The position numbers were made by a program, and so were the translations under genes. From the NCBI RefSeq assembly GCF_026616205.1, contig NZ_JANHGR010000001.1:930001-994000 (forward strand): a DNA stretch of 64,000 nt. Reading direction: 5' to 3'. This DNA is from Halolamina litorea (GTDB taxonomy: Archaea > Halobacteriota > Halobacteria > Halobacteriales > Haloferacaceae). The number at the start of each line of letters is the position of its first letter. The stretch's first letter is position 1. The notes beneath the pieces are model-generated. The model was not told the DNA's origin. It saw nothing but the letters and a program-made list of their open reading frames with translations, and did not search any database. This document shows, one piece after another, positions 1 through 64,000 of this stretch.

Positions 1-491
1 CCGCGGTCATCTTCATCGACGAGATCGACGCCATCGCCTCCAAGCGGACCGACTCGAAGACCTCCGGCGACGCCGAGGTCCAGCGGACGATGATGCAGCT
101 CCTCTCGGAGATGGACGGCTTCGACGAGCGCGGGGACATCCGCATCATCGCGGCCACCAACCGCTTCGACATGCTCGACGAAGCGATCCTCCGACCCGGC
201 CGCTTCGACCGCCTGATCGAGGTCCCCAAGCCCGACGTCGCGGGACGGGAGCTCATCTTCCAGATCCACACCCGCGACATGAACGTCGACGACGACGTCG
301 ACTTCGCCGAACTCGCGGAGATCGCCGAGGACGCCTCCGGCGCCGACGTGAAGGCGATCTGTACCGAGGCGGGGATGTTCGCCATCCGCGACGACCGCAC
401 GGAGATTCGCCGCGAGGACTTCGAGGCCGCATGGGAGAAGCTCCAGCAGGACGACACGATGGAGACGGGCGACTCCCCGGCGTTCGCCTGA
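1..491 (+). CDS. pan: Proteasome-activating nucleotidase (PAN), C-terminal part
   Basis: This is the 3' part of an AAA+ ATPase that unfolds substrates and feeds them into the archaeal 20S proteasome. The gene runs off the left edge. The visible reading frame starts inside the Walker B segment (VIFIDEID), continues through the sensor-1 region (IIAATNR), the arginine finger segment (RPGRFDR) and the small helical lid with [19 protein letters not shown] proteins normally end in a hydrophobic-Tyr-X tail that docks into the 20S alpha ring; this protein ends in SPAFA, with Phe where Tyr is expected. A PAC2-family proteasome chaperone gene lies less than 400 bases downstream on the opposite strand. 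The family call is secure; which PAN paralogue it is cannot be judged from a fragment. Confidence 0.93.
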
Positions 492-567
492 CCCGGTAGC
501 GACTCGATACCGGCCGGACTTTTTCTTCCCCGGCGCGATCCACGCGCTCTTGGTCGACGGTTCAGTG

Positions 568-705
568 ATGTCTCAACACCGCGACGCCGCACGCTTTCTC
601 GACGCCGACCCCCCTGACGTCGATGCGCTGGACGCGTCGCTGGCGAACATCGAGCAACGGATCGAACGTACGGCCGATGCCGGACCGGGGTCTCAGAGCA
701 GGTAG
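568..705 (+). CDS. Small acidic protein, 45 aa, hypothetical
   Basis: An ATG frame directly downstream of pan encodes a 45-residue protein rich in Asp, Ala and Arg. The middle (PPDVDALDASLANIEQRIER) looks helical and could form a short coiled coil. Composition is typically halophilic, which favours a real gene over chance. No family is recognised. Its last 13 bases overlap the end of the convergent gene at 693-815. It could still be a spurious frame. Confidence 0.4.
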   Translation: MSQHRDAARFLDADPPDVDALDASLANIEQRIERTADAGPGSQSR

Positions 706-815
706 AAGATCGCCGTCGGCACCGCGAACAGCAACAGCGTCATCGCCAGCAGGATCAAGCCGTAGCCGCCAAGCGCCCCCGCCAGCGCGCGCCACGAAGG
801 GTGTCGGATGTCCAT
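693..815 (-). CDS. Single-pass small membrane protein, 40 aa
   Basis: The frame encodes a 40-residue protein: a short polar start (MDIRHPSW) followed by one long hydrophobic stretch from about residue 10 to the C-terminus, so it should be a single-span membrane protein. No known domain is recognised. The Ala/Gly/Leu-rich helix and the compact position between two genes are like other conserved haloarchaeal micro-proteins. Start and stop are inferred from the frame alone. It overlaps tail-to-tail with the small acidic frame at 568-705. Confidence 0.5.
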   Translation of the reverse strand: MDIRHPSWRALAGALGGYGLILLAMTLLLFAVPTAIFYLL

Positions 816-855
816 ACCGAGGTACGGACCCGCCCCGACTTAGTTTTGCAGGGTC

Positions 856-1794
856 TCAGCCGATGTACCGAAGCTCCTCGTCGCCGCCCATCCCGCCACC
901 GCCCTCCTGCATCTGCTGGATCTTGCCGACGACTTCCTCCATCTCCTCGGCGCGTTTCTCGAGTGCGGCGAAGTCGACGCGGAAGTCGAGTTGGGCCTCG
1001 AGGGTCTCCAGCACCGCCTTCGCGCTCTTTGGGTCGACGAGGTAGCCGCTGGTCTCGCCCATCAGGCAGGCCACGTCGAACCCGCGACGGCCGCCGAGGC
1101 CGAGCAGCAGCCCCGAAACGCCGACGATGCCCCCGGCTGGCTCGTCACCGCGGAACTCCACGCCGGCGTCGGCCAGCGAGTCGATGAGGTCGGCGTCGCT
1201 GACGGCGCCGAGGACGTTGTGTTCCTCGATGAGTTCACCGGTCGGGACGCCGCCGAGCGCGTAGGCCTCCTCGACGCCGAACTCCTCGGCGACGTCGAGG
1301 AACGCCTCGGTTAGCTGGTAGTGGCCCTTGTTGCTCCCGGCCTGGTGGTTGCCGGTCAGCACGAGCAGGTCCCGGTCCGCAGTGACCGTCCCGGGCCCCT
1401 CGTCGTCTTCGGCGTTCTCGGTCTCGTCGTCTCCCTCCTCGGTTTCGCCGCCGTCGGCGAGTGCGTCATCCTCGGAGTCCGCCCCGTCGGGGTCGGCATC
1501 ACCGTCGGCTTCCCCGTCTTCCTCTTCCTCTTCCTCGATTTCGGTCGGCGTCGGCGAGGAGAGGTCGACCGCGTGGAAGGACGCACAGGTGAGCGAGGCG
1601 ACGCCGTCCTCGTCGACGTCGACCTGGGGGGGGAACTCGTCGGCGTACACTCGGCGAACGAGCGTACTCTCGAACTCCTCGAGGAGGTGCTCGGCGGCGA
1701 GTTTTCCCACGTGGCCGACGCCGGGGAGTCCCTCGACCAGCACGGGCTCCCGGAGTTCGGGGTCTTCGAGGGTCTCGATATCGATGGGGTCCAT
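856..1794 (-). CDS. PAC2-family proteasome assembly chaperone-like protein
   Basis: This 312-residue protein belongs to the PAC2 family (COG1938), whose archaeal members help assemble the 20S proteasome. The N-terminus has the family signature LVEGLPGVGHVGKLAAEHLL (residues 18-37) and the Rossmann-like core continues with LLVLTGNHQ and YALGGVPTG. Between them, roughly residues 85-135, sits an insert made almost only of Glu and Asp, presumably a halophilic loop. The C-terminus is LRYIG, so a Tyr lies three residues from the end, close to but not in the usual hydrophobic-Tyr-X arrangement. It is the last gene of the leftward L44e operon (48 bases after nop10) and lies near pan. Confidence 0.85.
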   Translation of the reverse strand: MDPIDIETLEDPELREPVLVEGLPGVGHVGKLAAEHLLEEFESTLVRRVYADEFPPQVDVDEDGVASLTCASFHAVDLSSPTPTEIEEEEEEDGEADGDADPDGADSEDDALADGGETEEGDDETENAEDDEGPGTVTADRDLLVLTGNHQAGSNKGHYQLTEAFLDVAEEFGVEEAYALGGVPTGELIEEHNVLGAVSDADLIDSLADAGVEFRGDEPAGGIVGVSGLLLGLGGRRGFDVACLMGETSGYLVDPKSAKAVLETLEAQLDFRVDFAALEKRAEEMEEVVGKIQQMQEGGGGMGGDEELRYIG

Positions 1795-1842
1795 ACCGGC
1801 GAATGGGTCACCGATGGGTAAAGTGCGTCGAAACGGGCCCTG

Positions 1843-2034
1843 TCAGGACGTGTCAGGCCCCTCGTCGCGGGCCCGCCGCCGGTACGCGCCGTAGGGGTCC
1901 GCCGGATCGAACGGCGCGGGCGCGGAGTTGATCGCGTCGGCGCCACAGTCGGGACAGGTCGAAGAAAGCGTGTAGACGGGACGTTCGTGTGCGGACTCCC
2001 ACGCCGAACAGACGCGGATGTCCGATTTCGTCAT
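1843..2034 (-). CDS. nop10: H/ACA ribonucleoprotein protein Nop10
   Basis: The 63-residue product matches Nop10, the small zinc-ribbon protein of the H/ACA RNP that guides pseudouridine formation in rRNA. The pattern Cys-x16-21-CPDCG followed by a Pro-rich linker ([18 protein letters not shown]) is the hallmark of the family. The start is fixed by an ATGA overlap with the stop codon of aIF2-alpha, indicating translational coupling. The combination aIF2-alpha-nop10-PAC2 is a common archaeal gene order. Confidence 0.93.
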
Positions 2035-2825
2035 TCCTCGTCTTCCCGGCGTTCGCGGTGGTACTCGGCGGTGCCGCCGAGTTCCTCGATGGCGGCTTTC
2101 GCGCGGGCCGCCGCGTCCTCGAGTTCGGACTCCGCGACCTTGTAGTCGGGTGCCTGCACCTCGATGCGGTACTCCGGCGCGCCGACGTAGGAGACCGACA
2201 GTTCGACCTCCTCGGGGACGTCGTCGTCGCCCTCGCCTTCGGCCGCACGCAGCGCCGTCTTCACGTCGTCGACGCCGTCGGGACCGGGCGAACGGATGTC
2301 GACGTAGCCGGTCACGTTGACGTACGGAACCGAGACGTTCTCCCGGGCGGTCTGCACGACCGCCTGGACGGCGTCGTCGTCGATGTCGACGTCCTCGAGT
2401 GCCTCCATCCCGTGGATGGCGGCGTCCTCGAAGGCGTCGTACAGCGAGTCGTGGTCGACCAGCAGCGCCTCGACCACGTCGTCGCGGCCGTGGTCCTCGC
2501 CGAAGGCGAGTTCCATCCACTTCTCGGCTTTCTGCTGGTTTTTCCAGCGCTGGATCGTCTCCTTGCGCTGGTGTTCGTTGACGTCCTTGAGCGAGAGGTC
2601 GACCTGTTGGGCCGACTCGTCGACTTCGAGCACCTTGGCGACGACCGTGCGGCCGACGCTCACGTGGTCGCGGACGTTCTTGATCCACCCGGAGGCGACC
2701 TCCGAGATGTGGACCAGTCCGCGGTGCTCGTAGCCTTCGAGGTCGACGAACACGCCGAAGTCGGCGATCTCGTCGACGGTGCCGACGACGAGCTCACCCG
2801 GTTCGGGCCACTCGTTCCCCGCCAT
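2031..2825 (-). CDS. eif2a: Translation initiation factor aIF2 subunit alpha
   Basis: This 264-residue protein is the alpha subunit of the heterotrimeric initiation factor that carries initiator tRNA to the ribosome. An S1 RNA-binding domain occupies the first 80 or so residues ([20 protein letters not shown] and [10 protein letters not shown]), followed by the helical domain and the alpha/beta C-terminal domain that binds the gamma subunit. Length is normal for the family. It starts six bases after the S27e stop and overlaps nop10 by four bases in one operon. Confidence 0.95.
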
Positions 2826-2831
2826 CAGGCG

Positions 2832-3005
2832 TTATCGCGCCTCGACAGTGTCGGCGACCTCGCCGTTGAGTTCGGCTTTGCCGCCGGTGGGCGTCGCCAG
2901 CGTGGTGCCACAGACGGCACAGTTGACCGTCGTGGACGCCTTCTGGAAGACGACCTGCTCGTTCTCACAGTCCGGACAGACGACCTGCAGGAAGTCCCCG
3001 GTCAT
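2832..3005 (-). CDS. rps27e: Small ribosomal subunit protein S27e
   Basis: The 57-residue protein has the C4 zinc ribbon of S27e (CPDCENEQ and CAVCGTTL) and a typical short acidic tail. The start is set by the ATGA overlap with the L44e stop codon at 3002-3005; a longer in-frame ATG ten codons upstream lies inside the L44e gene and adds sequence not seen in the family. Confidence 0.95.
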
Positions 3006-3283
3006 TCCTGGAACTCCAGACGGCCGGTACGCCATCCTTCTCGCATGTGAGCCTTGTTGCAGTCCGAGCAGATGTACTTCAGGTGGGTCTTCTTCGTCGG
3101 CTTGTCGCCGGACGGAACCTTCGAGAACTTACCCGTGTTCCCGATGACCTTCTTCCCGCGCTTCTGCTGGCGGGCGGCCCACTTCATGCCGGTCTGGCGG
3201 CCGGATCGAACCTTCTCGACCTCGTGTTCGTGGTGGGCGTCACAGTGCGGACAGTACGTGTTCATGCGGCGTGGCATCTCCAT
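3002..3283 (-). CDS. rpl44e: Large ribosomal subunit protein L44e
   Basis: A 93-residue zinc-binding ribosomal protein of the large subunit. The N-terminus ([20 protein letters not shown]) and the C-terminal CSDC pair form the zinc finger; the middle is Lys/Arg/Gly rich as expected for rRNA contacts. It is the first gene of the leftward operon, with a TATA element at 3321-3330, about 40 bases upstream of the start, giving a short leader. Confidence 0.95.
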
Positions 3284-3320
3284 GGATATTCGCCTCTTGT
3301 CGGCGACTTCGGGAGGACCG

Positions 3321-3330
3321 CTTAAAACCC
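3321..3330 (-). promoter_or_regulatory. TATA/BRE promoter of the L44e-S27e-aIF2a-nop10-PAC2 operon
   Basis: Read on the minus strand the segment is GGGTTTTAAG, a good haloarchaeal TATA box. Transcription would begin near 3297-3300, leaving a leader of about 15 bases before the L44e ATG at 3283. Confidence 0.55.
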
Positions 3331-3402
3331 GTTTGGTCTCGTCCGACGACGCGTCATCACCGGCCCGGTACTGCAGGGAAGCCGTTCCGGGGCTGAGCGC
3401 AC

Positions 3403-4209
3403 CTACTTCGCGATCAGTCCGACGACGGCGATCAGTAGAAGCGCGGACAGTCCACCGATGACGAGCATCGTCGTGCTCACACCCGAGGAGGAGTCACCGG
3501 ACTGGCTACCCTGCGGTGCTTCCGTCGCGGTCACCGGCTCCTGTACGTCGAAGCTCATGGAGATCCCGTCGATCTCCTTGGCCATGTCTTGGTGCCCGAC
3601 GGGCCAGTACTGGATGTCGGCCGTCACCGTCCGGTCACCGGTGTTCTCGCTGTAGACGTTCGCGCGGATGCTTCGGATGTTCCCGGGGTTGACGGTGAAC
3701 TGAGCGGTTACCAGCCCCGCCCCACCGCTCATGATGTCCGAGGACCCTTCGATCCGCATCCCGCTGGGCACCTGCATCGTGATCGACACTTCGACCGCGC
3801 AGTTCGCGGTCGCATCGACCTGGAAGCCGCCGGAGATAGCCCCTGGTTCACCCTCCGAGAGGGTCTTCTCGGGAGCGTAGAGCCGTGACTGGGAGAGAGA
3901 CGGGTCGTCGTCGCCGGGGTCACACGCCTCCGCCTCGGTCGCCGTCGATGCCGCGGTGGAAGTCACTTCCGGGGTTTCGGTCGGTGTTCGAGTGGGCGTT
4001 TGGGTCGGTGTCGCTGTAGGCGTCGCGGTCGGCGTTGCTGTCGCGGTGGGTGCCACCGTCGCGGTAGGTGTCGCCGTCGCAGTCGTATTGTTCGTCTGGA
4101 CGACGTTTGCTTGGCTCCCTTGTGCCCCGATCGCCGCCTGGGTTCCAAGAACGGACAGAACGATAACGACTACAAGAAAGAGCGAAAAGCGTGTCTGGTC
4201 TCGACTCAC
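3403..4209 (-). CDS. Secreted, membrane-anchored surface protein with Thr/Pro-rich linker
   Basis: The 268-residue protein starts with a hydrophobic signal sequence (residues about 8-28), then a Thr/Ala/Pro linker of roughly 50 residues ([11 protein letters not shown]-type repeats, likely O-glycosylated), a folded domain of about 150 residues with two Cys, and a C-terminal membrane helix ([20 protein letters not shown]). The folded domain resembles the last non-PKD domain of the divergently transcribed neighbour: both contain a run ending in Gly-rich turn, then TxxFxVxPG and a strand with AxIQYWP or AVYYIG. The two may therefore act on the same surface. The biochemical role is unknown. Confidence 0.75.
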
Positions 4210-4309
4210 GAGGCCACCTGAGTGTGTTCGTGACTTAACGCTTGGCGTTCAGGTAACGTGATGTTCGAAACGTCTTTCCCGGGTGACGATATTCCCCATG
4301 TGAGACATA

Positions 4310-7258
4310 ATGGACCACCGAAAGACGGCTCTCCTCCTGTTTACTGCACTTCTGGTGGTCTCATTCGTACCCGTGGCGCTGGGGGCGTCACCACCGTCGG
4401 CGTCGCTCTCGTACTCGCCGACGACGCCGAACCCGGACGAGACCGTTACGCTCGACGCGAGTGGATCGACGGACTCGGACGGCGACATCGTGGAGTACGA
4501 GTGGGACACCGACGGCGACGGCTACTACGGCGACTACGACGACGCTTCCGACGGACAGACGGCCAGGATATCGTTCGACGAGGGGGGGACGTACACCGTT
4601 GGCGTCCGGGTTTCGGACTCGGAGGGGAACACGGACACGGAACGAGTCCGAATCACGGTCGACAACCCGGCACCCGACCCGTCGTTCACGTTCAGCCCGT
4701 CGACGCCGAACCCGGATGACACGATTACGCTGGACGCGTCCGGTTCGTCGGATGCTGACGGGAGCATCGTCAAGTACGAGTGGGACACCGACGGCGACGG
4801 CTACTACGACGACTACGACGACGCTCCAAGCGGACAGACGACGCAGGTCTCGTTCGGAGAGGGCGGCACGTACACGGTCGGCCTCCGCGTCACCGACAAC
4901 GGCGGGAAGAGCCGCGAGATCACCAAGCGGATCACGGTAGACAATCCGGCACCCGAACCGTCGTTCACGTTCAGTCCGTCGACGCCGAACCCGGACGACA
5001 CGATCACCCTCGACGCGTCCGACTCGTCCGATTCCGACGGGAGAATCGTGGAGTACGAGTGGGATACCGACGGTGACGGCTACTACGACGACTACGACGA
5101 CGCCCCAAGCGGGCAAACCACCCAAGTGTCGTTCGGAGAAGGTGGGACCTACACGGTCGGTCTCCGCGTCACCGACAACGGCGGCAAGAGCCGAGAGATC
5201 ACGAAACGCATCACGGTAGACAATCCGGCACCCGAACCGTCGTTCACGTTCAGTCCGTCGACGCCGAACCCGGACGACACGATTACGCTGGACGCGTCCG
5301 GTTCGTCTGATTCCGATGGATCGATCGTGGAGTACGAGTGGGACACCGACGGCGACGGTTACTACGACGACTACGACGACGCCCCAAGCGGACAGACTAC
5401 CCAAGTGTCGTTCGGAGAGGGTGGAACCTACACCGTCGGTCTCCGCGTCACCGACAACGGCGGCAAGAGCCGAGAGATCACGAAACGCATCACCGTGGAG
5501 AACCCCCCGCCCGAGCCGGCGTTCACGTTCAGTCCGTCGACGCCGAACCCGGACGACACGATCACACTGGACGCATCGAGTTCGTCCGATCCCGACGGGA
5601 GTATCGTGGAGTACGAGTGGGACACCGACGGCGACGGGAATTACGGCGATTACGACGACGCGGCCGACGGGCAGACGACGCAGGTCTCCTTCGACGAGGA
5701 GGGGACCTACACGGTGGGCCTCCGCGTCACCGACAACGGCGACGTCGAGCGGACCACCACCCGACAGATCACCGTCGAGAACCCAGCGCCGAATGCGTCG
5801 TTCGTCGTCGCGGAATCCGACTCCGAGGGACTATCCGTGGCGCTCGACGCTGCGTCGTCAAGTGATCCGGACGGATCGATTGTTGAGTACGACTGGTACG
5901 TCGAGGGAGCGCGTGAAGCGACTGGCTCGTCGGTCACGCTCGACTTCCCGCGCAAGGGCGCCTACGAAGTGCGCCTCACGGTGACCGACAACGGTGGCAA
6001 AACCGCATCCGTCACTCGGACGGTCGGCGTGAGTGAGCCACCGACGCCACGGATCACGTTCGAACCCGGCCAGACAGTCGGGACCGGCCAAGAGATCCGT
6101 CTCTCGGGCACGGAGTCGTCCGACCCCGACGGTCGGGTCTCGGCCTACCGGTGGGCAATCGGTGGCGGGGACACTGCTCAGGGCTCGGAGATCACCCGAA
6201 GCTTCCGGCGGCCGGGCGAGTACGACGTGACGCTGACGGTGCGCGACGAGACGGGACAGGAGCGGAGCGCGACACGAACCGTCGTCGTTCGGGAACCACC
6301 CACGGCCTCCTGGCAGTTCTCCCCTGATGACCCGATCGACGAGGAGACGATCACGTTCACGGCCAGCTCGGAGGACGACATCGAGACGTTCCGGTGGGAC
6401 TTCGACGGCGACGGCGAGTTCGACGCCACGGGGCCGGAGGTCGAACACGCGTACAGCGACGGGGAGACCAAGGACGTGACACTCGTCGCCGTCGATCAGT
6501 TCGGAGTGGCCACGCGGGTCGAGAAACAAGTCCCCGTCGAGGAGGTGAAACCCAGCGCCTCGTTCGAGTGGCGGCCGGACAAACCCCGGAGCGGGCAGGA
6601 CGTTGTCCTCACGGGGTCGACCGATGCCGACGACGCCACGATCGAGTGGGACTTCGACAACGACGGGGAGTTCGACGCCTCGGGCGAACGGGTGACGACG
6701 GCGTTCGACGAGAACGGGAAGCAGGTCGTCGTCATGCGGGTCACGGGGCCCAACGGAGACACGGCCGAAACCAGTCGGGTCGTCACGATCCAACAGAGCG
6801 CCTCCTTCGAACTCACCAGCGAACAACGGACCATCACCACCGGCGACGAGGCGGTCATCCGGTTTACCGCCTCGAACGAGCTTGCTGACGTGCCGATCAG
6901 GGTCCGGCTCGACATCGACCTCCCCGGTTCCGGCGCGGGGATATCGGGAGTCAGCGGCGCGGAGTTAGCGAGTAGCAGCGCCACGACGTTCGTCGACATC
7001 GAGCCGGGCGGTGAAGACTCGTTGAACCTCCGAGTCCAGTTCAACAGCCCTGGCGAGTACAACCTCACCGGTACGGCCGTCTACTACATCGGGACCGGGG
7101 AGAACGAATCCCGTCGAACGACGACCATCGGTCCCGTTCGAGTAACGGCCGTCAGCCCGGACGCAGCCGTCCAGACGGGCGTTGTGAGTCCTGGGTTCGG
7201 GGTCGGAACCGGTCTGATCGCGCTTCTGCTGTCCCTCTTGCTGCTCAGACGGGACTGA
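4310..7258 (+). CDS. Large PKD-domain surface protein with PGF-CTERM anchor
   Basis: This 982-residue exported protein has a signal peptide (about residues 1-27), then nine consecutive PKD domains (each about 80-93 residues, ending in the YxVxLxVTDNxG strand). Repeats 1-5 carry an Asp-rich loop (DTDGDGYYDDYDD) that looks able to bind calcium. After them is a beta-rich domain (about 790-945) that is shared with the divergent gene at 3403-4209. The C-terminus, SPGFGVGTGLIALLLSLLLLRRD, is a PGF-CTERM signal: the PGF motif, a membrane helix and terminal basic residues, which in haloarchaea is cut by archaeosortase A and linked to lipid. PKD arrays usually serve adhesion or extend a protein from the cell surface; the ligand is unknown. 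Confidence 0.9.
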   Translation: MDHRKTALLLFTALLVVSFVPVALGASPPSASLSYSPTTPNPDETVTLDASGSTDSDGDIVEYEWDTDGDGYYGDYDDASDGQTARISFDEGGTYTVGVRVSDSEGNTDTERVRITVDNPAPDPSFTFSPSTPNPDDTITLDASGSSDADGSIVKYEWDTDGDGYYDDYDDAPSGQTTQVSFGEGGTYTVGLRVTDNGGKSREITKRITVDNPAPEPSFTFSPSTPNPDDTITLDASDSSDSDGRIVEYEWDTDGDGYYDDYDDAPSGQTTQVSFGEGGTYTVGLRVTDNGGKSREITKRITVDNPAPEPSFTFSPSTPNPDDTITLDASGSSDSDGSIVEYEWDTDGDGYYDDYDDAPSGQTTQVSFGEGGTYTVGLRVTDNGGKSREITKRITVENPPPEPAFTFSPSTPNPDDTITLDASSSSDPDGSIVEYEWDTDGDGNYGDYDDAADGQTTQVSFDEEGTYTVGLRVTDNGDVERTTTRQITVENPAPNASFVVAESDSEGLSVALDAASSSDPDGSIVEYDWYVEGAREATGSSVTLDFPRKGAYEVRLTVTDNGGKTASVTRTVGVSEPPTPRITFEPGQTVGTGQEIRLSGTESSDPDGRVSAYRWAIGGGDTAQGSEITRSFRRPGEYDVTLTVRDETGQERSATRTVVVREPPTASWQFSPDDPIDEETITFTASSEDDIETFRWDFDGDGEFDATGPEVEHAYSDGETKDVTLVAVDQFGVATRVEKQVPVEEVKPSASFEWRPDKPRSGQDVVLTGSTDADDATIEWDFDNDGEFDASGERVTTAFDENGKQVVVMRVTGPNGDTAETSRVVTIQQSASFELTSEQRTITTGDEAVIRFTASNELADVPIRVRLDIDLPGSGAGISGVSGAELASSSATTFVDIEPGGEDSLNLRVQFNSPGEYNLTGTAVYYIGTGENESRRTTTIGPVRVTAVSPDAAVQTGVVSPGFGVGTGLIALLLSLLLLRRD
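4667..5782 (+). repeat. Four tandem 279-bp repeats encoding PKD domains 2-5
   Basis: Units begin at about 4667, 4946, 5225 and 5504 and each encodes 93 residues. Units 2-4 are nearly identical even at many third codon positions, whereas domain 1 and domains 6-9 are strongly diverged. This points to recent duplication or ongoing recombination within the gene, so copy number may vary between strains. Confidence 0.85.
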
Positions 7259-7357
7259 CCTCCGTTCGACGGTCGGCGTTTTCAGACGCGACGCGATGCC
7301 GTGTTCCGCGGTATGCGACCGAAGCGATTAAGCACCAAACCACCGAACCTCGTGCGC

Positions 7358-7624
7358 ATGAAGCAGCTTATCGTCCACGGGGACGCGGGGTTCCGACGCG
7401 ACGCCGTCATCGAGGTCGACGGCGAGGAGCTGGTCTGTTTCGGCATGGCCAAGCAGGGCGACTGGCACGGCCCCGACGAGCCCCAGATGTGGTGTACGGT
7501 CGGCACCGCGGACGAGCGCGAGGCCTACGAGAAGCGCCAGTACGTCCCCCACTGGCTCGACACCGAAGCCGTCGACGCCGAGGACGTCGAGGTCCTCAGC
7601 GAGAAGAACCCACTGAACGTCTGA
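7358..7624 (+). CDS. HAH_0734-type conserved haloarchaeal protein, 88 aa
   Basis: An 88-residue soluble protein (MKQLIVHGDAGFRRDAVIEV at the start, EKNPLNV at the end). It resembles the HAH_0734 family, widespread in haloarchaea and without assigned function. It contains conserved Cys residues in VCFGMAKQGDW and MWCTVG. The start was chosen at the ATG 7358 because the product then matches the family start and a TATA-like GATTAAGC lies about 30 bases upstream, giving a nearly leaderless mRNA; the longer in-frame ATG at 7301 adds basic, non-halophilic residues. Confidence 0.75.
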   Translation: MKQLIVHGDAGFRRDAVIEVDGEELVCFGMAKQGDWHGPDEPQMWCTVGTADEREAYEKRQYVPHWLDTEAVDAEDVEVLSEKNPLNV

Positions 7625-7715
7625 GGCGCCGAACGTCGCCACCGGTGCCGACGCGTCGCAGTTTATTTTCACCCGACTACGAGATGCTTTATCGAAGCGC
7701 CCCCATACGCTCTCC

Positions 7716-8003
7716 ATGGGGCCCTCCGAACACGACCACGGTGGTCCACCCTTGACCGATCGGCTCGTCACCTACTCCCGGCGTCCCGAGGAAACCGCGG
7801 TTGAAGCGATCGTGATGGCATTCGAGGCCATCGACGCCGACGTGACCGAACGCGAGAAAAGCCTCCACGACTGCTTCCCGACTGACGCCGTCAACCGACT
7901 GGTCCGCGGCGACGCCGTGTTCCGCCTCCGGCTCTCGGTCTGGGGCCATCCGCTCGTCCTCACCCCGGAAGCGGTCACAGTTTACGCCGCCCCGAGCGAG
8001 TAG
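7716..8003 (+). CDS. HalOD1 output-domain protein
   Basis: The 95-residue protein consists of one HalOD1 domain, found in haloarchaea as a stand-alone protein or as the output part of response regulators and bacterio-opsin-activator-type proteins. Recognisable features are the helix VEAIVMAFEAIDAD, the middle FPTDAVNRLV and the closing strands FRLRLSVWGHPLVLT. A TATA-like TTTATC at 7686-7691 lies about 27 bases before the ATG, indicating leaderless transcription. The molecular activity of HalOD1 is not known. Confidence 0.75.
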   Translation: MGPSEHDHGGPPLTDRLVTYSRRPEETAVEAIVMAFEAIDADVTEREKSLHDCFPTDAVNRLVRGDAVFRLRLSVWGHPLVLTPEAVTVYAAPSE

Positions 8004-8013
8004 GGCTGCCCGC

Positions 8014-10395
8014 TCACTGGGGCAGTTCGTCCCGGTCGACCTCGTACACCACGACGTTCCCCTGCACGAACACCGGTTCGTAGCCCGGGCGTTCGTTGAA
8101 GTTCACCAGTTCGCCCCCGTAGCGTCCGCGCTCGGCGGCGCCGACCCAGACGTACTGCACGTCGTACTCACGGATCAGCGACGCCGCCTGCTCGGGCGTG
8201 CCCATGTAGAACGTGTCGACCGCCTCGGCGCGTCCGTAGTAGGCGTCGGGGCCGCGGTAGCCGACCTCGTGGGCCCACCCGGCGACGGTGGGCACGCCAG
8301 TCAAGCTTGACGCGATCGAGGACTCCCAACTGTACATCCCGGGGGTGCTGCCGGTCGCGGGTGCCGAGACGATCACGGTCTCCCCGTCGGCGTTTCGGTC
8401 GAGCCAGTCGACCGCCGCGAGTTCGTCGTCCTCGTAGCCGTGCCAGTCGGGCAACTCCGTCGCGTCGAGGGTCGCATCGCGGTCGGTGTCGAAGTGCCCC
8501 GTCAGCGCGAAGCCGCCGTAGAGCGAGGTCGAGACAAGGACCAGGACGACGGCGACGACGCCGACACTGCCGAGTGCGCGCTTCATGGGCGCCTCCGCCC
8601 GGTCGGCGGCGGCGCCGACGGCGCCGCGTGCGGCGGCGAAGAGCCCGGCGACGGCCGCGCCCGCGCCGACCGCCCAGAACACCCACACCTGCATGTACAC
8701 CTTGAACACCGTGTTCATGCGGAGCGGGCCGGCCTGCTCGTTGACGAAGACGAGTTCGACGATGGTCACCAGCCCCGCGCCGGCGACGATGAGCACGGTC
8801 TCGTAGCCGACGTCGCCGAAGCGCAGGAGCGCCCACCCGAGAACTAACAGCGGGAGCGTGAACGCCAGCACGTCGAGCGGGAGCACGAGCGCGACGGCGG
8901 CGACGACCCCCACGGCGGCGACCAGCGAGAACTGCCGGTCGGTTCGGGTCCGTGAGAGGAGGAACAGGCCGAACACGAGCAGGAACGCCCCGTGGACCGC
9001 GAACAGTTCGAACACGCCGCTCCGTGCCGCCGCGGGGAGGAACTCGATCGTTCGGCTGCTCCCGCCGGTCGCGCGGGTCAGGAACGGGAGCGCCAGCGCG
9101 GCGGCGACGAGCGTGAGGCCGCCGACGATCCCGAGGGGGACGAGCAGCCGTTCGAGTTCATCGACCGCGCGGCGGGTCGTCGACGCGTCCCCGTCGCCGG
9201 CCAGTTCGTCGGCCAGCCGTTCGCGGACGCTACGGACCCGTTCGACGCCGCCGTCGGGGAGCAGCATCGTCGATCCGGCGGGGCTCAGCGCCAGCGCGAG
9301 GTAGGTGATCCCGAAGATCGACGGGAAACTCCAGGTGCTCGTGACGATCTGGAAGAAGCCGAGCAGGGGAACCACCGCGAGCAGCCCTAGACGGCGCCGA
9401 CGCTCGGCTGCGGGGGTCCGGTAGAGCGCGAACCCGATCGCGGCAGCGAGCAGGAGGAACGGCGTGCCCATCATGTGGGCGTGCATGTCGCCGTTGAGCC
9501 ACGCGAACAGCGGGAACTCGTTGATCGTCGGGAACGTCGTCCCCTCGACGGTGTCGGTGATCACCCGGCTGGCGTCCCAGTAGCTGAACCCCTCACCCGA
9601 GAGCGGCATGGGCTCGATGCCGGGGGCGAGCGACTCCCGAAGCCCGGTCGGGAGGAAACCGAGGGCGATCCGTCCGACCGTCGCCAGGTTGCTGGCGAAG
9701 CCGACGAAGAACGCCGCGAACGCGCCGCCGGTGACGGGGTCGACGCCGTTGTCGGCGGCGACGTTCGACGCGAGGTCGTAGGCCGCGGCCACGAGCATTG
9801 CGTAGAAGCCCGCGAGCGCGAGGTTGTACGCGAGTTCGGGGGCGGTCCCGGTCAGGTAGGTGAGGATCGCCGCGAGCAGGTGGCCGCCGTAGTAGTACGC
9901 CACCGGTTCGCCGGCGAACCAGAAGTCCTCCGGCGGGAGCGTCCCCGAGCGCAGGAGTGTCCGGAGCATCCCGTAGTCGAGGTACTTCTCGCCGCCCACG
10001 GCGTGGACCGCCGGGTCGGCCGACCGGATCGCCACCAGCAGGAAGAACGCGGCGACGAACACCGTCGCCACCTCGGCGATCGCACGGCGGTTCACGGCGA
10101 GGTCGGGCGCCACTCGAAGCTCCCGCTCGCGGAGCGCCTCCCTGTCGAGGCCGAGCGCGGCGGCGACGCCGACGAGGACGAGGACGCCCACGAACACCGT
10201 CGCCGGCCCGAACGAGAGTTTCCCCAGCCAGTACACCGGCAGCCAGACCGTCAGCAGCGCAAGCGGGAGGGCGAAGCCGACCCCCGCACTCCGGAACCGG
10301 CCGAACAGCCGGGCCGCGAGCGGGTAGCCAAGGACTCCCAGCCCCGCGAAGATGACGAGCCATACGAGCACGGCGAGATACTGCATCGGGAACAT
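8014..10395 (-). CDS. DUF2298 multi-pass membrane protein (Chlor_Arch_YYY type)
   Basis: A 793-residue integral membrane protein with about 15-18 predicted helices. It fits the DUF2298/Chlor_Arch_YYY family shared by Archaea and Chloroflexi, recognisable by stretches such as YLDYGMLRTLLRSGTLPPED, AYYYGGHLLAAILTYLTG, INEFPLFAWLNGDMHAHMM and a soluble C-terminal part. The topology, with long extracytoplasmic loops, is like that of membrane glycosyltransferases of the GT-C class, but this is only an analogy. No neighbour suggests a pathway. A second in-frame ATG (10386) is an equally possible start. Confidence 0.8.
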   Translation of the reverse strand: MFPMQYLAVLVWLVIFAGLGVLGYPLAARLFGRFRSAGVGFALPLALLTVWLPVYWLGKLSFGPATVFVGVLVLVGVAAALGLDREALRERELRVAPDLAVNRRAIAEVATVFVAAFFLLVAIRSADPAVHAVGGEKYLDYGMLRTLLRSGTLPPEDFWFAGEPVAYYYGGHLLAAILTYLTGTAPELAYNLALAGFYAMLVAAAYDLASNVAADNGVDPVTGGAFAAFFVGFASNLATVGRIALGFLPTGLRESLAPGIEPMPLSGEGFSYWDASRVITDTVEGTTFPTINEFPLFAWLNGDMHAHMMGTPFLLLAAAIGFALYRTPAAERRRRLGLLAVVPLLGFFQIVTSTWSFPSIFGITYLALALSPAGSTMLLPDGGVERVRSVRERLADELAGDGDASTTRRAVDELERLLVPLGIVGGLTLVAAALALPFLTRATGGSSRTIEFLPAAARSGVFELFAVHGAFLLVFGLFLLSRTRTDRQFSLVAAVGVVAAVALVLPLDVLAFTLPLLVLGWALLRFGDVGYETVLIVAGAGLVTIVELVFVNEQAGPLRMNTVFKVYMQVWVFWAVGAGAAVAGLFAAARGAVGAAADRAEAPMKRALGSVGVVAVVLVLVSTSLYGGFALTGHFDTDRDATLDATELPDWHGYEDDELAAVDWLDRNADGETVIVSAPATGSTPGMYSWESSIASSLTGVPTVAGWAHEVGYRGPDAYYGRAEAVDTFYMGTPEQAASLIREYDVQYVWVGAAERGRYGGELVNFNERPGYEPVFVQGNVVVYEVDRDELPQ

Positions 10396-10493
10396 CAGCG
10401 GTCCGCGGCCGGAAACGCCTTTCGGGTGGCTCCAGCAGTCCCACCCTCGAAATCGCCCCCCACCGGCACGCCCGCCGACGGTTTTTGAAATGC

Positions 10494-10506
10494 GAAGAAT
10501 TATTCA
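10494..10506 (+). promoter_or_regulatory. Probable promoter of sufCBD
   Basis: The AT-rich GCGAAGAATTATTC stands out in a G+C-rich intergenic region of 188 bases and has the order BRE-like GCGAAG then AATTATT. Transcription would start near 10530, giving a leader of about 55 bases for sufC. The segment GAATTATTC is also a near-palindrome that could bind a regulator. Confidence 0.35.
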
Positions 10507-10583
10507 CGAAGGAAAAACCCCACGGGGGGTGATGCGTAACGTTCATGGGTGTAACGAGCCCACCTACACGCACGAGGCTACGA

Positions 10584-11489
10584 ATGGCAACACTCGAAAT
10601 CAACAATCTGCACGCGCAAGTCGCCGAGAACGGGGAGCGCATCCTGCGTGGGGTCGACCTGGAGGTCAACTCCGGCGAGATTCACGCCCTGATGGGTCCG
10701 AACGGGTCGGGGAAGTCCACGACCGCGAAAGTCATCGCCGGCCATCCGGCCTACGAGGTCACCGATGGGGAGATCCACCTCCACCTCGAGGACGAGGACG
10801 TCGCCGACGTCGACGCCGACGAGGACGAACTCACGTGGGACCTGCTCGACCTCGAACCGAACGAGCGGGCCGCACTGGGTATCTTCCTCGCCTTCCAGTA
10901 CCCTGCCGAGATCGAGGGCGTCACCATGACGAACTTCCTCCGTCAGGCGCTCAACGCCAAGCTCGAAGAGCGCGAGGAGCTGTTCGAGGACGACGACGAG
11001 GCCGAGGCAGAAGACGAGGACGAGGGCTACGATACCTCCCCGATGGAGGGCCCCGCCGACGAGGGCGAAGTCGGCGTCGCCGAGTTCCAGCAGATCCTGA
11101 GCGAGAAGATGGAGCTGCTCGACATGGACGAGAAGTTCGCCCAGCGATACCTCAACGCCGGCTTCTCCGGCGGCGAGAAGAAGCAGAACGAGGTCCTGCA
11201 GGCCGCGATCCTCGAACCCAGCATCGCGGTGCTCGACGAGATCGACTCCGGGCTGGACATCGACCGACTGCAGGACGTCGCACAGGGAATCAACCGACTG
11301 CGTGACGAGCAGGGCACCGGCGTCCTGCAGATCACCCACTACCAGCGGATCCTCGACTACGTCGAGCCCGACCGCGTCCACATCATGCTCGACGGCGAAG
11401 TCGTCATGGAGGGCGACGCCGAGCTCGCCGAGGAGCTCGAGGAGAAGGGGTACGACTGGGTGCGCGAGCAGGTCTACGAGACGGCATAA
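10584..11489 (+). CDS. sufC: Fe-S assembly ATPase SufC
   Basis: ABC-type ATPase of the SUF iron-sulfur cluster machinery, working with SufB and SufD on the scaffold in the cytosol. Walker A is GPNGSGKST (residues 38-46), Q-loop FQYP around residue 105, signature FSGGEKK (194-200), Walker B AVLDEID (215-221), then the switch His in QITHYQR. The 301 residues exceed the bacterial length because of an acidic insert (about 130-165). The ATG at 10584 is preferred: it has GAGG seven bases upstream and gives the standard start MATLEINNLH. It is followed three bases later by sufB. Confidence 0.96.
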   Translation: MATLEINNLHAQVAENGERILRGVDLEVNSGEIHALMGPNGSGKSTTAKVIAGHPAYEVTDGEIHLHLEDEDVADVDADEDELTWDLLDLEPNERAALGIFLAFQYPAEIEGVTMTNFLRQALNAKLEEREELFEDDDEAEAEDEDEGYDTSPMEGPADEGEVGVAEFQQILSEKMELLDMDEKFAQRYLNAGFSGGEKKQNEVLQAAILEPSIAVLDEIDSGLDIDRLQDVAQGINRLRDEQGTGVLQITHYQRILDYVEPDRVHIMLDGEVVMEGDAELAEELEEKGYDWVREQVYETA

Positions 11490-11492
11490 CCC

Positions 11493-12923
11493 ATGAGTTC
11501 AGACCAGGACCACCTCAAAACGACCGACACCGAGGAGCGCTTCGACTTCAAGAAGGACTCCGAGGCCGCCTACGCGGCGGAGAAAGGGCTGACCGAGGAG
11601 ACGATCCACGCGATCTCCGACGACAAGGACGAGCCCGACTGGATGCGTGAGCGACGCCTCCGCGCGCTCAAGCAGTTCCAGGCGATGCCGATGCCGACCG
11701 ACTGGCCGGGCCAGCCCGACCTGTCGGAGATGGACATCAACGAGATCGTCCCGTACATCCGCCCGGACATCGAGACCCGTGGCGGCGTCGACGACTGGAA
11801 GGACCTCCCCGACGAGATCAAGGACACCTTCGACAAGCTGGGTATCCCGGAAGCCGAGAAGAACGCCCTCTCGGGCGTCGGCGCCCAGTACGAGTCGGAA
11901 GTCGTCTACCAGAACATGCTGGAGCGGTGGGAGGAGAAGGGCGTCGTGTTCATGAACATGGACCAGGCGGTCCAGGAGCACGAAGAGCTCGTCAAGGAGC
12001 ACTTCATGACCGACTGTGTCCCCCCCAGCGACAACAAGTTCGCGGCGCTCCACGGCGCCATCTGGTCGGGCGGCTCGTTCGTCTACGTCCCCGAGGACGT
12101 GACCGTCGACATGCCCGTGCAGGCCTACTTCCGGATGAACTCCGAGGGGATGGGCCAGTTCGAACACACCCTCATCATCGCCGAGGAGGGCTCGGAGGTC
12201 CACTACATCGAGGGCTGTTCGGCCCCGAAGTACTCCGCGTTCAACCTCCACTCCGGCGGCGTCGAGGTGTACGTCGGCGAGAACGCCCACGTCCAGTACT
12301 CGACCGTGCAGAACTGGTCGAAGAACACCTACAACCTCAACACGAAGCGCGCCCTCGTCGAGCAGGACGGGCGCATGGAGTGGATTTCGGGCTCGATGGG
12401 CTCGAAGGCGACGATGCTCTACCCCTCCTCGGTGCTGAAGGGTCGGGGCGCGTCGGACAACCACATCACCATCGCCTTCGCGGGCGAGGGACAGGACATC
12501 GACACCGGCGCGAAGGTCTACCACAACGCGCCGAACACGAAGTCCACCATCGAGTCGAAGTCCATCAGCAAGGACGGCGGCCGCACGAACTACCGCGGCC
12601 TCGTTCACATCGCCGACGGCGCCGAGAACTCCTCGACGGCCGTCGAGTGTGACGCGCTGATGTTCGACAACGAGTCGACCTCCGACACCATGCCGTACAT
12701 GGAGATCAACGAGTCGAAGGTCGACGTGGCCCACGAGGCGACGGTGGGGAAGATCGGCGACGAGGACATCTTCTACCTCCAGACCCGCGGGCTCGACGAC
12801 GACGACGCCAAGCAGATGATCGTCTCCGGCTTCATCGAGCCGATCACGGAGGAGCTCCCCATCGAGTACGCGGTGGAGCTCAACCGACTGGTCGAACTGG
12901 AGATGGAGGGGAGCCTCGGATAA
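11493..12923 (+). CDS. sufB: Fe-S cluster scaffold subunit SufB
   Basis: The 476-residue protein is SufB, the scaffold subunit on which new Fe-S clusters form. The long right-handed beta-helix core begins around residue 130; the conserved stretches YVPEDVTVDMPVQAYFRMN and EGCSAPKYSAFNLHSGGVEV are present, and the latter holds the family Cys. The late segment HEATVGKIGDEDIFYLQTRG is characteristic of the C-terminal helical region. The gene is the middle member of sufCBD and its stop overlaps the sufD ATG by one base. Confidence 0.96.
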   Translation: MSSDQDHLKTTDTEERFDFKKDSEAAYAAEKGLTEETIHAISDDKDEPDWMRERRLRALKQFQAMPMPTDWPGQPDLSEMDINEIVPYIRPDIETRGGVDDWKDLPDEIKDTFDKLGIPEAEKNALSGVGAQYESEVVYQNMLERWEEKGVVFMNMDQAVQEHEELVKEHFMTDCVPPSDNKFAALHGAIWSGGSFVYVPEDVTVDMPVQAYFRMNSEGMGQFEHTLIIAEEGSEVHYIEGCSAPKYSAFNLHSGGVEVYVGENAHVQYSTVQNWSKNTYNLNTKRALVEQDGRMEWISGSMGSKATMLYPSSVLKGRGASDNHITIAFAGEGQDIDTGAKVYHNAPNTKSTIESKSISKDGGRTNYRGLVHIADGAENSSTAVECDALMFDNESTSDTMPYMEINESKVDVAHEATVGKIGDEDIFYLQTRGLDDDDAKQMIVSGFIEPITEELPIEYAVELNRLVELEMEGSLG

Positions 12924-14137
12924 TGAGCGCCACGATCAAGCAGGGCCTCACGGCGGACACCGTCCGCGAACTCTCCGAGGCCCGCAACGAACCCGAGTGG
13001 CTGCTCGAACGCCGCCTCGACGCGCTCGACGCGCTCGAGGACGCACAGCTGCCGGACGTGATCCAGACGCCCGGGCGTCGGTGGAGCAACCTCACCGAGC
13101 TCCAGTTCGGCAAGCTGGTCGACCCGCTGAACCAGGTCGACGAGACCGAGCGCGTCACCGATGAGGGTATCGAGGTGCTCGACTTCGAGACCGCCCTCGA
13201 CGAGCACGAGGACCTGCTCCGCGAGGAGTTCGGCGCCACGCTCGACCCGGAGACCAACTACCTCACCGCGCTGTCGGCGGCGCTGTTCACCACCGGCACG
13301 CTGATCTACGTCCCCGAGGGCGTCGACGCCGAGGACGTGAAGATCCGGACCGAGATGCGCTCGCGCTCGCTGTTCAGCCACACGCTCGTGGTGACCGAGG
13401 AGAGCGCCTCCGTCACCATCCTCGAAGCCATCGGCGACGAAGGTCCCACCGAGGACGACGAGGGCCGCTACTTCAGCAACCTCGTCGAGGTCGCTGCCGG
13501 CCCGAACTCGAACGTCCAGTTCGGCTCGCTGCAGGACCTCTCCTCGGACGCCTACTGCTACACGCTCAAGCGCGGCGACGCCGGCGACCACGCCACCATC
13601 GACTGGATCGAGGGCAACTACGGCACCCAGATGACCCGGTCGGACGTGGAGACGGAACTCAACGGCGAGGGCAGCGAGTCCCAGATCGTGGGCTCCTTTT
13701 TCGGCCACGAGGACCAGCACTTCGACGTGAACGCCCGTGTCTGGCACAACGCCGAGCACACGACGGCGGACCTCGTGACCCGCGGCGTGCTCGACGACAC
13801 CGCCCGCTCGGTCTACGAGGGTGTGCAGGACGTCGGCCGCGACGCCTGGGACACCTCGTCCTACCAGCGTGAGAACACCCTGATGCTCTCAGACGAGTCC
13901 GAGGCCGACGCCTCGCCGAAGCTGATCATCAAGAACCACGACACCGAGGCCAGCCACTCCGCGACGGTCGGACAGGTCGACGAGCAGGACCTGTTCTACA
14001 TGACCTCGCGGGCGATCAGCCCGGAGCAGGCACGCAACATGCTCGTCGAGGGCTTCTTCGTGCCCGTGCTCGAGGAGATCGCCGTTGAGGAGTTCCGCGA
14101 CGACGTCGAGGAACTCGTCCAGCAGCGCCTCGACTGA
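12923..14137 (+). CDS. sufD: Fe-S cluster assembly protein SufD
   Basis: A 404-residue paralogue of SufB that completes the SufBC2D complex. It shares the beta-helix core and the closing motif HSATVGQVDEQDLFYMTSRAI, but the sequence corresponding to the SufB cysteine segment is replaced, as in other SufD proteins. It starts on the last base of the sufB stop codon, so the three suf genes are clearly one transcript. No cysteine desulfurase gene is present in the window. Confidence 0.94.
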   Translation: MSATIKQGLTADTVRELSEARNEPEWLLERRLDALDALEDAQLPDVIQTPGRRWSNLTELQFGKLVDPLNQVDETERVTDEGIEVLDFETALDEHEDLLREEFGATLDPETNYLTALSAALFTTGTLIYVPEGVDAEDVKIRTEMRSRSLFSHTLVVTEESASVTILEAIGDEGPTEDDEGRYFSNLVEVAAGPNSNVQFGSLQDLSSDAYCYTLKRGDAGDHATIDWIEGNYGTQMTRSDVETELNGEGSESQIVGSFFGHEDQHFDVNARVWHNAEHTTADLVTRGVLDDTARSVYEGVQDVGRDAWDTSSYQRENTLMLSDESEADASPKLIIKNHDTEASHSATVGQVDEQDLFYMTSRAISPEQARNMLVEGFFVPVLEEIAVEEFRDDVEELVQQRLD

Positions 14138-14168
14138 GGCGCCGCGACTCGCCGGCCGCTCTCCCGGC

Positions 14169-15428
14169 CTAACTGAACATCTTTTCGCGTTGGATCTGGA
14201 GCCGGAGGAACGCCGGGATCGCCACCAGCGCCAGCAGGACCTCGGCGCCGCCGGCGAAGCCGAACGCCGCGGGGTAGCCGAGGTCGTCGGCGACCAACCC
14301 GCCGCCGACGACGCCGGCGAGGAAGCCCAGACTGCCGGCGATGTTGAACCCCGCCAGCGCGACGCCGCGCTCCCCTGTCGGCGCGAGGTCGACGACCAAC
14401 GCCATCGTCGCCGGCGCCATCAGCGCGCCGAGGACGCCGACGGCGACCATCCCGAACTGCACCGCCAGCAGCGCCTCGCCCCGGGCGGGGAACACCGACT
14501 CGGCGGCCCCGATCCCGAGCACGACGATCCCGTAGAACGCCGAGCCGGCGACGATCGGGACGGTTCGGCCGAAGCGATCGGAAAGCCGGCCGAAGGGGTA
14601 CTGCAGCAGGCCGAACGGGGCGAAAAACAGCGCGAGCGTGAGCCCCGTTTCGGCCGGCGAGAGGTCGAAGGCGGTGCGGAAGTAGACGGTGCCGACCAGC
14701 GCGAAAAAGCCCGCCGTCAGCCGGTCGGCGAAGCCGAAGGCGAACGGGACCGCGAGCGACGGGGTCCGCCGGAGCGCGCCGAACGCCTCGCGCACGCCCT
14801 CGTGGTCGCCCTCGGGGGCGTGGTCGGCGACGAGGAACGTGGCGACGCCGATCAGCAGCAGGAGGCCGGCGCCGGTCCAGAGCGGCACGAACGGGCCGAC
14901 GGAGTAGAGTTGCCCGCCGAGGGGCGCACCGAGTGCGGTACCGAGGCCGATGGCGATGCCGGCGGCGCCCATGTTTCGGCCGTTCCCCTCGCCCAGGTCG
15001 GCGAGCATCGACATGGCGAGCGAGAACGCGCCGACGGTCGCAGCCCCCTGGAGGAACCGGACGAGGAGAACGAGTTCGAACGCCGGCCCGGTCGGGCCGA
15101 GGAGGGCGAGCACCCCGTAGCCCAGCGCGCCGAGTACCGCGCCGGCGGCGACGAAGGGAATGCGGCGGCCCGCCGTGTCGCTGGCGGCGCCCCAGACGCC
15201 GGCGGCGAGGGCGAACGCCGCGAACTCGGCGGCGAGGAACCACGTGCTGGCGTCGAGGTAGTCCCCGCTCCCGAACCCCATCGCGGCGACCAGCCGGTCG
15301 ACCCCGGGGTAGAGCAGCGTCTGGGAGAGCATCACCGCCCAGACGACGAGTGCGAGCGCGGTCCGGTCGCGGGAGGACACGCGCGGCCGTTCGTGCTCCG
15401 CGGGCTTCCGACTTCCGGGTCCGGCCAA
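14169..15428 (-). CDS. Major facilitator superfamily transporter
   Basis: A 419-residue, 12-helix MFS carrier. The loop between helices 2 and 3 has GVWGAASDTAGRRIPFV, the usual MFS motif A, and the repeat in the second half is PFGRLSDRFGRTVPIV. The best guess is a drug- or metabolite/H+ antiporter of the DHA type; the substrate cannot be told from sequence. The gene is divergent from the ferritin-like/DtxR operon, and the palindromic TATA element at 15443-15455 lies only about 20 bases upstream of the ATG, so a slightly later start is possible. Confidence 0.85.
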   Translation of the reverse strand: MAGPGSRKPAEHERPRVSSRDRTALALVVWAVMLSQTLLYPGVDRLVAAMGFGSGDYLDASTWFLAAEFAAFALAAGVWGAASDTAGRRIPFVAAGAVLGALGYGVLALLGPTGPAFELVLLVRFLQGAATVGAFSLAMSMLADLGEGNGRNMGAAGIAIGLGTALGAPLGGQLYSVGPFVPLWTGAGLLLLIGVATFLVADHAPEGDHEGVREAFGALRRTPSLAVPFAFGFADRLTAGFFALVGTVYFRTAFDLSPAETGLTLALFFAPFGLLQYPFGRLSDRFGRTVPIVAGSAFYGIVVLGIGAAESVFPARGEALLAVQFGMVAVGVLGALMAPATMALVVDLAPTGERGVALAGFNIAGSLGFLAGVVGGGLVADDLGYPAAFGFAGGAEVLLALVAIPAFLRLQIQREKMFS

Positions 15429-15442
15429 CCCCGCGAAGGGCC

Positions 15443-15455
15443 GGGCTTAAGTCCC
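15443..15455. promoter_or_regulatory. Palindromic TATA element, probably shared by divergent genes
   Basis: GGGCTTAAGTCCC has a symmetrical core and can serve as a TATA box in both directions. Rightward, transcription would begin near 15475, right at the ATG of a 13-codon upstream ORF; leftward it would serve the MFS gene with almost no leader. Confidence 0.45.
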
Positions 15456-15476
15456 TCCCTGACAGAGTCGGGACTG

Positions 15477-15518
15477 ATGAGCACGGTATCGGCCGCCAGC
15501 CGGGGGAGGTCGCCGTGA
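15477..15518 (+). CDS. Short upstream ORF (13 codons) coupled to the ferritin-like gene
   Basis: The ATG lies about 27 bases below the TATA element 15443-15455, the position expected for a leaderless transcript. The frame encodes MSTVSAASRGRSP and its TGA overlaps the GTG start of the next gene (GTGA). Inside it is GGGGGAGGT, a strong Shine-Dalgarno sequence for that gene. It may act as a leader peptide that couples or tunes translation. Confidence 0.35.
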   Translation: MSTVSAASRGRSP

Positions 15519-16012
15519 GCGTCGACCAGCGGGTCGACTCCGACCACCAACTCGCCCGCCTGCTCCAGATCGGCGTGGTTCTCGAGGAAGTGGTCGAGGC
15601 ACGCGCGTACCGACACTACCAAAGTCTCGCCGAGGAGGACCGCGACCTCGAGGCCGACGTGGAGGCGCTCCTGGCCGACGCCGCCGAGGAGTCGGCCCGC
15701 CACCGCGAGCGCTTGGAGGAACTGGTCGACGAACTCGACGCCGAGTCGATCCCCTTCGGCGACGTGGAGACGCTGGTCGAGGCCCGCTACGGCCGGACCA
15801 AGCCCGAGGATTTCGACGGCGTCCTCTACGACCAACTCTGTAACGAGGAGACGGCCTACAAGTTTTACGACGACCTGATCGACGCCATCGGCGCCAGCGA
15901 CGCCGAGTTCTCGGTCGACCGCGAGCGCCTGCTCGGGGTGCTCTCGGAGATCCGCGACCAGGAGGCCGCGGGCGTCGAAGAAGTTACGCGGATCATGGAG
16001 GCTCGGGAATGA
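15515..16012 (+). CDS. Ferritin-like (rubrerythrin-type) protein
   Basis: The 165-residue, almost wholly helical protein has the ferritin-like four-helix pattern with carboxylate and His ligands: EEVVEARAYRHYQ in the first helix, EESARHRERLEEL in the second, then NEETAYKFYDDLID and RDQEAAGVEEVTRI. Such diiron proteins handle iron or peroxide; the exact reaction is uncertain. The GTG start is chosen because GGGAGGT sits five bases upstream. It overlaps the following metal-dependent repressor gene by an ATGA, which links it to metal homeostasis. Confidence 0.7.
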   Translation: MSVDQRVDSDHQLARLLQIGVVLEEVVEARAYRHYQSLAEEDRDLEADVEALLADAAEESARHRERLEELVDELDAESIPFGDVETLVEARYGRTKPEDFDGVLYDQLCNEETAYKFYDDLIDAIGASDAEFSVDRERLLGVLSEIRDQEAAGVEEVTRIMEARE

Positions 16013-16443
16013 ACACGGCCGATCAGTACCTCAAGGCGATCTACCTCGTCCAGCGCACCGACGACGGCCCCGCGGCGACGGGTCGTGTGGCCGACTCACT
16101 CGACGTGAGCCCCGCGAGCGCGAACGAGATGATCGGTAAGCTCGAGGAGCGCGGGCTCGCAGAACACGAGAAGTACAAGGGCGTCTCGCTCACCGACGAC
16201 GGGATCGCCCGCGCGGAGGACGCGCTCCGGACGTACTGCATCATCGAGCGCTTCCTCGCGAACGTCCTCTCCGTGGAGGAGTTCCGCGAGGAAGCCCGCC
16301 AACTGGAGCCGGTGATCGACGAGACGGTCGCCGACCGACTGGACACCATCATCGATCGCGCCGACGAGTGTCCGGACTGCTTCGACGCCGAGGCCGACGC
16401 CTGTTGCTATCTCGCCGGGACGTGTGAGCAGGGCGCGGACTGA
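16009..16443 (+). CDS. DtxR/SirR-family metal-dependent transcription regulator
   Basis: A 144-residue repressor of the DtxR type. The N-terminal winged helix runs from TADQYLKAIYLVQ to about residue 60 (SPASANEMIGKLEERGLAEH), followed by the metal-binding dimerisation domain. It lacks the C-terminal SH3/FeoA domain seen in the second DtxR protein of this window (35509-36183) and ends in a Cys-rich tail (CPDCFDAEADACCYLAGTC) that could bind metal or sense redox state. It is translated together with the ferritin-like gene, suggesting control by Fe or Mn. Confidence 0.85.
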   Translation: MNTADQYLKAIYLVQRTDDGPAATGRVADSLDVSPASANEMIGKLEERGLAEHEKYKGVSLTDDGIARAEDALRTYCIIERFLANVLSVEEFREEARQLEPVIDETVADRLDTIIDRADECPDCFDAEADACCYLAGTCEQGAD

Positions 16444-16489
16444 CCGGAACGGTAATACTCTTGTACGGCGCCCCGCTTCTCCCGAGTGC

Positions 16490-16592
16490 AGTCCCGTGGT
16501 GTAGTGGCCAATCATGAGGGCCTTTGGACCTGCTCGGCGTCGCCGGGCGGGGGAGACAGCCTTCGACGGCGGTTCGAATCCGCCCGGGACTA
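16490..16592 (+). tRNA. tRNA-Gln (UUG) with intron
   Basis: The 7-base acceptor stem AGTCCCG pairs with CGGGACT, the T-arm is GGCGGTTCGAATCCGCC, and the anticodon arm AGGGC-CTTTGGA-GCCTT gives anticodon TTG (16524-16526) once about 30 bases (16528-16557) are removed. The insertion site is the canonical position 37/38, where archaeal splicing endonuclease cuts. The discriminator base is A and CCA is not encoded. An upstream TATA-like GGTAATACTC lies at about 16451-16460. Introns in tRNA-Gln are known in haloarchaea. Confidence 0.93.
16528..16557 (+). other. tRNA-Gln intron (30 bases)
   Basis: The segment begins ACCTGCTCGG and ends GGGGGAGAC, sits between positions 37 and 38 of the tRNA and can fold with the flanking exons into a bulge-helix-bulge. 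The exact ends may shift by one base because an A borders both sides. Confidence 0.75.
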
Positions 16593-16637
16593 TCCTCTCG
16601 GTTCACTGGACCGGCCAGCAGCGCGACCCGTCCGCGC

Positions 16638-18434
16638 TCAGTTGACCGCTTTCGAGAGCTCCGCACCCGCTTTGAACTTCACGTCGTTCGACGCCGCGTC
16701 GGCGTCGACGAGGTGGAGGACCGGCGCATCGAGCGTTCCGATGACACAGACCGGATGGATGTCGGGGTCCTGATCGTCGCAGTCACCGCCGCCGTCGGCG
16801 AGCGCCGCCCGCGACTGGACGGCCCAGTAGCTGTGCCCCTCGCTCGGACAGGCCGAGCGGACGTTCGTCGGCAGCGTGTCGCCGTCGTCGTCCTCGTCGG
16901 GGGCGAACGCCTTCCGCAGGACGATGTCGCCGTACTTCGCCCGGCCGGGGCGCTTCCGGCGCGTGGCGAGTGACTCCAAATCAGTCCCGCCCTCCTCGAT
17001 GTCCGACCGTGTGACGCCGGCGAGGACGTTGGGGCCGTCGGCGACGAGGAGCGTCGCACTGTCCTCGTAGAGCGCGCCGTCGTCGAGCAGCCAGCCGCCG
17101 GCGTAGAGGTACTGATCGTCGTGGCTGAGTCGTCGCACGTAGAGCAGCGCCGGCATCGGGGACGGGCAGTCCGGCGGCGTCGCGAGCACCGGACAGACGA
17201 ACGTCGCGGAGGCCGCGACGCCACCTTGGGTCCGCTCGTCGCCCCACGACCCGAGCGTTCTCGGCGCCTCGATACGCCCGTCCGTCGAGATGCGCAGTAG
17301 CTCGTGACTCTCCTCCACGGCGGGGCACGCCCCGGTGACGACGACGCTACCCTCCTCGGCGGTCGCGAAGACGTGGCGCTGTTTCTCCGTCTCCTCGGCC
17401 AGCGTCGCCGTGAGGAGGTTCCGGCAGGCGAGGTCGCGGTGGACCACCACGGGGCCGTCGATCTCCCCGCAGCGGTCGTCGCCCTGCTCGCCGATCAGGT
17501 AGTCGAGCACCCGCCGCGGGGTGAGCTCGTCGGCCAGCGCGGGGCCGTCGTTCGGGAGCCGGGCGTCGGGGAGGCTGACGACGAAGCGCTCGCCGATCGT
17601 CCCGTCGCCGTCGAGGTAGGCGTAGAGGTCCTCGGTGCCGTCCCCGAGGCCGTCGCCGTCGCTGTCGAGGTCGCCGCCGATGAGCTTCAGGTCCGAGTCG
17701 ACGATCTCCCGGGCCTCCCGGAGCGAACTCGCCGCTTCCTCCCACTCGGCGGCGGCGACGGCGTCGCGGGCCGACCGCCCGAGGTCGCGTCGCCCGTCGG
17801 CGTGCTCGCGGACGGTCACACATACCTCCGAGCCACAGCGATCCAGCGTCCCCCGGACTTCGGTGACCCACTCGACGAAGCTGTCGAGGGAGGCCGTCGC
17901 TTCGGCTGCCGACCGGGCGTCGACGGCCGCGATGGCCGAATCGAGGTGGATCGAGAGCGCCCGCTCCATGTCCAGTACCGTCGCGAGTGTTCTCGCGGCG
18001 TCGTCGTAGCCGTCGCCGTCGAGGTCAGGTACCCAGATCGGTTGGGTTCTGTTCGAGCGCGAGGAGTTGTGGTTCTGGGCCCGCGTGGTCGTGCTGGTAA
18101 TCCAGCCGTCGAGGTCGACGCGCTGGCCGCGGGCTCGGAGCCCCGCCGGCACGTAGCGGACCTCGGTCGCGCCGCTGGGGAGGTGCTGGCGCTCCCCGTC
18201 CGACTGATCGGCCCAGAGGGCCGGGTCGCCGCTGTAGAACGCGGCCGGCGACGCCGAGGTGGTTCCCAGCGCCGCGTCGGCGGCGCGGTTCAACACGCCG
18301 TCGAGGGCGGCACAGCCGGCCAGCCCCGACAGCGCGACCGCTCCGCTCGCCGCGAGGACGCGTCGACGCGTCGTGTGGAGGGTGCTCTGGGGGCTGTCCG
18401 CTGTCCCGGTGGTCGGCTGGCTGTTCGCGTCCAT
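16638..18434 (-). CDS. Tat-exported lipoprotein with calcium-type Asp repeats, unknown function
   Basis: The 598-residue precursor starts with a Tat signal and lipobox (TTRRRVLAASGAVALSGLAGC), so it should be folded in the cytosol, exported and lipid-anchored at Cys. The mature part has Asp-rich loops similar to thrombospondin type 3 or dockerin calcium sites (DLDGDGYDD, DLDSDGDGLGDGTED, GGGDCDDQDPDIHP) and scattered Cys pairs (CPVLATPPDCPSP). No enzyme signature is seen. The ATG at 18434 is chosen over an in-frame ATG 21 bases earlier, because a TATATA at 18458-18463 lies 26 bases upstream of it. Confidence 0.75.
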   Translation of the reverse strand: MDANSQPTTGTADSPQSTLHTTRRRVLAASGAVALSGLAGCAALDGVLNRAADAALGTTSASPAAFYSGDPALWADQSDGERQHLPSGATEVRYVPAGLRARGQRVDLDGWITSTTTRAQNHNSSRSNRTQPIWVPDLDGDGYDDAARTLATVLDMERALSIHLDSAIAAVDARSAAEATASLDSFVEWVTEVRGTLDRCGSEVCVTVREHADGRRDLGRSARDAVAAAEWEEAASSLREAREIVDSDLKLIGGDLDSDGDGLGDGTEDLYAYLDGDGTIGERFVVSLPDARLPNDGPALADELTPRRVLDYLIGEQGDDRCGEIDGPVVVHRDLACRNLLTATLAEETEKQRHVFATAEEGSVVVTGACPAVEESHELLRISTDGRIEAPRTLGSWGDERTQGGVAASATFVCPVLATPPDCPSPMPALLYVRRLSHDDQYLYAGGWLLDDGALYEDSATLLVADGPNVLAGVTRSDIEEGGTDLESLATRRKRPGRAKYGDIVLRKAFAPDEDDDGDTLPTNVRSACPSEGHSYWAVQSRAALADGGGDCDDQDPDIHPVCVIGTLDAPVLHLVDADAASNDVKFKAGAELSKAVN

Positions 18435-18456
18435 CGGTAGCTGGTACGTCGGCAAC

Positions 18457-18466
18457 GTATATAGGG
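18457..18466 (-). promoter_or_regulatory. TATA box of the Tat lipoprotein gene
   Basis: On the minus strand this reads CCCTATATAC, among the clearest TATA boxes in the window. Its centre is 26 bases from the ATG at 18434, which predicts a leaderless mRNA. Confidence 0.55.
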
Positions 18467-18630
18467 TAGTACGCTCCTACCGACCGAACACCGGCAATAG
18501 TGGGCTCGAAAACCCCGTTTTCGGGATACGGGCCGGAGTCGGGTCGCCGCTGCCGCCGCGCTCGCCGCGAGCCCCGCGGTAACACTCACGTCAGCGCGAA
18601 CTCAAGTCCCTCCGGCGCCTATTCACGGCC

Positions 18631-19620
18631 ATGGCTGACCCAACACCGACGCCGGGCATCCACCACGTCACGTGCGTCGCCGGCGACCCGCAGCGCAACA
18701 TGGACTTCTGGGCCGAGACGCTCGGGATGCGACTCGTGAAGCGCTCCATCAATCAGGACGACCCGAGCACGTACCACTTCTTCTTCGGCGACGCCGAGGG
18801 GACGCCGGGGACGAGCATGACGTTCTTCCCGTGGGAACACCTCTCGCAGGGGAAGATCGGCTCCGGGCAGGTCTCCCGGGTCGCGTTCCGGGTCCCCGAG
18901 GGGAGCCTCGACTACTGGGAGTCGCGCTTCGACGACCACGGCGTCGACTACGACGACCGGGTCGAGCGGTTCGGCGAGACCGTCCTGCCGTTGCGCGACC
19001 CCGACGGCCTCCCCGTCGAACTGGTCGAGAGCGACATCGGCGCCGACGACCCGACGACGCCGTGGACGGAGTTCGTCCCGGCCGACGCCGCCATCCGCGG
19101 CTTCCACTCCGTGACGCTCTGGCTCGCCGACCCCGACCCGACCGAGGAACTGCTGGAAACGATGGGGTTCGAGCGCCTCGGCACCGAGCAGGCCGAGGGT
19201 GACACCCCCGGCGACGAGCGAACTCGCTTCGCCGCCGAGGGCCCCGTCGGGAAGTACGTCGACGTGCTGCCGACGATTCAGGGCGGCCGCAACGGCCACG
19301 GCACCGTCCACCACGTCGCGTTCCAGACGCCGACCGACGCCGATCAGGAAGCGATGCGGAAGGCCGTCCGCTCGCGCGGACTCAACCCCACCGCACAGGT
19401 CGACCGCCACTGGTTCCGCTCGGTCTACTTCCGCGAGCACGCCGGCGTGCTGTTCGAACTGGCGACCAACGGCCCGGGCTACGACAGCGACGAACCCCTC
19501 GACGACCTCGGCGGGCGACTCGTGCTCCCCGGGAAGTTCGAGGCCCGCCGTGACCAGATCGAGGCCGGGCTCCCGGACGTCACGATCCCGCGGGCCGAGA
19601 CAGCCGAAGCCGACGACTGA
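18631..19620 (+). CDS. Ring-cleaving dioxygenase of the VOC superfamily
   Basis: A 329-residue protein with two vicinal-oxygen-chelate modules. The first begins GIHHVTCVAGDPQRNMDFWA, the second GFHSVTLWLADPDPTEELL. Metal ligand candidates are His in GIHHVT, His in VHHVAF and Glu in VLFELAT. It resembles the MhqO/YkcA-type family of putative hydroquinone or catechol dioxygenases. Substrate is unknown. It stands alone, with no aromatic degradation genes beside it. Confidence 0.82.
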   Translation: MADPTPTPGIHHVTCVAGDPQRNMDFWAETLGMRLVKRSINQDDPSTYHFFFGDAEGTPGTSMTFFPWEHLSQGKIGSGQVSRVAFRVPEGSLDYWESRFDDHGVDYDDRVERFGETVLPLRDPDGLPVELVESDIGADDPTTPWTEFVPADAAIRGFHSVTLWLADPDPTEELLETMGFERLGTEQAEGDTPGDERTRFAAEGPVGKYVDVLPTIQGGRNGHGTVHHVAFQTPTDADQEAMRKAVRSRGLNPTAQVDRHWFRSVYFREHAGVLFELATNGPGYDSDEPLDDLGGRLVLPGKFEARRDQIEAGLPDVTIPRAETAEADD

Positions 19621-19815
19621 GCTCGCAGCGACCCTCTTCCCCACCCCCCGTTTTCTCGCCGACGTGAACGTCGACACCGGCGGCGCTATCCACGCGCCGG
19701 GGGCCGACGACTGATCGTGTTCGACGCCGTGAGTGAAGAAGAATTCTCTTCGAAAATCGAGCTTGTTCGAATACCCGGTACAGTTTTCACAGTTCGGCGG
19801 CAACGAGCCTCCATC

Positions 19816-20031
19816 ATGCCGGATCGAACCGACTCGCTCGTGTGGGGCGTGGTGTTCGCGCTCCTGTTGTCACTGGCCGTCCCGTGGTTCCTCTGGGACG
19901 TGTCGACGGTCGCCGCCGGACTCCCGGTCTGGCTCTGGTGGCACGTCGGCTGGATGGTGCTCGCGTCGGCCGTCTTCGCCGTGTTCACCCGCTACGGTTG
20001 GGGCGTCTGGATGGGGGGGATGTCGTCGTGA
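19816..20031 (+). CDS. DUF3311 small membrane protein
   Basis: This 71-residue protein has two membrane helices (about residues 9-30 and 38-60) and matches DUF3311, which is almost always encoded directly before a sodium/solute symporter. The GTGA overlap with the next gene confirms coupling. It probably acts as a small partner of the symporter. The ATG at 19816 gives the standard short N-terminus; longer in-frame starts add a region unlike the family. Confidence 0.8.
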   Translation: MPDRTDSLVWGVVFALLLSLAVPWFLWDVSTVAAGLPVWLWWHVGWMVLASAVFAVFTRYGWGVWMGGMSS

Positions 20032-21557
20032 TCCCCCTGCAGTCGGCCGTCGCTATCCAGATGGGCATCGTCGTCGCCTACCTCATCGTCACCCTCGGCG
20101 TGGGGTTGGTGGCCTACAGACTGACCGACCGTACTGCCGAGGACTACTACCTCGCTTCGCGCACGCTGGGGACCGTCGTCCTGCTGTTCACGACGTTCGC
20201 CACGCTGCTGTCGGCGTTTACGTTCTTCGCCGGCCCGAACATCGCCTACGCGAACGGGCCGGAGTGGATCCTCGTGATGGGGCTGATGGACGGGCTGATC
20301 TTCGGCGTGCTCTGGTACGTCGTCGGCTACAAGCAGTGGCTGGTCGGGAAGAAACACGGCTACGTCACGCTGGGAGAGATGCTCGGCGACCGGTTCGGCT
20401 CGCCGAGGCTGCGGGCGCTGGTCGCCGGCATCTCGCTGTTCTGGCTGTTCCCGTACGTGATGCTCCAGCAGGTCGGTGCCGGCGGCGCGCTCTCGGCGCT
20501 GACCAACGGCGCGGTTCCCTACTGGGCGGGCGCGGGGCTGATCACCGTGTTCATGATCGGCTACGTCGTCCTCTCGGGGATGCGCGGCGTGGCGTGGACC
20601 GACACGCTCCAGGGGCTGTTCATGCTCACGATGGTCTGGGCGGCGTTCGTCTGGGTGCTCGGCTCGGTCGGCGGCATCGGCGCCGCCACCGACGCGCTGG
20701 CGTCGTCGAACCCCGAGTTCCTCTCGCTGGGCGGTGGCGTCTACTCGGCCCCGTGGATGCTCTCACAGGCCATCGGGATCGCCTTCGGCGTCGCCATGTT
20801 CCCGCAGGTGAACCAGCGCTTCTTCGTCGCGAACTCCGAGAAGGTGCTCAAGCGCACGATGGCGCTCTGGCCGCTGGTCGTCCTCCTCCTGTTCGTGCCG
20901 GCGTTCATGCTCGGCGCGTGGGCCGCCGGGTTGGGCGTGCCGATGCCCGAGAGCGGCAACATCCTCCCGGGCGTGCTCGCGGAGTACACGCCGACGTGGT
21001 TCGCCGCGCTGGTCGTCGCCGGCGCGATGGCGGCGATGATGTCCTCCTCGGATTCGATGCTGCTCTCGGGGTCGTCGTACTTCACGCGGGATCTCTACCG
21101 GCCGTTCATCAACGACGCCGCCAGCGCGCGCCGCGAGGACCTCATCGCCCGCGTCGGCGTCGCCGTCTTCGCGACCCTGGCGTTCCTCGCGAGCCTCTAC
21201 AACCCACCCTCGCTGTTCGTCATCGGCGACACGGCGTTCGGCGGCTTCGCGCAGTTGGCGCCGCCGGTGATCGTCGCGCTCTACTGGCAGCGGACGACGC
21301 TCTCGGGGATGGTCGCGGGGCTGCTCGGCAGTCAGCTGTTCTACATGGTCACGACGTTCACGCCCGCCGCGGGCGAGACGACGACGGTGCTTGGCGTCGT
21401 CGTCCCGGGGGTGATGGAAAGCTTCGCGGGGTGGTCGTCGTCTATCGCGGGCATGGTCGTCGGGCTTGTGCTGGTCGTGGGCGTCTCGGCGGTCACGGCG
21501 CCGGCACCCGCAGAACGGCCGGCCGTCCTCGGTGGGTCGAGCGAGACCGACGACTGA
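20028..21557 (+). CDS. Sodium/solute symporter (SSS family)
   Basis: The 509-residue protein has about 13 membrane helices of the LeuT-like SSS fold (SLC5 family). The characteristic early segment DYYLASRTLGTVVLLFTTFATLLSAFTF and the middle GGALSALT and MAAMMSSSDSMLLSGSSYFTRD are present; the Ser-rich run is part of the sodium site. It starts with GTG overlapping the DUF3311 stop. Relatives with DUF3311 partners include pantothenate- and monocarboxylate-type symporters; the substrate is uncertain. Confidence 0.88.
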   Translation: MIPLQSAVAIQMGIVVAYLIVTLGVGLVAYRLTDRTAEDYYLASRTLGTVVLLFTTFATLLSAFTFFAGPNIAYANGPEWILVMGLMDGLIFGVLWYVVGYKQWLVGKKHGYVTLGEMLGDRFGSPRLRALVAGISLFWLFPYVMLQQVGAGGALSALTNGAVPYWAGAGLITVFMIGYVVLSGMRGVAWTDTLQGLFMLTMVWAAFVWVLGSVGGIGAATDALASSNPEFLSLGGGVYSAPWMLSQAIGIAFGVAMFPQVNQRFFVANSEKVLKRTMALWPLVVLLLFVPAFMLGAWAAGLGVPMPESGNILPGVLAEYTPTWFAALVVAGAMAAMMSSSDSMLLSGSSYFTRDLYRPFINDAASARREDLIARVGVAVFATLAFLASLYNPPSLFVIGDTAFGGFAQLAPPVIVALYWQRTTLSGMVAGLLGSQLFYMVTTFTPAAGETTTVLGVVVPGVMESFAGWSSSIAGMVVGLVLVVGVSAVTAPAPAERPAVLGGSSETDD

Positions 21558-21592
21558 GCGCGGTCCCGTTTTCCCGCCTCAACTCCGCCCGC

Positions 21593-21976
21593 TCAGTCCC
21601 GCCGCCACGCCTCGCGCAGGAACACGAGTACGCCGCCGAACATCGCGAGGTTGCCGAAGAAGGCCAGCCGGTCGCCGCCGCCCTCCCCCTCCTCGGCGTT
21701 CCAGAAGTCGTGCATCGTCGTCGTCACGACGGCGAGGAACGTCGCCGCCGCGCCGGTCGCCAGCCGGGGGAGCTTCCAGAGCGCGATTCCCAACCCCGCC
21801 GCGAACATCGTCCCCGACGCCAGCGGCGCGAGCGTCTCCGGCATCGGCACGCCCGCGGATTCGGCGTACTCGATGGTGTCGTCCATGTCCCGGAAGTCCT
21901 CGAAGGCCTGCAGCGCGAGCCCGAGACCGAGTGCGATCCGTCCAAGCCGCGAGAGCGAGCGGTCGTCGTCCGTCAT
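21593..21976 (-). CDS. DoxX-like membrane protein
   Basis: A 127-residue protein with four hydrophobic segments. The pattern LGRIALGLGLALQAFEDF at the start and the HDFWN segment before the last helix agree with the DoxX-like superfamily, whose members are linked to redox or sulfur stress. A precise role is not assignable. It begins 58 bases before the end of alaX upstream on the same strand and could be cotranscribed with it. Confidence 0.65.
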   Translation of the reverse strand: MTDDDRSLSRLGRIALGLGLALQAFEDFRDMDDTIEYAESAGVPMPETLAPLASGTMFAAGLGIALWKLPRLATGAAATFLAVVTTTMHDFWNAEEGEGGGDRLAFFGNLAMFGGVLVFLREAWRRD

Positions 21977-22033
21977 GGCTGACGGTTTCCGTCGGTACCC
22001 CCAAAAGCGTGTCTGCGGCGACGATGGGCCGGG

Positions 22034-22792
22034 TCAGGCCAGTTCGAACGTCAGTCGCTCCTCCTCGCTTCCCTTCGTCTCCCGGCCGGTCACGGTGACC
22101 TCGCCGATTTCCTCGGTGTTGGAGACGTGGGTCCCTGCACAGGCAGTGCGGTCGAACGGCTCGTCGTCGCCTACCCCACCGACCTCGACGATCCGGATCT
22201 CGGTGATCGAGTCGGGTAGCAGCGCCAGCCGCGTCCGCTCGGGGTCGAGTTCGTCCTCGGCGGTCTCGCGGTCGAGTACGTACCACTCCACGGGCCGGGC
22301 GTCGTCGACCAGTTCGTTCATGCGGTCCTCGATCCGCCGGAGGTCGTCCTCCTCGAAGCGCTCGTAGGCACAGTCGAGCGTTGCTTTGTAGTCCCGAACC
22401 TGATTCCCGGTGGTCTCGGCGTCGAACTCGTCGAGGAGCAGCGCCGACAGCAGGTGTTGGGCCGTGTGGTAGCGCATGTGGCTGTACCGGCGCTCCCAGT
22501 CGAGTTCGCCCGTGACCGTCGCGCCGGCTTCGGGGAGCGCGTCGGCGCCGTCCCCGTCGACGCCGGCCCCGGGTTCGAGATAGTGGTGGATCCCGTCGTG
22601 TTTCTGTACGTCGACGACGTGCCACTCGCGGCCGTCGTCGGTGCGGATGGTGCCGTGATCGGCCGGCTGGCCGCCGCCCTCGGGGTAGAAGTGGGTTCGG
22701 TCGAGGACGACGCGGTCGTCGCTCACTGTCCGCTCGACGGTCGCCTCGAACTCCCGCACCGTCGAGTCGTCGAGGTAGAGCTGCTCGGTCAT
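22034..22792 (-). CDS. alaX: Alanyl-tRNA editing protein AlaX
   Basis: A 252-residue free-standing editing enzyme that hydrolyses mischarged Ser- or Gly-tRNA-Ala. The zinc site is complete: HTAQH (His109, His113), Cys217 and His221 (CAGTH). The N-terminal part (THFYPEGGGQPADHGTI) is the Gly-rich domain common to AlaX-M and alanyl-tRNA synthetase. The ATG at 22792 gives MTEQLYLDDS; an upstream in-frame ATG would add five residues. Confidence 0.92.
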   Translation of the reverse strand: MTEQLYLDDSTVREFEATVERTVSDDRVVLDRTHFYPEGGGQPADHGTIRTDDGREWHVVDVQKHDGIHHYLEPGAGVDGDGADALPEAGATVTGELDWERRYSHMRYHTAQHLLSALLLDEFDAETTGNQVRDYKATLDCAYERFEEDDLRRIEDRMNELVDDARPVEWYVLDRETAEDELDPERTRLALLPDSITEIRIVEVGGVGDDEPFDRTACAGTHVSNTEEIGEVTVTGRETKGSEEERLTFELA

Positions 22793-22963
22793 GGTGGGTC
22801 GGAGCACGCCGGGGCACCTAACGGTTCGGTCGGCGGCAGCGTCGTCGGGCCTTGCGGCCGCTCGAAGCTCTGTGTTCCCGGTCCCGTAACGACTAAGAGC
22901 GAAACGAGCCTCTTCTCAAGCAATGAAACACGACAGCCGAACGACCGAGTCGAGGGGAGGGCC

Positions 22964-23659
22964 GTGGGCGTCGAAATAAGGGATGCGCCCGTCTCCGCCG
23001 AGGAGTTCGCCGCGATGGAGGAGTTCGTTCACGACTACCTCGCCGCAAGCGTCGAGAGCGAGGACGACGGCGGTCGGATGCGCTGGTACCCGTGGCACTC
23101 CGCGGACTACCGCTTCAACCACATCCGGAACGTCGTCGAGATCGCCACCGACATCGCCCGGGCGGAGGGCGCGAACGTCCACGTCGTCCGTGTCGCCGCC
23201 GTCTTCCACGACGTGTCCAAACTCGAAGCCGAACAGGACCGCCACGCCGACGCCGGCGCCCGGGTCGCCCGGGAGTACCTGACGAGCCGCGGGGACTTCC
23301 CGGACTCGTTCATCGACGAGGTCTGCAACGTCGTCTCGGACCACTCCTACCAGGGGCCGCTCTCGGACGTGTCGCTGGAGACGCAGTGCCTGATCGAGGC
23401 CGACGTGCTGGACAAGGTCGGCGCCAACGGGACGGTGCTGATGCTCCTGCGCATGGGCTACGAGGCCCGGACCCACATGGACGCCGCGGAGATGGTCGAC
23501 CGCGTGCTCGAACGCGGGAAGGAACACACCGAGCGCGTCGAGAGCGACACCGCCGAGTCGATCGGTCACCAGCGGCTCAAGCGGGTGAAGTGGTTCCGCG
23601 AGTGGCTGGAAGAGGAGGTCGCGGGGATCAGCCCCGAGAGCCGGTCGATGGAGTTCTGA
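22964..23659 (+). CDS. HD-domain phosphohydrolase
   Basis: The 231-residue protein has the HD superfamily metal site: His in FNHIRNVVE, the HD pair in VFHDVSKLE, and Asp in IEADVLDKVGA, as expected for a metal-dependent phosphohydrolase acting on nucleotides or related phosphates. The substrate is unknown. A GTG start is chosen because GAGGGGAGG lies just upstream. An 18-codon frame begins at an ATG 41 bases before (22923) and runs through this start region; it may be a leader or chance. Confidence 0.8.
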   Translation: MGVEIRDAPVSAEEFAAMEEFVHDYLAASVESEDDGGRMRWYPWHSADYRFNHIRNVVEIATDIARAEGANVHVVRVAAVFHDVSKLEAEQDRHADAGARVAREYLTSRGDFPDSFIDEVCNVVSDHSYQGPLSDVSLETQCLIEADVLDKVGANGTVLMLLRMGYEARTHMDAAEMVDRVLERGKEHTERVESDTAESIGHQRLKRVKWFREWLEEEVAGISPESRSMEF

Positions 23660-23689
23660 GCGGCCCGACACGCCGCGTTCGGTTCCGTT

Positions 23690-24682
23690 CTAGAGCGTAT
23701 CCAGTACGTCCAGCACCGCCTCTTCGTTCTCACGGCCGGGGTCGTACTCGCTCCCGTCGCGATCGCTCTCGCGGTGTTCCTCGACGGTTCGAGCCATCGC
23801 CTCGTCGAGCGGCGTCGACTCCCAGCCGAGGTCGGCGAGCTTGTTCGTGTCCAGCAGGTGCGGGTAGTCCCGGTAGAGCACGAAGTCCTCGGGTTCGAGG
23901 TCGGCGGCGCCGAGTTCGTGTTTGCCGGCGTGGACGACCTCGACCTCGGTGTCCATCGCGTCGGCGATCAGGCCGAGCATCTCTTCGAGGGTGACGGCGC
24001 GCTGGTCGCCGACGTTGTAGAACTCGCCCGGTTCGCCCTCCTCGGCGACGACGCGGAGCGCCTGGGCCACGTCGGCCGCGTAGGCGCGGTGCCAGAGGTT
24101 CTGGCCGTCGCCGGGGACGACGACGCGGTCGTGGTTGTCGACGCGGTCGAGCCAGTAGTCCATCCGCTCGGTGTAGTCGTAGGGCCCGTAGACGATGCAG
24201 GGCCGGACGGACATCGCGTTCACGCCGTCGTCGGCGGCGGCGACGATCTCGCGGTCCCCCTCGGCCTTGCGGTTGCCGTAGGTCTCCCCCGAGTCGTCGA
24301 CGGCCTGCTCGTCGGTGCAGGGTCGCATCGGCGTGGTTCCCTCGCGCTTGGGGATCCACTCCTCGCCGTAGGCGTCGCCCGAGGATATGTAGACGTAGCC
24401 GTCCACGTCCGAGAAGATGTCCGTGGCGATGGCCACGTCGGCGGGGTAGTAGGCGACACAGTCGATGACGATGTCGGGTTCGACGGAGAGCTTCGCGGCC
24501 TTGAGGTCGGTCTCGTCGGTGCGGTCGCCCTCGACGTGGTCGACGCCCTCGCGGTCGGCGAAGGGGTTGTCGTGGTTGCCGCGGTTGAAGATCGTGACGT
24601 GGTAGTCGTGGTCGAGCAGTTCCTCGACGGTGTGGCGGCCGATGAAGCGGGTGCCGCCGATGATCAGCGCGCTGTCGGACAT
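23690..24682 (-). CDS. NAD-dependent epimerase/dehydratase (extended SDR)
   Basis: A 330-residue SDR protein with the NAD-binding motif IGGTRFIGRHTVEELL at the N-terminus. The usual catalytic YxxxK is present as YGNRK (in DSGETYGNRKAEGD) with a preceding Ser pair in YISSGDAYG. Sequence style is like the plant CSP41/RNA-binding branch and isoflavone-type reductases, so sugar epimerase activity is not certain. A paralogue with the same architecture lies at 60107-61102. Confidence 0.82.
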   Translation of the reverse strand: MSDSALIIGGTRFIGRHTVEELLDHDYHVTIFNRGNHDNPFADREGVDHVEGDRTDETDLKAAKLSVEPDIVIDCVAYYPADVAIATDIFSDVDGYVYISSGDAYGEEWIPKREGTTPMRPCTDEQAVDDSGETYGNRKAEGDREIVAAADDGVNAMSVRPCIVYGPYDYTERMDYWLDRVDNHDRVVVPGDGQNLWHRAYAADVAQALRVVAEEGEPGEFYNVGDQRAVTLEEMLGLIADAMDTEVEVVHAGKHELGAADLEPEDFVLYRDYPHLLDTNKLADLGWESTPLDEAMARTVEEHRESDRDGSEYDPGRENEEAVLDVLDTL

Positions 24683-24876
24683 GGCTCGGGGTTGGAGGGG
24701 GGAGGGGAAAGCGTCCCGGAAGCCGGCCGGACGTTCCGGGGTTCGTTCGCTCCTGCTTGGGGGAGCCCTTGGCCGGGAGCGCCCCGGCCCTGCCACGGCG
24801 CCGTTCTGCCGGGAACACGGGAAATCCGACAGTTCGGCCGCCGTCTTCTTCCCACGGGCCCCCGAACCACGGCACC

Positions 24877-25191
24877 ATGCCGATGGAGACGTACATCCTC
24901 GTCGTCCGGGAGACCAGCAGGCACGACGGGATCGACGCCGACCTGATCGACGACGACGGACTCGTCGAGACAACCACCCAACTGGCCTACGGCGATTACG
25001 ACGTGACGGCCGAGCGCGGGGACGACGAGGGACCGGACCGCATCGAGGAGCGGTTCACCGTCGACGCCAGCAGCGTCGGGATCGAAGTCGAACGCGAGGA
25101 CGGGGAGTTCGTGTTCCGCGCGGTCGCCGACGGCGAGGAAGCCGCCCGGATCGAGGTCTCAGACACCGAGTGGGCGCTGCTTCAGTCCTGA
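24877..25191 (+). CDS. Conserved acidic protein, 104 aa, unknown function
   Basis: The product is a small beta-rich soluble protein (METYILVVRETSRHDGIDAD at the start, DTEWALLQS at the end) with a very acidic composition. No family is recognised. Start is the ATG at 24877; upstream in-frame ATG adds an Arg/Pro/Ser-rich stretch without halophilic character. It lies divergent to the epimerase gene with a 194-base intergenic region, and convergent with the threonine-synthase-like gene. Confidence 0.6.
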   Translation: MPMETYILVVRETSRHDGIDADLIDDDGLVETTTQLAYGDYDVTAERGDDEGPDRIEERFTVDASSVGIEVEREDGEFVFRAVADGEEAARIEVSDTEWALLQS

Positions 25192-25221
25192 CGCCGCCCC
25201 GGTCGGTACGGAACCGCCCGG

Positions 25222-26415
25222 TCAGACGCCCTGGCCCATCAGGTGGCTCCGGAGCACGTCCGGGGCCTTCGTCGCCGCCTCGGTGTTGAGCACGACCGCC
25301 TCGTCGTCGGCGCCGAGGGTGCCGTCTTCCGCGAGCGCCCAGAGCCCCGCAGCGGCGACGCCGCCGGCCAGTCCCACCTCGACGGTCTCGGTCGACGCCA
25401 CCGCAACCGCGCTCTCCAGCGCCTCGTCGTCCGCCACGGTCAGCGCCGCGCCGTCGGTCTCCCGGATCGCCGCGAGGGCGAGCGCGCCGCCCGGCGGGTC
25501 GGCCACTTCCAGTTCGCCGACGATGGTGTCGGGGGTCTCCCACGGTTCGGTCTCCCCCTTCCCGACATCGAACGAGGCCGCGATCGGCGCACAGCCCGCC
25601 GGCTGGACGGCGTAGACGGGCGGAAGGTCGTCGATCAGTCCCAGTTCCACGCACTCCCGCAGGCCGTCGACGACGCCCACGACCAGTTCGCCCGTGCTCG
25701 CGGGGAGGATAACGGCGTCCGGCGCGTCCCAGTCTCGGTCCGCGAGGAGTTCGTAGGCGACCGTCTTCAGCCCGTCGTGGCGATAGGGGCTGGCGAAGGC
25801 CCCGAGGTCGAGGTAGTCCGACACCAGTTCGGTCGCCAGCGACTCGACGGCGTCACCGAGGCGGCCGGGGACGACCTTCATGTCCCCGCCGTGGACGTTC
25901 ACCATCGCCTTGTTCGAGAACGGCGAGCGCGTCGGGACGAACGAGTAGGAACGCAGGTCGGCCTGTCCCGCGTAGGCCGCCATCGACTGTCCGGCGTTGC
26001 CCGGAGACGCGCAGGCGATCAGGTCCGCCCCTGATTCGGCGGCCGCCGTGACAGCGACGGAGAGGCCGCGGTCGAGCACCGAGCCGGTAGGGTTCCGGGA
26101 CTCGTCCTTGATCTCGACGCGCCCCACGCCGAGTTCGTCGGCGATCCGGGGGGCGTCGACGCTCGGGGTGCCACCCTCCGCGGCCGTGAGCGCCGTCTCG
26201 GCGTCGAAGGGAAGCACGGTGTCGCGGTCCCACGCCCGCAGTCCCGTTCGGACCGATTCGGCGTCGACGGCGTCGAGGTCGTACTCCGGCACGCGGGGCG
26301 CGCCACAGTCCGGGCACGGGCCGGCGCCGGCGATGGCTTCGGGGTCGGTGTCGTCCACCGCGAGAGTGGCGTCGCAGTCGGTGCAGGCGAGTCCGACGAA
26401 CGCGTCGCTGAACAT
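25222..26415 (-). CDS. Threonine synthase-like protein lacking the PLP lysine
   Basis: The 397-residue protein has the layout of archaeal threonine synthase: an N-terminal zinc ribbon (CTDC at 11-14, CPDC at 34-37), the fold-type II PLP domain and a phosphate-binding SPGNAGQSMAAYAG loop. In active enzymes the motif is NPTGSFKDRG, with Lys forming the Schiff base. Here residues 109-117 read NPTGSVLDRG, so Leu114 replaces the lysine and the adjacent Phe is also lost. Unless another residue takes over, it cannot work as a normal PLP enzyme. It stands as a single gene between a small hypothetical gene and the thiolase. Confidence 0.82.
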   Translation of the reverse strand: MFSDAFVGLACTDCDATLAVDDTDPEAIAGAGPCPDCGAPRVPEYDLDAVDAESVRTGLRAWDRDTVLPFDAETALTAAEGGTPSVDAPRIADELGVGRVEIKDESRNPTGSVLDRGLSVAVTAAAESGADLIACASPGNAGQSMAAYAGQADLRSYSFVPTRSPFSNKAMVNVHGGDMKVVPGRLGDAVESLATELVSDYLDLGAFASPYRHDGLKTVAYELLADRDWDAPDAVILPASTGELVVGVVDGLRECVELGLIDDLPPVYAVQPAGCAPIAASFDVGKGETEPWETPDTIVGELEVADPPGGALALAAIRETDGAALTVADDEALESAVAVASTETVEVGLAGGVAAAGLWALAEDGTLGADDEAVVLNTEAATKAPDVLRSHLMGQGV

Positions 26416-26549
26416 GGCCCGACGATGGGGCGGGGCCGGGAAGGGCTTGCCGGAACGCCGTCGTCGCCGCCGTCGGCCGCCCGACGGATCAGGCCCCCAC
26501 GACAGCGACTCCGGCAGCCCTTTAGCCGGACCCGCCCAAGCCCCAAGCC

Positions 26550-27728
26550 ATGTCAGGCGTGCGCGTGGCTGGTGTGGGGCTGACCCACTTCGGCTCGCAC
26601 CCAGAACGAACCGGCCGCGACCTGTTCGCGGAGGCGGCGCTCTCCGCGAAGGAGGACGCCGGCGTCCCGCTCGACGACGTCGAACAACTGAACGTCGGCA
26701 ACTTCGCCGGCCCGCTCTCGGAGGGACAGGGACACTTGGCGCCGCTGCTCGGGGAGGCCGCCGGCCTCTCCTGCCCGGCGACGCGCTACGAGGAGGCCTG
26801 CGCCTCGGCGGGCGTCGCCGTCCGCGAGGCGGTCCGGACCGTCCGATCCGGCGAGGCCGACGTGGTGCTCGCCGGCGGCGTCGAGCGGATGACCAACCAC
26901 GACACCCCCGAAGTCACGGAGTCGCTGGCGATCGCCGCCGACGAACTGTTCGAGGTCCGCGCTGGCGTGACCTTCCCCGCGGCCTACGCGCTGATGGCGG
27001 AGGCCTACGCCGACAGCTTCGGCATCGACGAGGCCGACCTCAAGACCGACCTCGCGAACGTCGCCTCGAAGAACCACGACAACGCGATCCCCAACGAGTA
27101 CGCCCAGTACCAGCGCGAACTCACCGTCGAGCAGGCTCTCGACGCACCCCCAGTGGCCGAACCCCTCGGGCTGTTCGACTGCTGTCCGATCACCGACGGC
27201 GCCTCGGCGGTCCTGCTCGTCAGCGAGGAGTACGCCGCCGATCACGACCTCGACGCCGAAGTCGCGGTCGTCGGGACGGGACAGGGCGCCGACCGCATGG
27301 CCCTCCAAGATCGAGAGCACCTCGCCCGCACGCCTGCCGCCGACGACGCGGCGGCGATGGCCTACGACGACGCCGGCATCGACGCCGACGCCGTGGATGT
27401 GGCGGAGGTCCACGACTGCTTCACCATCGCCGAGGTGCTGGCGATCGAGTCGCTCGGCTTCTACGACCCCGGCGAGGGACTCGGCGCCGCCCGCCGCGGG
27501 GAGACCCGCGCCGATGGCGACCTGCCGGTCAATCTCTCCGGCGGCCTCAAGGCCAAGGGTCACCCCGTCGGCGCGACCGGCGGCTCCCAGATCGCCGAGA
27601 TGGCCCGGATTCTCCGTGGTGACCACCCCAACAGCGACAAGGTGGCCGACGCGGAGGTCGGCGTCACCCACAACGCGGGTGGGACGGTGGCCTCTGCAGT
27701 AGTTCACGTGCTGGAGGTGGCGGAATGA
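26550..27728 (+). CDS. Thiolase-family protein (SCP2-like acetyl-CoA acyltransferase)
   Basis: A 392-residue thiolase-fold enzyme for condensation or cleavage of acyl-CoA. The nucleophile region is YEEACASAG (Cys84), and the C-terminal half has the HDCFTIAE and GGLKAKGHPVGATG motifs that supply the catalytic His residues. The HDCF pattern places it in the SCP2/archaeal branch, which works with a DUF35 partner, as in the archaeal HMG-CoA route. The next gene is exactly this partner, overlapping by four bases. A mevalonate-type or acyl-CoA role is inferred. Confidence 0.88.
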   Translation: MSGVRVAGVGLTHFGSHPERTGRDLFAEAALSAKEDAGVPLDDVEQLNVGNFAGPLSEGQGHLAPLLGEAAGLSCPATRYEEACASAGVAVREAVRTVRSGEADVVLAGGVERMTNHDTPEVTESLAIAADELFEVRAGVTFPAAYALMAEAYADSFGIDEADLKTDLANVASKNHDNAIPNEYAQYQRELTVEQALDAPPVAEPLGLFDCCPITDGASAVLLVSEEYAADHDLDAEVAVVGTGQGADRMALQDREHLARTPAADDAAAMAYDDAGIDADAVDVAEVHDCFTIAEVLAIESLGFYDPGEGLGAARRGETRADGDLPVNLSGGLKAKGHPVGATGGSQIAEMARILRGDHPNSDKVADAEVGVTHNAGGTVASAVVHVLEVAE

Positions 27729-28099
27729 GCGACGCCGGCTTCGACGAGTGGCTCCACGCCTTCGTCGCCGACGACGGCTACTACGTCGAGTGTGCGAACG
27801 GCCATGGCCACCTGCCGCCGCGGCGCATCTGCCCGGACTGTGGCTCGACGGCGTTCTCCGAGGAGGCGCTCCCTGAATCGGGGACCGTCGAGACGATCAC
27901 GACCGTCCACGTCGCCGCGCCGTCGTTCGAGTCTGACGCGCCCTACGACACCGCCGTCGTGGACTTCGGCCCGGCGCGGGTGACCGGTATCGTCGTCGAC
28001 GCCCCTACCGGCGCGGTCGAGATCGGCGACGAAGTCGAACCGGACGTCGGCGCGAGCGAGACCACCGGCGACGACGTGCTCGTCCTGCGACCGGTCTGA
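27725..28099 (+). CDS. DUF35 OB-fold/zinc-ribbon partner of the thiolase
   Basis: The 124-residue protein has the N-terminal rubredoxin-like zinc ribbon reduced to its second Cys pair (CPDCGSTAF) plus one early Cys (YYVECANGHGHLPPRRICPDC), and a C-terminal OB fold (VETITTVHV to EVEPDV). DUF35 proteins form a complex with archaeal thiolase and help channel intermediates. Its last 157 bases lie antisense to the end of the frame of the Thr-rich surface gene at 27943-29052. Confidence 0.88.
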   Translation: MSDAGFDEWLHAFVADDGYYVECANGHGHLPPRRICPDCGSTAFSEEALPESGTVETITTVHVAAPSFESDAPYDTAVVDFGPARVTGIVVDAPTGAVEIGDEVEPDVGASETTGDDVLVLRPV

Positions 28100-29052
28100 C
28101 CGGCCAGAGAGGGTCTCCCCGCGTCCGGGGTCGGGAGGTCGTCGCCGCCAAGACTCGCAGTCGAGTTCTTCGTCGTTGCGGTACTGTTCGTGCTGGTGGT
28201 GTTGGCGGTAGAGTTGGTACCGGTAGCGGAGTCGAGTGTGCTGTTCACGCTGCTCGTGTCGTTCGTGGTCGCCGAACCGTTGGTCGTCCCGGTCGCGTTC
28301 CGCGTCGTGGAGTCGTTCGTGGTCGCCGAGCCGTTCGTCCCCGTCGGCGTCGAACCGTTCGGGGCGGCGGTCGTGGCGTTCGCGGCCGTCGTGTTCGTCG
28401 CTGTGGTGTTCGTCGCTGTGGTGTTCGTCGCTGTGGTGTTCGTCGCTGTGGTGTTCGTCGCTGTGGTGTTCGTTGCCCTCGGCGGAGTCGTCGTAGGCGT
28501 GACTTCAGTCGTTGGACCCGCCGTCGCCGTCCTGGTTCCGCCGCCCGTCCTCGTCGGTGTGCCGGCTTCGCCGCCCAGCTTGGCAACGTCGACCGTAACG
28601 GGGGCCCGGCCCACGAACTGCCGGTCGTACGTCCACCAGCCGCTGATGACCAGTTCGTACTCGCCGGGCTCGTCGACGAGGCCGGCGATCCGCCGCTCGC
28701 TGACCTCCAGCGTGCACTCGCGGTCGCACGTGACGTTCGACGCGGCGACGGGGACGAGCCGGTCGGCGCCCGCGACGGAGAGGGTGAACTCCGAGACGCT
28801 CACCTCCTCCGGGGCGCGGACGCCGAGCTCGACGATCACCGTCCCGCTGGCGTTCCTCGCGACCGTTCCGGGGGTCAGTTCCACGGCCTCGACTTCGACG
28901 GTCAGGTCGCTCGCGGCGTCGAACGACGATTCGGCAGCCTCCTCGTCGTGGAGGGCGCCCAGCGTCGGGGTGAGCCCGCTCGCACTGACGACCATCCACA
29001 CGAGCAGGCCCAGGGCGACGAACGCGAGTGCACGGTGGCCGAGATCGGTCAT
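27943..29052 (-). CDS. Thr/Asn-rich secreted surface protein
   Basis: A 369-residue frame with an N-terminal membrane or signal helix (residues about 8-26), a beta-sandwich domain of about 140 residues with one Cys pair (VTCDRECTLEV), and a long Thr/Asn/Ser tail (about 195-310) holding many NTT sequons, probably heavily glycosylated. It is the last gene of the regulator-signal peptidase operon, overlapping the peptidase gene by an ATGA. The final 50 residues are encoded antisense to the DUF35 gene; the natural end may lie earlier if a frameshift has occurred. Confidence 0.6.
   Translation of the reverse strand: MTDLGHRALAFVALGLLVWMVVSASGLTPTLGALHDEEAAESSFDAASDLTVEVEAVELTPGTVARNASGTVIVELGVRAPEEVSVSEFTLSVAGADRLVPVAASNVTCDRECTLEVSERRIAGLVDEPGEYELVISGWWTYDRQFVGRAPVTVDVAKLGGEAGTPTRTGGGTRTATAGPTTEVTPTTTPPRATNTTATNTTATNTTATNTTATNTTATNTTAANATTAAPNGSTPTGTNGSATTNDSTTRNATGTTNGSATTNDTSSVNSTLDSATGTNSTANTTSTNSTATTKNSTASLGGDDLPTPDAGRPSLAGQTGRRTSTSSPVVSLAPTSGSTSSPISTAPVGASTTIPVTRAGPKSTTAVS
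28391..28465 (-). repeat. Five perfect tandem copies of a 15-bp unit
   Basis: The unit GTGTTCGTCGCTGTG (plus strand) is repeated five times without change and a sixth partial copy follows. On the coding strand it encodes repeats of TNTTA with an N-glycosylation sequon each. Being a multiple of three, slippage would change tail length without breaking the frame. Confidence 0.9.
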
Positions 29053-29636
29053 GGATCCCCCTCCCCGGCGTCATCCGCCACAGCGTGACCGGCGCCGTCG
29101 CCGCCGTCGCCGCCGTCGGTGCCGTCGTCGCGCGCCGCGGTGACCAGCCCCCACAGCTCCGAGGCGGCGAGGAGGAACCCGGGGACGGCGACGAAGGTGA
29201 GGACGCCGGTGTCGCTGTTCGCGAAGGAGAACAGCCAGCCGACCTCCGGGATGCTGAACCGGACCGTGCCGATCAGGGCGTCCGCCGGCACCAAGCGGCC
29301 GTCCGGCTCCTCGTTCGCGTCACCCTTCGTCCGGAAGTACCGGTCGCCGTCCCGATCGACCACCTCGACCACGCGGTGTGTGGTCCGCTTCTGGTCCCCC
29401 GCGACGCGATCGAACGCGATCACGTCGTCCGTCGCGACCCGCTCCGGTGGCGTGTCCGCGACGATGACCACGTCGCCGGTCCCGATACTGGGCTCCATGC
29501 TCCCCGAGAGTACCACGTAGCTGTGGTCCGCGCCGACCACCGCCGGGAACGCCACGATTGCGGTGACGAGCAGCGCGACGACGAGAACGACGGTGCCCGT
29601 GATGTTGAGCGCGCGGCGGAGTCGCCCCCCCGTCAT
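29049..29636 (-). CDS. sipW: Type I signal peptidase (ER/SipW type)
   Basis: The 195-residue enzyme is an S26B-type signal peptidase: N-terminal membrane helix (about 12-35), the Ser nucleophile in VLSGSMEPSI (Ser46), His87 in THRVVEV replacing the bacterial Lys, and Asp106/Asp112 in KGDANEEPD. A second membrane helix follows near residue 150. This is the class that processes TasA-like proteins in Bacillus. It overlaps both neighbours by four bases and lies across the intergenic region from three genes with SipW-type signal peptides, which are the likely substrates. Confidence 0.88.
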   Translation of the reverse strand: MTGGRLRRALNITGTVVLVVALLVTAIVAFPAVVGADHSYVVLSGSMEPSIGTGDVVIVADTPPERVATDDVIAFDRVAGDQKRTTHRVVEVVDRDGDRYFRTKGDANEEPDGRLVPADALIGTVRFSIPEVGWLFSFANSDTGVLTFVAVPGFLLAASELWGLVTAARDDGTDGGDGGDGAGHAVADDAGEGDP

Positions 29637-30202
29637 GTCGGTGGCTCCTCGCCCGCGCCGAGGCGATGGTTCGTGTCGTAGTGACAGTGGTACAGCGCCG
29701 AACCGAGGAACAGGAGCGTGATGATGCCCGCGAGCCAGAGACCGGGGATCCACGTCAGCGGAACCACCCCCAACCCCGCCGAGGCGACCGACATCGCGGA
29801 CAGCGAGCCGAGGCCGGCGTAGTACTTGCTCCACGGGATCTCCTCGTGAGGGACGACTTCGAGGTACACCTCGAGCTCGGCGGCCTCCTCGGTCAGGACG
29901 ACCGTCCCGCGGTTCGCGTCGAACTCCACGATCCCCTCGGTGTCGAGTTTCGGCAGGTGGAGCTGCCGGAGGGACGTGTAGACGCGCATGCGTTGGTCGT
30001 ACGTTACGTCGACTGGCGGCACGCCGTTCTCCCACGCCGCCAGCTGCTCGGAGAGCTCGCGTAGCTCGACGGTCCGGTCGACTTGCAGCAGGTAGTGAAG
30101 GACGTGTCGCCGTCGACGTGCGCTGAGCACGTCGAAAGCCACCCGTTGGGTGATGTCCGGTTCGCTCTCTACGGGCTCCCGGGTCGCTTTCGCGGTACTC
30201 AC
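29633..30202 (-). CDS. DUF7344-type winged-helix regulator with membrane helices
   Basis: The protein has an N-terminal winged helix (VAFDVLSARRRRHVLHYLLQ to EGIVEFDANRGTVVLT) followed by two closely spaced membrane helices (LSAMSVASAGLGVV and WIPGLWLAGIITLLFLG). The arrangement is that of the haloarchaeal DUF7344 family. As first gene of the operon with signal peptidase and surface protein it is the probable local regulator. I choose the GTG at 30202 (189 aa); a longer frame from the ATG at 30376 adds 58 residues rich in Lys/Asn that do not look halophilic. Confidence 0.7.
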   Translation of the reverse strand: MSTAKATREPVESEPDITQRVAFDVLSARRRRHVLHYLLQVDRTVELRELSEQLAAWENGVPPVDVTYDQRMRVYTSLRQLHLPKLDTEGIVEFDANRGTVVLTEEAAELEVYLEVVPHEEIPWSKYYAGLGSLSAMSVASAGLGVVPLTWIPGLWLAGIITLLFLGSALYHCHYDTNHRLGAGEEPPT

Positions 30203-30346
30203 GGTCGAATCACTCGGATAGACCGTCCGAAACCGCCCGACGTAGCGACTGACGTGCCCGATCCATCCCACTCCTGTGTGCGCCTGCGGTCTCTCATCTG
30301 ACTTCGACCGAGCGAGGCTATCAACAGTGTACGGTTTGTTATTCTT

Positions 30347-30367
30347 CGTGTATCGTTTTGATACACG
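30347..30367. promoter_or_regulatory. Inverted repeat, candidate operator
   Basis: CGTGTATC-GTTTT-GATACACG is a perfect inverted repeat with arms of 8 bases and a 5-base centre. It sits in the divergent region beside the DUF7344-type regulator gene. A protein-binding site fits better than a terminator since no gene ends here. Confidence 0.5.
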
Positions 30368-30580
30368 ATCGTTCACGGACGTTTCAGTCGATTAACCACC
30401 CTCTTACGCCACCTGAACGGGGCTCTCAGGCTTTGAAACCCGAGAAGCCGGTGTGAAAGCCCGAATTCACGGGTCGGGGAACGGTTACCAGCCGGCTTAT
30501 CGGGCGAAAGCCGCCCTTTCGCGTCCACTATGGTGGTCCTCGTACTTCTCTCGCCGGGCGTATGAACCCGTCAACACACT

Positions 30581-30590
30581 CATATATACT
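30581..30590 (+). promoter_or_regulatory. TATA box of the SipW-substrate operon
   Basis: CATATATACT in G+C-rich DNA is a clear TATA box. It predicts transcription from about 30610 and a leader of roughly 65 bases, with GAGGT at 30658-30662 as the ribosome-binding site for the gene at 30677. Confidence 0.6.
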
Positions 30591-30676
30591 GGGGTATCCG
30601 GGCAAGGAGTTCCCGTCCGCCTCGGTGGCCCGCGTCGACGACCCGTCGACGCCCCCCGAGGTAGCGACGAGAAACC

Positions 30677-32047
30677 ATGTCCGACGACAACAGCAAGTTC
30701 GACCTGACGCGACGCAAAGTCCTCGGCGGCCTCGGCGGCATCGGCGCCGGCGCCGCGCTCGGTGGCACCGGCACGATGGCGTTCCTGAACGACACGGAGG
30801 AGACCTCCGGCGTGATGACCGCCGGGGAGCTCGACCTCATCGTGGAGTACTACTCGTACTGGAGCCAGGGAAGCGGCGGTGACTACGTCTCCGGCGAGAT
30901 CGACGGGGACGCGGTGACCGGCGAACTCAGCGACGTCAAGCCCGGCGACAGCGGGCTGGTCGCGCTCTGCCCGCGTATCGAGACCAACCCCGCGTACCTG
31001 TGGCTGTGCGGCGAACTCACCGCGAACAACGAGAACGGGATCACGGAGCCCGAGAGCGAGGTCGACTCGACGGGCGGCGACGGCAACGGTGAGCTCGCCC
31101 AGAACGTGGATGTGACGCTCAAGTACTGTACCCTCGACGACGATATCGGCGACGACGGCGGCTTCAACGCGGACGACGTCGAGAGTTCGACCGACATCTG
31201 GTCGGGGACGCTCGCCGAACTCTTCGACGCCATCCAGTACGGCGTCCCGCTTGACGGCGAGGGGACCACCCCGGACAACGGCGACGGCTTCTTCGAGCCG
31301 GGTGCCCAGGCCCACTACCCGGGTACGGGTGACAACGGCGAGGGGCCCTGCCTCTGTCTCGACTGGGAGGTCCCCTACGAAGTCGGGAACATCATCCAGT
31401 CCGACAGCCTGAGTTTCGACCTCCAGCTCTACGCTCAGCAGTCCCGGCACAACGAGGGCACGGACAACCCGTGCGCCAGTGTCACGACCGAGGCCGGCGA
31501 CGGGTTCGCGAAGGTCGCGGAGAGCTTCAACGGCAACGAAACGATCACCGGCGGCGCCCGCGCCCGCTACGGGAACAACGGTTCCTCCGGCGCGTGGGAG
31601 CTAGCCGTCGGCGACGAACCCGGCGTATCCGGCGAGTTCGCGGAGGAGAACTACGTGTGGACGAGCGGCCAAACCGTCGACTGGTCGGTCTCCTACGACG
31701 AGAGCAGTGACGAACTCTCGTTCACCTTCGACGGGACCACCATCAGCGACACGCTCGACGACCCGCAGCCGGACGGTCGCATGGCCATCCAGGGGAAGGC
31801 CGACGAGGCGACTGTCGAGGCGTCCATCGACAGTCTGTCGATCGGCGGCACCTCGATCTCGCTCAACGGTCCGAACGGGGGTTCGGTGACGAACGACGGT
31901 GAGGGTCGGCAGACCCGATACCTCCTCGTCAACACGGCTCTCGACGGGTCGACGGACTTCGAACTCAGCGGCGAGGCGACCGTGACCCTCCAGACCGACT
32001 ACGCTGGCGGCAACGAGGGCGTCGCATTCGACGTCGTGTTCGAGTAG
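30677..32047 (+). CDS. TasA/CalY-like protein 1 with SipW-type Tat signal and C-terminal anchor-W-like domain
   Basis: A 456-residue exported protein. The N-terminus combines a twin-arginine start (LTRRKVLGGLGGIGAGAAL) with the SipW-type end GGTGTMAFLNDTEE, where cleavage is expected before the mature beta-sandwich. The mature N-terminal domain has the family frame (TAGELDL, DVKPGDSG, EVGNIIQSDSLSFDLQLYAQQSRHN). Unlike its two paralogues it continues with a second domain of about 190 residues (from VTTEAGDGFAKVAE) that resembles the choice-of-anchor W domain. By analogy it may form extracellular fibres or coat. First gene of the rightward operon. Confidence 0.8.
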   Translation: MSDDNSKFDLTRRKVLGGLGGIGAGAALGGTGTMAFLNDTEETSGVMTAGELDLIVEYYSYWSQGSGGDYVSGEIDGDAVTGELSDVKPGDSGLVALCPRIETNPAYLWLCGELTANNENGITEPESEVDSTGGDGNGELAQNVDVTLKYCTLDDDIGDDGGFNADDVESSTDIWSGTLAELFDAIQYGVPLDGEGTTPDNGDGFFEPGAQAHYPGTGDNGEGPCLCLDWEVPYEVGNIIQSDSLSFDLQLYAQQSRHNEGTDNPCASVTTEAGDGFAKVAESFNGNETITGGARARYGNNGSSGAWELAVGDEPGVSGEFAEENYVWTSGQTVDWSVSYDESSDELSFTFDGTTISDTLDDPQPDGRMAIQGKADEATVEASIDSLSIGGTSISLNGPNGGSVTNDGEGRQTRYLLVNTALDGSTDFELSGEATVTLQTDYAGGNEGVAFDVVFE

Positions 32048-32089
32048 GACCGGCTGCCCGGCCTTCGCGGGTGCCGGCCTTCCGGGCCG

Positions 32090-32131
32090 CGGCGGTTCGA
32101 CTCCGCCGGTGGGTCTTCCCCTTTGGGGGAG
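32090..32131 (+). promoter_or_regulatory. Structured leader of the second SipW-substrate gene
   Basis: Hairpin 1 (32090-32108) is CGGCGG-TTCGACT-CCGCCG, the shape and sequence of a tRNA T-arm. Hairpin 2 (32115-32131) is CTTCCCC-TTT-GGGGGAG; its 3' arm contains the probable ribosome-binding site GGGGAGTGA, eight to nine bases before the ATG at 32140. Folding would hide the site. Nearly the same leader precedes the third gene (33149-33190). Confidence 0.55.
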
Positions 32132-32139
32132 TGACGAAC

Positions 32140-33093
32140 ATGGACGACAAACTCGATCTAACCCGACGCAAAGTCCTCGGCGGTCTCGGCGGCATCGGCG
32201 CCGGCGCCGCCCTCGGCGGTACGGGGACGATGGCGTTCCTGAACGACGCGGAGACCACGTCGGCCGGGGTGACCGCGGGCGAACTGGACATCCAACTCGA
32301 CTGGCGCACGATGCACAACGGCGAGGAACTCTCCCACCAGGAGTCGCCGGTCGACACGAACAGTCAGAACCAGCCGATCCTGACCCTCGACGACGTCAAA
32401 CCGGGCGACGACGGCTGCATCGTCATCAGTATCCACAACGACACGAACCCCGCGTGGATCTGGCACCAGATGCGGTTGTCCGATAGGGACGACCACGGGC
32501 TGACCGACCCGGAGGCATCGACGGACAGCACCGGCGGCGAAGGGGAGGGCGAACTGCAGGACCACTTGGAGGTGCGTGCGTTCTACGACGACGACGATGA
32601 CTGCGAGTGGAACCCCGACGAGGAGTGCAAGCTGACGTCGTGGCGGAAACTCACCGAGTACCTCAGCATAGAGACGTTCACCGGGGACGGGATCCTGCTC
32701 GACGGGCTCCGTGGGACGACGGTCTACAACAGGCAGGAGGCGATAGACGGCGTTCCGGGGAAGAACATCAATCTGTCCCCGTTTTTCCCCACCCCGGGAG
32801 GGGCGGACGACGAGTTCGAACGCTGGTACGACACCACGTTCTCGTCGAGCTACAGCCAGAGTCTCCTCGCGGACCAGACCGGGACCCAGTACATCACCTA
32901 CCAGTGGCGACTCCCCGAAGAGGTCGGGAACGTTGTCCAGGGCGACTCCGTCGACATCACCATCGAGTTCCACGCCCAGCAGGCCCGCCACAACGGCTTC
33001 CCGGAGAACCCGTTCGTCGGCGGCGACCCCGCCTTCTCAGTTGACCTCGCCCCCGGCGTCGATCCAGGTGGTACCGATCACTTCACGGGATAA
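32140..33093 (+). CDS. TasA/CalY-like protein 2 with SipW-type Tat signal
   Basis: A 317-residue paralogue of the preceding protein. The signal peptide MDDKLDLTRRKVLGGLGGIG and GGTGTMAFLNDAETT is nearly identical to that of the first, followed by TAGELDIQL and, at the end, QGDSVDITIEFHAQQARHNG. Mature sequence in between is quite diverged, with four Cys (two as CIVIS and CEWNPDEEC). It lacks the extra C-terminal domain. The ATG at 32140 is fixed by identity with the third gene and by the conserved leader. Confidence 0.8.
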   Translation: MDDKLDLTRRKVLGGLGGIGAGAALGGTGTMAFLNDAETTSAGVTAGELDIQLDWRTMHNGEELSHQESPVDTNSQNQPILTLDDVKPGDDGCIVISIHNDTNPAWIWHQMRLSDRDDHGLTDPEASTDSTGGEGEGELQDHLEVRAFYDDDDDCEWNPDEECKLTSWRKLTEYLSIETFTGDGILLDGLRGTTVYNRQEAIDGVPGKNINLSPFFPTPGGADDEFERWYDTTFSSSYSQSLLADQTGTQYITYQWRLPEEVGNVVQGDSVDITIEFHAQQARHNGFPENPFVGGDPAFSVDLAPGVDPGGTDHFTG

Positions 33094-33148
33094 TCCCGGT
33101 ATGCGGCCACCCAGGCCGCCCTGGGCCGTCCCACGTCCGGTGACTGCA

Positions 33149-33190
33149 CGGCGGTTCGACTCCGCCGGTGGGAGTTCCCCTTTCGGGGAG
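33149..33190 (+). promoter_or_regulatory. Structured leader of the third SipW-substrate gene
   Basis: Same arrangement as 32090-32131: T-arm-like hairpin CGGCGG-TTCGACT-CCGCCG (33149-33167) and a second hairpin TTCCCC-TTTC-GGGGAG (33175-33190) that includes the GGGGAGTGA ribosome-binding site. Loop and stem differ slightly from the first copy while pairing is kept, which supports selection on structure. Confidence 0.55.
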
Positions 33191-33198
33191 TGACGAAC

Positions 33199-34326
33199 AT
33201 GGACGACAAACTCGAACTGACCCGACGCAAGGCCCTGACGGGGCTCGGCGGCATCGGCGCCGGCGCCGCCCTCGGTGGCACGGGGACGATGGCGTTCCTG
33301 AACGACACCGAAACGAGCGCCGGCAACACCGTCACCGCCGGCGAACTGGACCTCAAGATCGATTGGGAGGAGCACTACAACGGCAGCATGATCGAGGACC
33401 AGGCGCTGACGGACAACCCCGGCCCGGTCTTCGACCTCGGCGACGTCAAGCCCGGCGACAGCGGCGAGGCGACGATCAGCCTCCACGTGTTCGACAACCC
33501 CGCGTGGGTCCACATGGCAGGGGAACTCACGAAGAACGCCGAGATGGGCGTCAACGAGCCCGAAAGCCACGCGGCGGGCGAGGACGACACGATGGAGGGC
33601 GGCGGCGACGACATGAGCGGCGAACTCGCCGACGAGATCCTCGTCGACGTCTGGTACGACGGCTCCGAGGCGGACGCGGACGGTGAGGGCGGCAACAACG
33701 TCTACGAGTCCGAGGAGGTCCCGATCGCGAGCGGGACCCTCCGGGACGTGATGGCCGAACTCGAGGATGGACGGCTTCTCAGCAACCAAGCCCCGGCTGC
33801 TACCGACGTGGGAACCGCCAGCAACGGCGGCGAGGCGTGTCTCACCGGCGACGAGTGGAAGATCGACGACACCCCTGTCGTCGGCGACACCACCCCGAAC
33901 GGCGACATCGAGATCACGGCCGTCGAGGAGGAGGCCGGCGAGGTCGTCGGCGTCGAGTGGGAGAGCCAGCGCGAGATCTGTCTCGTGGCGGTGAAGGGCG
34001 GCCCCTCGACGACGACCTACGAGTACGACTGTGCAACCTCCGGCGGCGTCGACTACGCACCCGAGAACGCGGGCAACGACAACCGCACGTACTACGAGAT
34101 CAGCAACGTGCAGTTCTACTACTGTGAGGGCGAGGACGGGAACGGTGGCGGCGACAACGGCGACGACTGCTGGCCGAACTCCACGACCCAGTACATCGGG
34201 TTCTCGTGGGAGCTCCCCTTCGAAGTCGGCAACGAGATCCAGAGCGACGAACTCCAGTTCGACCTGGAGTTCCACGCCCAGCAGTGCCGACACAACGACG
34301 ACCCGCGGAACCCGTACGCTGACTGA
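33199..34326 (+). CDS. TasA/CalY-like protein 3 with SipW-type Tat signal
   Basis: A 375-residue paralogue, start MDDKLELTRRKALTGLGGIG, signal end GGTGTMAFLNDTET. The mature protein begins TAGELDLKIDWEEHYNG and ends QSDELQFDLEFHAQQCRHND, the same frame as its neighbours. It contains a Cys-bearing central insert (about residues 200-310) not seen in the second protein. It is the last gene of the operon. Such proteins in Bacillus (TasA, CalY) and in some archaea form extracellular fibres; that role here is inferred. Confidence 0.8.
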   Translation: MDDKLELTRRKALTGLGGIGAGAALGGTGTMAFLNDTETSAGNTVTAGELDLKIDWEEHYNGSMIEDQALTDNPGPVFDLGDVKPGDSGEATISLHVFDNPAWVHMAGELTKNAEMGVNEPESHAAGEDDTMEGGGDDMSGELADEILVDVWYDGSEADADGEGGNNVYESEEVPIASGTLRDVMAELEDGRLLSNQAPAATDVGTASNGGEACLTGDEWKIDDTPVVGDTTPNGDIEITAVEEEAGEVVGVEWESQREICLVAVKGGPSTTTYEYDCATSGGVDYAPENAGNDNRTYYEISNVQFYYCEGEDGNGGGDNGDDCWPNSTTQYIGFSWELPFEVGNEIQSDELQFDLEFHAQQCRHNDDPRNPYAD

Positions 34327-34389
34327 TCAGCCGGCGTCACGCTTCCGCCGGTCCCCGTTCGCCGGGTCGGCGACGGGGCCCCGACGTGG

Positions 34390-35406
34390 CTACTCCTCGT
34401 CCTCGTCCGCTGCTTCCGTTTCTACCGCCTCCCCCTCCTCGCTCGGGTCGTACTCCCGGATCACCGAGAAGTCCTCTGGCAGGTCGCCGTCGAGCAGGTA
34501 GTCGAGCAGCGCGTCGGCGCGCTCGACGTGGGGGAGCAGCTTCGCGCGGTCGAAGACGAGCAGTTCGGCGCCCGCGGCGCGGGCCAGCTCCTCGCCCTTC
34601 GAGACGGGCGTCATCTCGGTTTCGCGGCCCCAGACGATGGTCGTCGGCACGTCGAGGTCGGCGAGCGTGCCGCCGAGGTCGAGTTCGCTGTCGAGGTCGC
34701 CCGCGAGGAACGCGGCGGGGGCGAAGCGGGCGTTCTCCTGGTGGGCGGTCCGCCACTCGTAGTCGGCCCATTCGGGCTCGGCGCCGCTGGGGTCGGCGTA
34801 GCCGTGATCGGCGTTGAAGTACTCGATGGCCGGCTCGGAGGTGACGAGGTTGAACAGCGCCTCGCCCACCAGCGGCGACCGGATCAGTTCCCGGACGAAC
34901 GTGCCGCCGCCCGGCCCGGTCGTCGTCGTCGGGCAGATCAGGACGAACCGCGAGACAGGGACGGTCTTCGCGGCGGCGGCAGTGTAGGCGGCGGTGAGCG
35001 AGGAGGCCATCACCGCGGGCCCCTCGTCGTCCCCGAACTCGCCGATGAACGACTCGACGAACGCCTCGTACAGCGCCGCGGAGTACCGAACCGGCGGCCG
35101 GTCCGAGCGGCCGTAGCCCGGCAGGTCCGGAGCGATCACGTGGTACTCCTCGGAGAGGGCGTCGAACACGCCGCGCCACTCGCCGGATGAGGCGGCGGCG
35201 TTGAGGCCGTGGAGCAGGACCAGATCGGGGTCGTCGGGGTCGCCGGCCTCGGTGTAGGCGACGTTCATCCCGCGCCAGCGGTAGGTGCGCTGCATACCGT
35301 CGAGGGCGGGCGGGAGGTCGCCCGCGTTCCGCGTGAGGAGGGCGTTCGTGGCCGCGGTGGCGCCGATACCGAGCGTCGCGTAACTCAGGGCGCGTCGGAG
35401 CTTCAT
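34390..35406 (-). CDS. Alpha/beta hydrolase with N-terminal signal or anchor
   Basis: The 338-residue protein has a hydrophobic N-terminus (SYATLGIGATAATNALL), the oxyanion segment VLLHGLNAAASSGEW, the strand APDLPGYGRSDRP and late IVWGRETEMTPVSKG with the catalytic Asp/Glu region and HVERADALLDYL with the His. The nucleophile elbow reads VMASSLTAA instead of the usual GxSxG; Ser in ASSLT is the probable nucleophile. Lipase, esterase or epoxide hydrolase activity is possible. The tail is Glu-rich. Confidence 0.78.
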   Translation of the reverse strand: MKLRRALSYATLGIGATAATNALLTRNAGDLPPALDGMQRTYRWRGMNVAYTEAGDPDDPDLVLLHGLNAAASSGEWRGVFDALSEEYHVIAPDLPGYGRSDRPPVRYSAALYEAFVESFIGEFGDDEGPAVMASSLTAAYTAAAAKTVPVSRFVLICPTTTTGPGGGTFVRELIRSPLVGEALFNLVTSEPAIEYFNADHGYADPSGAEPEWADYEWRTAHQENARFAPAAFLAGDLDSELDLGGTLADLDVPTTIVWGRETEMTPVSKGEELARAAGAELLVFDRAKLLPHVERADALLDYLLDGDLPEDFSVIREYDPSEEGEAVETEAADEDEE

Positions 35407-35492
35407 TCACGATAGGCTAGGGATCCCGGGGGCTTAACTCCACAGTTCCCGACCCGGCGCGCCGGCCACACCAGACCGTTTTTGCCGCGTCG

Positions 35493-35504
35493 AAACGTAC
35501 GTTT
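35493..35504. promoter_or_regulatory. Perfect 12-bp palindrome before the DtxR gene
   Basis: AAACGTACGTTT ends four bases before the DtxR ATG at 35509, so it would cover the transcription start of a leaderless mRNA. It is well placed as an autoregulatory operator. Confidence 0.45.
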
Positions 35505-35508
35505 GTCC

Positions 35509-36183
35509 ATGCTGAGCGATGCGATGGAGGACTACCTCAAAGCCATCTACGTCCTCCAGCGCGAGGAGGGCCCGCCCGTCTCGACCTCCGCGGTCGCGGA
35601 GTACCTCGACAAGACCCCGCCGACGGTCACCAGCATGATGGAGAAGCTGGCCGAACGCGGCCTCATCGAGCGCGAGAAGTACCGCGGCGTCGAACTCACC
35701 GAGGAGGGCCGAACCGTCGCGCTCGAAGTGATCCGGCACCACCGACTGCTGGAGGCCTACCTCGCGGAACACCTCGACTTCGACTGGTCGGAGGTCCACG
35801 ACGAGGCCGACACGCTCGAACACCACATCAGCGAGGCCTTGGAGCGCCGCATGGCCGACGCGCTGGGCGACCCCGCGGTCGACCCGCACGGCGACCCGAT
35901 CCCCGCCGAGAGCCTCGACCCCGTCGACGAGGACGCCGGCGACCGGCTGAGCAGTTTCGGAGTCGGTGACCGCGTCGTCGTCTCCCGGGTCCCGCACCGC
36001 GACCAAGCCGAACTCGACTACCTCGCGGAGGCGGGCCTGATGCCCGGAACCGAGGTCGAGGTCGTCGACGTGGCACCGTTCGGGATGGTGACGGTTCGCC
36101 TCGGCGACGGGGACGAGCAGAGCCTCCCCGAGGACGTGGCCGACGCCATCAGGGTTCGGCCCACGATGAACGAGGCCACCTGA
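35509..36183 (+). CDS. DtxR/MntR-family metal-dependent regulator with FeoA domain
   Basis: The 224-residue repressor has a winged helix (MEDYLKAIYVLQREEGPPVS to LIEREKYRGVEL), the metal-binding dimer domain (HHRLLEAYLAEHLDFDWSEV, EADTLEHHISEALERR with Glu/His ligands) and a C-terminal FeoA/SH3-like domain (about 150-215). The next gene starts two bases after its stop and encodes a GDT1-type cation transporter. The pair suggests control of manganese or iron, with the palindrome at 35493-35504 as a possible operator. Start chosen at 35509 since the product then begins right before the winged helix. Confidence 0.87.
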   Translation: MLSDAMEDYLKAIYVLQREEGPPVSTSAVAEYLDKTPPTVTSMMEKLAERGLIEREKYRGVELTEEGRTVALEVIRHHRLLEAYLAEHLDFDWSEVHDEADTLEHHISEALERRMADALGDPAVDPHGDPIPAESLDPVDEDAGDRLSSFGVGDRVVVSRVPHRDQAELDYLAEAGLMPGTEVEVVDVAPFGMVTVRLGDGDEQSLPEDVADAIRVRPTMNEAT

Positions 36184-36185
36184 CT

Positions 36186-36959
36186 ATGCCCGCGGCGGTT
36201 GCGCTGCCCCTCCAGTCCGGGCTGGACGCCGTCGTCTCCCGGTACTCCGGCAACGGCCCGCTGGCCGCAGCGTTCTTGGCGAACCTCCTCGCGACGTTCG
36301 GCGACAAGGGGCAACTGGTGGTGATCACGCTGGCCACCCGTCAAGACGCCAAGAACGTCTTCCTCGGCGCCATGGGGGCGTTCACGCTCTGGTCGGCGCT
36401 GGAGGTCGTGTTCGGCCAGTACGTCGTCTCGGTTCTCCCCGCCGGCACCGTGACGCTGCTCACTGGCGGGCTCTTCCTCGTGTTCGGGCTCTGGACCGCT
36501 CGATCGGCGGCGACGGCGCTCGGTGACGGGGCGCAGTCCCGGTCGATGACTGCCGGCACCGGCCTCGACGTCGGTCTCACCGGGCGATTGATCCCGGAGC
36601 CGATGCTCGCCCGGATCGGGAGCTACGGCGGCCTCCTGACGGCGTTCCTGTTCGTGCTGTTCGCGGAGTTCGGCGACAAGACCCAACTGCTGACGATCAA
36701 CCTCGCGGCGACGTTCCAGCACGCGCCGGTCGCAGTGTTCGTCGGCGTGATCGGCGCGTTGGGACTGAGGACCGGCGTCGACGCCGTCATCGGCGACCGG
36801 GTCGAGGCCGCGCTCCCGACCGCGTACATCGAGGCCGGCGCCGCCGTGGTGTTCCTCGCATTCGGTGCGGTCGTCCTCGGGGCGCCGGTCGCCGTCCTGT
36901 ACGCTTCCGTCGGGGCGCTGATCGTGGCCGCAGTCGTCGGCCTCTCCCGTCGTCGCTGA
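36186..36959 (+). CDS. TMEM165/GDT1 family cation transporter
   Basis: The 257-residue membrane protein has two homologous halves of three helices, as in UPF0016/GDT1 proteins that export Mn2+ or Ca2+. The family motif ExGDK(T/S) is complete in the second half (EFGDKT, residues 161-166). In the first half it reads TFGDKG (37-42), so the Glu and the final Ser/Thr are both replaced, which may alter ion binding. The gene follows a DtxR-type regulator by two bases, indicating a manganese-efflux unit. Confidence 0.85.
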   Translation: MPAAVALPLQSGLDAVVSRYSGNGPLAAAFLANLLATFGDKGQLVVITLATRQDAKNVFLGAMGAFTLWSALEVVFGQYVVSVLPAGTVTLLTGGLFLVFGLWTARSAATALGDGAQSRSMTAGTGLDVGLTGRLIPEPMLARIGSYGGLLTAFLFVLFAEFGDKTQLLTINLAATFQHAPVAVFVGVIGALGLRTGVDAVIGDRVEAALPTAYIEAGAAVVFLAFGAVVLGAPVAVLYASVGALIVAAVVGLSRRR

Positions 36960-37001
36960 GAAACCGGGCGATTTTTCGCGTTTTCGGCCCTTCAGTAGGT
37001 C

Positions 37002-37721
37002 GTGATCGAGGTCGTTCCGACGCTGTTCGCGGGCGCGGTGTTCGGGCTGGCGCTGGCCGCGCCGCCCGGGCCGATGAACGCCGTCATCGCCGAGGAGAGC
37101 GTGCTCCGCGGCTGGCTGGCCGGAATCAAGGCCGGCCTCGGCGCCGGGCTGGCGGACTTCGTCTTCTTCCTGCTCGCCCTTGCGGGCGTCGTCGGAATCG
37201 TCGACCGCTCGCCGACGCTGAAGGGCGTCCTGTTCGGCGTCGGCGGGCTACTGATGCTCTACTTCGCCTACGACGCCGCCACGAGCGTACGGGCGTCGTT
37301 CGCGCCGGAGAGCGTCGACGCCGCCGAGGGCGGGGCGAGTGGGGTCGACGCGGTCGACCACGGGACGTCGACGGGCTTCCGCCGCGCGTTCGCGCTCGCT
37401 CTCACGAACCCGTACCAGATCCTCTTCTGGCTGACCGTCGGCGTCGGGCTGCTGGACCCGGGAACCCTCGACGTGCTGGCGGTGCTGCCGGGGGTCGGCG
37501 ACGCGCTCGCCGGCGTCTTCGTCGTCGAGACCGGCAGCGTCGCGCTGATCGTCGGGCTGTTCGGCGGGATCGGGCTCTGGCTGGCGTGTTTCCCCGCGGC
37601 GTTGGTGCGGGCGGGCCGCCGGATCGAGTCGTTCGCGCCGGCGGTCGCCGCGGTGAGCGCGCTGGTGCTCGGGGGGTTCGGCGTCGCCTACCTCTTCGAG
37701 GCGTGGCGCGTCCTCGCCTGA
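37002..37721 (+). CDS. LysE-family exporter
   Basis: A 239-residue membrane protein with six helices. The first helix and loop show the RhtB/LysE signature (LAAPPGPMNAVIAEESVLRGWLAGIKAGLGAGLADFVFF), and later LALTNPYQILFWLTVGVGLL is typical. Such proteins export amino acids or small solutes; the substrate is not evident. GTG start. It could be cotranscribed with the GDT1 gene (42-base gap). Confidence 0.83.
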   Translation: MIEVVPTLFAGAVFGLALAAPPGPMNAVIAEESVLRGWLAGIKAGLGAGLADFVFFLLALAGVVGIVDRSPTLKGVLFGVGGLLMLYFAYDAATSVRASFAPESVDAAEGGASGVDAVDHGTSTGFRRAFALALTNPYQILFWLTVGVGLLDPGTLDVLAVLPGVGDALAGVFVVETGSVALIVGLFGGIGLWLACFPAALVRAGRRIESFAPAVAAVSALVLGGFGVAYLFEAWRVLA

Positions 37722-37767
37722 GAACCCGTCGCGAACCGTTTTTCACGTCGGGGCGTGACCTCAGCCC

Positions 37768-38814
37768 ATGTTCGACAAATCGTCGTGGATCCGTCTCCCG
37801 CGGAACGTCCTCGTCGGTCACGGGATGCTCGACGACCTCGGGGCGGCCGTCGACGAACTCTACCTCTCGGGGAGCCCCCTGATCGTCACCAGCCCGTCGC
37901 CCGACCAGATCGTCGGCGAGCGGGTCCGGAGGCAGCTGCCGAACCCCGAGACGGTCATCGTCGGCGAGGCGGGCTTCGACCAAGTCCAGAAAGTCATCGA
38001 CGCCGCGCGGGCGATGGACGCGGGCTACCTCGTCGGCCTCGGCGGCGGGAAACCGATCGACACCGCGAAGATGGCCAGCGACGAACTCGGCGTCGGCTTC
38101 GTCTCGGTGCCGACGGCCGCCAGCCACGACGGGATCGTCTCCGGCCGGGGGTCGATCCCGGAGGGCGACACGCGCCACTCCGTCGCCGCCGAGCCGCCGC
38201 TGGCGGTCGTCGCCGACACCGAGGTGATCGCCGACGCGCCGTGGGAGCTGACCACCGCGGGCTGTGCGGACATCATCTCGAACTACACCGCCGTCGCCGA
38301 CTGGCAGCTCGCCCGCCGGCTCAAGGGCGTGGAGTACTCTGAGTACGGTGGCGCGCTCGCCCGGATGACCGCCGAGATGCTCGTCGACAACGCCGACCTG
38401 ATCCGGCCGGGGCTGGAGGAGTCGGCCTGGATCGTCGTGAAGGCGCTCGTCTCCTCGGGCGTCGCGATGTCGATCGCCGGCTCCTCGCGACCGGCGTCGG
38501 GCGCCGAGCACCTCTTCTCGCACCAACTCGACCGGATCGCGCCGGGCCGGGCGCTCCACGGCCACCAAGTCGGCGTCGGCTCGATCATGACCGCCTACCT
38601 CCACGACGGCCCGGACGGGATGTGGCAGGACATCCGCGCCGCGCTGGACAGCCTCGACGCGCCGACGACGGCCGCGGACCTCGACGTGACCGAGGACGAA
38701 CTGCTGGAGGCGCTGACCACCGCCCACGAGATCCGTGACCGCTACACGGTGCTGGGCGACGGGATCACCGAGAAGGCAGCGCGGGAGATGGCTGAGACCA
38801 CCGGCGTCATCTGA
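37768..38814 (+). CDS. egsA: sn-Glycerol-1-phosphate dehydrogenase
   Basis: The 348-residue enzyme reduces dihydroxyacetone phosphate to sn-glycerol-1-phosphate, the backbone of archaeal ether lipids. It has the NAD(P)-binding run YLVGLGGGKPIDTAKMAS, the FVSVPTAASHDGIVSGRGSI segment and metal-ligand His residues in ASGAEHLFSHQLD and ALHGHQVGVG. Length and motifs are those of archaeal EgsA. A strong inverted repeat follows the stop codon. Confidence 0.95.
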   Translation: MFDKSSWIRLPRNVLVGHGMLDDLGAAVDELYLSGSPLIVTSPSPDQIVGERVRRQLPNPETVIVGEAGFDQVQKVIDAARAMDAGYLVGLGGGKPIDTAKMASDELGVGFVSVPTAASHDGIVSGRGSIPEGDTRHSVAAEPPLAVVADTEVIADAPWELTTAGCADIISNYTAVADWQLARRLKGVEYSEYGGALARMTAEMLVDNADLIRPGLEESAWIVVKALVSSGVAMSIAGSSRPASGAEHLFSHQLDRIAPGRALHGHQVGVGSIMTAYLHDGPDGMWQDIRAALDSLDAPTTAADLDVTEDELLEALTTAHEIRDRYTVLGDGITEKAAREMAETTGVI

Positions 38815-38816
38815 CC

Positions 38817-38875
38817 GGCCTTTTGCTGTGGTCCTCGTTTTCACCGGCCCCCGGCGAACGCGCTAGCAAAAGGCC
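38817..38875. repeat. 11-bp perfect inverted repeat downstream of egsA
   Basis: GGCCTTTTGCT (38817-38827) and AGCAAAAGGCC (38865-38875) are exact reverse complements 37 bases apart. The T-run in either orientation is suited to transcription termination of egsA from the left and of a possible leftward RNA from the right. It may serve as a two-way terminator. Confidence 0.5.
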
Positions 38876-39165
38876 CGAGCAATAGCCATCGTCACTTCCT
38901 CTGGGGGTTCCTCGGCCCCAGCGAGGGACCGCTCGCCGTCGACGTACCCGAGCCGGCGGCTACGTGGAGTGAGAACAGCCCCGAGCGGGGAGCAATCGCT
39001 CGGGTGCTGAGAACCGCCGCGCGACCTGTCCTGGGTCGCGCGGCGAAAGTGGTCGGTCGAGCCGGTGGCGCCAGATCCGCCGCGCCGTGGGGGCCACCCC
39101 GTCGCGGCGGGAGTCGGCCCGTCCGACCGGAGACGGGTGCGTCGCCATCACCCGTACCTGACACT
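38876..39165 (-). ncRNA. Candidate structured non-coding RNA, unidentified
   Basis: This protein-free segment is packed with strong hairpins: CTGGGG/CCCCAG near 38899, CCCGAGCG/CGCTCGGG at about 38980-39005, and a 12-bp stem CGCCGCGCGACC/GGTCGCGCGGCG around 39012-39043. On the minus strand a good promoter (CCCGAAGTTTATC, 39180-39193) would start an RNA near 39155, and the T-run at 38868-38871 could end it, giving about 290 bases. I do not find the conserved cores of RNase P RNA, and the SRP RNA helix 8 core is not convincing. Strand and identity are therefore open. Confidence 0.35.
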
Positions 39166-39179
39166 GATGCGTGGTCGCT

Positions 39180-39193
39180 GATAAACTTCGGGG
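39180..39193 (-). promoter_or_regulatory. BRE/TATA promoter facing the structured segment
   Basis: On the minus strand it reads CCCGAAGTTTATC, a close match to haloarchaeal stable-RNA and mRNA promoters. It lies just after the HIT gene end and has no protein gene downstream within 390 bases. Confidence 0.45.
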
Positions 39194-39205
39194 TATCGGC
39201 TCGAC

Positions 39206-39613
39206 TCAATCGCGGTCGCGGACCGCGGCAGCGAGGTCGGCGGCGTCGGCGTGGTCCAGCGCGGTGCGGTCGAGCGAGAGCGACACGTCATCGTTGTCAG
39301 CCCGTGGAACGAGGTGGACGTGGGCGTGGTCGACCGAGCCGACCAGCGAACCCGAGGTGTAGAAGACGCTGAACCCCTCGGTCCCGAGCACGGCCCGGAG
39401 ATCACCCGCCAGGCCGTCGACGGCTTCGAAGACGCCGGGAGTGGCCGCTTCACTGACGCCCAGCAGTTCCTCTCGGTGGGATTTCGGCATCACGACCGCG
39501 TGCCCCTCGCGTGCGGGGTTCTCGTCGAGGAAGGCGAGGACCCCCTCACGGTCGAAGAGGACGTGGACGTCGCGCTCGCCGGCGGCGATCGAACAGAACT
39601 CACAGGCAGCCAT
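39206..39613 (-). CDS. HIT-family nucleotide hydrolase/transferase
   Basis: A 135-residue HIT protein with the histidine triad HAHVHLV (His96, 98, 100) and an N-terminal zinc-type CxxC (CEFC). It probably cleaves nucleoside phosphoramidates or dinucleoside polyphosphates, as in HINT. The ATG at 39613 gives the standard start MAACEFCSIAAGE; the frame stays open far upstream but without homology. It is divergent from the DUF420 gene. Confidence 0.92.
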   Translation of the reverse strand: MAACEFCSIAAGERDVHVLFDREGVLAFLDENPAREGHAVVMPKSHREELLGVSEAATPGVFEAVDGLAGDLRAVLGTEGFSVFYTSGSLVGSVDHAHVHLVPRADNDDVSLSLDRTALDHADAADLAAAVRDRD

Positions 39614-39697
39614 ACCGGTCCAACGTGGCGGGTCGGGAAAGCGTTGGTCCCGGCCGGAACCCGGAACCGCCTTGTCGCTCCGGAGCCACCCACCGAT

Positions 39698-40303
39698 ATG
39701 CTCGAAGACCTCCGCTCTCGTGCACGCGCACGGCCGCGAGCGACCGTCGCCGTGCTCTCGGTCGTCGGCTACGCGCTGGTGATCGGCACGTTCGCCGGTG
39801 TCATCCCCGAGCGCGTGTTCCCCGACCTGACGAACGCGCAGGTGAACCTCTTCTCCCACGCCATCGCGGCGATCAACACCACCGCGACGGTGCTGTTGAT
39901 CCTCGGCTGGAAGTGGATCCGCGACAACGAGGTCGACAAACACCGCGCGGCGATGGGGAGCGCCTTCGGCCTGATCATGGTGTTCCTCGTGCTCTACCTC
40001 TGGAAGATCGGCGGCGGGGGGACCAAGGAACTGGTGGGCGCGCCCGACCTCGTCTACTACGCCTACCTGCTGATGCTCGCGGTCCACATCATCCTCTCGG
40101 TGATCTCGGTCCCGGTCGTGCTCTACGCACTGGTGCTCGGGCTCACCCATACGCCCCACGAACTCAGGACCGAGACGCCCCACAAGAAGGTGGGCCGCAT
40201 CGCCGCCGGCGCGTGGATCCTCTCGCTGTCGATGGGCGTGCTGACCTACGTGATCCTCAACTGGGTCTACAGCTACGAGTTCGCCGCCGGCACCGGGATG
40301 TAG
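39698..40303 (+). CDS. DUF420 membrane protein
   Basis: The 201-residue protein has five membrane helices and conserved His residues in FSHAIAAIN, DKHRAAM, LAVHIILS and ETPHKKVGR. This pattern is DUF420 (related to CtaM/YozB), linked to heme-copper oxidase assembly. Start at 39698. No oxidase genes adjoin, though the bc-type complex begins 1.3 kb downstream. Confidence 0.82.
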   Translation: MLEDLRSRARARPRATVAVLSVVGYALVIGTFAGVIPERVFPDLTNAQVNLFSHAIAAINTTATVLLILGWKWIRDNEVDKHRAAMGSAFGLIMVFLVLYLWKIGGGGTKELVGAPDLVYYAYLLMLAVHIILSVISVPVVLYALVLGLTHTPHELRTETPHKKVGRIAAGAWILSLSMGVLTYVILNWVYSYEFAAGTGM

Positions 40304-40396
40304 GCCTCGGCGGCCGTCGACGCCACTCGTCCCCGCGTCGACGCCGTTCCGATGCGGGACCGAACCGTTCAACCCCCGGCGAACGGAACGCCGGGT

Positions 40397-41080
40397 ATGG
40401 GCGAGCCACTCGACCCCCGGCGCGAGCAGGCGATCGAAGTCATCGACCGTCTCGAAACTGAGTACCCCGACTCCACCATCTCGCTGAACTTCGACAGCCG
40501 ACTCCAACTCCTGATCGCGGTCGTCCTCTCCGCGCAGTGTACCGACGAGCGCGTCAACGAGGTCACCGCGGACCTGTTCCAGAAGTACGAGACCGCCGCG
40601 GACTTCGCGGCCGCCGACGAGGAGCAACTCGCCGAGGACATCTACGGGATCACCTTCCACAACAGCAAGGCCGGCTACCTCAAGAGCATCGGCGAGGACA
40701 TCGTCGAGAAACACGACGGCGAGGTGCCGGACACGATGGGTGACCTCACCGACCTCTCCGGCGTCGGCCGGAAGACCGCCAACGTAGTCCTGCAGCACGC
40801 CCACGACGTGGTCGAGGGCATCGTCGTCGACACGCACGTCCAACGGATCTCCCGCCGGCTGGGCCTGACCGAGGAGGAACGGCCCGAGGCCATCGAGCAG
40901 GACCTGCTCGAGTTCGTGCCCGAGAACTACTGGCAGCAGTTCACCCACCTGTTCATCGACCACGGCCGTGCCGTCTGTACGGCTCGAAACCCCGACTGCA
41001 GCGACTGCGTGCTGGCGGACATCTGCCCTTCCGAGAAGGGCGACAGCGCGGTCGATCTGGCCAGCGGCGAGGCGTGGTGA
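40397..41080 (+). CDS. nth: Endonuclease III (DNA glycosylase/AP lyase)
   Basis: The 227-residue base-excision repair enzyme removes oxidised pyrimidines. The helix-hairpin-helix LSGVGRKTANVV (120-131) includes the catalytic Lys126, Asp145 lies in VVDTHVQR, and a 4Fe-4S cluster is bound by Cys194-x6-Cys201-x2-Cys204-x5-Cys210. ATG at 40397 gives the expected start; the upstream in-frame ATG adds 15 residues. Confidence 0.96.
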   Translation: MGEPLDPRREQAIEVIDRLETEYPDSTISLNFDSRLQLLIAVVLSAQCTDERVNEVTADLFQKYETAADFAAADEEQLAEDIYGITFHNSKAGYLKSIGEDIVEKHDGEVPDTMGDLTDLSGVGRKTANVVLQHAHDVVEGIVVDTHVQRISRRLGLTEEERPEAIEQDLLEFVPENYWQQFTHLFIDHGRAVCTARNPDCSDCVLADICPSEKGDSAVDLASGEAW

Positions 41081-41112
41081 GCGCACTCGGCTCCTAACTG
41101 GTCACTAGACTC

Positions 41113-41592
41113 TTAGAACACGTATCGCGTGAGGTACTGGTAGACCCCGAGGACGTAGGCGAGTAGCCAGAGGAACGTGTAGCCGAACACGCCGACTCGG
41201 AGCCGTCGGCGCCACGCACCCATGTTCTCGTGGAGGGCGTCGATGTCGGCGTCCGGGTCGGGGTTGCGGTAGAGGTCGGCCTGTCGCTTGGCTTGGAAGA
41301 TACGGACGATCCCCGTGAGCGCGAGCGCGAGCAGCGCGTACGCTTGGAGCCCGAGGAACGCATGTAGCGCGGTGACGCCGCTCATCTGCTGGAAGAGCCG
41401 CGGGATCATCCACAGCACCATCGGCGCCGTCGTGAGCACGAGTCCGGTGCCGACGAACTTCAGGTGATAGACCAGCCGGTCCCACGTCATCACCTCCGTC
41501 TCGATCGCGTACCACGCCCCGTAGAGGAAGAAGGGGAGACTGATCGTGACCGAGAGCGCCGCGAGCCCCGCGGCGGTCGACTCCGAGACCAT
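41113..41592 (-). CDS. DUF7321-type membrane protein of the bc-complex locus
   Basis: The 159-residue protein has four membrane helices and a positively charged loop (FQAKRQADLYRNPDPD). It resembles the haloarchaeal family DUF7321 commonly beside petB/petD. Conserved His in YHLKFVG and LHAFLGLQAY could bind heme, but this is only a possibility. Divergent from the next gene with a short intergenic region. Confidence 0.65.
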   Translation of the reverse strand: MVSESTAAGLAALSVTISLPFFLYGAWYAIETEVMTWDRLVYHLKFVGTGLVLTTAPMVLWMIPRLFQQMSGVTALHAFLGLQAYALLALALTGIVRIFQAKRQADLYRNPDPDADIDALHENMGAWRRRLRVGVFGYTFLWLLAYVLGVYQYLTRYVF

Positions 41593-41684
41593 CAACCCGG
41601 GCTACGCGGGTCGAGTGCCTAAAGGGTCCGACTCCGGCGCGCCGCTCGCGAAGCGCTTAACGGCGCGCCAGCCCAACGACGTCC

Positions 41685-42542
41685 ATGGCCGACACCGCCG
41701 ACGACGACCCGGCTGGCGCGCGCGAGCGCCCCGACGAGAGCGGCGGCGACGACGACGCCGACGACGTCGAGGGGCGAAGCCCCGCGGACGGTCGGGCCCC
41801 GCTCGACGATACCGAGTCCACCGACCTCGACGAACTACGGGAACAGGTCGAGGCCCGGTACGACTTCGAGGAGTTCGGTCCCGCCGACATGGCGGAGATG
41901 GAACGCGAGGAGTGGGAGGCGGTGTTCGACCCCGACACGTGGATCACGGGGCCGGAGCTGATCGACCGGATCGAACGGGACCTGCAGAACCGGATCGCCA
42001 CCCGCGAGGTCTTCGCGCGGCTGGAACGCCACGGCGGCCCCGAGGGCGACCGGCTGCTCGCGTACTCCGACGAGGGGTACGCGATCATCAACCCCGACGG
42101 CAGTATCGAGGGTGAGGGGACCGTGCTCCGGGACGTGGAGCCGACGGTGGCACTCTGTTCGATGGAGGACTACGAGCCGCCGGAACCGCCGGCGAACGCG
42201 ACGCTCCCCGATCCCGAGGACGTGGAGTCGGGCACCGGCGAACTCGGGAACACGATGCTGCAACTGATCGCGGCCGCGCAGGTCGTCGCCGGGCTCGGGC
42301 TGTTGGCCGGCTGGCTCTTCCTCGACCTCCAGCCCGACATCGTGCAGGGGGACGTGATCGCGCCGGCGGTCGGGATCGGGTTCCTCCTGATCGGCGTCTT
42401 CCTCTTCATCGTCGTCGCCAACGCCCGCCTCTCGGACCGTTTCCGGGCCGAGGAGTACCGCGACCGGCTCCGAGCCGTCGACGAAGCCGGCGAGCGCCCG
42501 GAGTTCGTTCCCCAGTTGAGTGACGACGGGGAGCGCGAGTGA
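41685..42542 (+). CDS. DUF7319-type protein of the bc-complex locus
   Basis: A 285-residue protein with an acidic disordered N-terminus (about 1-50), a cytosolic alpha/beta region with WEAVFDPDTWITGPELIDR, then two membrane helices (about 200-222 and 235-255) and an acidic tail. It matches the haloarchaeal DUF7319 type found at the same place upstream of halocyanin/cytochrome b genes. A TATA-like GCTTAACG lies about 28 bases before the ATG, so the mRNA is probably leaderless. Function unknown. Confidence 0.65.
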   Translation: MADTADDDPAGARERPDESGGDDDADDVEGRSPADGRAPLDDTESTDLDELREQVEARYDFEEFGPADMAEMEREEWEAVFDPDTWITGPELIDRIERDLQNRIATREVFARLERHGGPEGDRLLAYSDEGYAIINPDGSIEGEGTVLRDVEPTVALCSMEDYEPPEPPANATLPDPEDVESGTGELGNTMLQLIAAAQVVAGLGLLAGWLFLDLQPDIVQGDVIAPAVGIGFLLIGVFLFIVVANARLSDRFRAEEYRDRLRAVDEAGERPEFVPQLSDDGERE

Positions 42543-42611
42543 CTGTCGGTCGACCGTCCAAGCGCTTCGGTTCCGGCCACTGATTGGGGGTTCGGGGCCG
42601 GGTGAAACGGT

Positions 42612-42621
42612 GGGTTTAAGC
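42612..42621 (+). promoter_or_regulatory. TATA box of the halocyanin-cytochrome b operon
   Basis: GGGTTTAAGC lies about 30 bases upstream of the ATG at 42647, predicting a very short leader for a transcript running through petB, petD and the small genes behind. Confidence 0.5.
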
Positions 42622-42646
42622 GCAGCCCGTTCCAGCTTTTGGCCGT

Positions 42647-43240
42647 ATGAAGAGGCGGGATTTTCTCCGAGCGACCGGCGGCTCAGGCGGGGCCGTCGCC
42701 ATCGGTTCGGGGGTCGCAGCCGGGCAGGAAAGTACCGGCACCGACACCGGATCGGGAGGCGGCGGTAGCGGGCCGACCGAGACAGTGACCGTCGGCCCGG
42801 GTGGGAGCCTCGTGTTCGAGCCGGCAGAGCTCACCATCGCGACCGGGACGACCGTGAACTTCGTCTGGGACAGCAACACGCACAACGTGGTCCCTACCAG
42901 CCAGCCCGAGGGCGCCGACTGGGCGGGCGAGGGCGAACAAGGGGTCACGTTCGACTCGGGCCACGAATACTCCTACACGTTCACCACGACGGGGGCCTAC
43001 GAGTACGTCTGTACGCCCCACGAGTCCGCGGGCATGGTCGGCTCCATCGAGGTCGTCGAGGAACTGGAAGCCGCCGGCGGTGGTGGCGAGCGTGAACTCC
43101 ACGATATCGGTGCCCCGATCCACCCCCACTGGGTGGGGGTCGGTACCATCCTGATGATGTTCGTCAGCCTCGTGTTCACGTTCTACATCCTGAAGTACGG
43201 CGAGTCACCGAACACCGGTAACACTGGAGGTGGCGAGTAA
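42647..43240 (+). CDS. Membrane-anchored halocyanin (type 1 copper protein)
   Basis: A 197-residue blue copper protein with a Tat signal (MKRRDFLRATGGSGGAVAIG), a Gly/Thr linker and a plastocyanin fold. All copper ligands are visible: His79 (SNTHNVVP), Cys122, His125 and Met130 (CTPHESAGM). A C-terminal membrane helix (about 160-185) anchors it outside. Being the first gene of the cytochrome b operon it probably takes electrons from, or is part of, the quinol-oxidising complex. Its stop overlaps the next start by one base. Confidence 0.92.
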   Translation: MKRRDFLRATGGSGGAVAIGSGVAAGQESTGTDTGSGGGGSGPTETVTVGPGGSLVFEPAELTIATGTTVNFVWDSNTHNVVPTSQPEGADWAGEGEQGVTFDSGHEYSYTFTTTGAYEYVCTPHESAGMVGSIEVVEELEAAGGGGERELHDIGAPIHPHWVGVGTILMMFVSLVFTFYILKYGESPNTGNTGGGE

Positions 43241-43629
43241 TGTCCACATCTGGATCCACCTACGGCGACATCCACCGGTACGAACCGGCGCGTGAGAGCA
43301 CGGCGGCGGCCATCGCCATCGTGCTGCTGACGCTGCTCGAGATCGTCTTCGTGTTCATGTTCACCTGGGGGCTGGTGTCCGGGTGGGCACTGACCGCCGA
43401 CGGGAACATGTTCCTCGGCGGCCTCCTCGCCGTGGTGTTCATCGACCTGGCGTTCATCCTCGCCATCTACCGGAAGGAGTTCCTCCCGGACGTGATGGTC
43501 GTCAAGAAGCGCCGCCGCAAGTGGGAGGACCTCTACGTCCGCGGCGAGGACGTCGACGGCGAGCAGCTCGAAGGCGCCGGCGTCTGGGACCAGGTCAAGC
43601 GCGCGGTCTACCCCTACTACAAGCGATAA
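43240..43629 (+). CDS. DUF7318-type small membrane protein of the bc complex
   Basis: A 129-residue protein with two membrane helices (about 24-48 and 60-82) and a basic cytosolic tail ending YPYYKR. It lies between halocyanin and petB, overlapping the former by one base and ending three bases before the latter, so it is most likely a subunit of the complex. There is no CxH pair, so it is not a Rieske protein. It resembles DUF7318. Confidence 0.7.
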   Translation: MSTSGSTYGDIHRYEPARESTAAAIAIVLLTLLEIVFVFMFTWGLVSGWALTADGNMFLGGLLAVVFIDLAFILAIYRKEFLPDVMVVKKRRRKWEDLYVRGEDVDGEQLEGAGVWDQVKRAVYPYYKR

Positions 43630-43632
43630 CCA

Positions 43633-44439
43633 ATGAGCCTCAAAGAGAAAGACGAACACGACCACCTCGGCTGGATGGAGGGCAAGCAGCTCTCCGCCAT
43701 CGAGCGAGGGTACCTGTTTACCCTCATCTGGCTCGACAAGCGGTTCCGGGTCGTCGACTACCTGGAGATCCTGGAGTCGCTCTACTACAGAGTGAACCTC
43801 CAGATGCCCAAGAGCCACACCGAGCAGTACAACCTCGACAACAAGTTCTGGTACTGGTACCCGCTGTACGCCCTGGGCTCGTTCTCGACGATCGCGTACG
43901 TCGTCGCGGCGTTGTCAGGCGCCCTGCTAGGGTTCTACTACACGCCAGCCGTCGGTGCCGCGGGACCGGGTGAGGCGACGATCGCCTACAGCCAGATCGC
44001 GTTCATCATGCAGGACCTCCAGTTCGGCTTCATGCTGCGCTCGATCCACCGCTGGGCGGCGCAGGTGATGACCGCCGCGGTGTTCCTCCACATGCTCCGT
44101 GTCTACTTCACCGGCGCGTACAAGGAACCCCGTGAACTGAACTGGCTGCTCGGCATCGTGCTGATCAGTCTGACCATGGGCTTCGGGTACACCGGCTACC
44201 TGCTGCCGTGGGACCAGCTCGCCTACTGGGCGGGCCAGATCGGCGTCGAGATGGCGCTGTCGGTCCCGCTGATCGGCGAGTGGGCCGCCCAACTGGTGTT
44301 CGGCGGCTTCTCGCTTGGCCCACCGACGCTCCAGCGGATGTACATCATCCACGTGTTCCTGCTGCCGTTCGTGGTCACCACGCTGATCGCGATCCACATC
44401 GGTATCGTCTGGATGCAGGGCATCGCGGAACCCCACTGA
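43633..44439 (+). CDS. petB: Cytochrome b, N-terminal (b6-type) subunit
   Basis: The 268-residue protein carries the two b hemes of a quinol-oxidising complex. Heme ligands are His139/His153 (IHRWAAQVMTAAVFLH) and His240/His255 (IIHVFLLPFVVTTLIAIH). The second pair is 15 residues apart, the spacing of cytochrome b6 rather than of mitochondrial cytochrome b. The short split form, with the C-terminal part in a separate gene, is also b6f-like. An N-terminal extension of about 75 residues precedes helix A. Confidence 0.94.
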   Translation: MSLKEKDEHDHLGWMEGKQLSAIERGYLFTLIWLDKRFRVVDYLEILESLYYRVNLQMPKSHTEQYNLDNKFWYWYPLYALGSFSTIAYVVAALSGALLGFYYTPAVGAAGPGEATIAYSQIAFIMQDLQFGFMLRSIHRWAAQVMTAAVFLHMLRVYFTGAYKEPRELNWLLGIVLISLTMGFGYTGYLLPWDQLAYWAGQIGVEMALSVPLIGEWAAQLVFGGFSLGPPTLQRMYIIHVFLLPFVVTTLIAIHIGIVWMQGIAEPH

Positions 44440-44443
44440 TACA

Positions 44444-45205
44444 ATGAGCGACGACACCCAACACGACGCACGAACCGACGGTGGCACGGGGATCGTCCCC
44501 CCCGACGACGACACGCCCACGTGGAGCGAGCGCAAGAGTCGTCGGGCCGGACTCCCCCGTCTCACGTACGAGTACTTCGAGCGGGCCCGCCGTGAGGACC
44601 AGGACCTCCGGCAGGAGTCCACCTACGTGGAGCGCGACGTGCTCGCGTTCCCGACGTGGCCCCACGAGCTGATCCGCAACCTCGCGCTGACCAGCTTCTT
44701 CGTCGGCATGCTGCTGCTGCTGTCGGCGACGCTCCCGCCCCACATCGGCGACCCGGCGAACCCGAGTTCGACGCCGTCGATCATCCTGCCCGACTGGTAC
44801 CTCTACTGGTCGTTCGGTCTGCTGAAGCTCAACGACCTCAACCCCGCCATCTCGCTGCTGGGCGAGCAGAAGCTGATGGCCGACCGCACGTTCGGCGTGC
44901 TCGCGAACGTCGTCGTCGTCGGCGCCATCTCGGTCGTTCCGTTCCTCAACAAGGGGAGCGCCCGACGACCCGTCGAGCAGCCGTTCTGGGCGGCGATCGG
45001 GATGGGCGGCGTCACCTTCGCGCTGACGCTCTCGCTGCTCTCGATCAAGAACCTGATGCCGATGGACGTGCACCTGCTGTTCGACCTGACGTTCCTCGCA
45101 CCCATCGTCATCGGCTGCCTGACCTACGCGGTGCTGAAAACCATGCGGGAGGGGTACATGTACGACCTCAACCGCCGCTACTACCGGCTTCGGCCGCCGA
45201 AATAG
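44444..45205 (+). CDS. petD: Cytochrome b, C-terminal (subunit IV-type) subunit
   Basis: The 253-residue protein corresponds to subunit IV of b6f. It has an acidic N-terminal extension of about 75 residues and membrane helices beginning near residue 77. The quinol-oxidation motif usually PEWY reads PDWY here (116-119), a variant known from other prokaryotes. It follows petB by four bases and precedes a small membrane protein by three. Confidence 0.92.
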   Translation: MSDDTQHDARTDGGTGIVPPDDDTPTWSERKSRRAGLPRLTYEYFERARREDQDLRQESTYVERDVLAFPTWPHELIRNLALTSFFVGMLLLLSATLPPHIGDPANPSSTPSIILPDWYLYWSFGLLKLNDLNPAISLLGEQKLMADRTFGVLANVVVVGAISVVPFLNKGSARRPVEQPFWAAIGMGGVTFALTLSLLSIKNLMPMDVHLLFDLTFLAPIVIGCLTYAVLKTMREGYMYDLNRRYYRLRPPK

Positions 45206-45208
45206 GTC

Positions 45209-45541
45209 GTGACCGACGACGATCGCGGACCCGACGGCCGCGGGGGGCGTGACGTGGAGGTGCCCCTGCGGCTCTACAAGACCGTCACCGTCTTCTCGAC
45301 GATGATCGCGGTGTTCGCGGTCGTGTTCGGCTTCCTCTTACTCGACGCCGCGGCGCTCGGCACGGGACTCATCCGGGGAGCGGTGCGGTCGCTCCTCTCG
45401 GCGCTCTCCCTGTCCCCCTCGGACTCGCTGCTGTCGGCGCTGTTCGCCGTTCTCGGCCTGCTCTCCATCGCTATCGGCGCCGTAGTGTACGTTCTCGGCA
45501 CGCGGTTCCAGGCGGCGGGGATGGGTGACGGCGACAACTGA
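45209..45541 (+). CDS. DUF7315-type small membrane protein
   Basis: A 110-residue protein with two membrane helices (about 27-50 and 74-98) and an acidic start. GTG start three bases after petD. It resembles DUF7315, seen in haloarchaeal cytochrome bc operons, and is presumably an accessory subunit or assembly factor. Confidence 0.68.
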   Translation: MTDDDRGPDGRGGRDVEVPLRLYKTVTVFSTMIAVFAVVFGFLLLDAAALGTGLIRGAVRSLLSALSLSPSDSLLSALFAVLGLLSIAIGAVVYVLGTRFQAAGMGDGDN

Positions 45542-45675
45542 GTCCGGCCGGCGCTCACGCTCGTCCCTTCCACCCTCGCCCGGTCGGCCTATCGGTGTCC
45601 TCGATACGGCCTCGTGGTCGGTGTCGGCCGGCGGGATGGGAAACGCTGAAGAGGGTTCGCAGCCCACTTCCGATA

Positions 45676-45945
45676 ATGGCTGACGAGTTCATGAAGGGGT
45701 TCGGGCTGTTCAGTATCGCCAGCTTCCTCTGGCTGATCTCGGCGAGCTGGTACCGAACGCCGAGCTTCGAGAGCAACCGACAGTTGATCTCCCCGCCGCC
45801 CGCCGAACCGGGAACGGTGTTCGACTCCGTGGGGATCTTCCTCGGCGACCTGATGTTCTGGACCGCGCTGGTCGGCGCGTTCACCTTCTGGGTCATCATC
45901 CCCGCCGGGCGACAGGCCCGCAACGCGATGGTCGTCGACGAATAA
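45676..45945 (+). CDS. DUF7314-type small membrane protein
   Basis: The 89-residue product (MADEFMKGFGLFSIASFLWL) has two membrane helices (about 8-25 and 55-78). It lies 134 bases after the previous gene and resembles DUF7314 of the same locus. A G+C-rich hairpin at 45960-45976 follows. Function is unknown. Confidence 0.68.
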   Translation: MADEFMKGFGLFSIASFLWLISASWYRTPSFESNRQLISPPPAEPGTVFDSVGIFLGDLMFWTALVGAFTFWVIIPAGRQARNAMVVDE

Positions 45946-46398
45946 CCACGCTCTCTCTCGGCGGCGTCTCGCCGCCACGCTCGTTTCTGTCCTCCCGAGA
46001 GGCCTCTATCCCACAGTGCCTTCCGGAGGCGCGTTCGCCGTACGTTCCATCCGTGGCTCACGTCCCACCCTGCTCCCCCTCCCACCTCACAGACGGCTCT
46101 CCTCGTTGATAGCGTCGCCGTGGTAGCGTGTGCGGTATGGAGCGCGTGATGCCCGACCAAAGCACTAGCAACCGGCCCCATGGACACACGACGCCGCATG
46201 CGAGAATCAGGTACTAATCGAGGCCGTATGGGACCGACGCCGCCGGGTCGACCGCCTACCGATGTTGACGACCGACTGTCTATCGCCGCTGACGACAGCC
46301 TATCGACGCCGACGTGCCGGATACAGCCAAGCGTGTACCGTACTCAACGGGTAGAACTGCTCGGGCGGAAAACGAAGGAAACCGACGGGGCTGTGACC
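45946..46398. other. 453-bp gap with one hairpin, otherwise nothing recognised
   Basis: GGCGGCG-TCT-CGCCGCC at 45960-45976 could end the bc-complex transcript; it is followed by the T-rich TCGTTTCTGTCC. The rest shows no supported frame, tRNA or repeat. Frames that are open here have Arg/Pro-rich, non-halophilic products and are taken as chance. Confidence 0.5.
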
Positions 46399-46851
46399 TC
46401 AGACGATGGAGACCCACTGTTCCCGAACGATCCAGAACAGGGAGATGTAGGCGGCGTAGCCGAGCGAGAGCAGGCCTGCCGCGATCGCGGCCTTCGGCCG
46501 TTCCAGTTCGAGGTCGTTGCGTGCCTCCACCAGTCGGGACTCGAACTCGAAGAAGTCCGTCAGCACCGTCCCGGTGACGAGCACGGATATCACCATCCCC
46601 GAGTGCGGGTGGACGATCATGTACAGGAACGAGGCGGCGACCGCCAGCGCCGAGACGACGACGTGGGGGACCGAGCGACTCAGCGACTCGGCACCATCGT
46701 CGACGGCGCGCTCGTGGCTACTGTACTCGAAGTGTCGCGTCACGAGGCTCAGGACGATGAACGCCAGAATCGCGTAGGGCAACTCCCCGGCGACCGATTC
46801 GAGCGCCCCGACCGGGACGGCGAACTGCAGTGGGCTCATATACTCCCACAT
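46399..46851 (-). CDS. DUF7313-type membrane protein
   Basis: A 150-residue protein with four membrane helices and His residues in TRHFEYSSHER and MIVHPHSGM. It resembles DUF7313, another family at haloarchaeal bc-complex loci. Start at 46851 (MWEYMSPLQF); a CACTAAACC element about 25 bases upstream suggests a leaderless mRNA. Conserved His could point to heme or copper, without proof. Confidence 0.65.
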   Translation of the reverse strand: MWEYMSPLQFAVPVGALESVAGELPYAILAFIVLSLVTRHFEYSSHERAVDDGAESLSRSVPHVVVSALAVAASFLYMIVHPHSGMVISVLVTGTVLTDFFEFESRLVEARNDLELERPKAAIAAGLLSLGYAAYISLFWIVREQWVSIV

Positions 46852-46865
46852 CGGCACAGGACGGT

Positions 46866-47582
46866 TTAGTGCTTTTCCAATTCCGCGCGCCCCCCCGCCA
46901 GCGGCCGGAGCGCGGTGAACCCATCGACGACGGCCATGCCGACCCGGTCCCCCGGCGCGACATCGCCGTGTTCGGCCCCGTCGACGTACAACGACACCGC
47001 GCCCTCGTCGCGTTCGACGGTCAGTGAGAGCGGGCCGGGGACCACCCACGGGCTGGCCCGTGTCGAGAACGGGGAGACGGGGACGACCGAGAGGCCGCCG
47101 CCGGGGGCGACCACTGGGCCCCCGGCCGCACGACCGTACGCCGCCGAACCGAGCGGCGCGGAGACGACGATACCGTCGGCACGCACGTCGAACAGCCGCT
47201 CGTCTTCGACGGCGAGGGCGTACTCCGAGATCCGTGCCGGCTCGGCGGTCATGAGCGTGGCGTCGAACACGCCGCGGGTGACCGGCTCACCATCGACTGT
47301 CACCTCGAAGACGGGGTGAGAGACGGTCCGGTAGTCGCCGTCGGCCAGCGCCGCGCCGGCGGCCAGGAGCCCGTCACGGTCGGTCCCGTATCGGCCGTCG
47401 TCGACGCCGACGACGAGCACGGGCGTCGACGTGTCGGACAGCGCCGCGTCCCCGACCGCCGCGTCGTCGAGGGCGACGATGGCGTCGGCGTCCTCGTCGG
47501 CGTCGACGGTCTCGAGCGGGCCGAGGTCCGCGTCCGGGGCGCCGTGTAGGCTGACCCGACTGATCGGCGGCGACTGCGTCAT
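46866..47582 (-). CDS. NAD kinase-like protein without the GGDG motif
   Basis: The 238-residue protein keeps the C-terminal half of NAD kinase (DGIVVSAPLGSAAYGRAAGGP, cf. DGxxxSTPTGSTAYxxSAGGP) but the N-terminal ATP site is degenerate: where the family has GGDGT the protein reads ALDDAAVG. The family NE/D region is also not conserved. Thus it is unlikely to be a working kinase and may bind nucleotides or have a new role. It is 14 bases from the downstream membrane protein gene. Confidence 0.75.
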   Translation of the reverse strand: MTQSPPISRVSLHGAPDADLGPLETVDADEDADAIVALDDAAVGDAALSDTSTPVLVVGVDDGRYGTDRDGLLAAGAALADGDYRTVSHPVFEVTVDGEPVTRGVFDATLMTAEPARISEYALAVEDERLFDVRADGIVVSAPLGSAAYGRAAGGPVVAPGGGLSVVPVSPFSTRASPWVVPGPLSLTVERDEGAVSLYVDGAEHGDVAPGDRVGMAVVDGFTALRPLAGGRAELEKH

Positions 47583-47628
47583 GCTCGTTCGTCCGACGGC
47601 GCGGGTAAAAAACAGCCGTGGTCCGGCG

Positions 47629-48945
47629 CTACTCGAAGTCGTAGGGCCAGCCGCCGGTCTTCTTCATCCCGATCGCTTGGTCCTCCTGTTTCAGGTAGTC
47701 AGCCATCGTCTCTGGCTCCTCGTGAGGGATCTCCACGCTGCCGTCGGCGACTTCCACGACCAGTTCGGTGAGCAGGATCGACTGCTCGCGCAGCGTGCGG
47801 GCCTCGAGCTTGTCGAGCGTGTCGGCGCTGGTGTGGCCCCAGCCCCGACCGGCGCTCTCGGACTTGCTCGACACCATGTACCCCGGGACGCCCCAGCGGA
47901 CGAACGGCCAGTGGTCGGAGTGGGGGACCGTCCGTGGAACCGTGGCGATCGGGTGGTCGAAGCGCTCGGCGACCCGCCCGGCGGCCGCGTCGAGTTCGTC
48001 GAAGCGGTGGGTGGTGAGTTCGAGCGTCCGGTCGCCCATGTTGGAGTCGACGTTGACGATGGCCTTGATCGCCTCCAGGTCCGCGTTCTCGGCCTCGACC
48101 TCGGAGCCGACCAAGCCGACCTCCTCGGCGCCGTAGGCGATACACTTCACGCGGGTGTCCAGTTCGTCCTCACGGGCGGCCAGTGCCTTGGCGACCTCGA
48201 CGATGGTCGCGGTCCCGGCGCCGTTGTCACGCGCGCCCTCGGCGATGTCGTGGGCGTCGACGTGGCTCGAGAGGATGACGTACTCCTCGGTGTCGGGGCC
48301 GAGTTCGGCCACCGCGTTCCCCGACTCGGCGTCGGGCGTCTCACAGTCGACGGAGACGGTCACGTCGGCGCCGTCGAACCGGCGCGCGAGTCGGGCACCG
48401 GTTTCGGACGACACGCCGACCGCGGGGATGTCGCCGATGGGGCCACCATCGCTGCCGCCGACGCTCCCCGTGGGGGGAAGCTGACCGGGGACGTGGTTCG
48501 CGTAGACGAACGCCGCCGCGCCGCCCTCGACGGCGTAGTGGTACTTCTCCGTCCGATGGATGTACCGGTCGAAGTAGCTCGGTACGTCGGAGGTGACGAG
48601 GACGACCTTCCCTTCCACGTCGGCGCGCTCGAAGTCCTCGGGGAGGCCCGCACCGAGGTCGATCAGTTCGGCGCTCACGTCGCCGGCGGGGCTGCGCGGG
48701 AGTCCGATCGACTCCTCGATCGTCTCGGGGGTCGTGACGGAGCTGTCGCCCCGGACCCAGCCCTGGAGGTCGAACGTCTCGACACGAGCGTCGCGGGCGC
48801 CGGCGTCGGCGAGCGCGTCGCGTGTCGCTTCGAGACCCGCCATCTCGCCGGGCTGGCCCGCCATGCGGTTGCCGATGTCGACCAGCGTCTCGAGGTGGTC
48901 CCAGCCGGCGTCGCTTCGGAACGTCTCCGCGATCCAGTCTGCCAT
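47629..48945 (-). CDS. M28-family zinc metallopeptidase
   Basis: A 438-residue peptidase of the aminopeptidase Y/carboxypeptidase Q group. The dizinc site residues are seen in SSHVDAHDIAEGARDNGAG (His, Asp), YGAEEVGLVGS (Glu-Glu), NVDSNMGD (Asp) and WGHTSADTLDKL (His). A PA domain is inserted (about 110-225). There is no signal peptide, so it acts in the cytosol, probably on short peptides. Confidence 0.92.
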   Translation of the reverse strand: MADWIAETFRSDAGWDHLETLVDIGNRMAGQPGEMAGLEATRDALADAGARDARVETFDLQGWVRGDSSVTTPETIEESIGLPRSPAGDVSAELIDLGAGLPEDFERADVEGKVVLVTSDVPSYFDRYIHRTEKYHYAVEGGAAAFVYANHVPGQLPPTGSVGGSDGGPIGDIPAVGVSSETGARLARRFDGADVTVSVDCETPDAESGNAVAELGPDTEEYVILSSHVDAHDIAEGARDNGAGTATIVEVAKALAAREDELDTRVKCIAYGAEEVGLVGSEVEAENADLEAIKAIVNVDSNMGDRTLELTTHRFDELDAAAGRVAERFDHPIATVPRTVPHSDHWPFVRWGVPGYMVSSKSESAGRGWGHTSADTLDKLEARTLREQSILLTELVVEVADGSVEIPHEEPETMADYLKQEDQAIGMKKTGGWPYDFE

Positions 48946-49046
48946 GGGCTCCCAAACGGGGCGGGACAGTTACCACCTATTGACTCCGGCCGGGTTCGCC
49001 GGTTCTCCGGCGGCGGAGCTATGGGGCTCCCGGTCGAAGCCCGCCC

Positions 49047-50318
49047 ATGACCGAAATCGCCGTCGTCGGTGCCGGGTTGGCCGGGCTTGTCGCCGCCCGC
49101 CGACTCGCCGACGCGGGCCACGACGTGACGCTGTTCGAGGAACGCGAGACCGTCGGCGGCCGGGTCCGGACCCGGGAGGTCGAGGGGTTCACCTGCGACC
49201 GCGGCTTTCAGGTGCTGTTCGACGCGTACCCGGCGGTTCAGGAGGAACTTGACCTCGCCGCCCTCTCCCTGCGAGCGTTCGCCCCCGGCGGCACCATCTG
49301 CCGTCCGGACAGCCGATCGACCCTCTCCGACCCGTTCCGTGACCTCGGGTCGCTCCTCCCCTCGGCGTTCTCCCGGGAGGTCACGCTGGGGGACAAACTC
49401 CGGACGCTCCGCCTCCGTCGGGGGCTGACCCGGGGTGACTGGCCCGAGTTCGGCACCCCGGACCGCTCGATCCGGGCGCTCCTGCAGGACGAGGGGTTCT
49501 CCGAGGAGTTCGTCGAGAACTTCGCGGCGCCGCTGTACGGCGGGATCACGCTCGACCGCTCGCTGGCGACCTCCGCGAACGTCTTCGAGTACACGTTCCG
49601 TGCGATGTCGCTCGGACGCATCGTCGTCCCCGCCGAGGGGATGGCGGCGATCCCCGAGCAGTTGGCCGAACGCGCCCGCGATTCCGGGGTTGAAGTACTG
49701 ACCGGCGTCGGCGTCGACGCCGTCGACGCGGCGGACGACAGGGTGCATCTCGACACGGAGGACGGTTCCGTCGAGGCCGACGCTGTGGTCGTCGCCGCCG
49801 ACCCGCCGACCGCGAAGCGGCTCACCGGCGTCGACTCGATTCCGACCGAGGGTGCCGGCGTCGTTACGCAGCATTACCGACTCCCCGGACCAGCGCTCGA
49901 CGCCGGTACCCGGATCATGCTCAACGCCGGGGACGCGCGGCCCAACACCGTCGCCCAGCTTACCGCTGTCGCGCCGGAGTACGGCGACGGGAGCGACGAT
50001 CAACTGCTCGTCGCGTCGTTCGTCGACGAGGGGGCACAGGACCGTTCGTCGGGCGACCTCGCGAGTGACACCCGCGAAGCGCTCGCCTCGTGGTACCCCG
50101 AGCGTGACGTGACGGGGCTGGAACCGATCGCGACCGACCGTATCCCGTTCGCGCAGTTCGCTCAGCCGCCGGGAGCCCACGCACGACTGCCCGACACCCG
50201 TGACCCCGCGGGACCAGTCTACCTCGCCGGCGACTACACCCAGTGGTCCTCGATCCAGGGGGCCTTGCAGAGCGGCCGAGTCGCCGCCGAAGCCGTCGAC
50301 GCCGATCAGTCGGACTGA
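49047..50318 (+). CDS. FAD-dependent amine oxidase/desaturase-type oxidoreductase
   Basis: A 423-residue flavoprotein. The N-terminal dinucleotide fold is IAVVGAGLAGLVAARRLADA with the following FEERETVGGRVRTRE; the C-terminal FAD contact is VYLAGDYTQWSSIQGALQSG. It resembles protoporphyrinogen oxidase, phytoene desaturase and related FAD proteins. The exact substrate is unknown. Next to it lies a MarR-like regulator 62 bases downstream. Confidence 0.85.
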   Translation: MTEIAVVGAGLAGLVAARRLADAGHDVTLFEERETVGGRVRTREVEGFTCDRGFQVLFDAYPAVQEELDLAALSLRAFAPGGTICRPDSRSTLSDPFRDLGSLLPSAFSREVTLGDKLRTLRLRRGLTRGDWPEFGTPDRSIRALLQDEGFSEEFVENFAAPLYGGITLDRSLATSANVFEYTFRAMSLGRIVVPAEGMAAIPEQLAERARDSGVEVLTGVGVDAVDAADDRVHLDTEDGSVEADAVVVAADPPTAKRLTGVDSIPTEGAGVVTQHYRLPGPALDAGTRIMLNAGDARPNTVAQLTAVAPEYGDGSDDQLLVASFVDEGAQDRSSGDLASDTREALASWYPERDVTGLEPIATDRIPFAQFAQPPGAHARLPDTRDPAGPVYLAGDYTQWSSIQGALQSGRVAAEAVDADQSD

Positions 50319-50380
50319 CTCCCCCGTTTCGCTGGACGGGGACGCCGGTGTTTATGTGGGGCCCGACCCAGCCTTCCCGC

Positions 50381-51160
50381 ATGACTGACGCGCTGGCGGA
50401 CAAACGCACTGCGAGCCGCTTTCGCATCCTCGCCGAGATCGCCGACCGCCAGCCGGCGGTGAGTCAGGGCGAGATCGCCGACGCCGTCGGCGTCACGAGT
50501 CAGGCGGTCAGCGAGTACATCCGTGAACTGGTCGACGACGGCCTCGTCGAGAAGGAGGGCCGCTCGCGCTACCGCGTGACCAAGGAGGGCGTGGATTGGC
50601 TGTTCCGCGAAGCTAAATCGCTCCGGCGGTACGTCGACCACGTCACCGACGACGTACTGGAGAGCCTGCAGGAGGACGCCGCCGTCGCCGTCGAAGCGAT
50701 CGAAGCCGGCGAACCGGTCTCGCTCTCGCTCCAAAACGGACTGCTCCACGCGACGCCCGGCGACGAGGGGCCGGCGACTGGTGTAGCGACTACCGACGCG
50801 GAGGCCGGCACCGACGTCGGCGTGACGGGGTTCGAGGGCGTGATCGACATGGCACCCGGCACCGTCACGGTGTTTCAGGTGCCGCCGGTCCGGGCCGGCG
50901 GGAGCCGCGGCGTCGACGAGGCGGCGCTGGCGGAACTCTGTTCGGCGGCTGACCTCGTCCTCGCCAGCGGGGTCGAAGCAGTCGTCACGCTCCGCGGGAT
51001 CGACCACCCGCCGGCCGTCGCTGCCGCCGCCGGCGAGGTGGCCGCGGAGGCGGCCGGGCGCGGGCAGGAGGTCGTCGTCGCCGTCACCCGCGACGAGGTC
51101 GGTCGCGTCACCGACGCGCTCCGCGACGGCGAGACGGAGTACGTCGTCGAGGGGAACTGA
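50381..51160 (+). CDS. Winged-helix transcription regulator with haloarchaeal sensor domain
   Basis: The 259-residue protein has a MarR-like winged helix at the N-terminus (SRFRILAEIADRQPAVSQGE, VTSQAVSEYIRELVDDGLVE), then about 170 residues of alpha/beta sequence with Ala-rich helices that could bind a ligand. The target is unknown. The ATG at 50381 precedes the helix motif directly; a longer frame upstream is unlikely. Confidence 0.78.
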   Translation: MTDALADKRTASRFRILAEIADRQPAVSQGEIADAVGVTSQAVSEYIRELVDDGLVEKEGRSRYRVTKEGVDWLFREAKSLRRYVDHVTDDVLESLQEDAAVAVEAIEAGEPVSLSLQNGLLHATPGDEGPATGVATTDAEAGTDVGVTGFEGVIDMAPGTVTVFQVPPVRAGGSRGVDEAALAELCSAADLVLASGVEAVVTLRGIDHPPAVAAAAGEVAAEAAGRGQEVVVAVTRDEVGRVTDALRDGETEYVVEGN

Positions 51161-51161
51161 C

Positions 51162-51440
51162 TCACTCGATCCGGAGGTCGCCGTCCGCGTCGCCCTCGGC
51201 ACCCTCGTGCCACTCGATCTCCAACTCGATGCTCTTCTCGGGGTTGTCGGGGTGGCCCTCGCGCTCGACTTTTACCTCGAACTCCGCTCGCTCCGGCGGG
51301 TCGATCGCTACCGACTCAGTCGCGGAACTGAGGGTTACCTCCCCGCCTGCTGCGAGGGAGTCAGCGACGCTGTGCAGGTATTCGGCGATCTCCTCACGGC
51401 TCCGAACGCTCTCGGATTTGAACAGGACTGTCTCGGGCAT
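51162..51440 (-). CDS. Amphi-Trp domain protein
   Basis: The 92-residue acidic protein matches the amphi-Trp domain family common in haloarchaea: it begins MPETVLFKSESVRSREEIAE, has a middle SLAAGGEVTLSSATESV and the Trp-bearing strand ELEIEWHE. Its role is unknown. Convergent with the regulator gene, one base apart. Confidence 0.82.
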   Translation of the reverse strand: MPETVLFKSESVRSREEIAEYLHSVADSLAAGGEVTLSSATESVAIDPPERAEFEVKVEREGHPDNPEKSIELEIEWHEGAEGDADGDLRIE

Positions 51441-51486
51441 ACACGATTAATTGGGCGCCAGACGACATAAATCCGCGCCGGGGTGC

Positions 51487-52167
51487 TCAGTCGGCGTGCT
51501 CCTTCGCGGTGCTGTAGGCCTCCTGAAGCCGCTGGAACTCCTCCTGACTGCCGCCGTGGTCCGGGTGGACCTCCTTGACCTGGTCGCGATACGCCGCGCT
51601 GACCGCCTCGGCGTCGGCGTCGCGCCCGAGTCCGAGCGTGTCGAAGGCGTCGTCGATGGGGTTCTCACGCTCCCTGCTCGCCCAGGGGTCGCGGTCCGCC
51701 CGTCGGCTTCGACTCCGACTCCGCCCCCGGTCCCGCCCCGACGCTGTCCGTCGGTCGGCGTCGATACCGAGGTCGAACGGGAGGAGGCGGCCGATCATCG
51801 ACCCCGGCATCTCGTACTCACAGAGCACCACGTGCGTCTCGCCGTCTGCCAGTCGGAGGTACGCCCGCGGGTCGAACGTGATCGCTACGTCCCGGTCGGG
51901 GAGGTAGAACGCCACCCGCGTGGTGCCGAGTCCGTAGTCCTCGAGGAACGGCTCGTCGGCGCGCCGGAACACCGCCCGGATCTCGGCACGTTGGCGCTCG
52001 GCGGCGCCGACACGGCGACCGCTGGAGTCGGGTTCGGGGTCGGGAATGTAGCGCTCCCCGAGGACGAACACCACAGCGATCACGACCGACGCAGCTACCC
52101 CCAACAGGAGCCCGGACAGGAGCCACGACGGCAGGGTCGAGAGCACGCGCGCGTCTTGGGGCGGCAT
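51487..52167 (-). CDS. Membrane-anchored J-domain protein
   Basis: A 226-residue protein with an N-terminal membrane helix (about 14-36), a soluble middle domain, an Arg/Ser-rich linker (GRDRGRSRSRSRRADRD) and a C-terminal J domain (AFDTLGLGRDADAEAVSAAY, HPDHGG). The HPD motif needed to stimulate Hsp70 is intact, so it should recruit DnaK to the membrane. It is not classical DnaJ: no Gly/Phe or zinc region. Confidence 0.85.
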   Translation of the reverse strand: MPPQDARVLSTLPSWLLSGLLLGVAASVVIAVVFVLGERYIPDPEPDSSGRRVGAAERQRAEIRAVFRRADEPFLEDYGLGTTRVAFYLPDRDVAITFDPRAYLRLADGETHVVLCEYEMPGSMIGRLLPFDLGIDADRRTASGRDRGRSRSRSRRADRDPWASRERENPIDDAFDTLGLGRDADAEAVSAAYRDQVKEVHPDHGGSQEEFQRLQEAYSTAKEHAD

Positions 52168-52236
52168 CCTCTTCAACGCCCCGCCGGGGTGACCGGGACC
52201 CGAACTACCTTTGTGGTTCCGTGTCAACCCCTCGTC

Positions 52237-54039
52237 GTGACAACCTACGACATCGAGCGGTACCTCAACATCCGGAGCGCGTACGGTGGCTCGTTCGCCC
52301 CCGACGGCGAGCGGCTGGCGTTCCTGATGAACACGACCGGTACCGCACAGGTCTGGACCGTCGACGGGCCCGGCGAGTGGCCCGTTCAGCGAACGTTCTA
52401 CGACGACCGGGTGACGTTCGTCGACTACTCCCCCGAGCGCGAGGAACTCGCGTTCGGCAAGGACCAGGGCGGCGACGAGCGCGCCCAACTCTACACGCTG
52501 AACACCGAGACCGGCGAGATCACCAACCGGACCCGCAGAGCCGGCGCCAAACACCGCTGGGGCGGCTGGGACAGCGACGGCGAGCGCTTCGCGTTCGCCT
52601 CGAACCGCCGGGACCACGAGGTGTTCGACATCTACGTCCAGGACCGCGACGGCACCGGTGACGACGCCGAACTGGTCCACGAAGGGGAGGGCTGGCTCAG
52701 CCTCTCGGGCTGGTCGCCCGAGGACGACCGGCTGATCGTCCACGAGGCCCACTCCAGCTTCGACCACGACGTACACGTCCTCGACGTGACCGACGGCGGC
52801 ATCAGCCACGTCACGCCCCACGACGGCCGCGCCCGGTTCAGCAGCGTCGAGTGGGGGCCGGACGGCAACTCGCTGTACCTGGTCACCGATCACAACTCCG
52901 ATACGCTCCAACTCGAACGGCTCGACCTCTCTACCGGCGGCTTCACCGTCGTCGAGGACGGTGGCGAGTGGAACGTCGACGGCGTCTCCATCGACGAGGA
53001 GAGCCGCCGGGTCGCGTACTCGCGCAACGTCGACGGCTACACCGCCCTCACGGTCGGGGAACTCGTCGACGCCGACCGGATCGACCCCAACGAGTCACCC
53101 TCGTTCCCGGAGGGCGTCATCGGCGGCGTCTCGTGGGGCCCCGACGGCGAGCGCTACGCCACAACCGTCACGGCCAGCAGCGACAACGCCAACGTCCACG
53201 TCGCCGACGCCCGCACCGGCGAGAGCGCACGCTGGACGAACGCCGCGACGGCGGGTATCCCACGGGACACGTTCGTCGAGCCCCAACTGGTCCACGTCCC
53301 CAGCTTCGACGGTCGGGAGGTCCCCGGCTTCTTCTCGGTACCGGAGGACGCCGAGGGCGAAGTGCCGGTCATCGTCGACATCCACGGCGGCCCCGAGAGC
53401 CAGCGACGGCCCTCCTTCAGCACCGTCAAGCAGTACTTCCTCAACAACGGCTACGCGGTGTTCGAGCCCAACGTCCGGGGCTCCTCGGGCTACGGCAAGG
53501 AGTACGCGAGCCTCGACGACGTTCGCAACCGGATGGACTCGGTGAAGGACCTGAAAGCCGGCGTCGAGTGGCTGCAGGAACACCCCGACGCCGACGCCGA
53601 CCGCATCGTCGCCTACGGCGGCTCCTACGGCGGCTTCATGGTGCTCTCGGCGATGACGGAGTACCCGGACCTCTGGGCGGCGGGCGTCGACGTGGTCGGC
53701 ATCGCCAACTTCGTCACGTTCCTCGAGAACACCAGCGACTGGCGGCGCTCGCTCCGCGAGGCCGAGTACGGCAGCCTCGAGGACGACCGGGAGTTCCTCG
53801 AGGAGATATCGCCGTCGAACAACATCGAGCACATCGCGGCGCCGCTGTTCGTCCTCCACGGCGAGAACGACCCGCGCGTGCCCGTCAGCGAGGCCGAACA
53901 GATCGTCGAGGACGCCCGCGAGCAGGGCGTCCCCGTCCGGAAACTGATCTTCCCCGACGAGGGCCACGGCTTCTCCAAACTGGAGAACCGTATCGAGGCC
54001 TACTCCGCGGTCGTGGAGTTCCTCGACGAACACGTGTAG
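52237..54039 (+). CDS. S9-family prolyl oligopeptidase/acylaminoacyl-peptidase
   Basis: A 600-residue serine peptidase. The N-terminal part forms a beta-propeller with WD-type repeats (SFAPDGERLAFLMN, DYSPEREELAFGKD, SWGPDGERYAT), which limits access to short peptides. The C-terminal alpha/beta-hydrolase domain holds Ser463 in GGSYGGF, Asp545 in ENDPRVP and His577 in DEGHGF. GTG start at 52237, about 70 bases after the divergent J-domain gene start. Confidence 0.92.
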   Translation: MTTYDIERYLNIRSAYGGSFAPDGERLAFLMNTTGTAQVWTVDGPGEWPVQRTFYDDRVTFVDYSPEREELAFGKDQGGDERAQLYTLNTETGEITNRTRRAGAKHRWGGWDSDGERFAFASNRRDHEVFDIYVQDRDGTGDDAELVHEGEGWLSLSGWSPEDDRLIVHEAHSSFDHDVHVLDVTDGGISHVTPHDGRARFSSVEWGPDGNSLYLVTDHNSDTLQLERLDLSTGGFTVVEDGGEWNVDGVSIDEESRRVAYSRNVDGYTALTVGELVDADRIDPNESPSFPEGVIGGVSWGPDGERYATTVTASSDNANVHVADARTGESARWTNAATAGIPRDTFVEPQLVHVPSFDGREVPGFFSVPEDAEGEVPVIVDIHGGPESQRRPSFSTVKQYFLNNGYAVFEPNVRGSSGYGKEYASLDDVRNRMDSVKDLKAGVEWLQEHPDADADRIVAYGGSYGGFMVLSAMTEYPDLWAAGVDVVGIANFVTFLENTSDWRRSLREAEYGSLEDDREFLEEISPSNNIEHIAAPLFVLHGENDPRVPVSEAEQIVEDAREQGVPVRKLIFPDEGHGFSKLENRIEAYSAVVEFLDEHV

Positions 54040-54121
54040 GCCCACCGCGGGCAGCCACACGCCGGGGGTTTCCCTGCGAACGTGGTCGCTACCTTTCCCC
54101 TTCGAGCCCCTAGCGTCGGCT

Positions 54122-54568
54122 ATGAGCCACGACCACCCCAACGAGATGACCGACGAAGAGCGAATCGCGTTCCTCGGTGCGGGCGGAACGGGCGTCCTCT
54201 CACTGAACACCCAGCGCGGCCCACCCCACTCGGTACCGGTGTCCTACGGCTACGACAGCTCGACCGGGGCGTTCTACTTCCGGCTCGCGGTCGCTCCCGA
54301 CAGCAGGAAGGGTGACCTCGCGGGCCGGCCGGCGACGTTCGTGACCTATGGACAGGCAGATGATCGCTGGCAGAGCGTCGTCGTTCAGGGGGAACTAGAG
54401 GACACGACCGAGGGGTCGATCGCGATCGAGACCCTCGAAGGACTCCGCGGCGTCGACCTCCAGTACGTCGACATCTTCGGCGAACCGCTCCGGACGGTCG
54501 AGTTCGAGTTCTACCGCCTCACGCCGGATACCGTCGGGGCGCGTCGCGAGTCGTACACGGAGGCGTAG
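54122..54568 (+). CDS. Pyridoxamine 5'-phosphate oxidase-like FMN protein
   Basis: The 148-residue protein has the split-barrel fold (FLGAGGTGVLSLNTQRGPPHSVPVSYGYD, then FRLAVAPDSRKGD) typical of haloarchaeal PPOX-type flavin-binding proteins. These bind FMN, F420 or heme and may reduce small molecules. No substrate is indicated. Confidence 0.8.
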   Translation: MSHDHPNEMTDEERIAFLGAGGTGVLSLNTQRGPPHSVPVSYGYDSSTGAFYFRLAVAPDSRKGDLAGRPATFVTYGQADDRWQSVVVQGELEDTTEGSIAIETLEGLRGVDLQYVDIFGEPLRTVEFEFYRLTPDTVGARRESYTEA

Positions 54569-54681
54569 GCCCGACGACCCCGGCCCCGAACCGAGGGCCG
54601 ATCGCCAGCCGCGACAGTAGTGTAGTGCGGTATACACATCGGGAAACGGTTAAGTTCGTGTCGGGAACTTATCCGGGAGAG

Positions 54682-55377
54682 ATGCTCGAAGACGGACTTT
54701 CTTACCCCATTAGCGGGGACAGCGCGGCGGGTCGTATCGTGATCGGTGGACTGCTCGGGTTCGCCAGCGTACTGGTGATCCCCGCGTTCGCCCTGCTTGG
54801 CTACCTGGTCTGGGTGCTCGGCGGCGCCGCTCGCGGCGAAGAGGAGCCCCCAGCCTTCGAGGACTGGGGCGACATGATCGTCGACGGCCTCAAGGCGACG
54901 GCCGTGACGATCGTCTACGGGATCGTCCCGTTCGCGCTGGTGTTCCTCAGTGTCTTCGTCATCGGTGCCGGCGGCGCCTCCGGCAGCGACGCCGGGATGA
55001 GTATCCTCGGTGGAATCGGCCTGATCGGCATCCTCGTGAGCATCCTCGCGATGTTCATCCTCTACTACCTGATCCCGGCCGCGCTGACCAACATGGCCCT
55101 CGAGGGCGAGTTCGGGGCGGCCTTCGACTTCGGGACGATCAAGCAGGCGGTGCTCTCGGCCGACTACCTCGTCGCGTGGCTGATCCCGTTCGTGCTCGCG
55201 GCGGTGATGAACGTCGTCGTGTTCTTCCTCGCGGTGACCATCGTCGGCCTCATCGTGGTGCCGTTCATCCAGTTCTACGTGCAGGTCGCGGCGTTCTACA
55301 TGTTCGGCGCGGCGTTCGGCAAGGTCGTCGGCGTCGAGGGGACGAACACCGGCGAGTTCGACGGCACCGTCGCCTGA
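54682..55377 (+). CDS. DUF4013 membrane protein
   Basis: A 231-residue protein with five to six Gly/Ala/Val-rich membrane helices. The start MLEDGLSYPISGDSAAGRIV and the loop EEEPPAFEDWGDMIVDGLKA are the DUF4013 signatures. Function unknown. The ATG at 54682 gives the family start; the earlier in-frame ATG at 54625 would add 19 residues. Confidence 0.82.
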   Translation: MLEDGLSYPISGDSAAGRIVIGGLLGFASVLVIPAFALLGYLVWVLGGAARGEEEPPAFEDWGDMIVDGLKATAVTIVYGIVPFALVFLSVFVIGAGGASGSDAGMSILGGIGLIGILVSILAMFILYYLIPAALTNMALEGEFGAAFDFGTIKQAVLSADYLVAWLIPFVLAAVMNVVVFFLAVTIVGLIVVPFIQFYVQVAAFYMFGAAFGKVVGVEGTNTGEFDGTVA

Positions 55378-55402
55378 CGCTCGCTCTCCCGCCCAACCCT
55401 TC

Positions 55403-55600
55403 TCAATTCGTTTCGAACACAACTGTTCCCGCGGCCAGATCGCCGAGGCACTGGCCGCGGTCGGTGAGGACGCCCATCGTGGCGCCGACGAGCACCGTAG
55501 CGGCGACGCCGAGACAGATTCCCAGCAACAGGCCGTCGAGGATCACCGCGCCGGCACGTTGACCCAACGTCGTGCCCTCGGTGTCGAGTCGCGGGGGCGG
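55403..55600 (-). pseudogene. Remnant of an RDD-family membrane protein gene
   Basis: An open frame of about 65 codons with no ATG encodes GQRAGAVILDGLLLGICLGV joined directly to GVLTDRGQCLGDLAAGTVVF. These look like the first helix and the last segment (GDLxAGTVVV) of an RDD protein with the middle lost. An in-frame stop at 55601 closes it upstream. TTG at 55567 could start a mini-protein, but a decayed gene with an internal deletion is more likely. Confidence 0.45.
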
Positions 55601-55635
55601 TCAGTCCGCCCCTCCTTCGACCCGTCGACGCGCCG

Positions 55636-57024
55636 TCAGTGGTCGTGCTCCTGACCGGCGCCGACTTCGGGGTCGTGGTGGGCGTACTCCCCCGGTTGTT
55701 CCTCGAAGGCGCGCTTGCAACTCCGCGAACAGAAGTAGTAGCGGTCGCCGTCGTGGGTCACGCTGGGGCCGTCGTCGTCGACCCGCATGCCACAGACCGG
55801 ATCGCGGAACTGTCCGGGCGCACCGAGGCCGCGACGGTAGACCGCCGCGAGGAAACCGACGAGGCCGAACGCGAGCAGGTTCAGGGCGAGGGTGTAGTCC
55901 ACCTCGAAGTAGGTCTGCTCGCTCGCGGTCTCACCGCCGGCGAGGTCCGGGACGACCCCGAGCGCGTCGAACAGCAACTCCATCAGGAACCCCGTGAACG
56001 CCATCGTGACGAAGAACACGCCGAGAACGTACAGCATGACCTTCCAGCCGTAGTACTTCCGGTAGACGTTCAACACGGGCACCGTGATGAGGTCGGCGTA
56101 GACGAACGCGATCACCCCCGCGAAGCTGATCCCGCCGCCCCAGAGCGCGACCGCGAAGGGGACGTTCCCCATGCTGCCCACGAAGCTGAGGACGGCGATA
56201 GCGACGCCCATGGTCGCGTTCTCGGCCGTGGCGAACAGCCCGTCGCCGCCGAGAAACAGCGCGTTCCAGACCGACTGGGGGACGAACACGATCACGAACC
56301 CCGAGATGAGGAAGCCGGCGATCACGTCGGTCCAGATCATCGACCACTCCTTTCGGAACTGGTTGGCGACCTTGTACCACCCGCCCCACGACCGAAGCTC
56401 CTCGCGCCAGCCGCCGGTGCCCGCCGTCCGCTGTCTGTACGTCTCCAGACAGCCCTCCGAACAGAACTGCAGGGTCTCGCCGCCGTCGGTGGTGAGAGTG
56501 TGCTCCGGGCTCCCCTCCATCCCACAGGTGGGGTCCTCGTCGACGCCCGCCGCGCGGTCACGCTCGTTCAGGCGTTCGCGGACCTCCTCGAAGTGGCTCT
56601 CGGGGAGTGTGAGGTGGACCAGCAGCGCCATCACCGCGATCAGCACCAGCCCGCCGAGCAGTTCGGCGACGAGGAACTCCCACCCCAACAGGAGCAGGAT
56701 CATCAGCCCGAGTTCGACGATCAGGTTCGTCGATGCGAACATGAACGCGAGCACGTTCACGACCGCCGCGCCCTTCTTGAACAGCCCCTTCGCGATGGCG
56801 ACGGCGCCGAAGCTACAGCCGCTGCTGACCGCACCGAACACCGTCGCCTTCGTGAGGCCCTCGAAGTCACCCTCCCCCAGCACGTCGGCCATCCGCTCTT
56901 TCGAGACGAACGTCTGGACGAGGCTGGTCACGGTCAGCCCCATGACGATCGCCCACGCCGCTGTCCAGAGGAAGCCGACGCCGATCCGTAGGGACTCGAT
57001 CACGCCGTCGACGAGCGCGCCCAT
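55636..57024 (-). CDS. Permease (DUF318/SO_0444-like) with two YHS metal domains
   Basis: A 462-residue membrane protein. The two permease halves (SSGCSFGAVAIAKGLFKKGA and VGSMGNVPFAVALWGGG) resemble DUF318/UPF0718 and SO_0444-type Cu/Zn or arsenite exporters. Between the halves and at the C-terminus are YHS/TRASH metal domains (CGMEGSPEHTL...CSEGCLETY and CGMRVDDDGPS...CSRSCKRAF). The tail is His-rich (HHDPEVGAGQEHDH). Metal export is the best inference. ATG at 57024. Confidence 0.83.
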   Translation of the reverse strand: MGALVDGVIESLRIGVGFLWTAAWAIVMGLTVTSLVQTFVSKERMADVLGEGDFEGLTKATVFGAVSSGCSFGAVAIAKGLFKKGAAVVNVLAFMFASTNLIVELGLMILLLLGWEFLVAELLGGLVLIAVMALLVHLTLPESHFEEVRERLNERDRAAGVDEDPTCGMEGSPEHTLTTDGGETLQFCSEGCLETYRQRTAGTGGWREELRSWGGWYKVANQFRKEWSMIWTDVIAGFLISGFVIVFVPQSVWNALFLGGDGLFATAENATMGVAIAVLSFVGSMGNVPFAVALWGGGISFAGVIAFVYADLITVPVLNVYRKYYGWKVMLYVLGVFFVTMAFTGFLMELLFDALGVVPDLAGGETASEQTYFEVDYTLALNLLAFGLVGFLAAVYRRGLGAPGQFRDPVCGMRVDDDGPSVTHDGDRYYFCSRSCKRAFEEQPGEYAHHDPEVGAGQEHDH

Positions 57025-57341
57025 ACGTACAACGACGGCTACATCGACTATTGCGGTTACCCTTACAGAACCGAGCCGGGGGGGAATCGCGTCGCCCTCG
57101 AGAAGTCTCCCCGGTGACACCCACCGCAATCCGTTGGTTTTCGGGAATCCCGGCGCCGGGTGCGGCGGCGCGAGCCACTCCTCGACCGACGGAACGAACT
57201 CGCCCCGCCGGTGGCACTTTGGTTCCCAAAGTTCTCTCCGTTCTGGCTCCACGTTCGAAAGGAATCGACGGTACAGAGTCGATGTATTCGAGTAACAACC
57301 GTATTGATTTGGGAGGCCCTATTTTCGCACGGTGAAACACT
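57025..57341. other. 317-bp divergent intergenic region with an inverted repeat
   Basis: The region lies between the metal permease (leftward) and the SHOCT protein (rightward). It contains CTTTGG-TTC-CCAAAG (57217-57231), a 6-3-6 inverted repeat. An AT-rich part near 57280-57330 probably holds the rightward promoter. No convincing frame is seen. Confidence 0.5.
57217..57231. promoter_or_regulatory. Inverted repeat, candidate metal-regulator operator
   Basis: CTTTGG-TTC-CCAAAG is a perfect 6-bp inverted repeat in the region upstream of the metal permease and the SHOCT gene. Position suggests a dimeric repressor site. Confidence 0.35.
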
Positions 57342-57713
57342 GTGTCTCAGAACAACGATAGCCGGACGGTGGGTGTGATCCTCCTGGTCGCCCTCGCGGT
57401 CTTCTTCCTGCTCCCCCTGTTGTTCATGGGGTTCGGGATGATGGGAACCGGGATGATGGGCGGCACCTGGGGCGGCCACATGTGGGGTGACGGCCAGACC
57501 AGCGGCTGGTTCCCCCTCGCAGGCATCGCCATGCAACTGCTGTTCCTGCTGGTCGTCGTCGGTGGCGGCTACCTCCTCTACCGGGGTCTCACCGACGACG
57601 ACGGGAGTGACCCGGCGATGGAGGAACTCCGCTCGGCGTACGCTCGCGGGGAACTGAGCGATGAAGAGTACGAACAGCGCCGCGACGCGCTGACACGCGA
57701 CCGACGCGACTGA
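57342..57713 (+). CDS. SHOCT-domain membrane protein
   Basis: A 123-residue protein with two membrane helices (about 10-30 and 60-85) separated by a Met/Gly/His-rich loop (FGMMGTGMMGGTWGGHMWGD) suited to bind copper, and a C-terminal SHOCT motif (ELRSAYARGELSDEEYEQRRD). GTG start. The Met/His loop and the divergent metal permease suggest a role in copper handling; this is an inference. Confidence 0.78.
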   Translation: MSQNNDSRTVGVILLVALAVFFLLPLLFMGFGMMGTGMMGGTWGGHMWGDGQTSGWFPLAGIAMQLLFLLVVVGGGYLLYRGLTDDDGSDPAMEELRSAYARGELSDEEYEQRRDALTRDRRD

Positions 57714-57746
57714 TCTGTGGGCCGCCCTTCGTGTCGGGCGGCTGAT

Positions 57747-57902
57747 TCACTCTGCCCGTGCCTTCGTCAGGTTCTCGACGGTCCCGCCGCAGTCCGGGCA
57801 GACGGCGAGCCGGTCTTCGCTTGTGTGGTGCTGGAGACAGTCCACACATTCGTACAGTTTCGTTCCGGTTCCACCTCCGTTCCGACTACCAATGGGAGAC
57901 AT
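57747..57902 (-). CDS. Rubrerythrin-like small zinc-ribbon protein, 51 aa
   Basis: The frame encodes a 51-residue protein with two Cys pairs (YECVDC and VCPDCGG), a rubredoxin-like knuckle, as in the haloarchaeal rubrerythrin-like domain family. Metal binding is very probable; the function is unknown. It is convergent with the SHOCT gene (33 bases apart). Confidence 0.75.
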   Translation of the reverse strand: MSPIGSRNGGGTGTKLYECVDCLQHHTSEDRLAVCPDCGGTVENLTKARAE

Positions 57903-58008
57903 GTGTTACCGATTGTCGTGCAGAAGCTTGAATCCTTCGCCGACCCGAACTCTCGCCGGCACGGGGGACCCGTTAGAGTGAAACCGACGCCGGGCGAACG
58001 GCCTCCTT

Positions 58009-58425
58009 ATGAGTGCAGACTCCGAGCAACGGACCATCCGCTGTCTCGTCGCCAAGGTGGGCCTGGACGGCCACGACCGCGGCGCACACGTGATCGCGCG
58101 GGCGTTCCGCGACGCCGGCTTCGAAGTGATCTACTCGGGGCTCCACCGCGCGCCCGAAGAGATCGTGCAGGCCGCCGTACAGGAGGACGTCGACGTGCTG
58201 GGCATCTCGATCCTCTCGGGCGCCCACAACACGCTCGTCCCCAAGGTTATCGAGGGGCTGAAGGAGTACGACGCGTTCGAGGACACCCTGATCCTCGTCG
58301 GCGGCATCATCCCCGACGAGGACAAGGAGACGCTGCTCGATCTGGGGGTCGCGGAGGTCTTCGGCCCCGGGACGCCGATGGAGGAGACCGTCGAGTTCGT
58401 CCGCGAGAACGCCCCCGAGCGATGA
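58009..58425 (+). CDS. mcmA2: Methylmalonyl-CoA mutase, B12-binding small subunit
   Basis: A 138-residue cobalamin-binding domain with the DGHDRG motif (20-25); His22 is the lower axial ligand. The later SILSGAH and VGGIIPDED segments bind the nucleotide tail. It is the separate B12 subunit of archaeal methylmalonyl-CoA mutase, interconverting methylmalonyl- and succinyl-CoA. It overlaps meaB by four bases. The large catalytic subunit is not in this window. Confidence 0.94.
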   Translation: MSADSEQRTIRCLVAKVGLDGHDRGAHVIARAFRDAGFEVIYSGLHRAPEEIVQAAVQEDVDVLGISILSGAHNTLVPKVIEGLKEYDAFEDTLILVGGIIPDEDKETLLDLGVAEVFGPGTPMEETVEFVRENAPER

Positions 58426-59480
58426 ACGCGGCCGCGGAGACCGAACTGGTCGAGGAACTGCTCGCGGGGAAACACCGCGCGCTCGCCCGGGTCATCTCGA
58501 AAGTCGAGGACCGCGAGCCGGGCTACCGAGACATCGTTTCGGCGCTCCACGAGCACACCGGGACCGCCGACGTGATCGGCGTCACCGGCTCCCCCGGGGC
58601 GGGGAAGTCGACGCTCGTCGACAAGCTTGCGGCCCACTACCGCGAGCGCGGGGAGACCGTCGGCGTCATCGCCGTCGACCCCTCCTCGCCGTACACCGGC
58701 GGCGCCGTCCTCGGCGACCGCATCCGGATGGCGAGCAACGTCGGCGACATGGACGTGTTCTTCCGCTCGATGTCCGCCCGCGGCACGCTCGGCGGGCTCT
58801 CGACGGCGACCGCCGACGCGGTCAAGGCTCTCGACGCGTTCGGCAAGGACCGCATCATCATCGAGACCGTCGGCGCCGGCCAGAACGAGGTCGACATCGT
58901 CCGCACCGCCGACACCGTCTGTGTCCTCGTCCAACCCGGCTCTGGTGACGACGTCCAGATGCTCAAAGCCGGCATCCTCGAGATCGGCGACCTCTTCGTC
59001 GTCAACAAGGCCGACATGGACGGCGCGACCCGCACGGTCGCGGACTTAGAGGAGATGCTCCACATGGAGCGCGACCCCACCGCGAAGCTGAACACCGGCG
59101 GCTTCGACGCTCCCGAGCACCCCGACAGCGGAGACGGCGCCGACGCCGACGGATCAGCGAGTATCTGGGAGCCGAAAGTGCTCGAAACCGTCGCCAAGAG
59201 CGGCGAGGGCGTCGAGGAGCTGATCGACACGCTCGACGCCCACTCCGCGTGGCTCGACGAGACCGGCCGACGGGAGGCCAAGGCGAAACAGCGCTACGCC
59301 GCCGAGATCCGCCAACTGCTCCGGGCCGACGCCGCCGAACTGGTCGAGGGGGAGTTAGCGCGCCGCGGGGGCGTCGAGGAGATGGCCGAGCGGGTCCACG
59401 AGCGCGAAACCGATCCCTACACCGTCGCCGACGACGTGCTCGGGCCGATCGAAGAGTGCGTCGAACAGGAGCGCGAGTAG
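58422..59480 (+). CDS. meaB: Methylmalonyl-CoA mutase-associated GTPase MeaB
   Basis: A 352-residue G3E-type GTPase that protects and reloads the mutase with adenosylcobalamin. P-loop GSPGAGKS (56-63), the switch region DPSSPYTGGAVLGDRIRM, IIETVGAGQNEVD and the NKAD base-recognition motif are all visible. A Ser/Asp/Gly-rich acidic insert is found near residues 215-245. Coupled to mcmA2. Confidence 0.94.
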   Translation: MNAAAETELVEELLAGKHRALARVISKVEDREPGYRDIVSALHEHTGTADVIGVTGSPGAGKSTLVDKLAAHYRERGETVGVIAVDPSSPYTGGAVLGDRIRMASNVGDMDVFFRSMSARGTLGGLSTATADAVKALDAFGKDRIIIETVGAGQNEVDIVRTADTVCVLVQPGSGDDVQMLKAGILEIGDLFVVNKADMDGATRTVADLEEMLHMERDPTAKLNTGGFDAPEHPDSGDGADADGSASIWEPKVLETVAKSGEGVEELIDTLDAHSAWLDETGRREAKAKQRYAAEIRQLLRADAAELVEGELARRGGVEEMAERVHERETDPYTVADDVLGPIEECVEQERE

Positions 59481-59497
59481 GAAGCATACCCTTTTGC

Positions 59498-59513
59498 GGT
59501 CTGCTCGCAGACC
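59498..59513 (+). terminator. Hairpin after meaB
   Basis: GGTCTGC-TC-GCAGACC is a 7-bp stem shortly downstream of the meaB stop, flanked by CTTTTG and CCTTT. It may end the mcmA2-meaB transcript. Confidence 0.35.
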
Positions 59514-59554
59514 CACCTTTACGCCAGTAGGGCGGCTGAATCGGGTGATAAGTG

Positions 59555-59571
59555 GCGTATTTACAATACGC
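59555..59571 (+). promoter_or_regulatory. Inverted repeat overlapping a TATA element
   Basis: GCGTATT-TAC-AATACGC has 7-bp arms and includes the TATTTA that fits as TATA box for the gene at 59604. A dimeric regulator here would compete with the basal factors. Confidence 0.45.
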
Positions 59572-59603
59572 ACAGCCGCCGTGAGTTCGCCCGGTGATGA
59601 ACG

Positions 59604-60071
59604 ATGTCGACTACTGCTGAGAACGAGAAGATCGCTCGCCGAATCATCGAGGAGGCGTGGAACGAACAGGACCTCGGGGTCGTCGACGAGCTCTACAGCC
59701 CGGAGTACGTCGGCCACTGGTTCCTCCCGGGCGGCGAGACGGCTGACCGGGAGGCGCTGAAGGGGTTCATGCAGGCCGTGTTCGAGGGGTTCCCGGACTA
59801 CCGGATGGACATCGCCTTCCTCCACGCCGACGAGTCGTACGTCACCGTCGGCTTCACCGGAAGCGGGACCCACGAAGGGGAGTTCATGGGGGTCGCGCCG
59901 GGCGGTACGAGCACCGATATCGACCGCCCCATCCCCGGACACATTACTTCACGCATCGAGGACGGACAGATCGTCGAGGGCTGGGCGACCTGGGACGCGC
60001 TGGGCATGATGCAGGAACTCGGGGCCATCCCGGGGGACCTCGAGGCGGGCCTTCCTGCCGACGACGACTGA
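59604..60071 (+). CDS. SnoaL-like ester cyclase family protein
   Basis: A 155-residue cone-shaped alpha+beta barrel protein of the SnoaL/NTF2 family. Signatures are ARRIIEEAWNEQDLGVVDEL, SPEYVGHW and DYRMDIAFLHADESYVTVGF. Such proteins include polyketide cyclases, but most have unknown substrates. A repressor-like inverted repeat overlaps its promoter. Confidence 0.8.
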   Translation: MSTTAENEKIARRIIEEAWNEQDLGVVDELYSPEYVGHWFLPGGETADREALKGFMQAVFEGFPDYRMDIAFLHADESYVTVGFTGSGTHEGEFMGVAPGGTSTDIDRPIPGHITSRIEDGQIVEGWATWDALGMMQELGAIPGDLEAGLPADDD

Positions 60072-60106
60072 TCGACGGCGTCCGTCGCCCGGTTCGCGCC
60101 CCCGGG

Positions 60107-61102
60107 TCAGTCGCCCCCCCGTGCCGCGTCGATGAGTGCTTCTTCGGTTTCCCGATCCGGCCCGTTCACCGTGCCGTCGCGTCCGTGCTCACGATGAGCC
60201 TGTGCAGTCGCGGCGACGGCTTCCTCGGGTGGCGTCGACTCCCAGCCCAGCGCCGAGAGCTTCTCGGTGGCGACGACGGCCGGCGTCGGCGTGTAGAGCG
60301 GGAAGTCGGTCGGTTCGACGCCCGCCGCGTCGAGGTCGGCCGGGCCGGTCTGGACGACATCGACATCCGTGTCCAGCGCGTCGGCGGCTAGTTCGAGCGA
60401 CCGCCCGAGCGAGAAGGTGTTCCGGTCGGCGACGTTGTACGCCTCGCCGGCCTCCCCCTCCTCGGCGACGACCCGGAGCGCGCTCGCCACGTCCTCGACG
60501 AAGACGCGGTGGAGCAGGCTGTCGCCGTCGAACGGTACCGCAACCTCGTCGTACTCGGCGACGCGGTCGGTCCAGTAGGCGAAGCGCTCGGTGTAGTCGT
60601 GTGGGCCGTAGACCAGCATCGGCCGGACCGCCATCGCGTTGACGCCGTCCTCGGCGGCGCGGGCGACGACGCGGTCGCCCTCGGCCTTTCTGGGCCCGTA
60701 GCTCTCGACGGTGTCGTCGGTGGCCTGCTCGGGCGTGCAGTCATGGAGGGTGGTTTCGTCCTCCCGCATCGGCACGTCCGGGGCGTCGTAGGCCGACCCG
60801 GAGGAGACGTACACGTACGCGTCGGCGTCGGCGAACACCTCGGTCGCGGCTTCCACGTCCGCGGGCTGGAACGCGCAGGTGTCGATCACGATGTCGGGGT
60901 CGACGGCGTCCCGTGCGGTTTCGAGGGCGTCGCGGTCGGTCCGGTCGCCGTGAACGGAATCGACGCTATCGCGGTCCTCGAAGGGGTTGCCGGACTCGCC
61001 GCGGGTGAAGGTCGTGACGCGGTAGTCGTGGGCGAGCAGTTCCTCGACGGTGTGGCGGCCGATGAACTTCGTGCCGCCGACGACGAGTGCGGTGTCGGAC
61101 AT
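60107..61102 (-). CDS. NAD-dependent epimerase/dehydratase, second paralogue
   Basis: The 331-residue protein is a close relative of the protein at 23690-24682: the start MSDTALVVGGTKFIGRHTVE, the central YVYVSSGSAYDAP and YGPRKAEGD (YxxxK) and the end GWESTPPEEAVAA line up. NAD binding is secure, substrate unknown. The duplication appears old, as many positions differ. It precedes no obvious partner. Confidence 0.82.
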   Translation of the reverse strand: MSDTALVVGGTKFIGRHTVEELLAHDYRVTTFTRGESGNPFEDRDSVDSVHGDRTDRDALETARDAVDPDIVIDTCAFQPADVEAATEVFADADAYVYVSSGSAYDAPDVPMREDETTLHDCTPEQATDDTVESYGPRKAEGDRVVARAAEDGVNAMAVRPMLVYGPHDYTERFAYWTDRVAEYDEVAVPFDGDSLLHRVFVEDVASALRVVAEEGEAGEAYNVADRNTFSLGRSLELAADALDTDVDVVQTGPADLDAAGVEPTDFPLYTPTPAVVATEKLSALGWESTPPEEAVAATAQAHREHGRDGTVNGPDRETEEALIDAARGGD

Positions 61103-61158
61103 AGGTGGGGCTGTCGTGCCACCGGCAAAAACGCGCGCCCCGCGGCAGCCGAGGCGTC

Positions 61159-61893
61159 TCACTCGGCGTCCGGGGTCGCCACCCGCTCGCGGAGCCACTC
61201 GATCCCTTCGGCGACCCGCTCGGGATCCGTTCCGGTCACCTTCAGCCGGTTGTTCCCCTCCGTCGAGGGGTAGCTGCCGACCACGAGGTCGAACCGCTCG
61301 CGGAACGCGTCGAGAGTGTCGGTGAGCGACGCCTCGGGGGCGGTCGTCTCGATGCTCGTGCTCACGGCGTCGCCGCCGAACTCCTCGGCGACCAGTTCGA
61401 ACATCGCCTCGAACTCCGCGGGCGGGCCGGGCAACACGTAGACGTTCTCGATCACACAGCCCGGCGAGAGGCCGGCGGGGTTGAGCAGGGGCCGAGAGCC
61501 CTCGGGCGTGGCGCCCCACGCGTGCAGGTCCAGATCGAGCGAGTCGGGATCGAGATCGTCGCGGTCAACGCCGCGGTACTCGGCCATCCGGTCGAGCAGA
61601 TCCTCGCGCACGTCGGCGTCGAGGCCGAGGTCGCGCCCGAACGCGTCGCCGACGGCGTCCATCGTGATGTCGTCGTGGGTCCCGCCGAGGCCGCCACCGA
61701 CGATCACGGCGTCGAACTGCTCGCGCCAGTCGGCGACGACGTCGGCGATCAGTTCCCGGTCGTCGGGGATCGTGAGCATGCGGGCGACGTTCGCGCCGCG
61801 CTCGTTCAGTCGACGGGCGAGTCGCTCGGCGTTGGTGTTCCGGGTGTCGCCGGCGAGGATCTCGTCTCCGACCGTCACGATGGCCACGTCCAT
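61159..61893 (-). CDS. CinA/MoeA-type molybdopterin-binding domain protein
   Basis: A 244-residue protein with the MoCF-binding domain as in the N-terminal half of CinA (AIVTVGDEILAGDTRNTNAERL, then VIVGGGLGGTHDDITMDAV and VYVLPGPPAEFEAMFE). The C-terminal pyridine-nucleotide deamidase domain of CinA is missing. Archaeal members are of uncertain function; nicotinamide-nucleotide pyrophosphatase activity is possible. Confidence 0.85.
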   Translation of the reverse strand: MDVAIVTVGDEILAGDTRNTNAERLARRLNERGANVARMLTIPDDRELIADVVADWREQFDAVIVGGGLGGTHDDITMDAVGDAFGRDLGLDADVREDLLDRMAEYRGVDRDDLDPDSLDLDLHAWGATPEGSRPLLNPAGLSPGCVIENVYVLPGPPAEFEAMFELVAEEFGGDAVSTSIETTAPEASLTDTLDAFRERFDLVVGSYPSTEGNNRLKVTGTDPERVAEGIEWLRERVATPDAE

Positions 61894-62039
61894 AGCCGAC
61901 CCACGGGCGGCGGGCCCCTGAGTCGTTCGGCTCCGACGCGAGCGACGCGGGCAGCGCGGTCGTCGGTGCCAGCACGGTCGCCGGTGTCGACGCCACGGTC
62001 GAACGCCGGAGCTATGAGTCGCTGCCGACCAGTCCGGAC

Positions 62040-62357
62040 ATGGCGTGGTACATCCTGATCCTTGCGGGGCTGTTCGAGGTAGCGTGGGCGATCGGACTCG
62101 AGTACTCCGAGGGGTTTTCGCGACCGATCCCGACCGCCGGCACCGTGCTCGCGCTGGTGATCTCGATGCTGCTGCTCGCGAAAGCCGTCGAGGAGCTGCA
62201 GGTCGGCACCGCCTACGCCGTCTGGACCGGCATCGGCGCCGTCGGGACGGCGCTGCTCGGGATCGGGCTGTTCGACGAGTCCGCAAGCCCCGAGCGGCTG
62301 GCGTTCATCGGCGTGATCGTGGTGGGGATCGTCGGCCTCCACTCCGTGTCGGCCTGA
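62040..62357 (+). CDS. Small multidrug resistance (SMR) protein, Gdx/SugE type
   Basis: A 105-residue four-helix protein that works as antiparallel dimer. The first helix has LAGLFEVAWAIGLEYSEGF with the essential Glu13 and the Gdx-type Trp, suggesting guanidinium/H+ exchange rather than broad drug export. The later VGTAYAVWTGIGAVGTAL is also typical. No guanidine riboswitch is recognised upstream. Confidence 0.88.
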   Translation: MAWYILILAGLFEVAWAIGLEYSEGFSRPIPTAGTVLALVISMLLLAKAVEELQVGTAYAVWTGIGAVGTALLGIGLFDESASPERLAFIGVIVVGIVGLHSVSA

Positions 62358-62409
62358 GAAGAACCGCGGTACGAGCGGTGGCGGCGGTCGCAGACCGCCG
62401 GTCGCTCGT

Positions 62410-63897
62410 TCAGTAGGACTTCGCGAAGTAGGCGGTCTCGTCGGCGCCGTCGCCACAGACCGCACACTCGGCACCGCCGGCGAGGACGGCCTCGTGGTGC
62501 TTCTCCTCGTCCTCGGGGAAGGGCACCATCACGATCTCGGCGGCCATCTGGTCGCCGATGGCCTCCTCACAGGCTTCGTCGCCACACCACGGCGTGCGGA
62601 CGTAGCCGCCGTGCTGGCCGAGCGTGCCGAGGATGCCCGCGCGGTCGTCGGCGTCGCGGACGTTCTCCTCGATGTTCTCCTCGGCGGTGGCGAACAGCTT
62701 CGCGTAGACGGTGTCGAGCTCTTCCTGCACGGCGTCGGCGACGCCCTCGCGGTCGAGGGTGACCTCCTCGCCGTCGGGCCGGTGGACCGCCGTGATCTCG
62801 CCGTCCTCGACCTCGTGGGGACCGATCTCGAAGCGGACGGGGACTCCCTTCAGCTCCCACTCGTTGAACTTGAAGCCGGGGTTGCGCTCGTCCCGGTCGT
62901 CGAGTTCGACGCGGACGCCGGCGTCCTCGAGGTCGTCGGCGACGCCCTCGGCGTAGTCGAGCACCTCGTCTTTGGTGTCGGACTGCCAGATGGGGACGAT
63001 CACGACCTGCTCGGGTGCGACGGTGGGGGGCAGCACGAGCCCCTGCTCGTCGGAGTGGGTCATGATCAGCGCGCCCAGCGAGCGCCACGAGAAGCCCCAG
63101 GAGGTCGTGTGGGCGACCCGCTCCTCCTCGTCCTCGTCGGAGTAGGTGATGTCGAACGCCTCCGCGAACGACTGGCCGAGGTGGTGGGAGGTCGCGCCCT
63201 GCACGGACTTTCCGTCGGGCATCAGCGCCTCGACGGTCGTCGTCGTGTCGGCGCCGGGGAACTTGTCGTGGTCGGGCTTCTGACCCCGCATCACGGGAAT
63301 GGCGAGCACGTCCTCGTAGACCTCCTCGTACTGGTCGAGCCGGGTGAGCGTCTCCTCCCACGCGTCCTCGTCGGTCTCGTGGGCGGTGTGGCCCTCCTGC
63401 CAGAGGAACTCCTTGGTGCGGAAGAACGGCTTCGTTTCGGTCGCCTCCCAGCGCACGACGGAGGCCCACTGGTTCACGCGCAGGGGGAGGTCACGGTGGC
63501 TCCGGACCCACTGGGACATGTAGGGGGCGATGATGGACTCGGAGGTGGGCCGGACCGCGAGGCGCTCCTCCAGTTCCTCGTGACCGCCGTGGGTGACCCA
63601 CGCGACCTCGGGGTCGAACCCTTCGACGATGTCCTTCTCCCGTTCGAGGTAGGACTCGGGGATGAACAGGGGGAAGTAGGCGTTCTGGACGCCCGTCTCC
63701 TTGAACCGCGCGTCGAGTTCACCCTGTACCCGCTCCCAGAGCCCGTAGGCTCGGGGTCGGGCGACGATGAACCCGGACATCCCTTCGGGGCCGTAGTTGG
63801 TGAGGCCCGCCTTCTGACAGACTTCGGCGTACCAGTCGCCGGTGGCGTACTCCTTGGACTCGGTGATCCCGAGCGTCTGACTGTCGTCGTCGCTCAT
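62410..63897 (-). CDS. proS: Prolyl-tRNA synthetase (archaeal type)
   Basis: The 495-residue class II synthetase has motif 2 (LPLRVNQWASVVRWEATETKPFFRTKEFLWQEGHTAH) and motif 3 near GWSFRSLGALIMTHSD-type sequence (here GFSWRSLGALIMTHSD), the anticodon-binding domain and a C-terminal zinc-type region with Cys pairs (CGDEACEEAIGDQ, CAVCGDG) and the ending Tyr (AKSY), typical of the archaeal/eukaryotic form. The gene is preceded by a clear promoter. Confidence 0.96.
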   Translation of the reverse strand: MSDDDSQTLGITESKEYATGDWYAEVCQKAGLTNYGPEGMSGFIVARPRAYGLWERVQGELDARFKETGVQNAYFPLFIPESYLEREKDIVEGFDPEVAWVTHGGHEELEERLAVRPTSESIIAPYMSQWVRSHRDLPLRVNQWASVVRWEATETKPFFRTKEFLWQEGHTAHETDEDAWEETLTRLDQYEEVYEDVLAIPVMRGQKPDHDKFPGADTTTTVEALMPDGKSVQGATSHHLGQSFAEAFDITYSDEDEEERVAHTTSWGFSWRSLGALIMTHSDEQGLVLPPTVAPEQVVIVPIWQSDTKDEVLDYAEGVADDLEDAGVRVELDDRDERNPGFKFNEWELKGVPVRFEIGPHEVEDGEITAVHRPDGEEVTLDREGVADAVQEELDTVYAKLFATAEENIEENVRDADDRAGILGTLGQHGGYVRTPWCGDEACEEAIGDQMAAEIVMVPFPEDEEKHHEAVLAGGAECAVCGDGADETAYFAKSY

Positions 63898-63920
63898 ACG
63901 CCGAGGGAGTGTCGGTCGCG

Positions 63921-63930
63921 GCTTAAAACG
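63921..63930 (-). promoter_or_regulatory. TATA box of proS
   Basis: Read on the minus strand it is CGTTTTAAGC. It lies about 28 bases upstream of the ATG at 63897, predicting a leaderless or nearly leaderless transcript. Confidence 0.55.
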
Positions 63931-64000
63931 TCCGAAGGGTCGTCCCCGTGGCAGTGGGGCTCGTCGGATCGGTCCGGGCTCGCGACCAGAAGACAGTTCA

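Follow-up and report, generated by a model that had tools for sequence, protein, structure and literature searches.

The closest described counterparts of the element reported here are the t-elements of haloarchaea. In Haloferax volcanii the leader of 5S rRNA is a substrate of tRNase Z and is cut (PMC3296008), and t-elements on either side of a crRNA serve to release it in vivo via RNase P and tRNase Z (PMC4326828); for the 5S t-element itself these papers cite Hoelzle (2008, 2012). As far as could be found, t-elements are proven in Haloferax before 5S rRNA only. Further Haloferax t-elements were reportedly searched for by Hoelzle in 2012, and the examples tested are said not to have been cleaved in vitro. 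Like the mRNA element described below, the 5S t-element, as read in relatives of H. volcanii, has a 5-bp acceptor, a GG soon after the 5' strand and a T-arm with a UUCGANU loop, and its RNA runs about 2-3 nt past the acceptor before mature 5S begins. In contrast, the mRNA elements precede protein genes in operons, often several per genome, and are followed by a hairpin bearing the Shine-Dalgarno (SD) sequence; their acceptor is nearly fixed as CCCAC/GTGGG whereas that of 5S leaders varies, and their cleavage is proposed by analogy.

tRNAs or tRNA-like structures between genes also mark transcript cut sites in mitochondrial tRNA punctuation and in the t-elements of plant mitochondria, from which the haloarchaeal element differs in being archaeal, in having no anticodon arm and in that its processing is putative. 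RNase P and tRNase Z also recognise mascRNA-type tRNA-like ends such as that of MALAT1, which have an acceptor, a T-arm and a reduced D-arm; in that case the transcript is a eukaryotic nuclear lncRNA, and a small RNA is produced along with a stable 3' end. The Escherichia coli thrS operator mimics an anticodon arm and is bound by the product of its own gene. It shares with the haloarchaeal element tRNA mimicry in an mRNA leader near the ribosome-binding site, whereas the latter mimics the acceptor/T elbow and precedes genes unrelated to tRNA.

The window, the whole stretch of DNA that was analysed, covers 64 kb of the Halolamina litorea genome and contains three tandem genes for exported proteins of the SipW-dependent type (Table 1), which bear the SipW-dependent signal TIGR04088 and N-termini resembling camelysin/TasA. 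A divergent gene adjoining the cluster encodes a SipW-like S26 peptidase, which is probably the processing peptidase of these exported proteins. Tandem SipW/TasA-like proteins such as these probably form surface filaments. Both the leader and the signal-peptide coding region are highly alike between the tandem copies. A preliminary description had reported near-identical two-hairpin leaders before the genes starting at 32140 and 33199, and these are indeed present: the T-arm CGGCGG-TTCGACT-CCGCCG occupies 32090-32108 and 33149-33167, and the 3' arm of the second hairpin holds a likely SD sequence (GGGGGAG and GGGGAG, respectively) 8-9 nt before each ATG. Its statement that the first gene of the operon lacks this leader also holds, since both hairpins are absent before 30677 and no T-arm lies within 160 nt upstream of that start.

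Table 1. Coordinates of the SipW-type locus and its leader elements, as positions in the window.
Feature	Position	Strand	Basis and remarks
SipW-like signal peptidase gene (S26), divergent	29049..29640	-	PF10502 E 6.1e-5 for 29100-29630; ORF call, start approximate
TATA-box-like sequence, first gene	30581..30590	+	Read from sequence; operon promoter probably here
First gene, SipW-type signal peptide and choice-of-anchor W domain	30677..32047	+	NCBIfam TIGR04088 and NF041928 above cut-off
tRNA-like element copy 1, acceptor degenerate	32075..32117	+	T-stem 32091-32095/32103-32107; TTCGACT loop 32096-32102; R1 38.8 bits, E 1.7e-6
Second hairpin, copy 1	32115..32131	+	32115-32121 pairs 32125-32131; 3' arm GGGGGAG = likely Shine-Dalgarno; folding
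Second gene, SipW-dependent-type exported protein, camelysin/TasA-like N-terminus	32140..33093	+	PF12389 E 3.6e-6; TIGR04088 above cut-off
tRNA-like element copy 2, canonical	33127..33176	+	R1 54.8 bits, E 4e-10; family alignment A1
Second hairpin, copy 2	33175..33190	+	33175-33180 pairs 33185-33190; 3' arm GGGGAG; folding
Third gene, SipW-dependent-type exported protein	33199..34326	+	TIGR04088 above cut-off; PF12389 at cut-off

The earlier account of the element was correct as to its hairpins and incomplete in overlooking an acceptor strand, CCCAC, and a GG that follows it. The acceptor of copy 2 is formed by CCCAC (33130-33134) and GTGGG (33168-33172), the GG lies at 33139-33140, and the T-stem (33150-33154/33162-33166, extended by C33149-G33167) closes the T-loop TTCGACT at 33155-33161. 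Copy 1 keeps the T-arm and has a mispaired acceptor; at the same place the relative L012 still has CCCAC. Judged from its sequence, the element as a whole has the build of a minimal tRNA, with an acceptor stem, a D-loop-like GG and a T-arm (TTCGANT), followed by the hairpin with the likely ribosome-binding site. In tRNA terms the GG after CCCAC would correspond to the D-loop guanines that contact the T-loop, and the acceptor and T stems would stack coaxially as a helix of 11-13 bp. The single-sequence folding energy of the leaders is unremarkable (z -0.3 to -1.5), so folding of one sequence proves nothing and comparison has to carry the argument.

The 5' half of the element was examined independently in 148 haloarchaeal matches picked by their 3' half alone, against mononucleotide shuffles (n=200). 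CCCAC occurs within 80 nt upstream in 119 of the 148 (shuffled 28.6±4.7, maximum 39 in 200), and in 113 of these 119 a GG follows 1-5 nt after it, mostly 2 or 3 nt (shuffled 9.6). The linker past the GG ranges from a few to about 70 nt, frequently with an extra hairpin inside it. In the T-arm loop TTCGA is kept, with variation mainly in the last two positions.

Comparison of copies supports pairing of both stems. In alignment A1, which comprises 39 short-linker copies, 93.5% of cells pair and 6 of 13 pairs show double changes, a result that none of 500 shuffles equals; because the rows were chosen by acceptor pairing and the shuffle keeps relatedness, this covariation supports the structure and does not prove it. 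By the pair counts of A1, its rows being preselected for acceptor pairing, the elements have an acceptor stem and a T-arm with the T-loop consensus UUCRANY. Compensated stem changes include GGCGG/CCGCC to GACGG/CCGTC and CCCAC/GTGGG to CCCGC/GCGGG, among others. A third copy in the H. litorea genome, outside A1, has the acceptor CACGC/GCGTG with pairing intact and the GG in place. A gene family in Halorubrum carries the variant CCCGG/CCGGG with the loop TTCGCGA, as read by eye, some members pairing incompletely; a strict search had scored this family as lacking the element. Before another SipW-type gene, at L005:1501-1519 (G000:C1:1968687), lies a degenerate relative with the loop TGCGACG, where CTCTA/TAGAG could form an acceptor.

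The same plan recurs in the 5S leader of H. litorea, which reads CCGAG-cct-GG-..-CGCGG-TTCGATT-CCGCG-A-CTCGG-cg-5S and differs in its acceptor sequence; the D-loop-like GG has a fixed place in both mRNA elements and 5S leaders. The covariance model R1, built from mRNA elements alone, recovers the 5S leaders of other haloarchaea, the best three (L047, L200 and L195) at E 3e-7 to 1e-5. The 5S leader in L202 (genome G016) has its T-loop altered to ATCATTC and keeps the acceptor and the GG.

None of this amounts to a tRNA gene. ARAGORN finds no tRNA, that is no full cloverleaf, at the loci, and it also misses an intron-containing tRNA gene at window positions 16490-16592 (+), probably tRNA-Gln(UUG), which the Rfam model finds. 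Between 29000 and 36000 Rfam gives no tRNA match at E≤5 and no described cis-regulatory family at the leaders, its one sub-threshold match (E 4.5) lying at 34872, away from them. The T-arm 19-mer CGGCGGTTCGACTCCGCCG occurs exactly in no tRNA of the genome, and the CCCAC/GTGGG acceptor in 0 of the 26 own-genome tRNAs read, a count outside which stand 16 other Rfam tRNA matches, bar that at 16490. A tRNA fragment or pseudogene was considered as an origin and rejected, given the lack of any tRNA call in the loci and of an identical tRNA arm in the genome.

The exact 19-mer has three copies in the 3.0-Mb genome of H. litorea, all directly before SipW-type genes, and none in a reversed control of the same genome. 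The third copy lies 386 kb away, which points to more than local duplication. With at most one mismatch the 19-mer is present in 6 of 7 genomes of the genus (H. litorea included), and its core recurs in half of the family's genomes (85 of 170), the tabulated controls giving no match. Across the class, R1 matches 112 of 391 genomes, in 38 of 86 genera, at E≤1e-6; a short calibration makes its E-values approximate, and stricter filters drop weak copies. At E≤1e-3 the figure rises to 222 of 391, which probably includes 5S leaders, so the stricter count is used. In a phylum sample of 295 genomes drawn evenly from a larger group, 27 match at E≤1e-4, all 27 of them in the window's own order. The preliminary description had proposed such a search of related haloarchaeal genomes and named lack of conservation as grounds for refutation; the outcome is the opposite, the element being conserved.

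The same architecture is seen in prophage-like regions of Lactobacillaceae (L080, L129, L167, L180, L190 and L192), in the form CCCACTCTGGTGAC..CGGTTCGATTCCG..GGTGGG. Two such elements on the minus strand, at L080:3803-3850 and 5151-5198, each lie between a stop codon and a gene start about 25-35 nt ahead. R1, trained on archaea, detects the Lactobacillaceae elements with E down to 8e-8, and those in L080 and L167 have no Rfam match.

In tandem SipW/TasA-type clusters the haloarchaeal elements occupy the gap that separates the stop codon of one gene from the gene after it, and the first genes of the clusters are mostly without one. A same-strand ORF ends within 220 nt before 145 of 155 elements; at least 111 of the 155 precede a SipW-type signal sequence, and several others precede different exported-looking proteins. 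Placement was compared among SipW-type genes in the window and in fetched public loci, which were fetched for holding an element and are not phylogenetically independent. A T-arm lies within 160 nt upstream of 106 of these genes and is lacking from 71. The former are preceded by a same-strand ORF in 98 of 106 cases and the latter in 35 of 71 (Fisher 8e-11, the loci being non-independent). SipW-type genes without a T-arm are mostly first genes, or follow a stop codon too closely for an element to fit, or have the variant with CCCGG. The start codon usually lies 21-28 nt, about 25 nt, past GTGGG.

All 86 distinct leaders examined fold the second hairpin, which starts 0-4 nt after GTGGG and carries GGGGA or a similar sequence in its 3' arm, shortly before the start codon. 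Covariation in it is weak overall because most arms are plain CCCC/GGGG: swapping arms between leaders changes the folding energy from -9.0 to -8.3 kcal/mol, and a few divergent copies show pairs that vary together, such as TTACCACC/GGTGGTAG. The hairpin may do no more than stabilise the 5' end, or it may truly hold translation back.

We propose that the element is an intercistronic processing signal, probably cut by tRNase Z and perhaps also by RNase P, that leaves the SD hairpin at a new 5' end. A t-element in the mRNA would punctuate the operon for these exported SipW/TasA-type proteins. On the long transcript the element would be recognised by tRNase Z, possibly with RNase P acting on the 5' side, and the cut would fall 1-3 nt past GTGGG; for copy 2, the spacing of 5S leaders predicts a processed 5' end at about 33173-33175. 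Every gene downstream would then be carried on a separate mRNA with the SD-containing hairpin almost at its 5' end, and the upstream message would be left with a tRNA-like 3' end. Differing stability and translation of the pieces could set the ratios of the subunits. The preliminary description had offered either a post-transcriptional switch or a processing signal for a tRNA enzyme. Its remark that it knew of no described archaeal element of this kind does not hold as worded, because Haloferax is known to have tRNA-like t-elements. The second of its two alternatives is well supported, the element being built like the 5S t-element, a tRNase Z substrate; nothing positive speaks for a ligand-type switch; processing is preferred over a ligand or protein switch mainly because of the likeness to the 5S leader and the published cleavage of the latter. 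Points against processing include the Haloferax examples reportedly left uncut in vitro and copy 1 in the window, which has no good acceptor. CCCAC/GTGGG also varies far less than a tRNA-processing enzyme of general specificity would call for (the acceptors of 5S leaders do vary), and a further sequence-specific reader or gene conversion may lie behind this.

This uniformity of the acceptor across the class, together with the near-fixed 25 nt or so to the start codon and the universal SD hairpin, would also suit translational control, in which a specific protein bound to the tRNA-like fold (aminoacyl-tRNA synthetase, tRNA-modifying enzyme or dedicated regulator) changes access to the SD sequence with no need of cleavage. 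We consider this unlikely, however, since the elements are tied to intercistronic places and not to first genes of the same family, which a regulator of these proteins would not require, and since the CCCAC/GTGGG acceptor does not occur among the own-genome tRNAs read.

The high similarity of leader and signal-peptide coding region in tandem copies could instead mean that the leader is a relic with no RNA function, duplicated with the gene and homogenised by gene conversion. Compensated changes in the stems, the regular spacing of the GG and the spread over 38 genera make this very improbable, as do first genes of the same family without the leader and the third own copy, which pairs with a different acceptor sequence. 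More improbable still is a tRNA-derived attachment or recombination site that shuffles surface-protein genes at the DNA level: the repeats flank variable surface-protein genes and haloviruses use tRNA-like attP sites (PMC8707807), but the compact acceptor and GG rule are unlike a tRNA 3' fragment, orientation and start-codon spacing are constant, and a scan of viral contigs gave four matches, read as Lactobacillaceae prophage-type elements and tRNA genes, none of them haloviral. A viral origin likewise found no support in that scan, and the published haloviral tRNA-like sequences are attP sites.

More broadly, and tentatively, haloarchaea and, separately, some Lactobacillaceae prophages may use anticodon-less mini-tRNAs as dedicated punctuation between protein genes of one operon, at which tRNA-processing enzymes would cleave the transcript and so fix the proportions of the proteins, in haloarchaea those of an extracellular filament system. 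If processing is right, protein operons in prokaryotes would show tRNA punctuation across a whole class, and the position of the cut would follow a built-in rule. Haloarchaeal transcripts have abundant processing sites, and a published search found no sequence motif unifying the internal ones (PMC8303175), against which the element would stand out as a precise intergenic signal. It would also help to explain how cells make tandem SipW/TasA-like proteins in fixed ratios.

First genes of such clusters can have conserved leaders of another kind. In Halorubrum and Halobellus (L098, L143, L163, L175, L183 and L185), first-gene leaders share a different conserved sequence, approximately CGTAACTATCCCCCCTTCCGCTAAGGGAGGGG, which is perhaps a promoter plus a hairpin.
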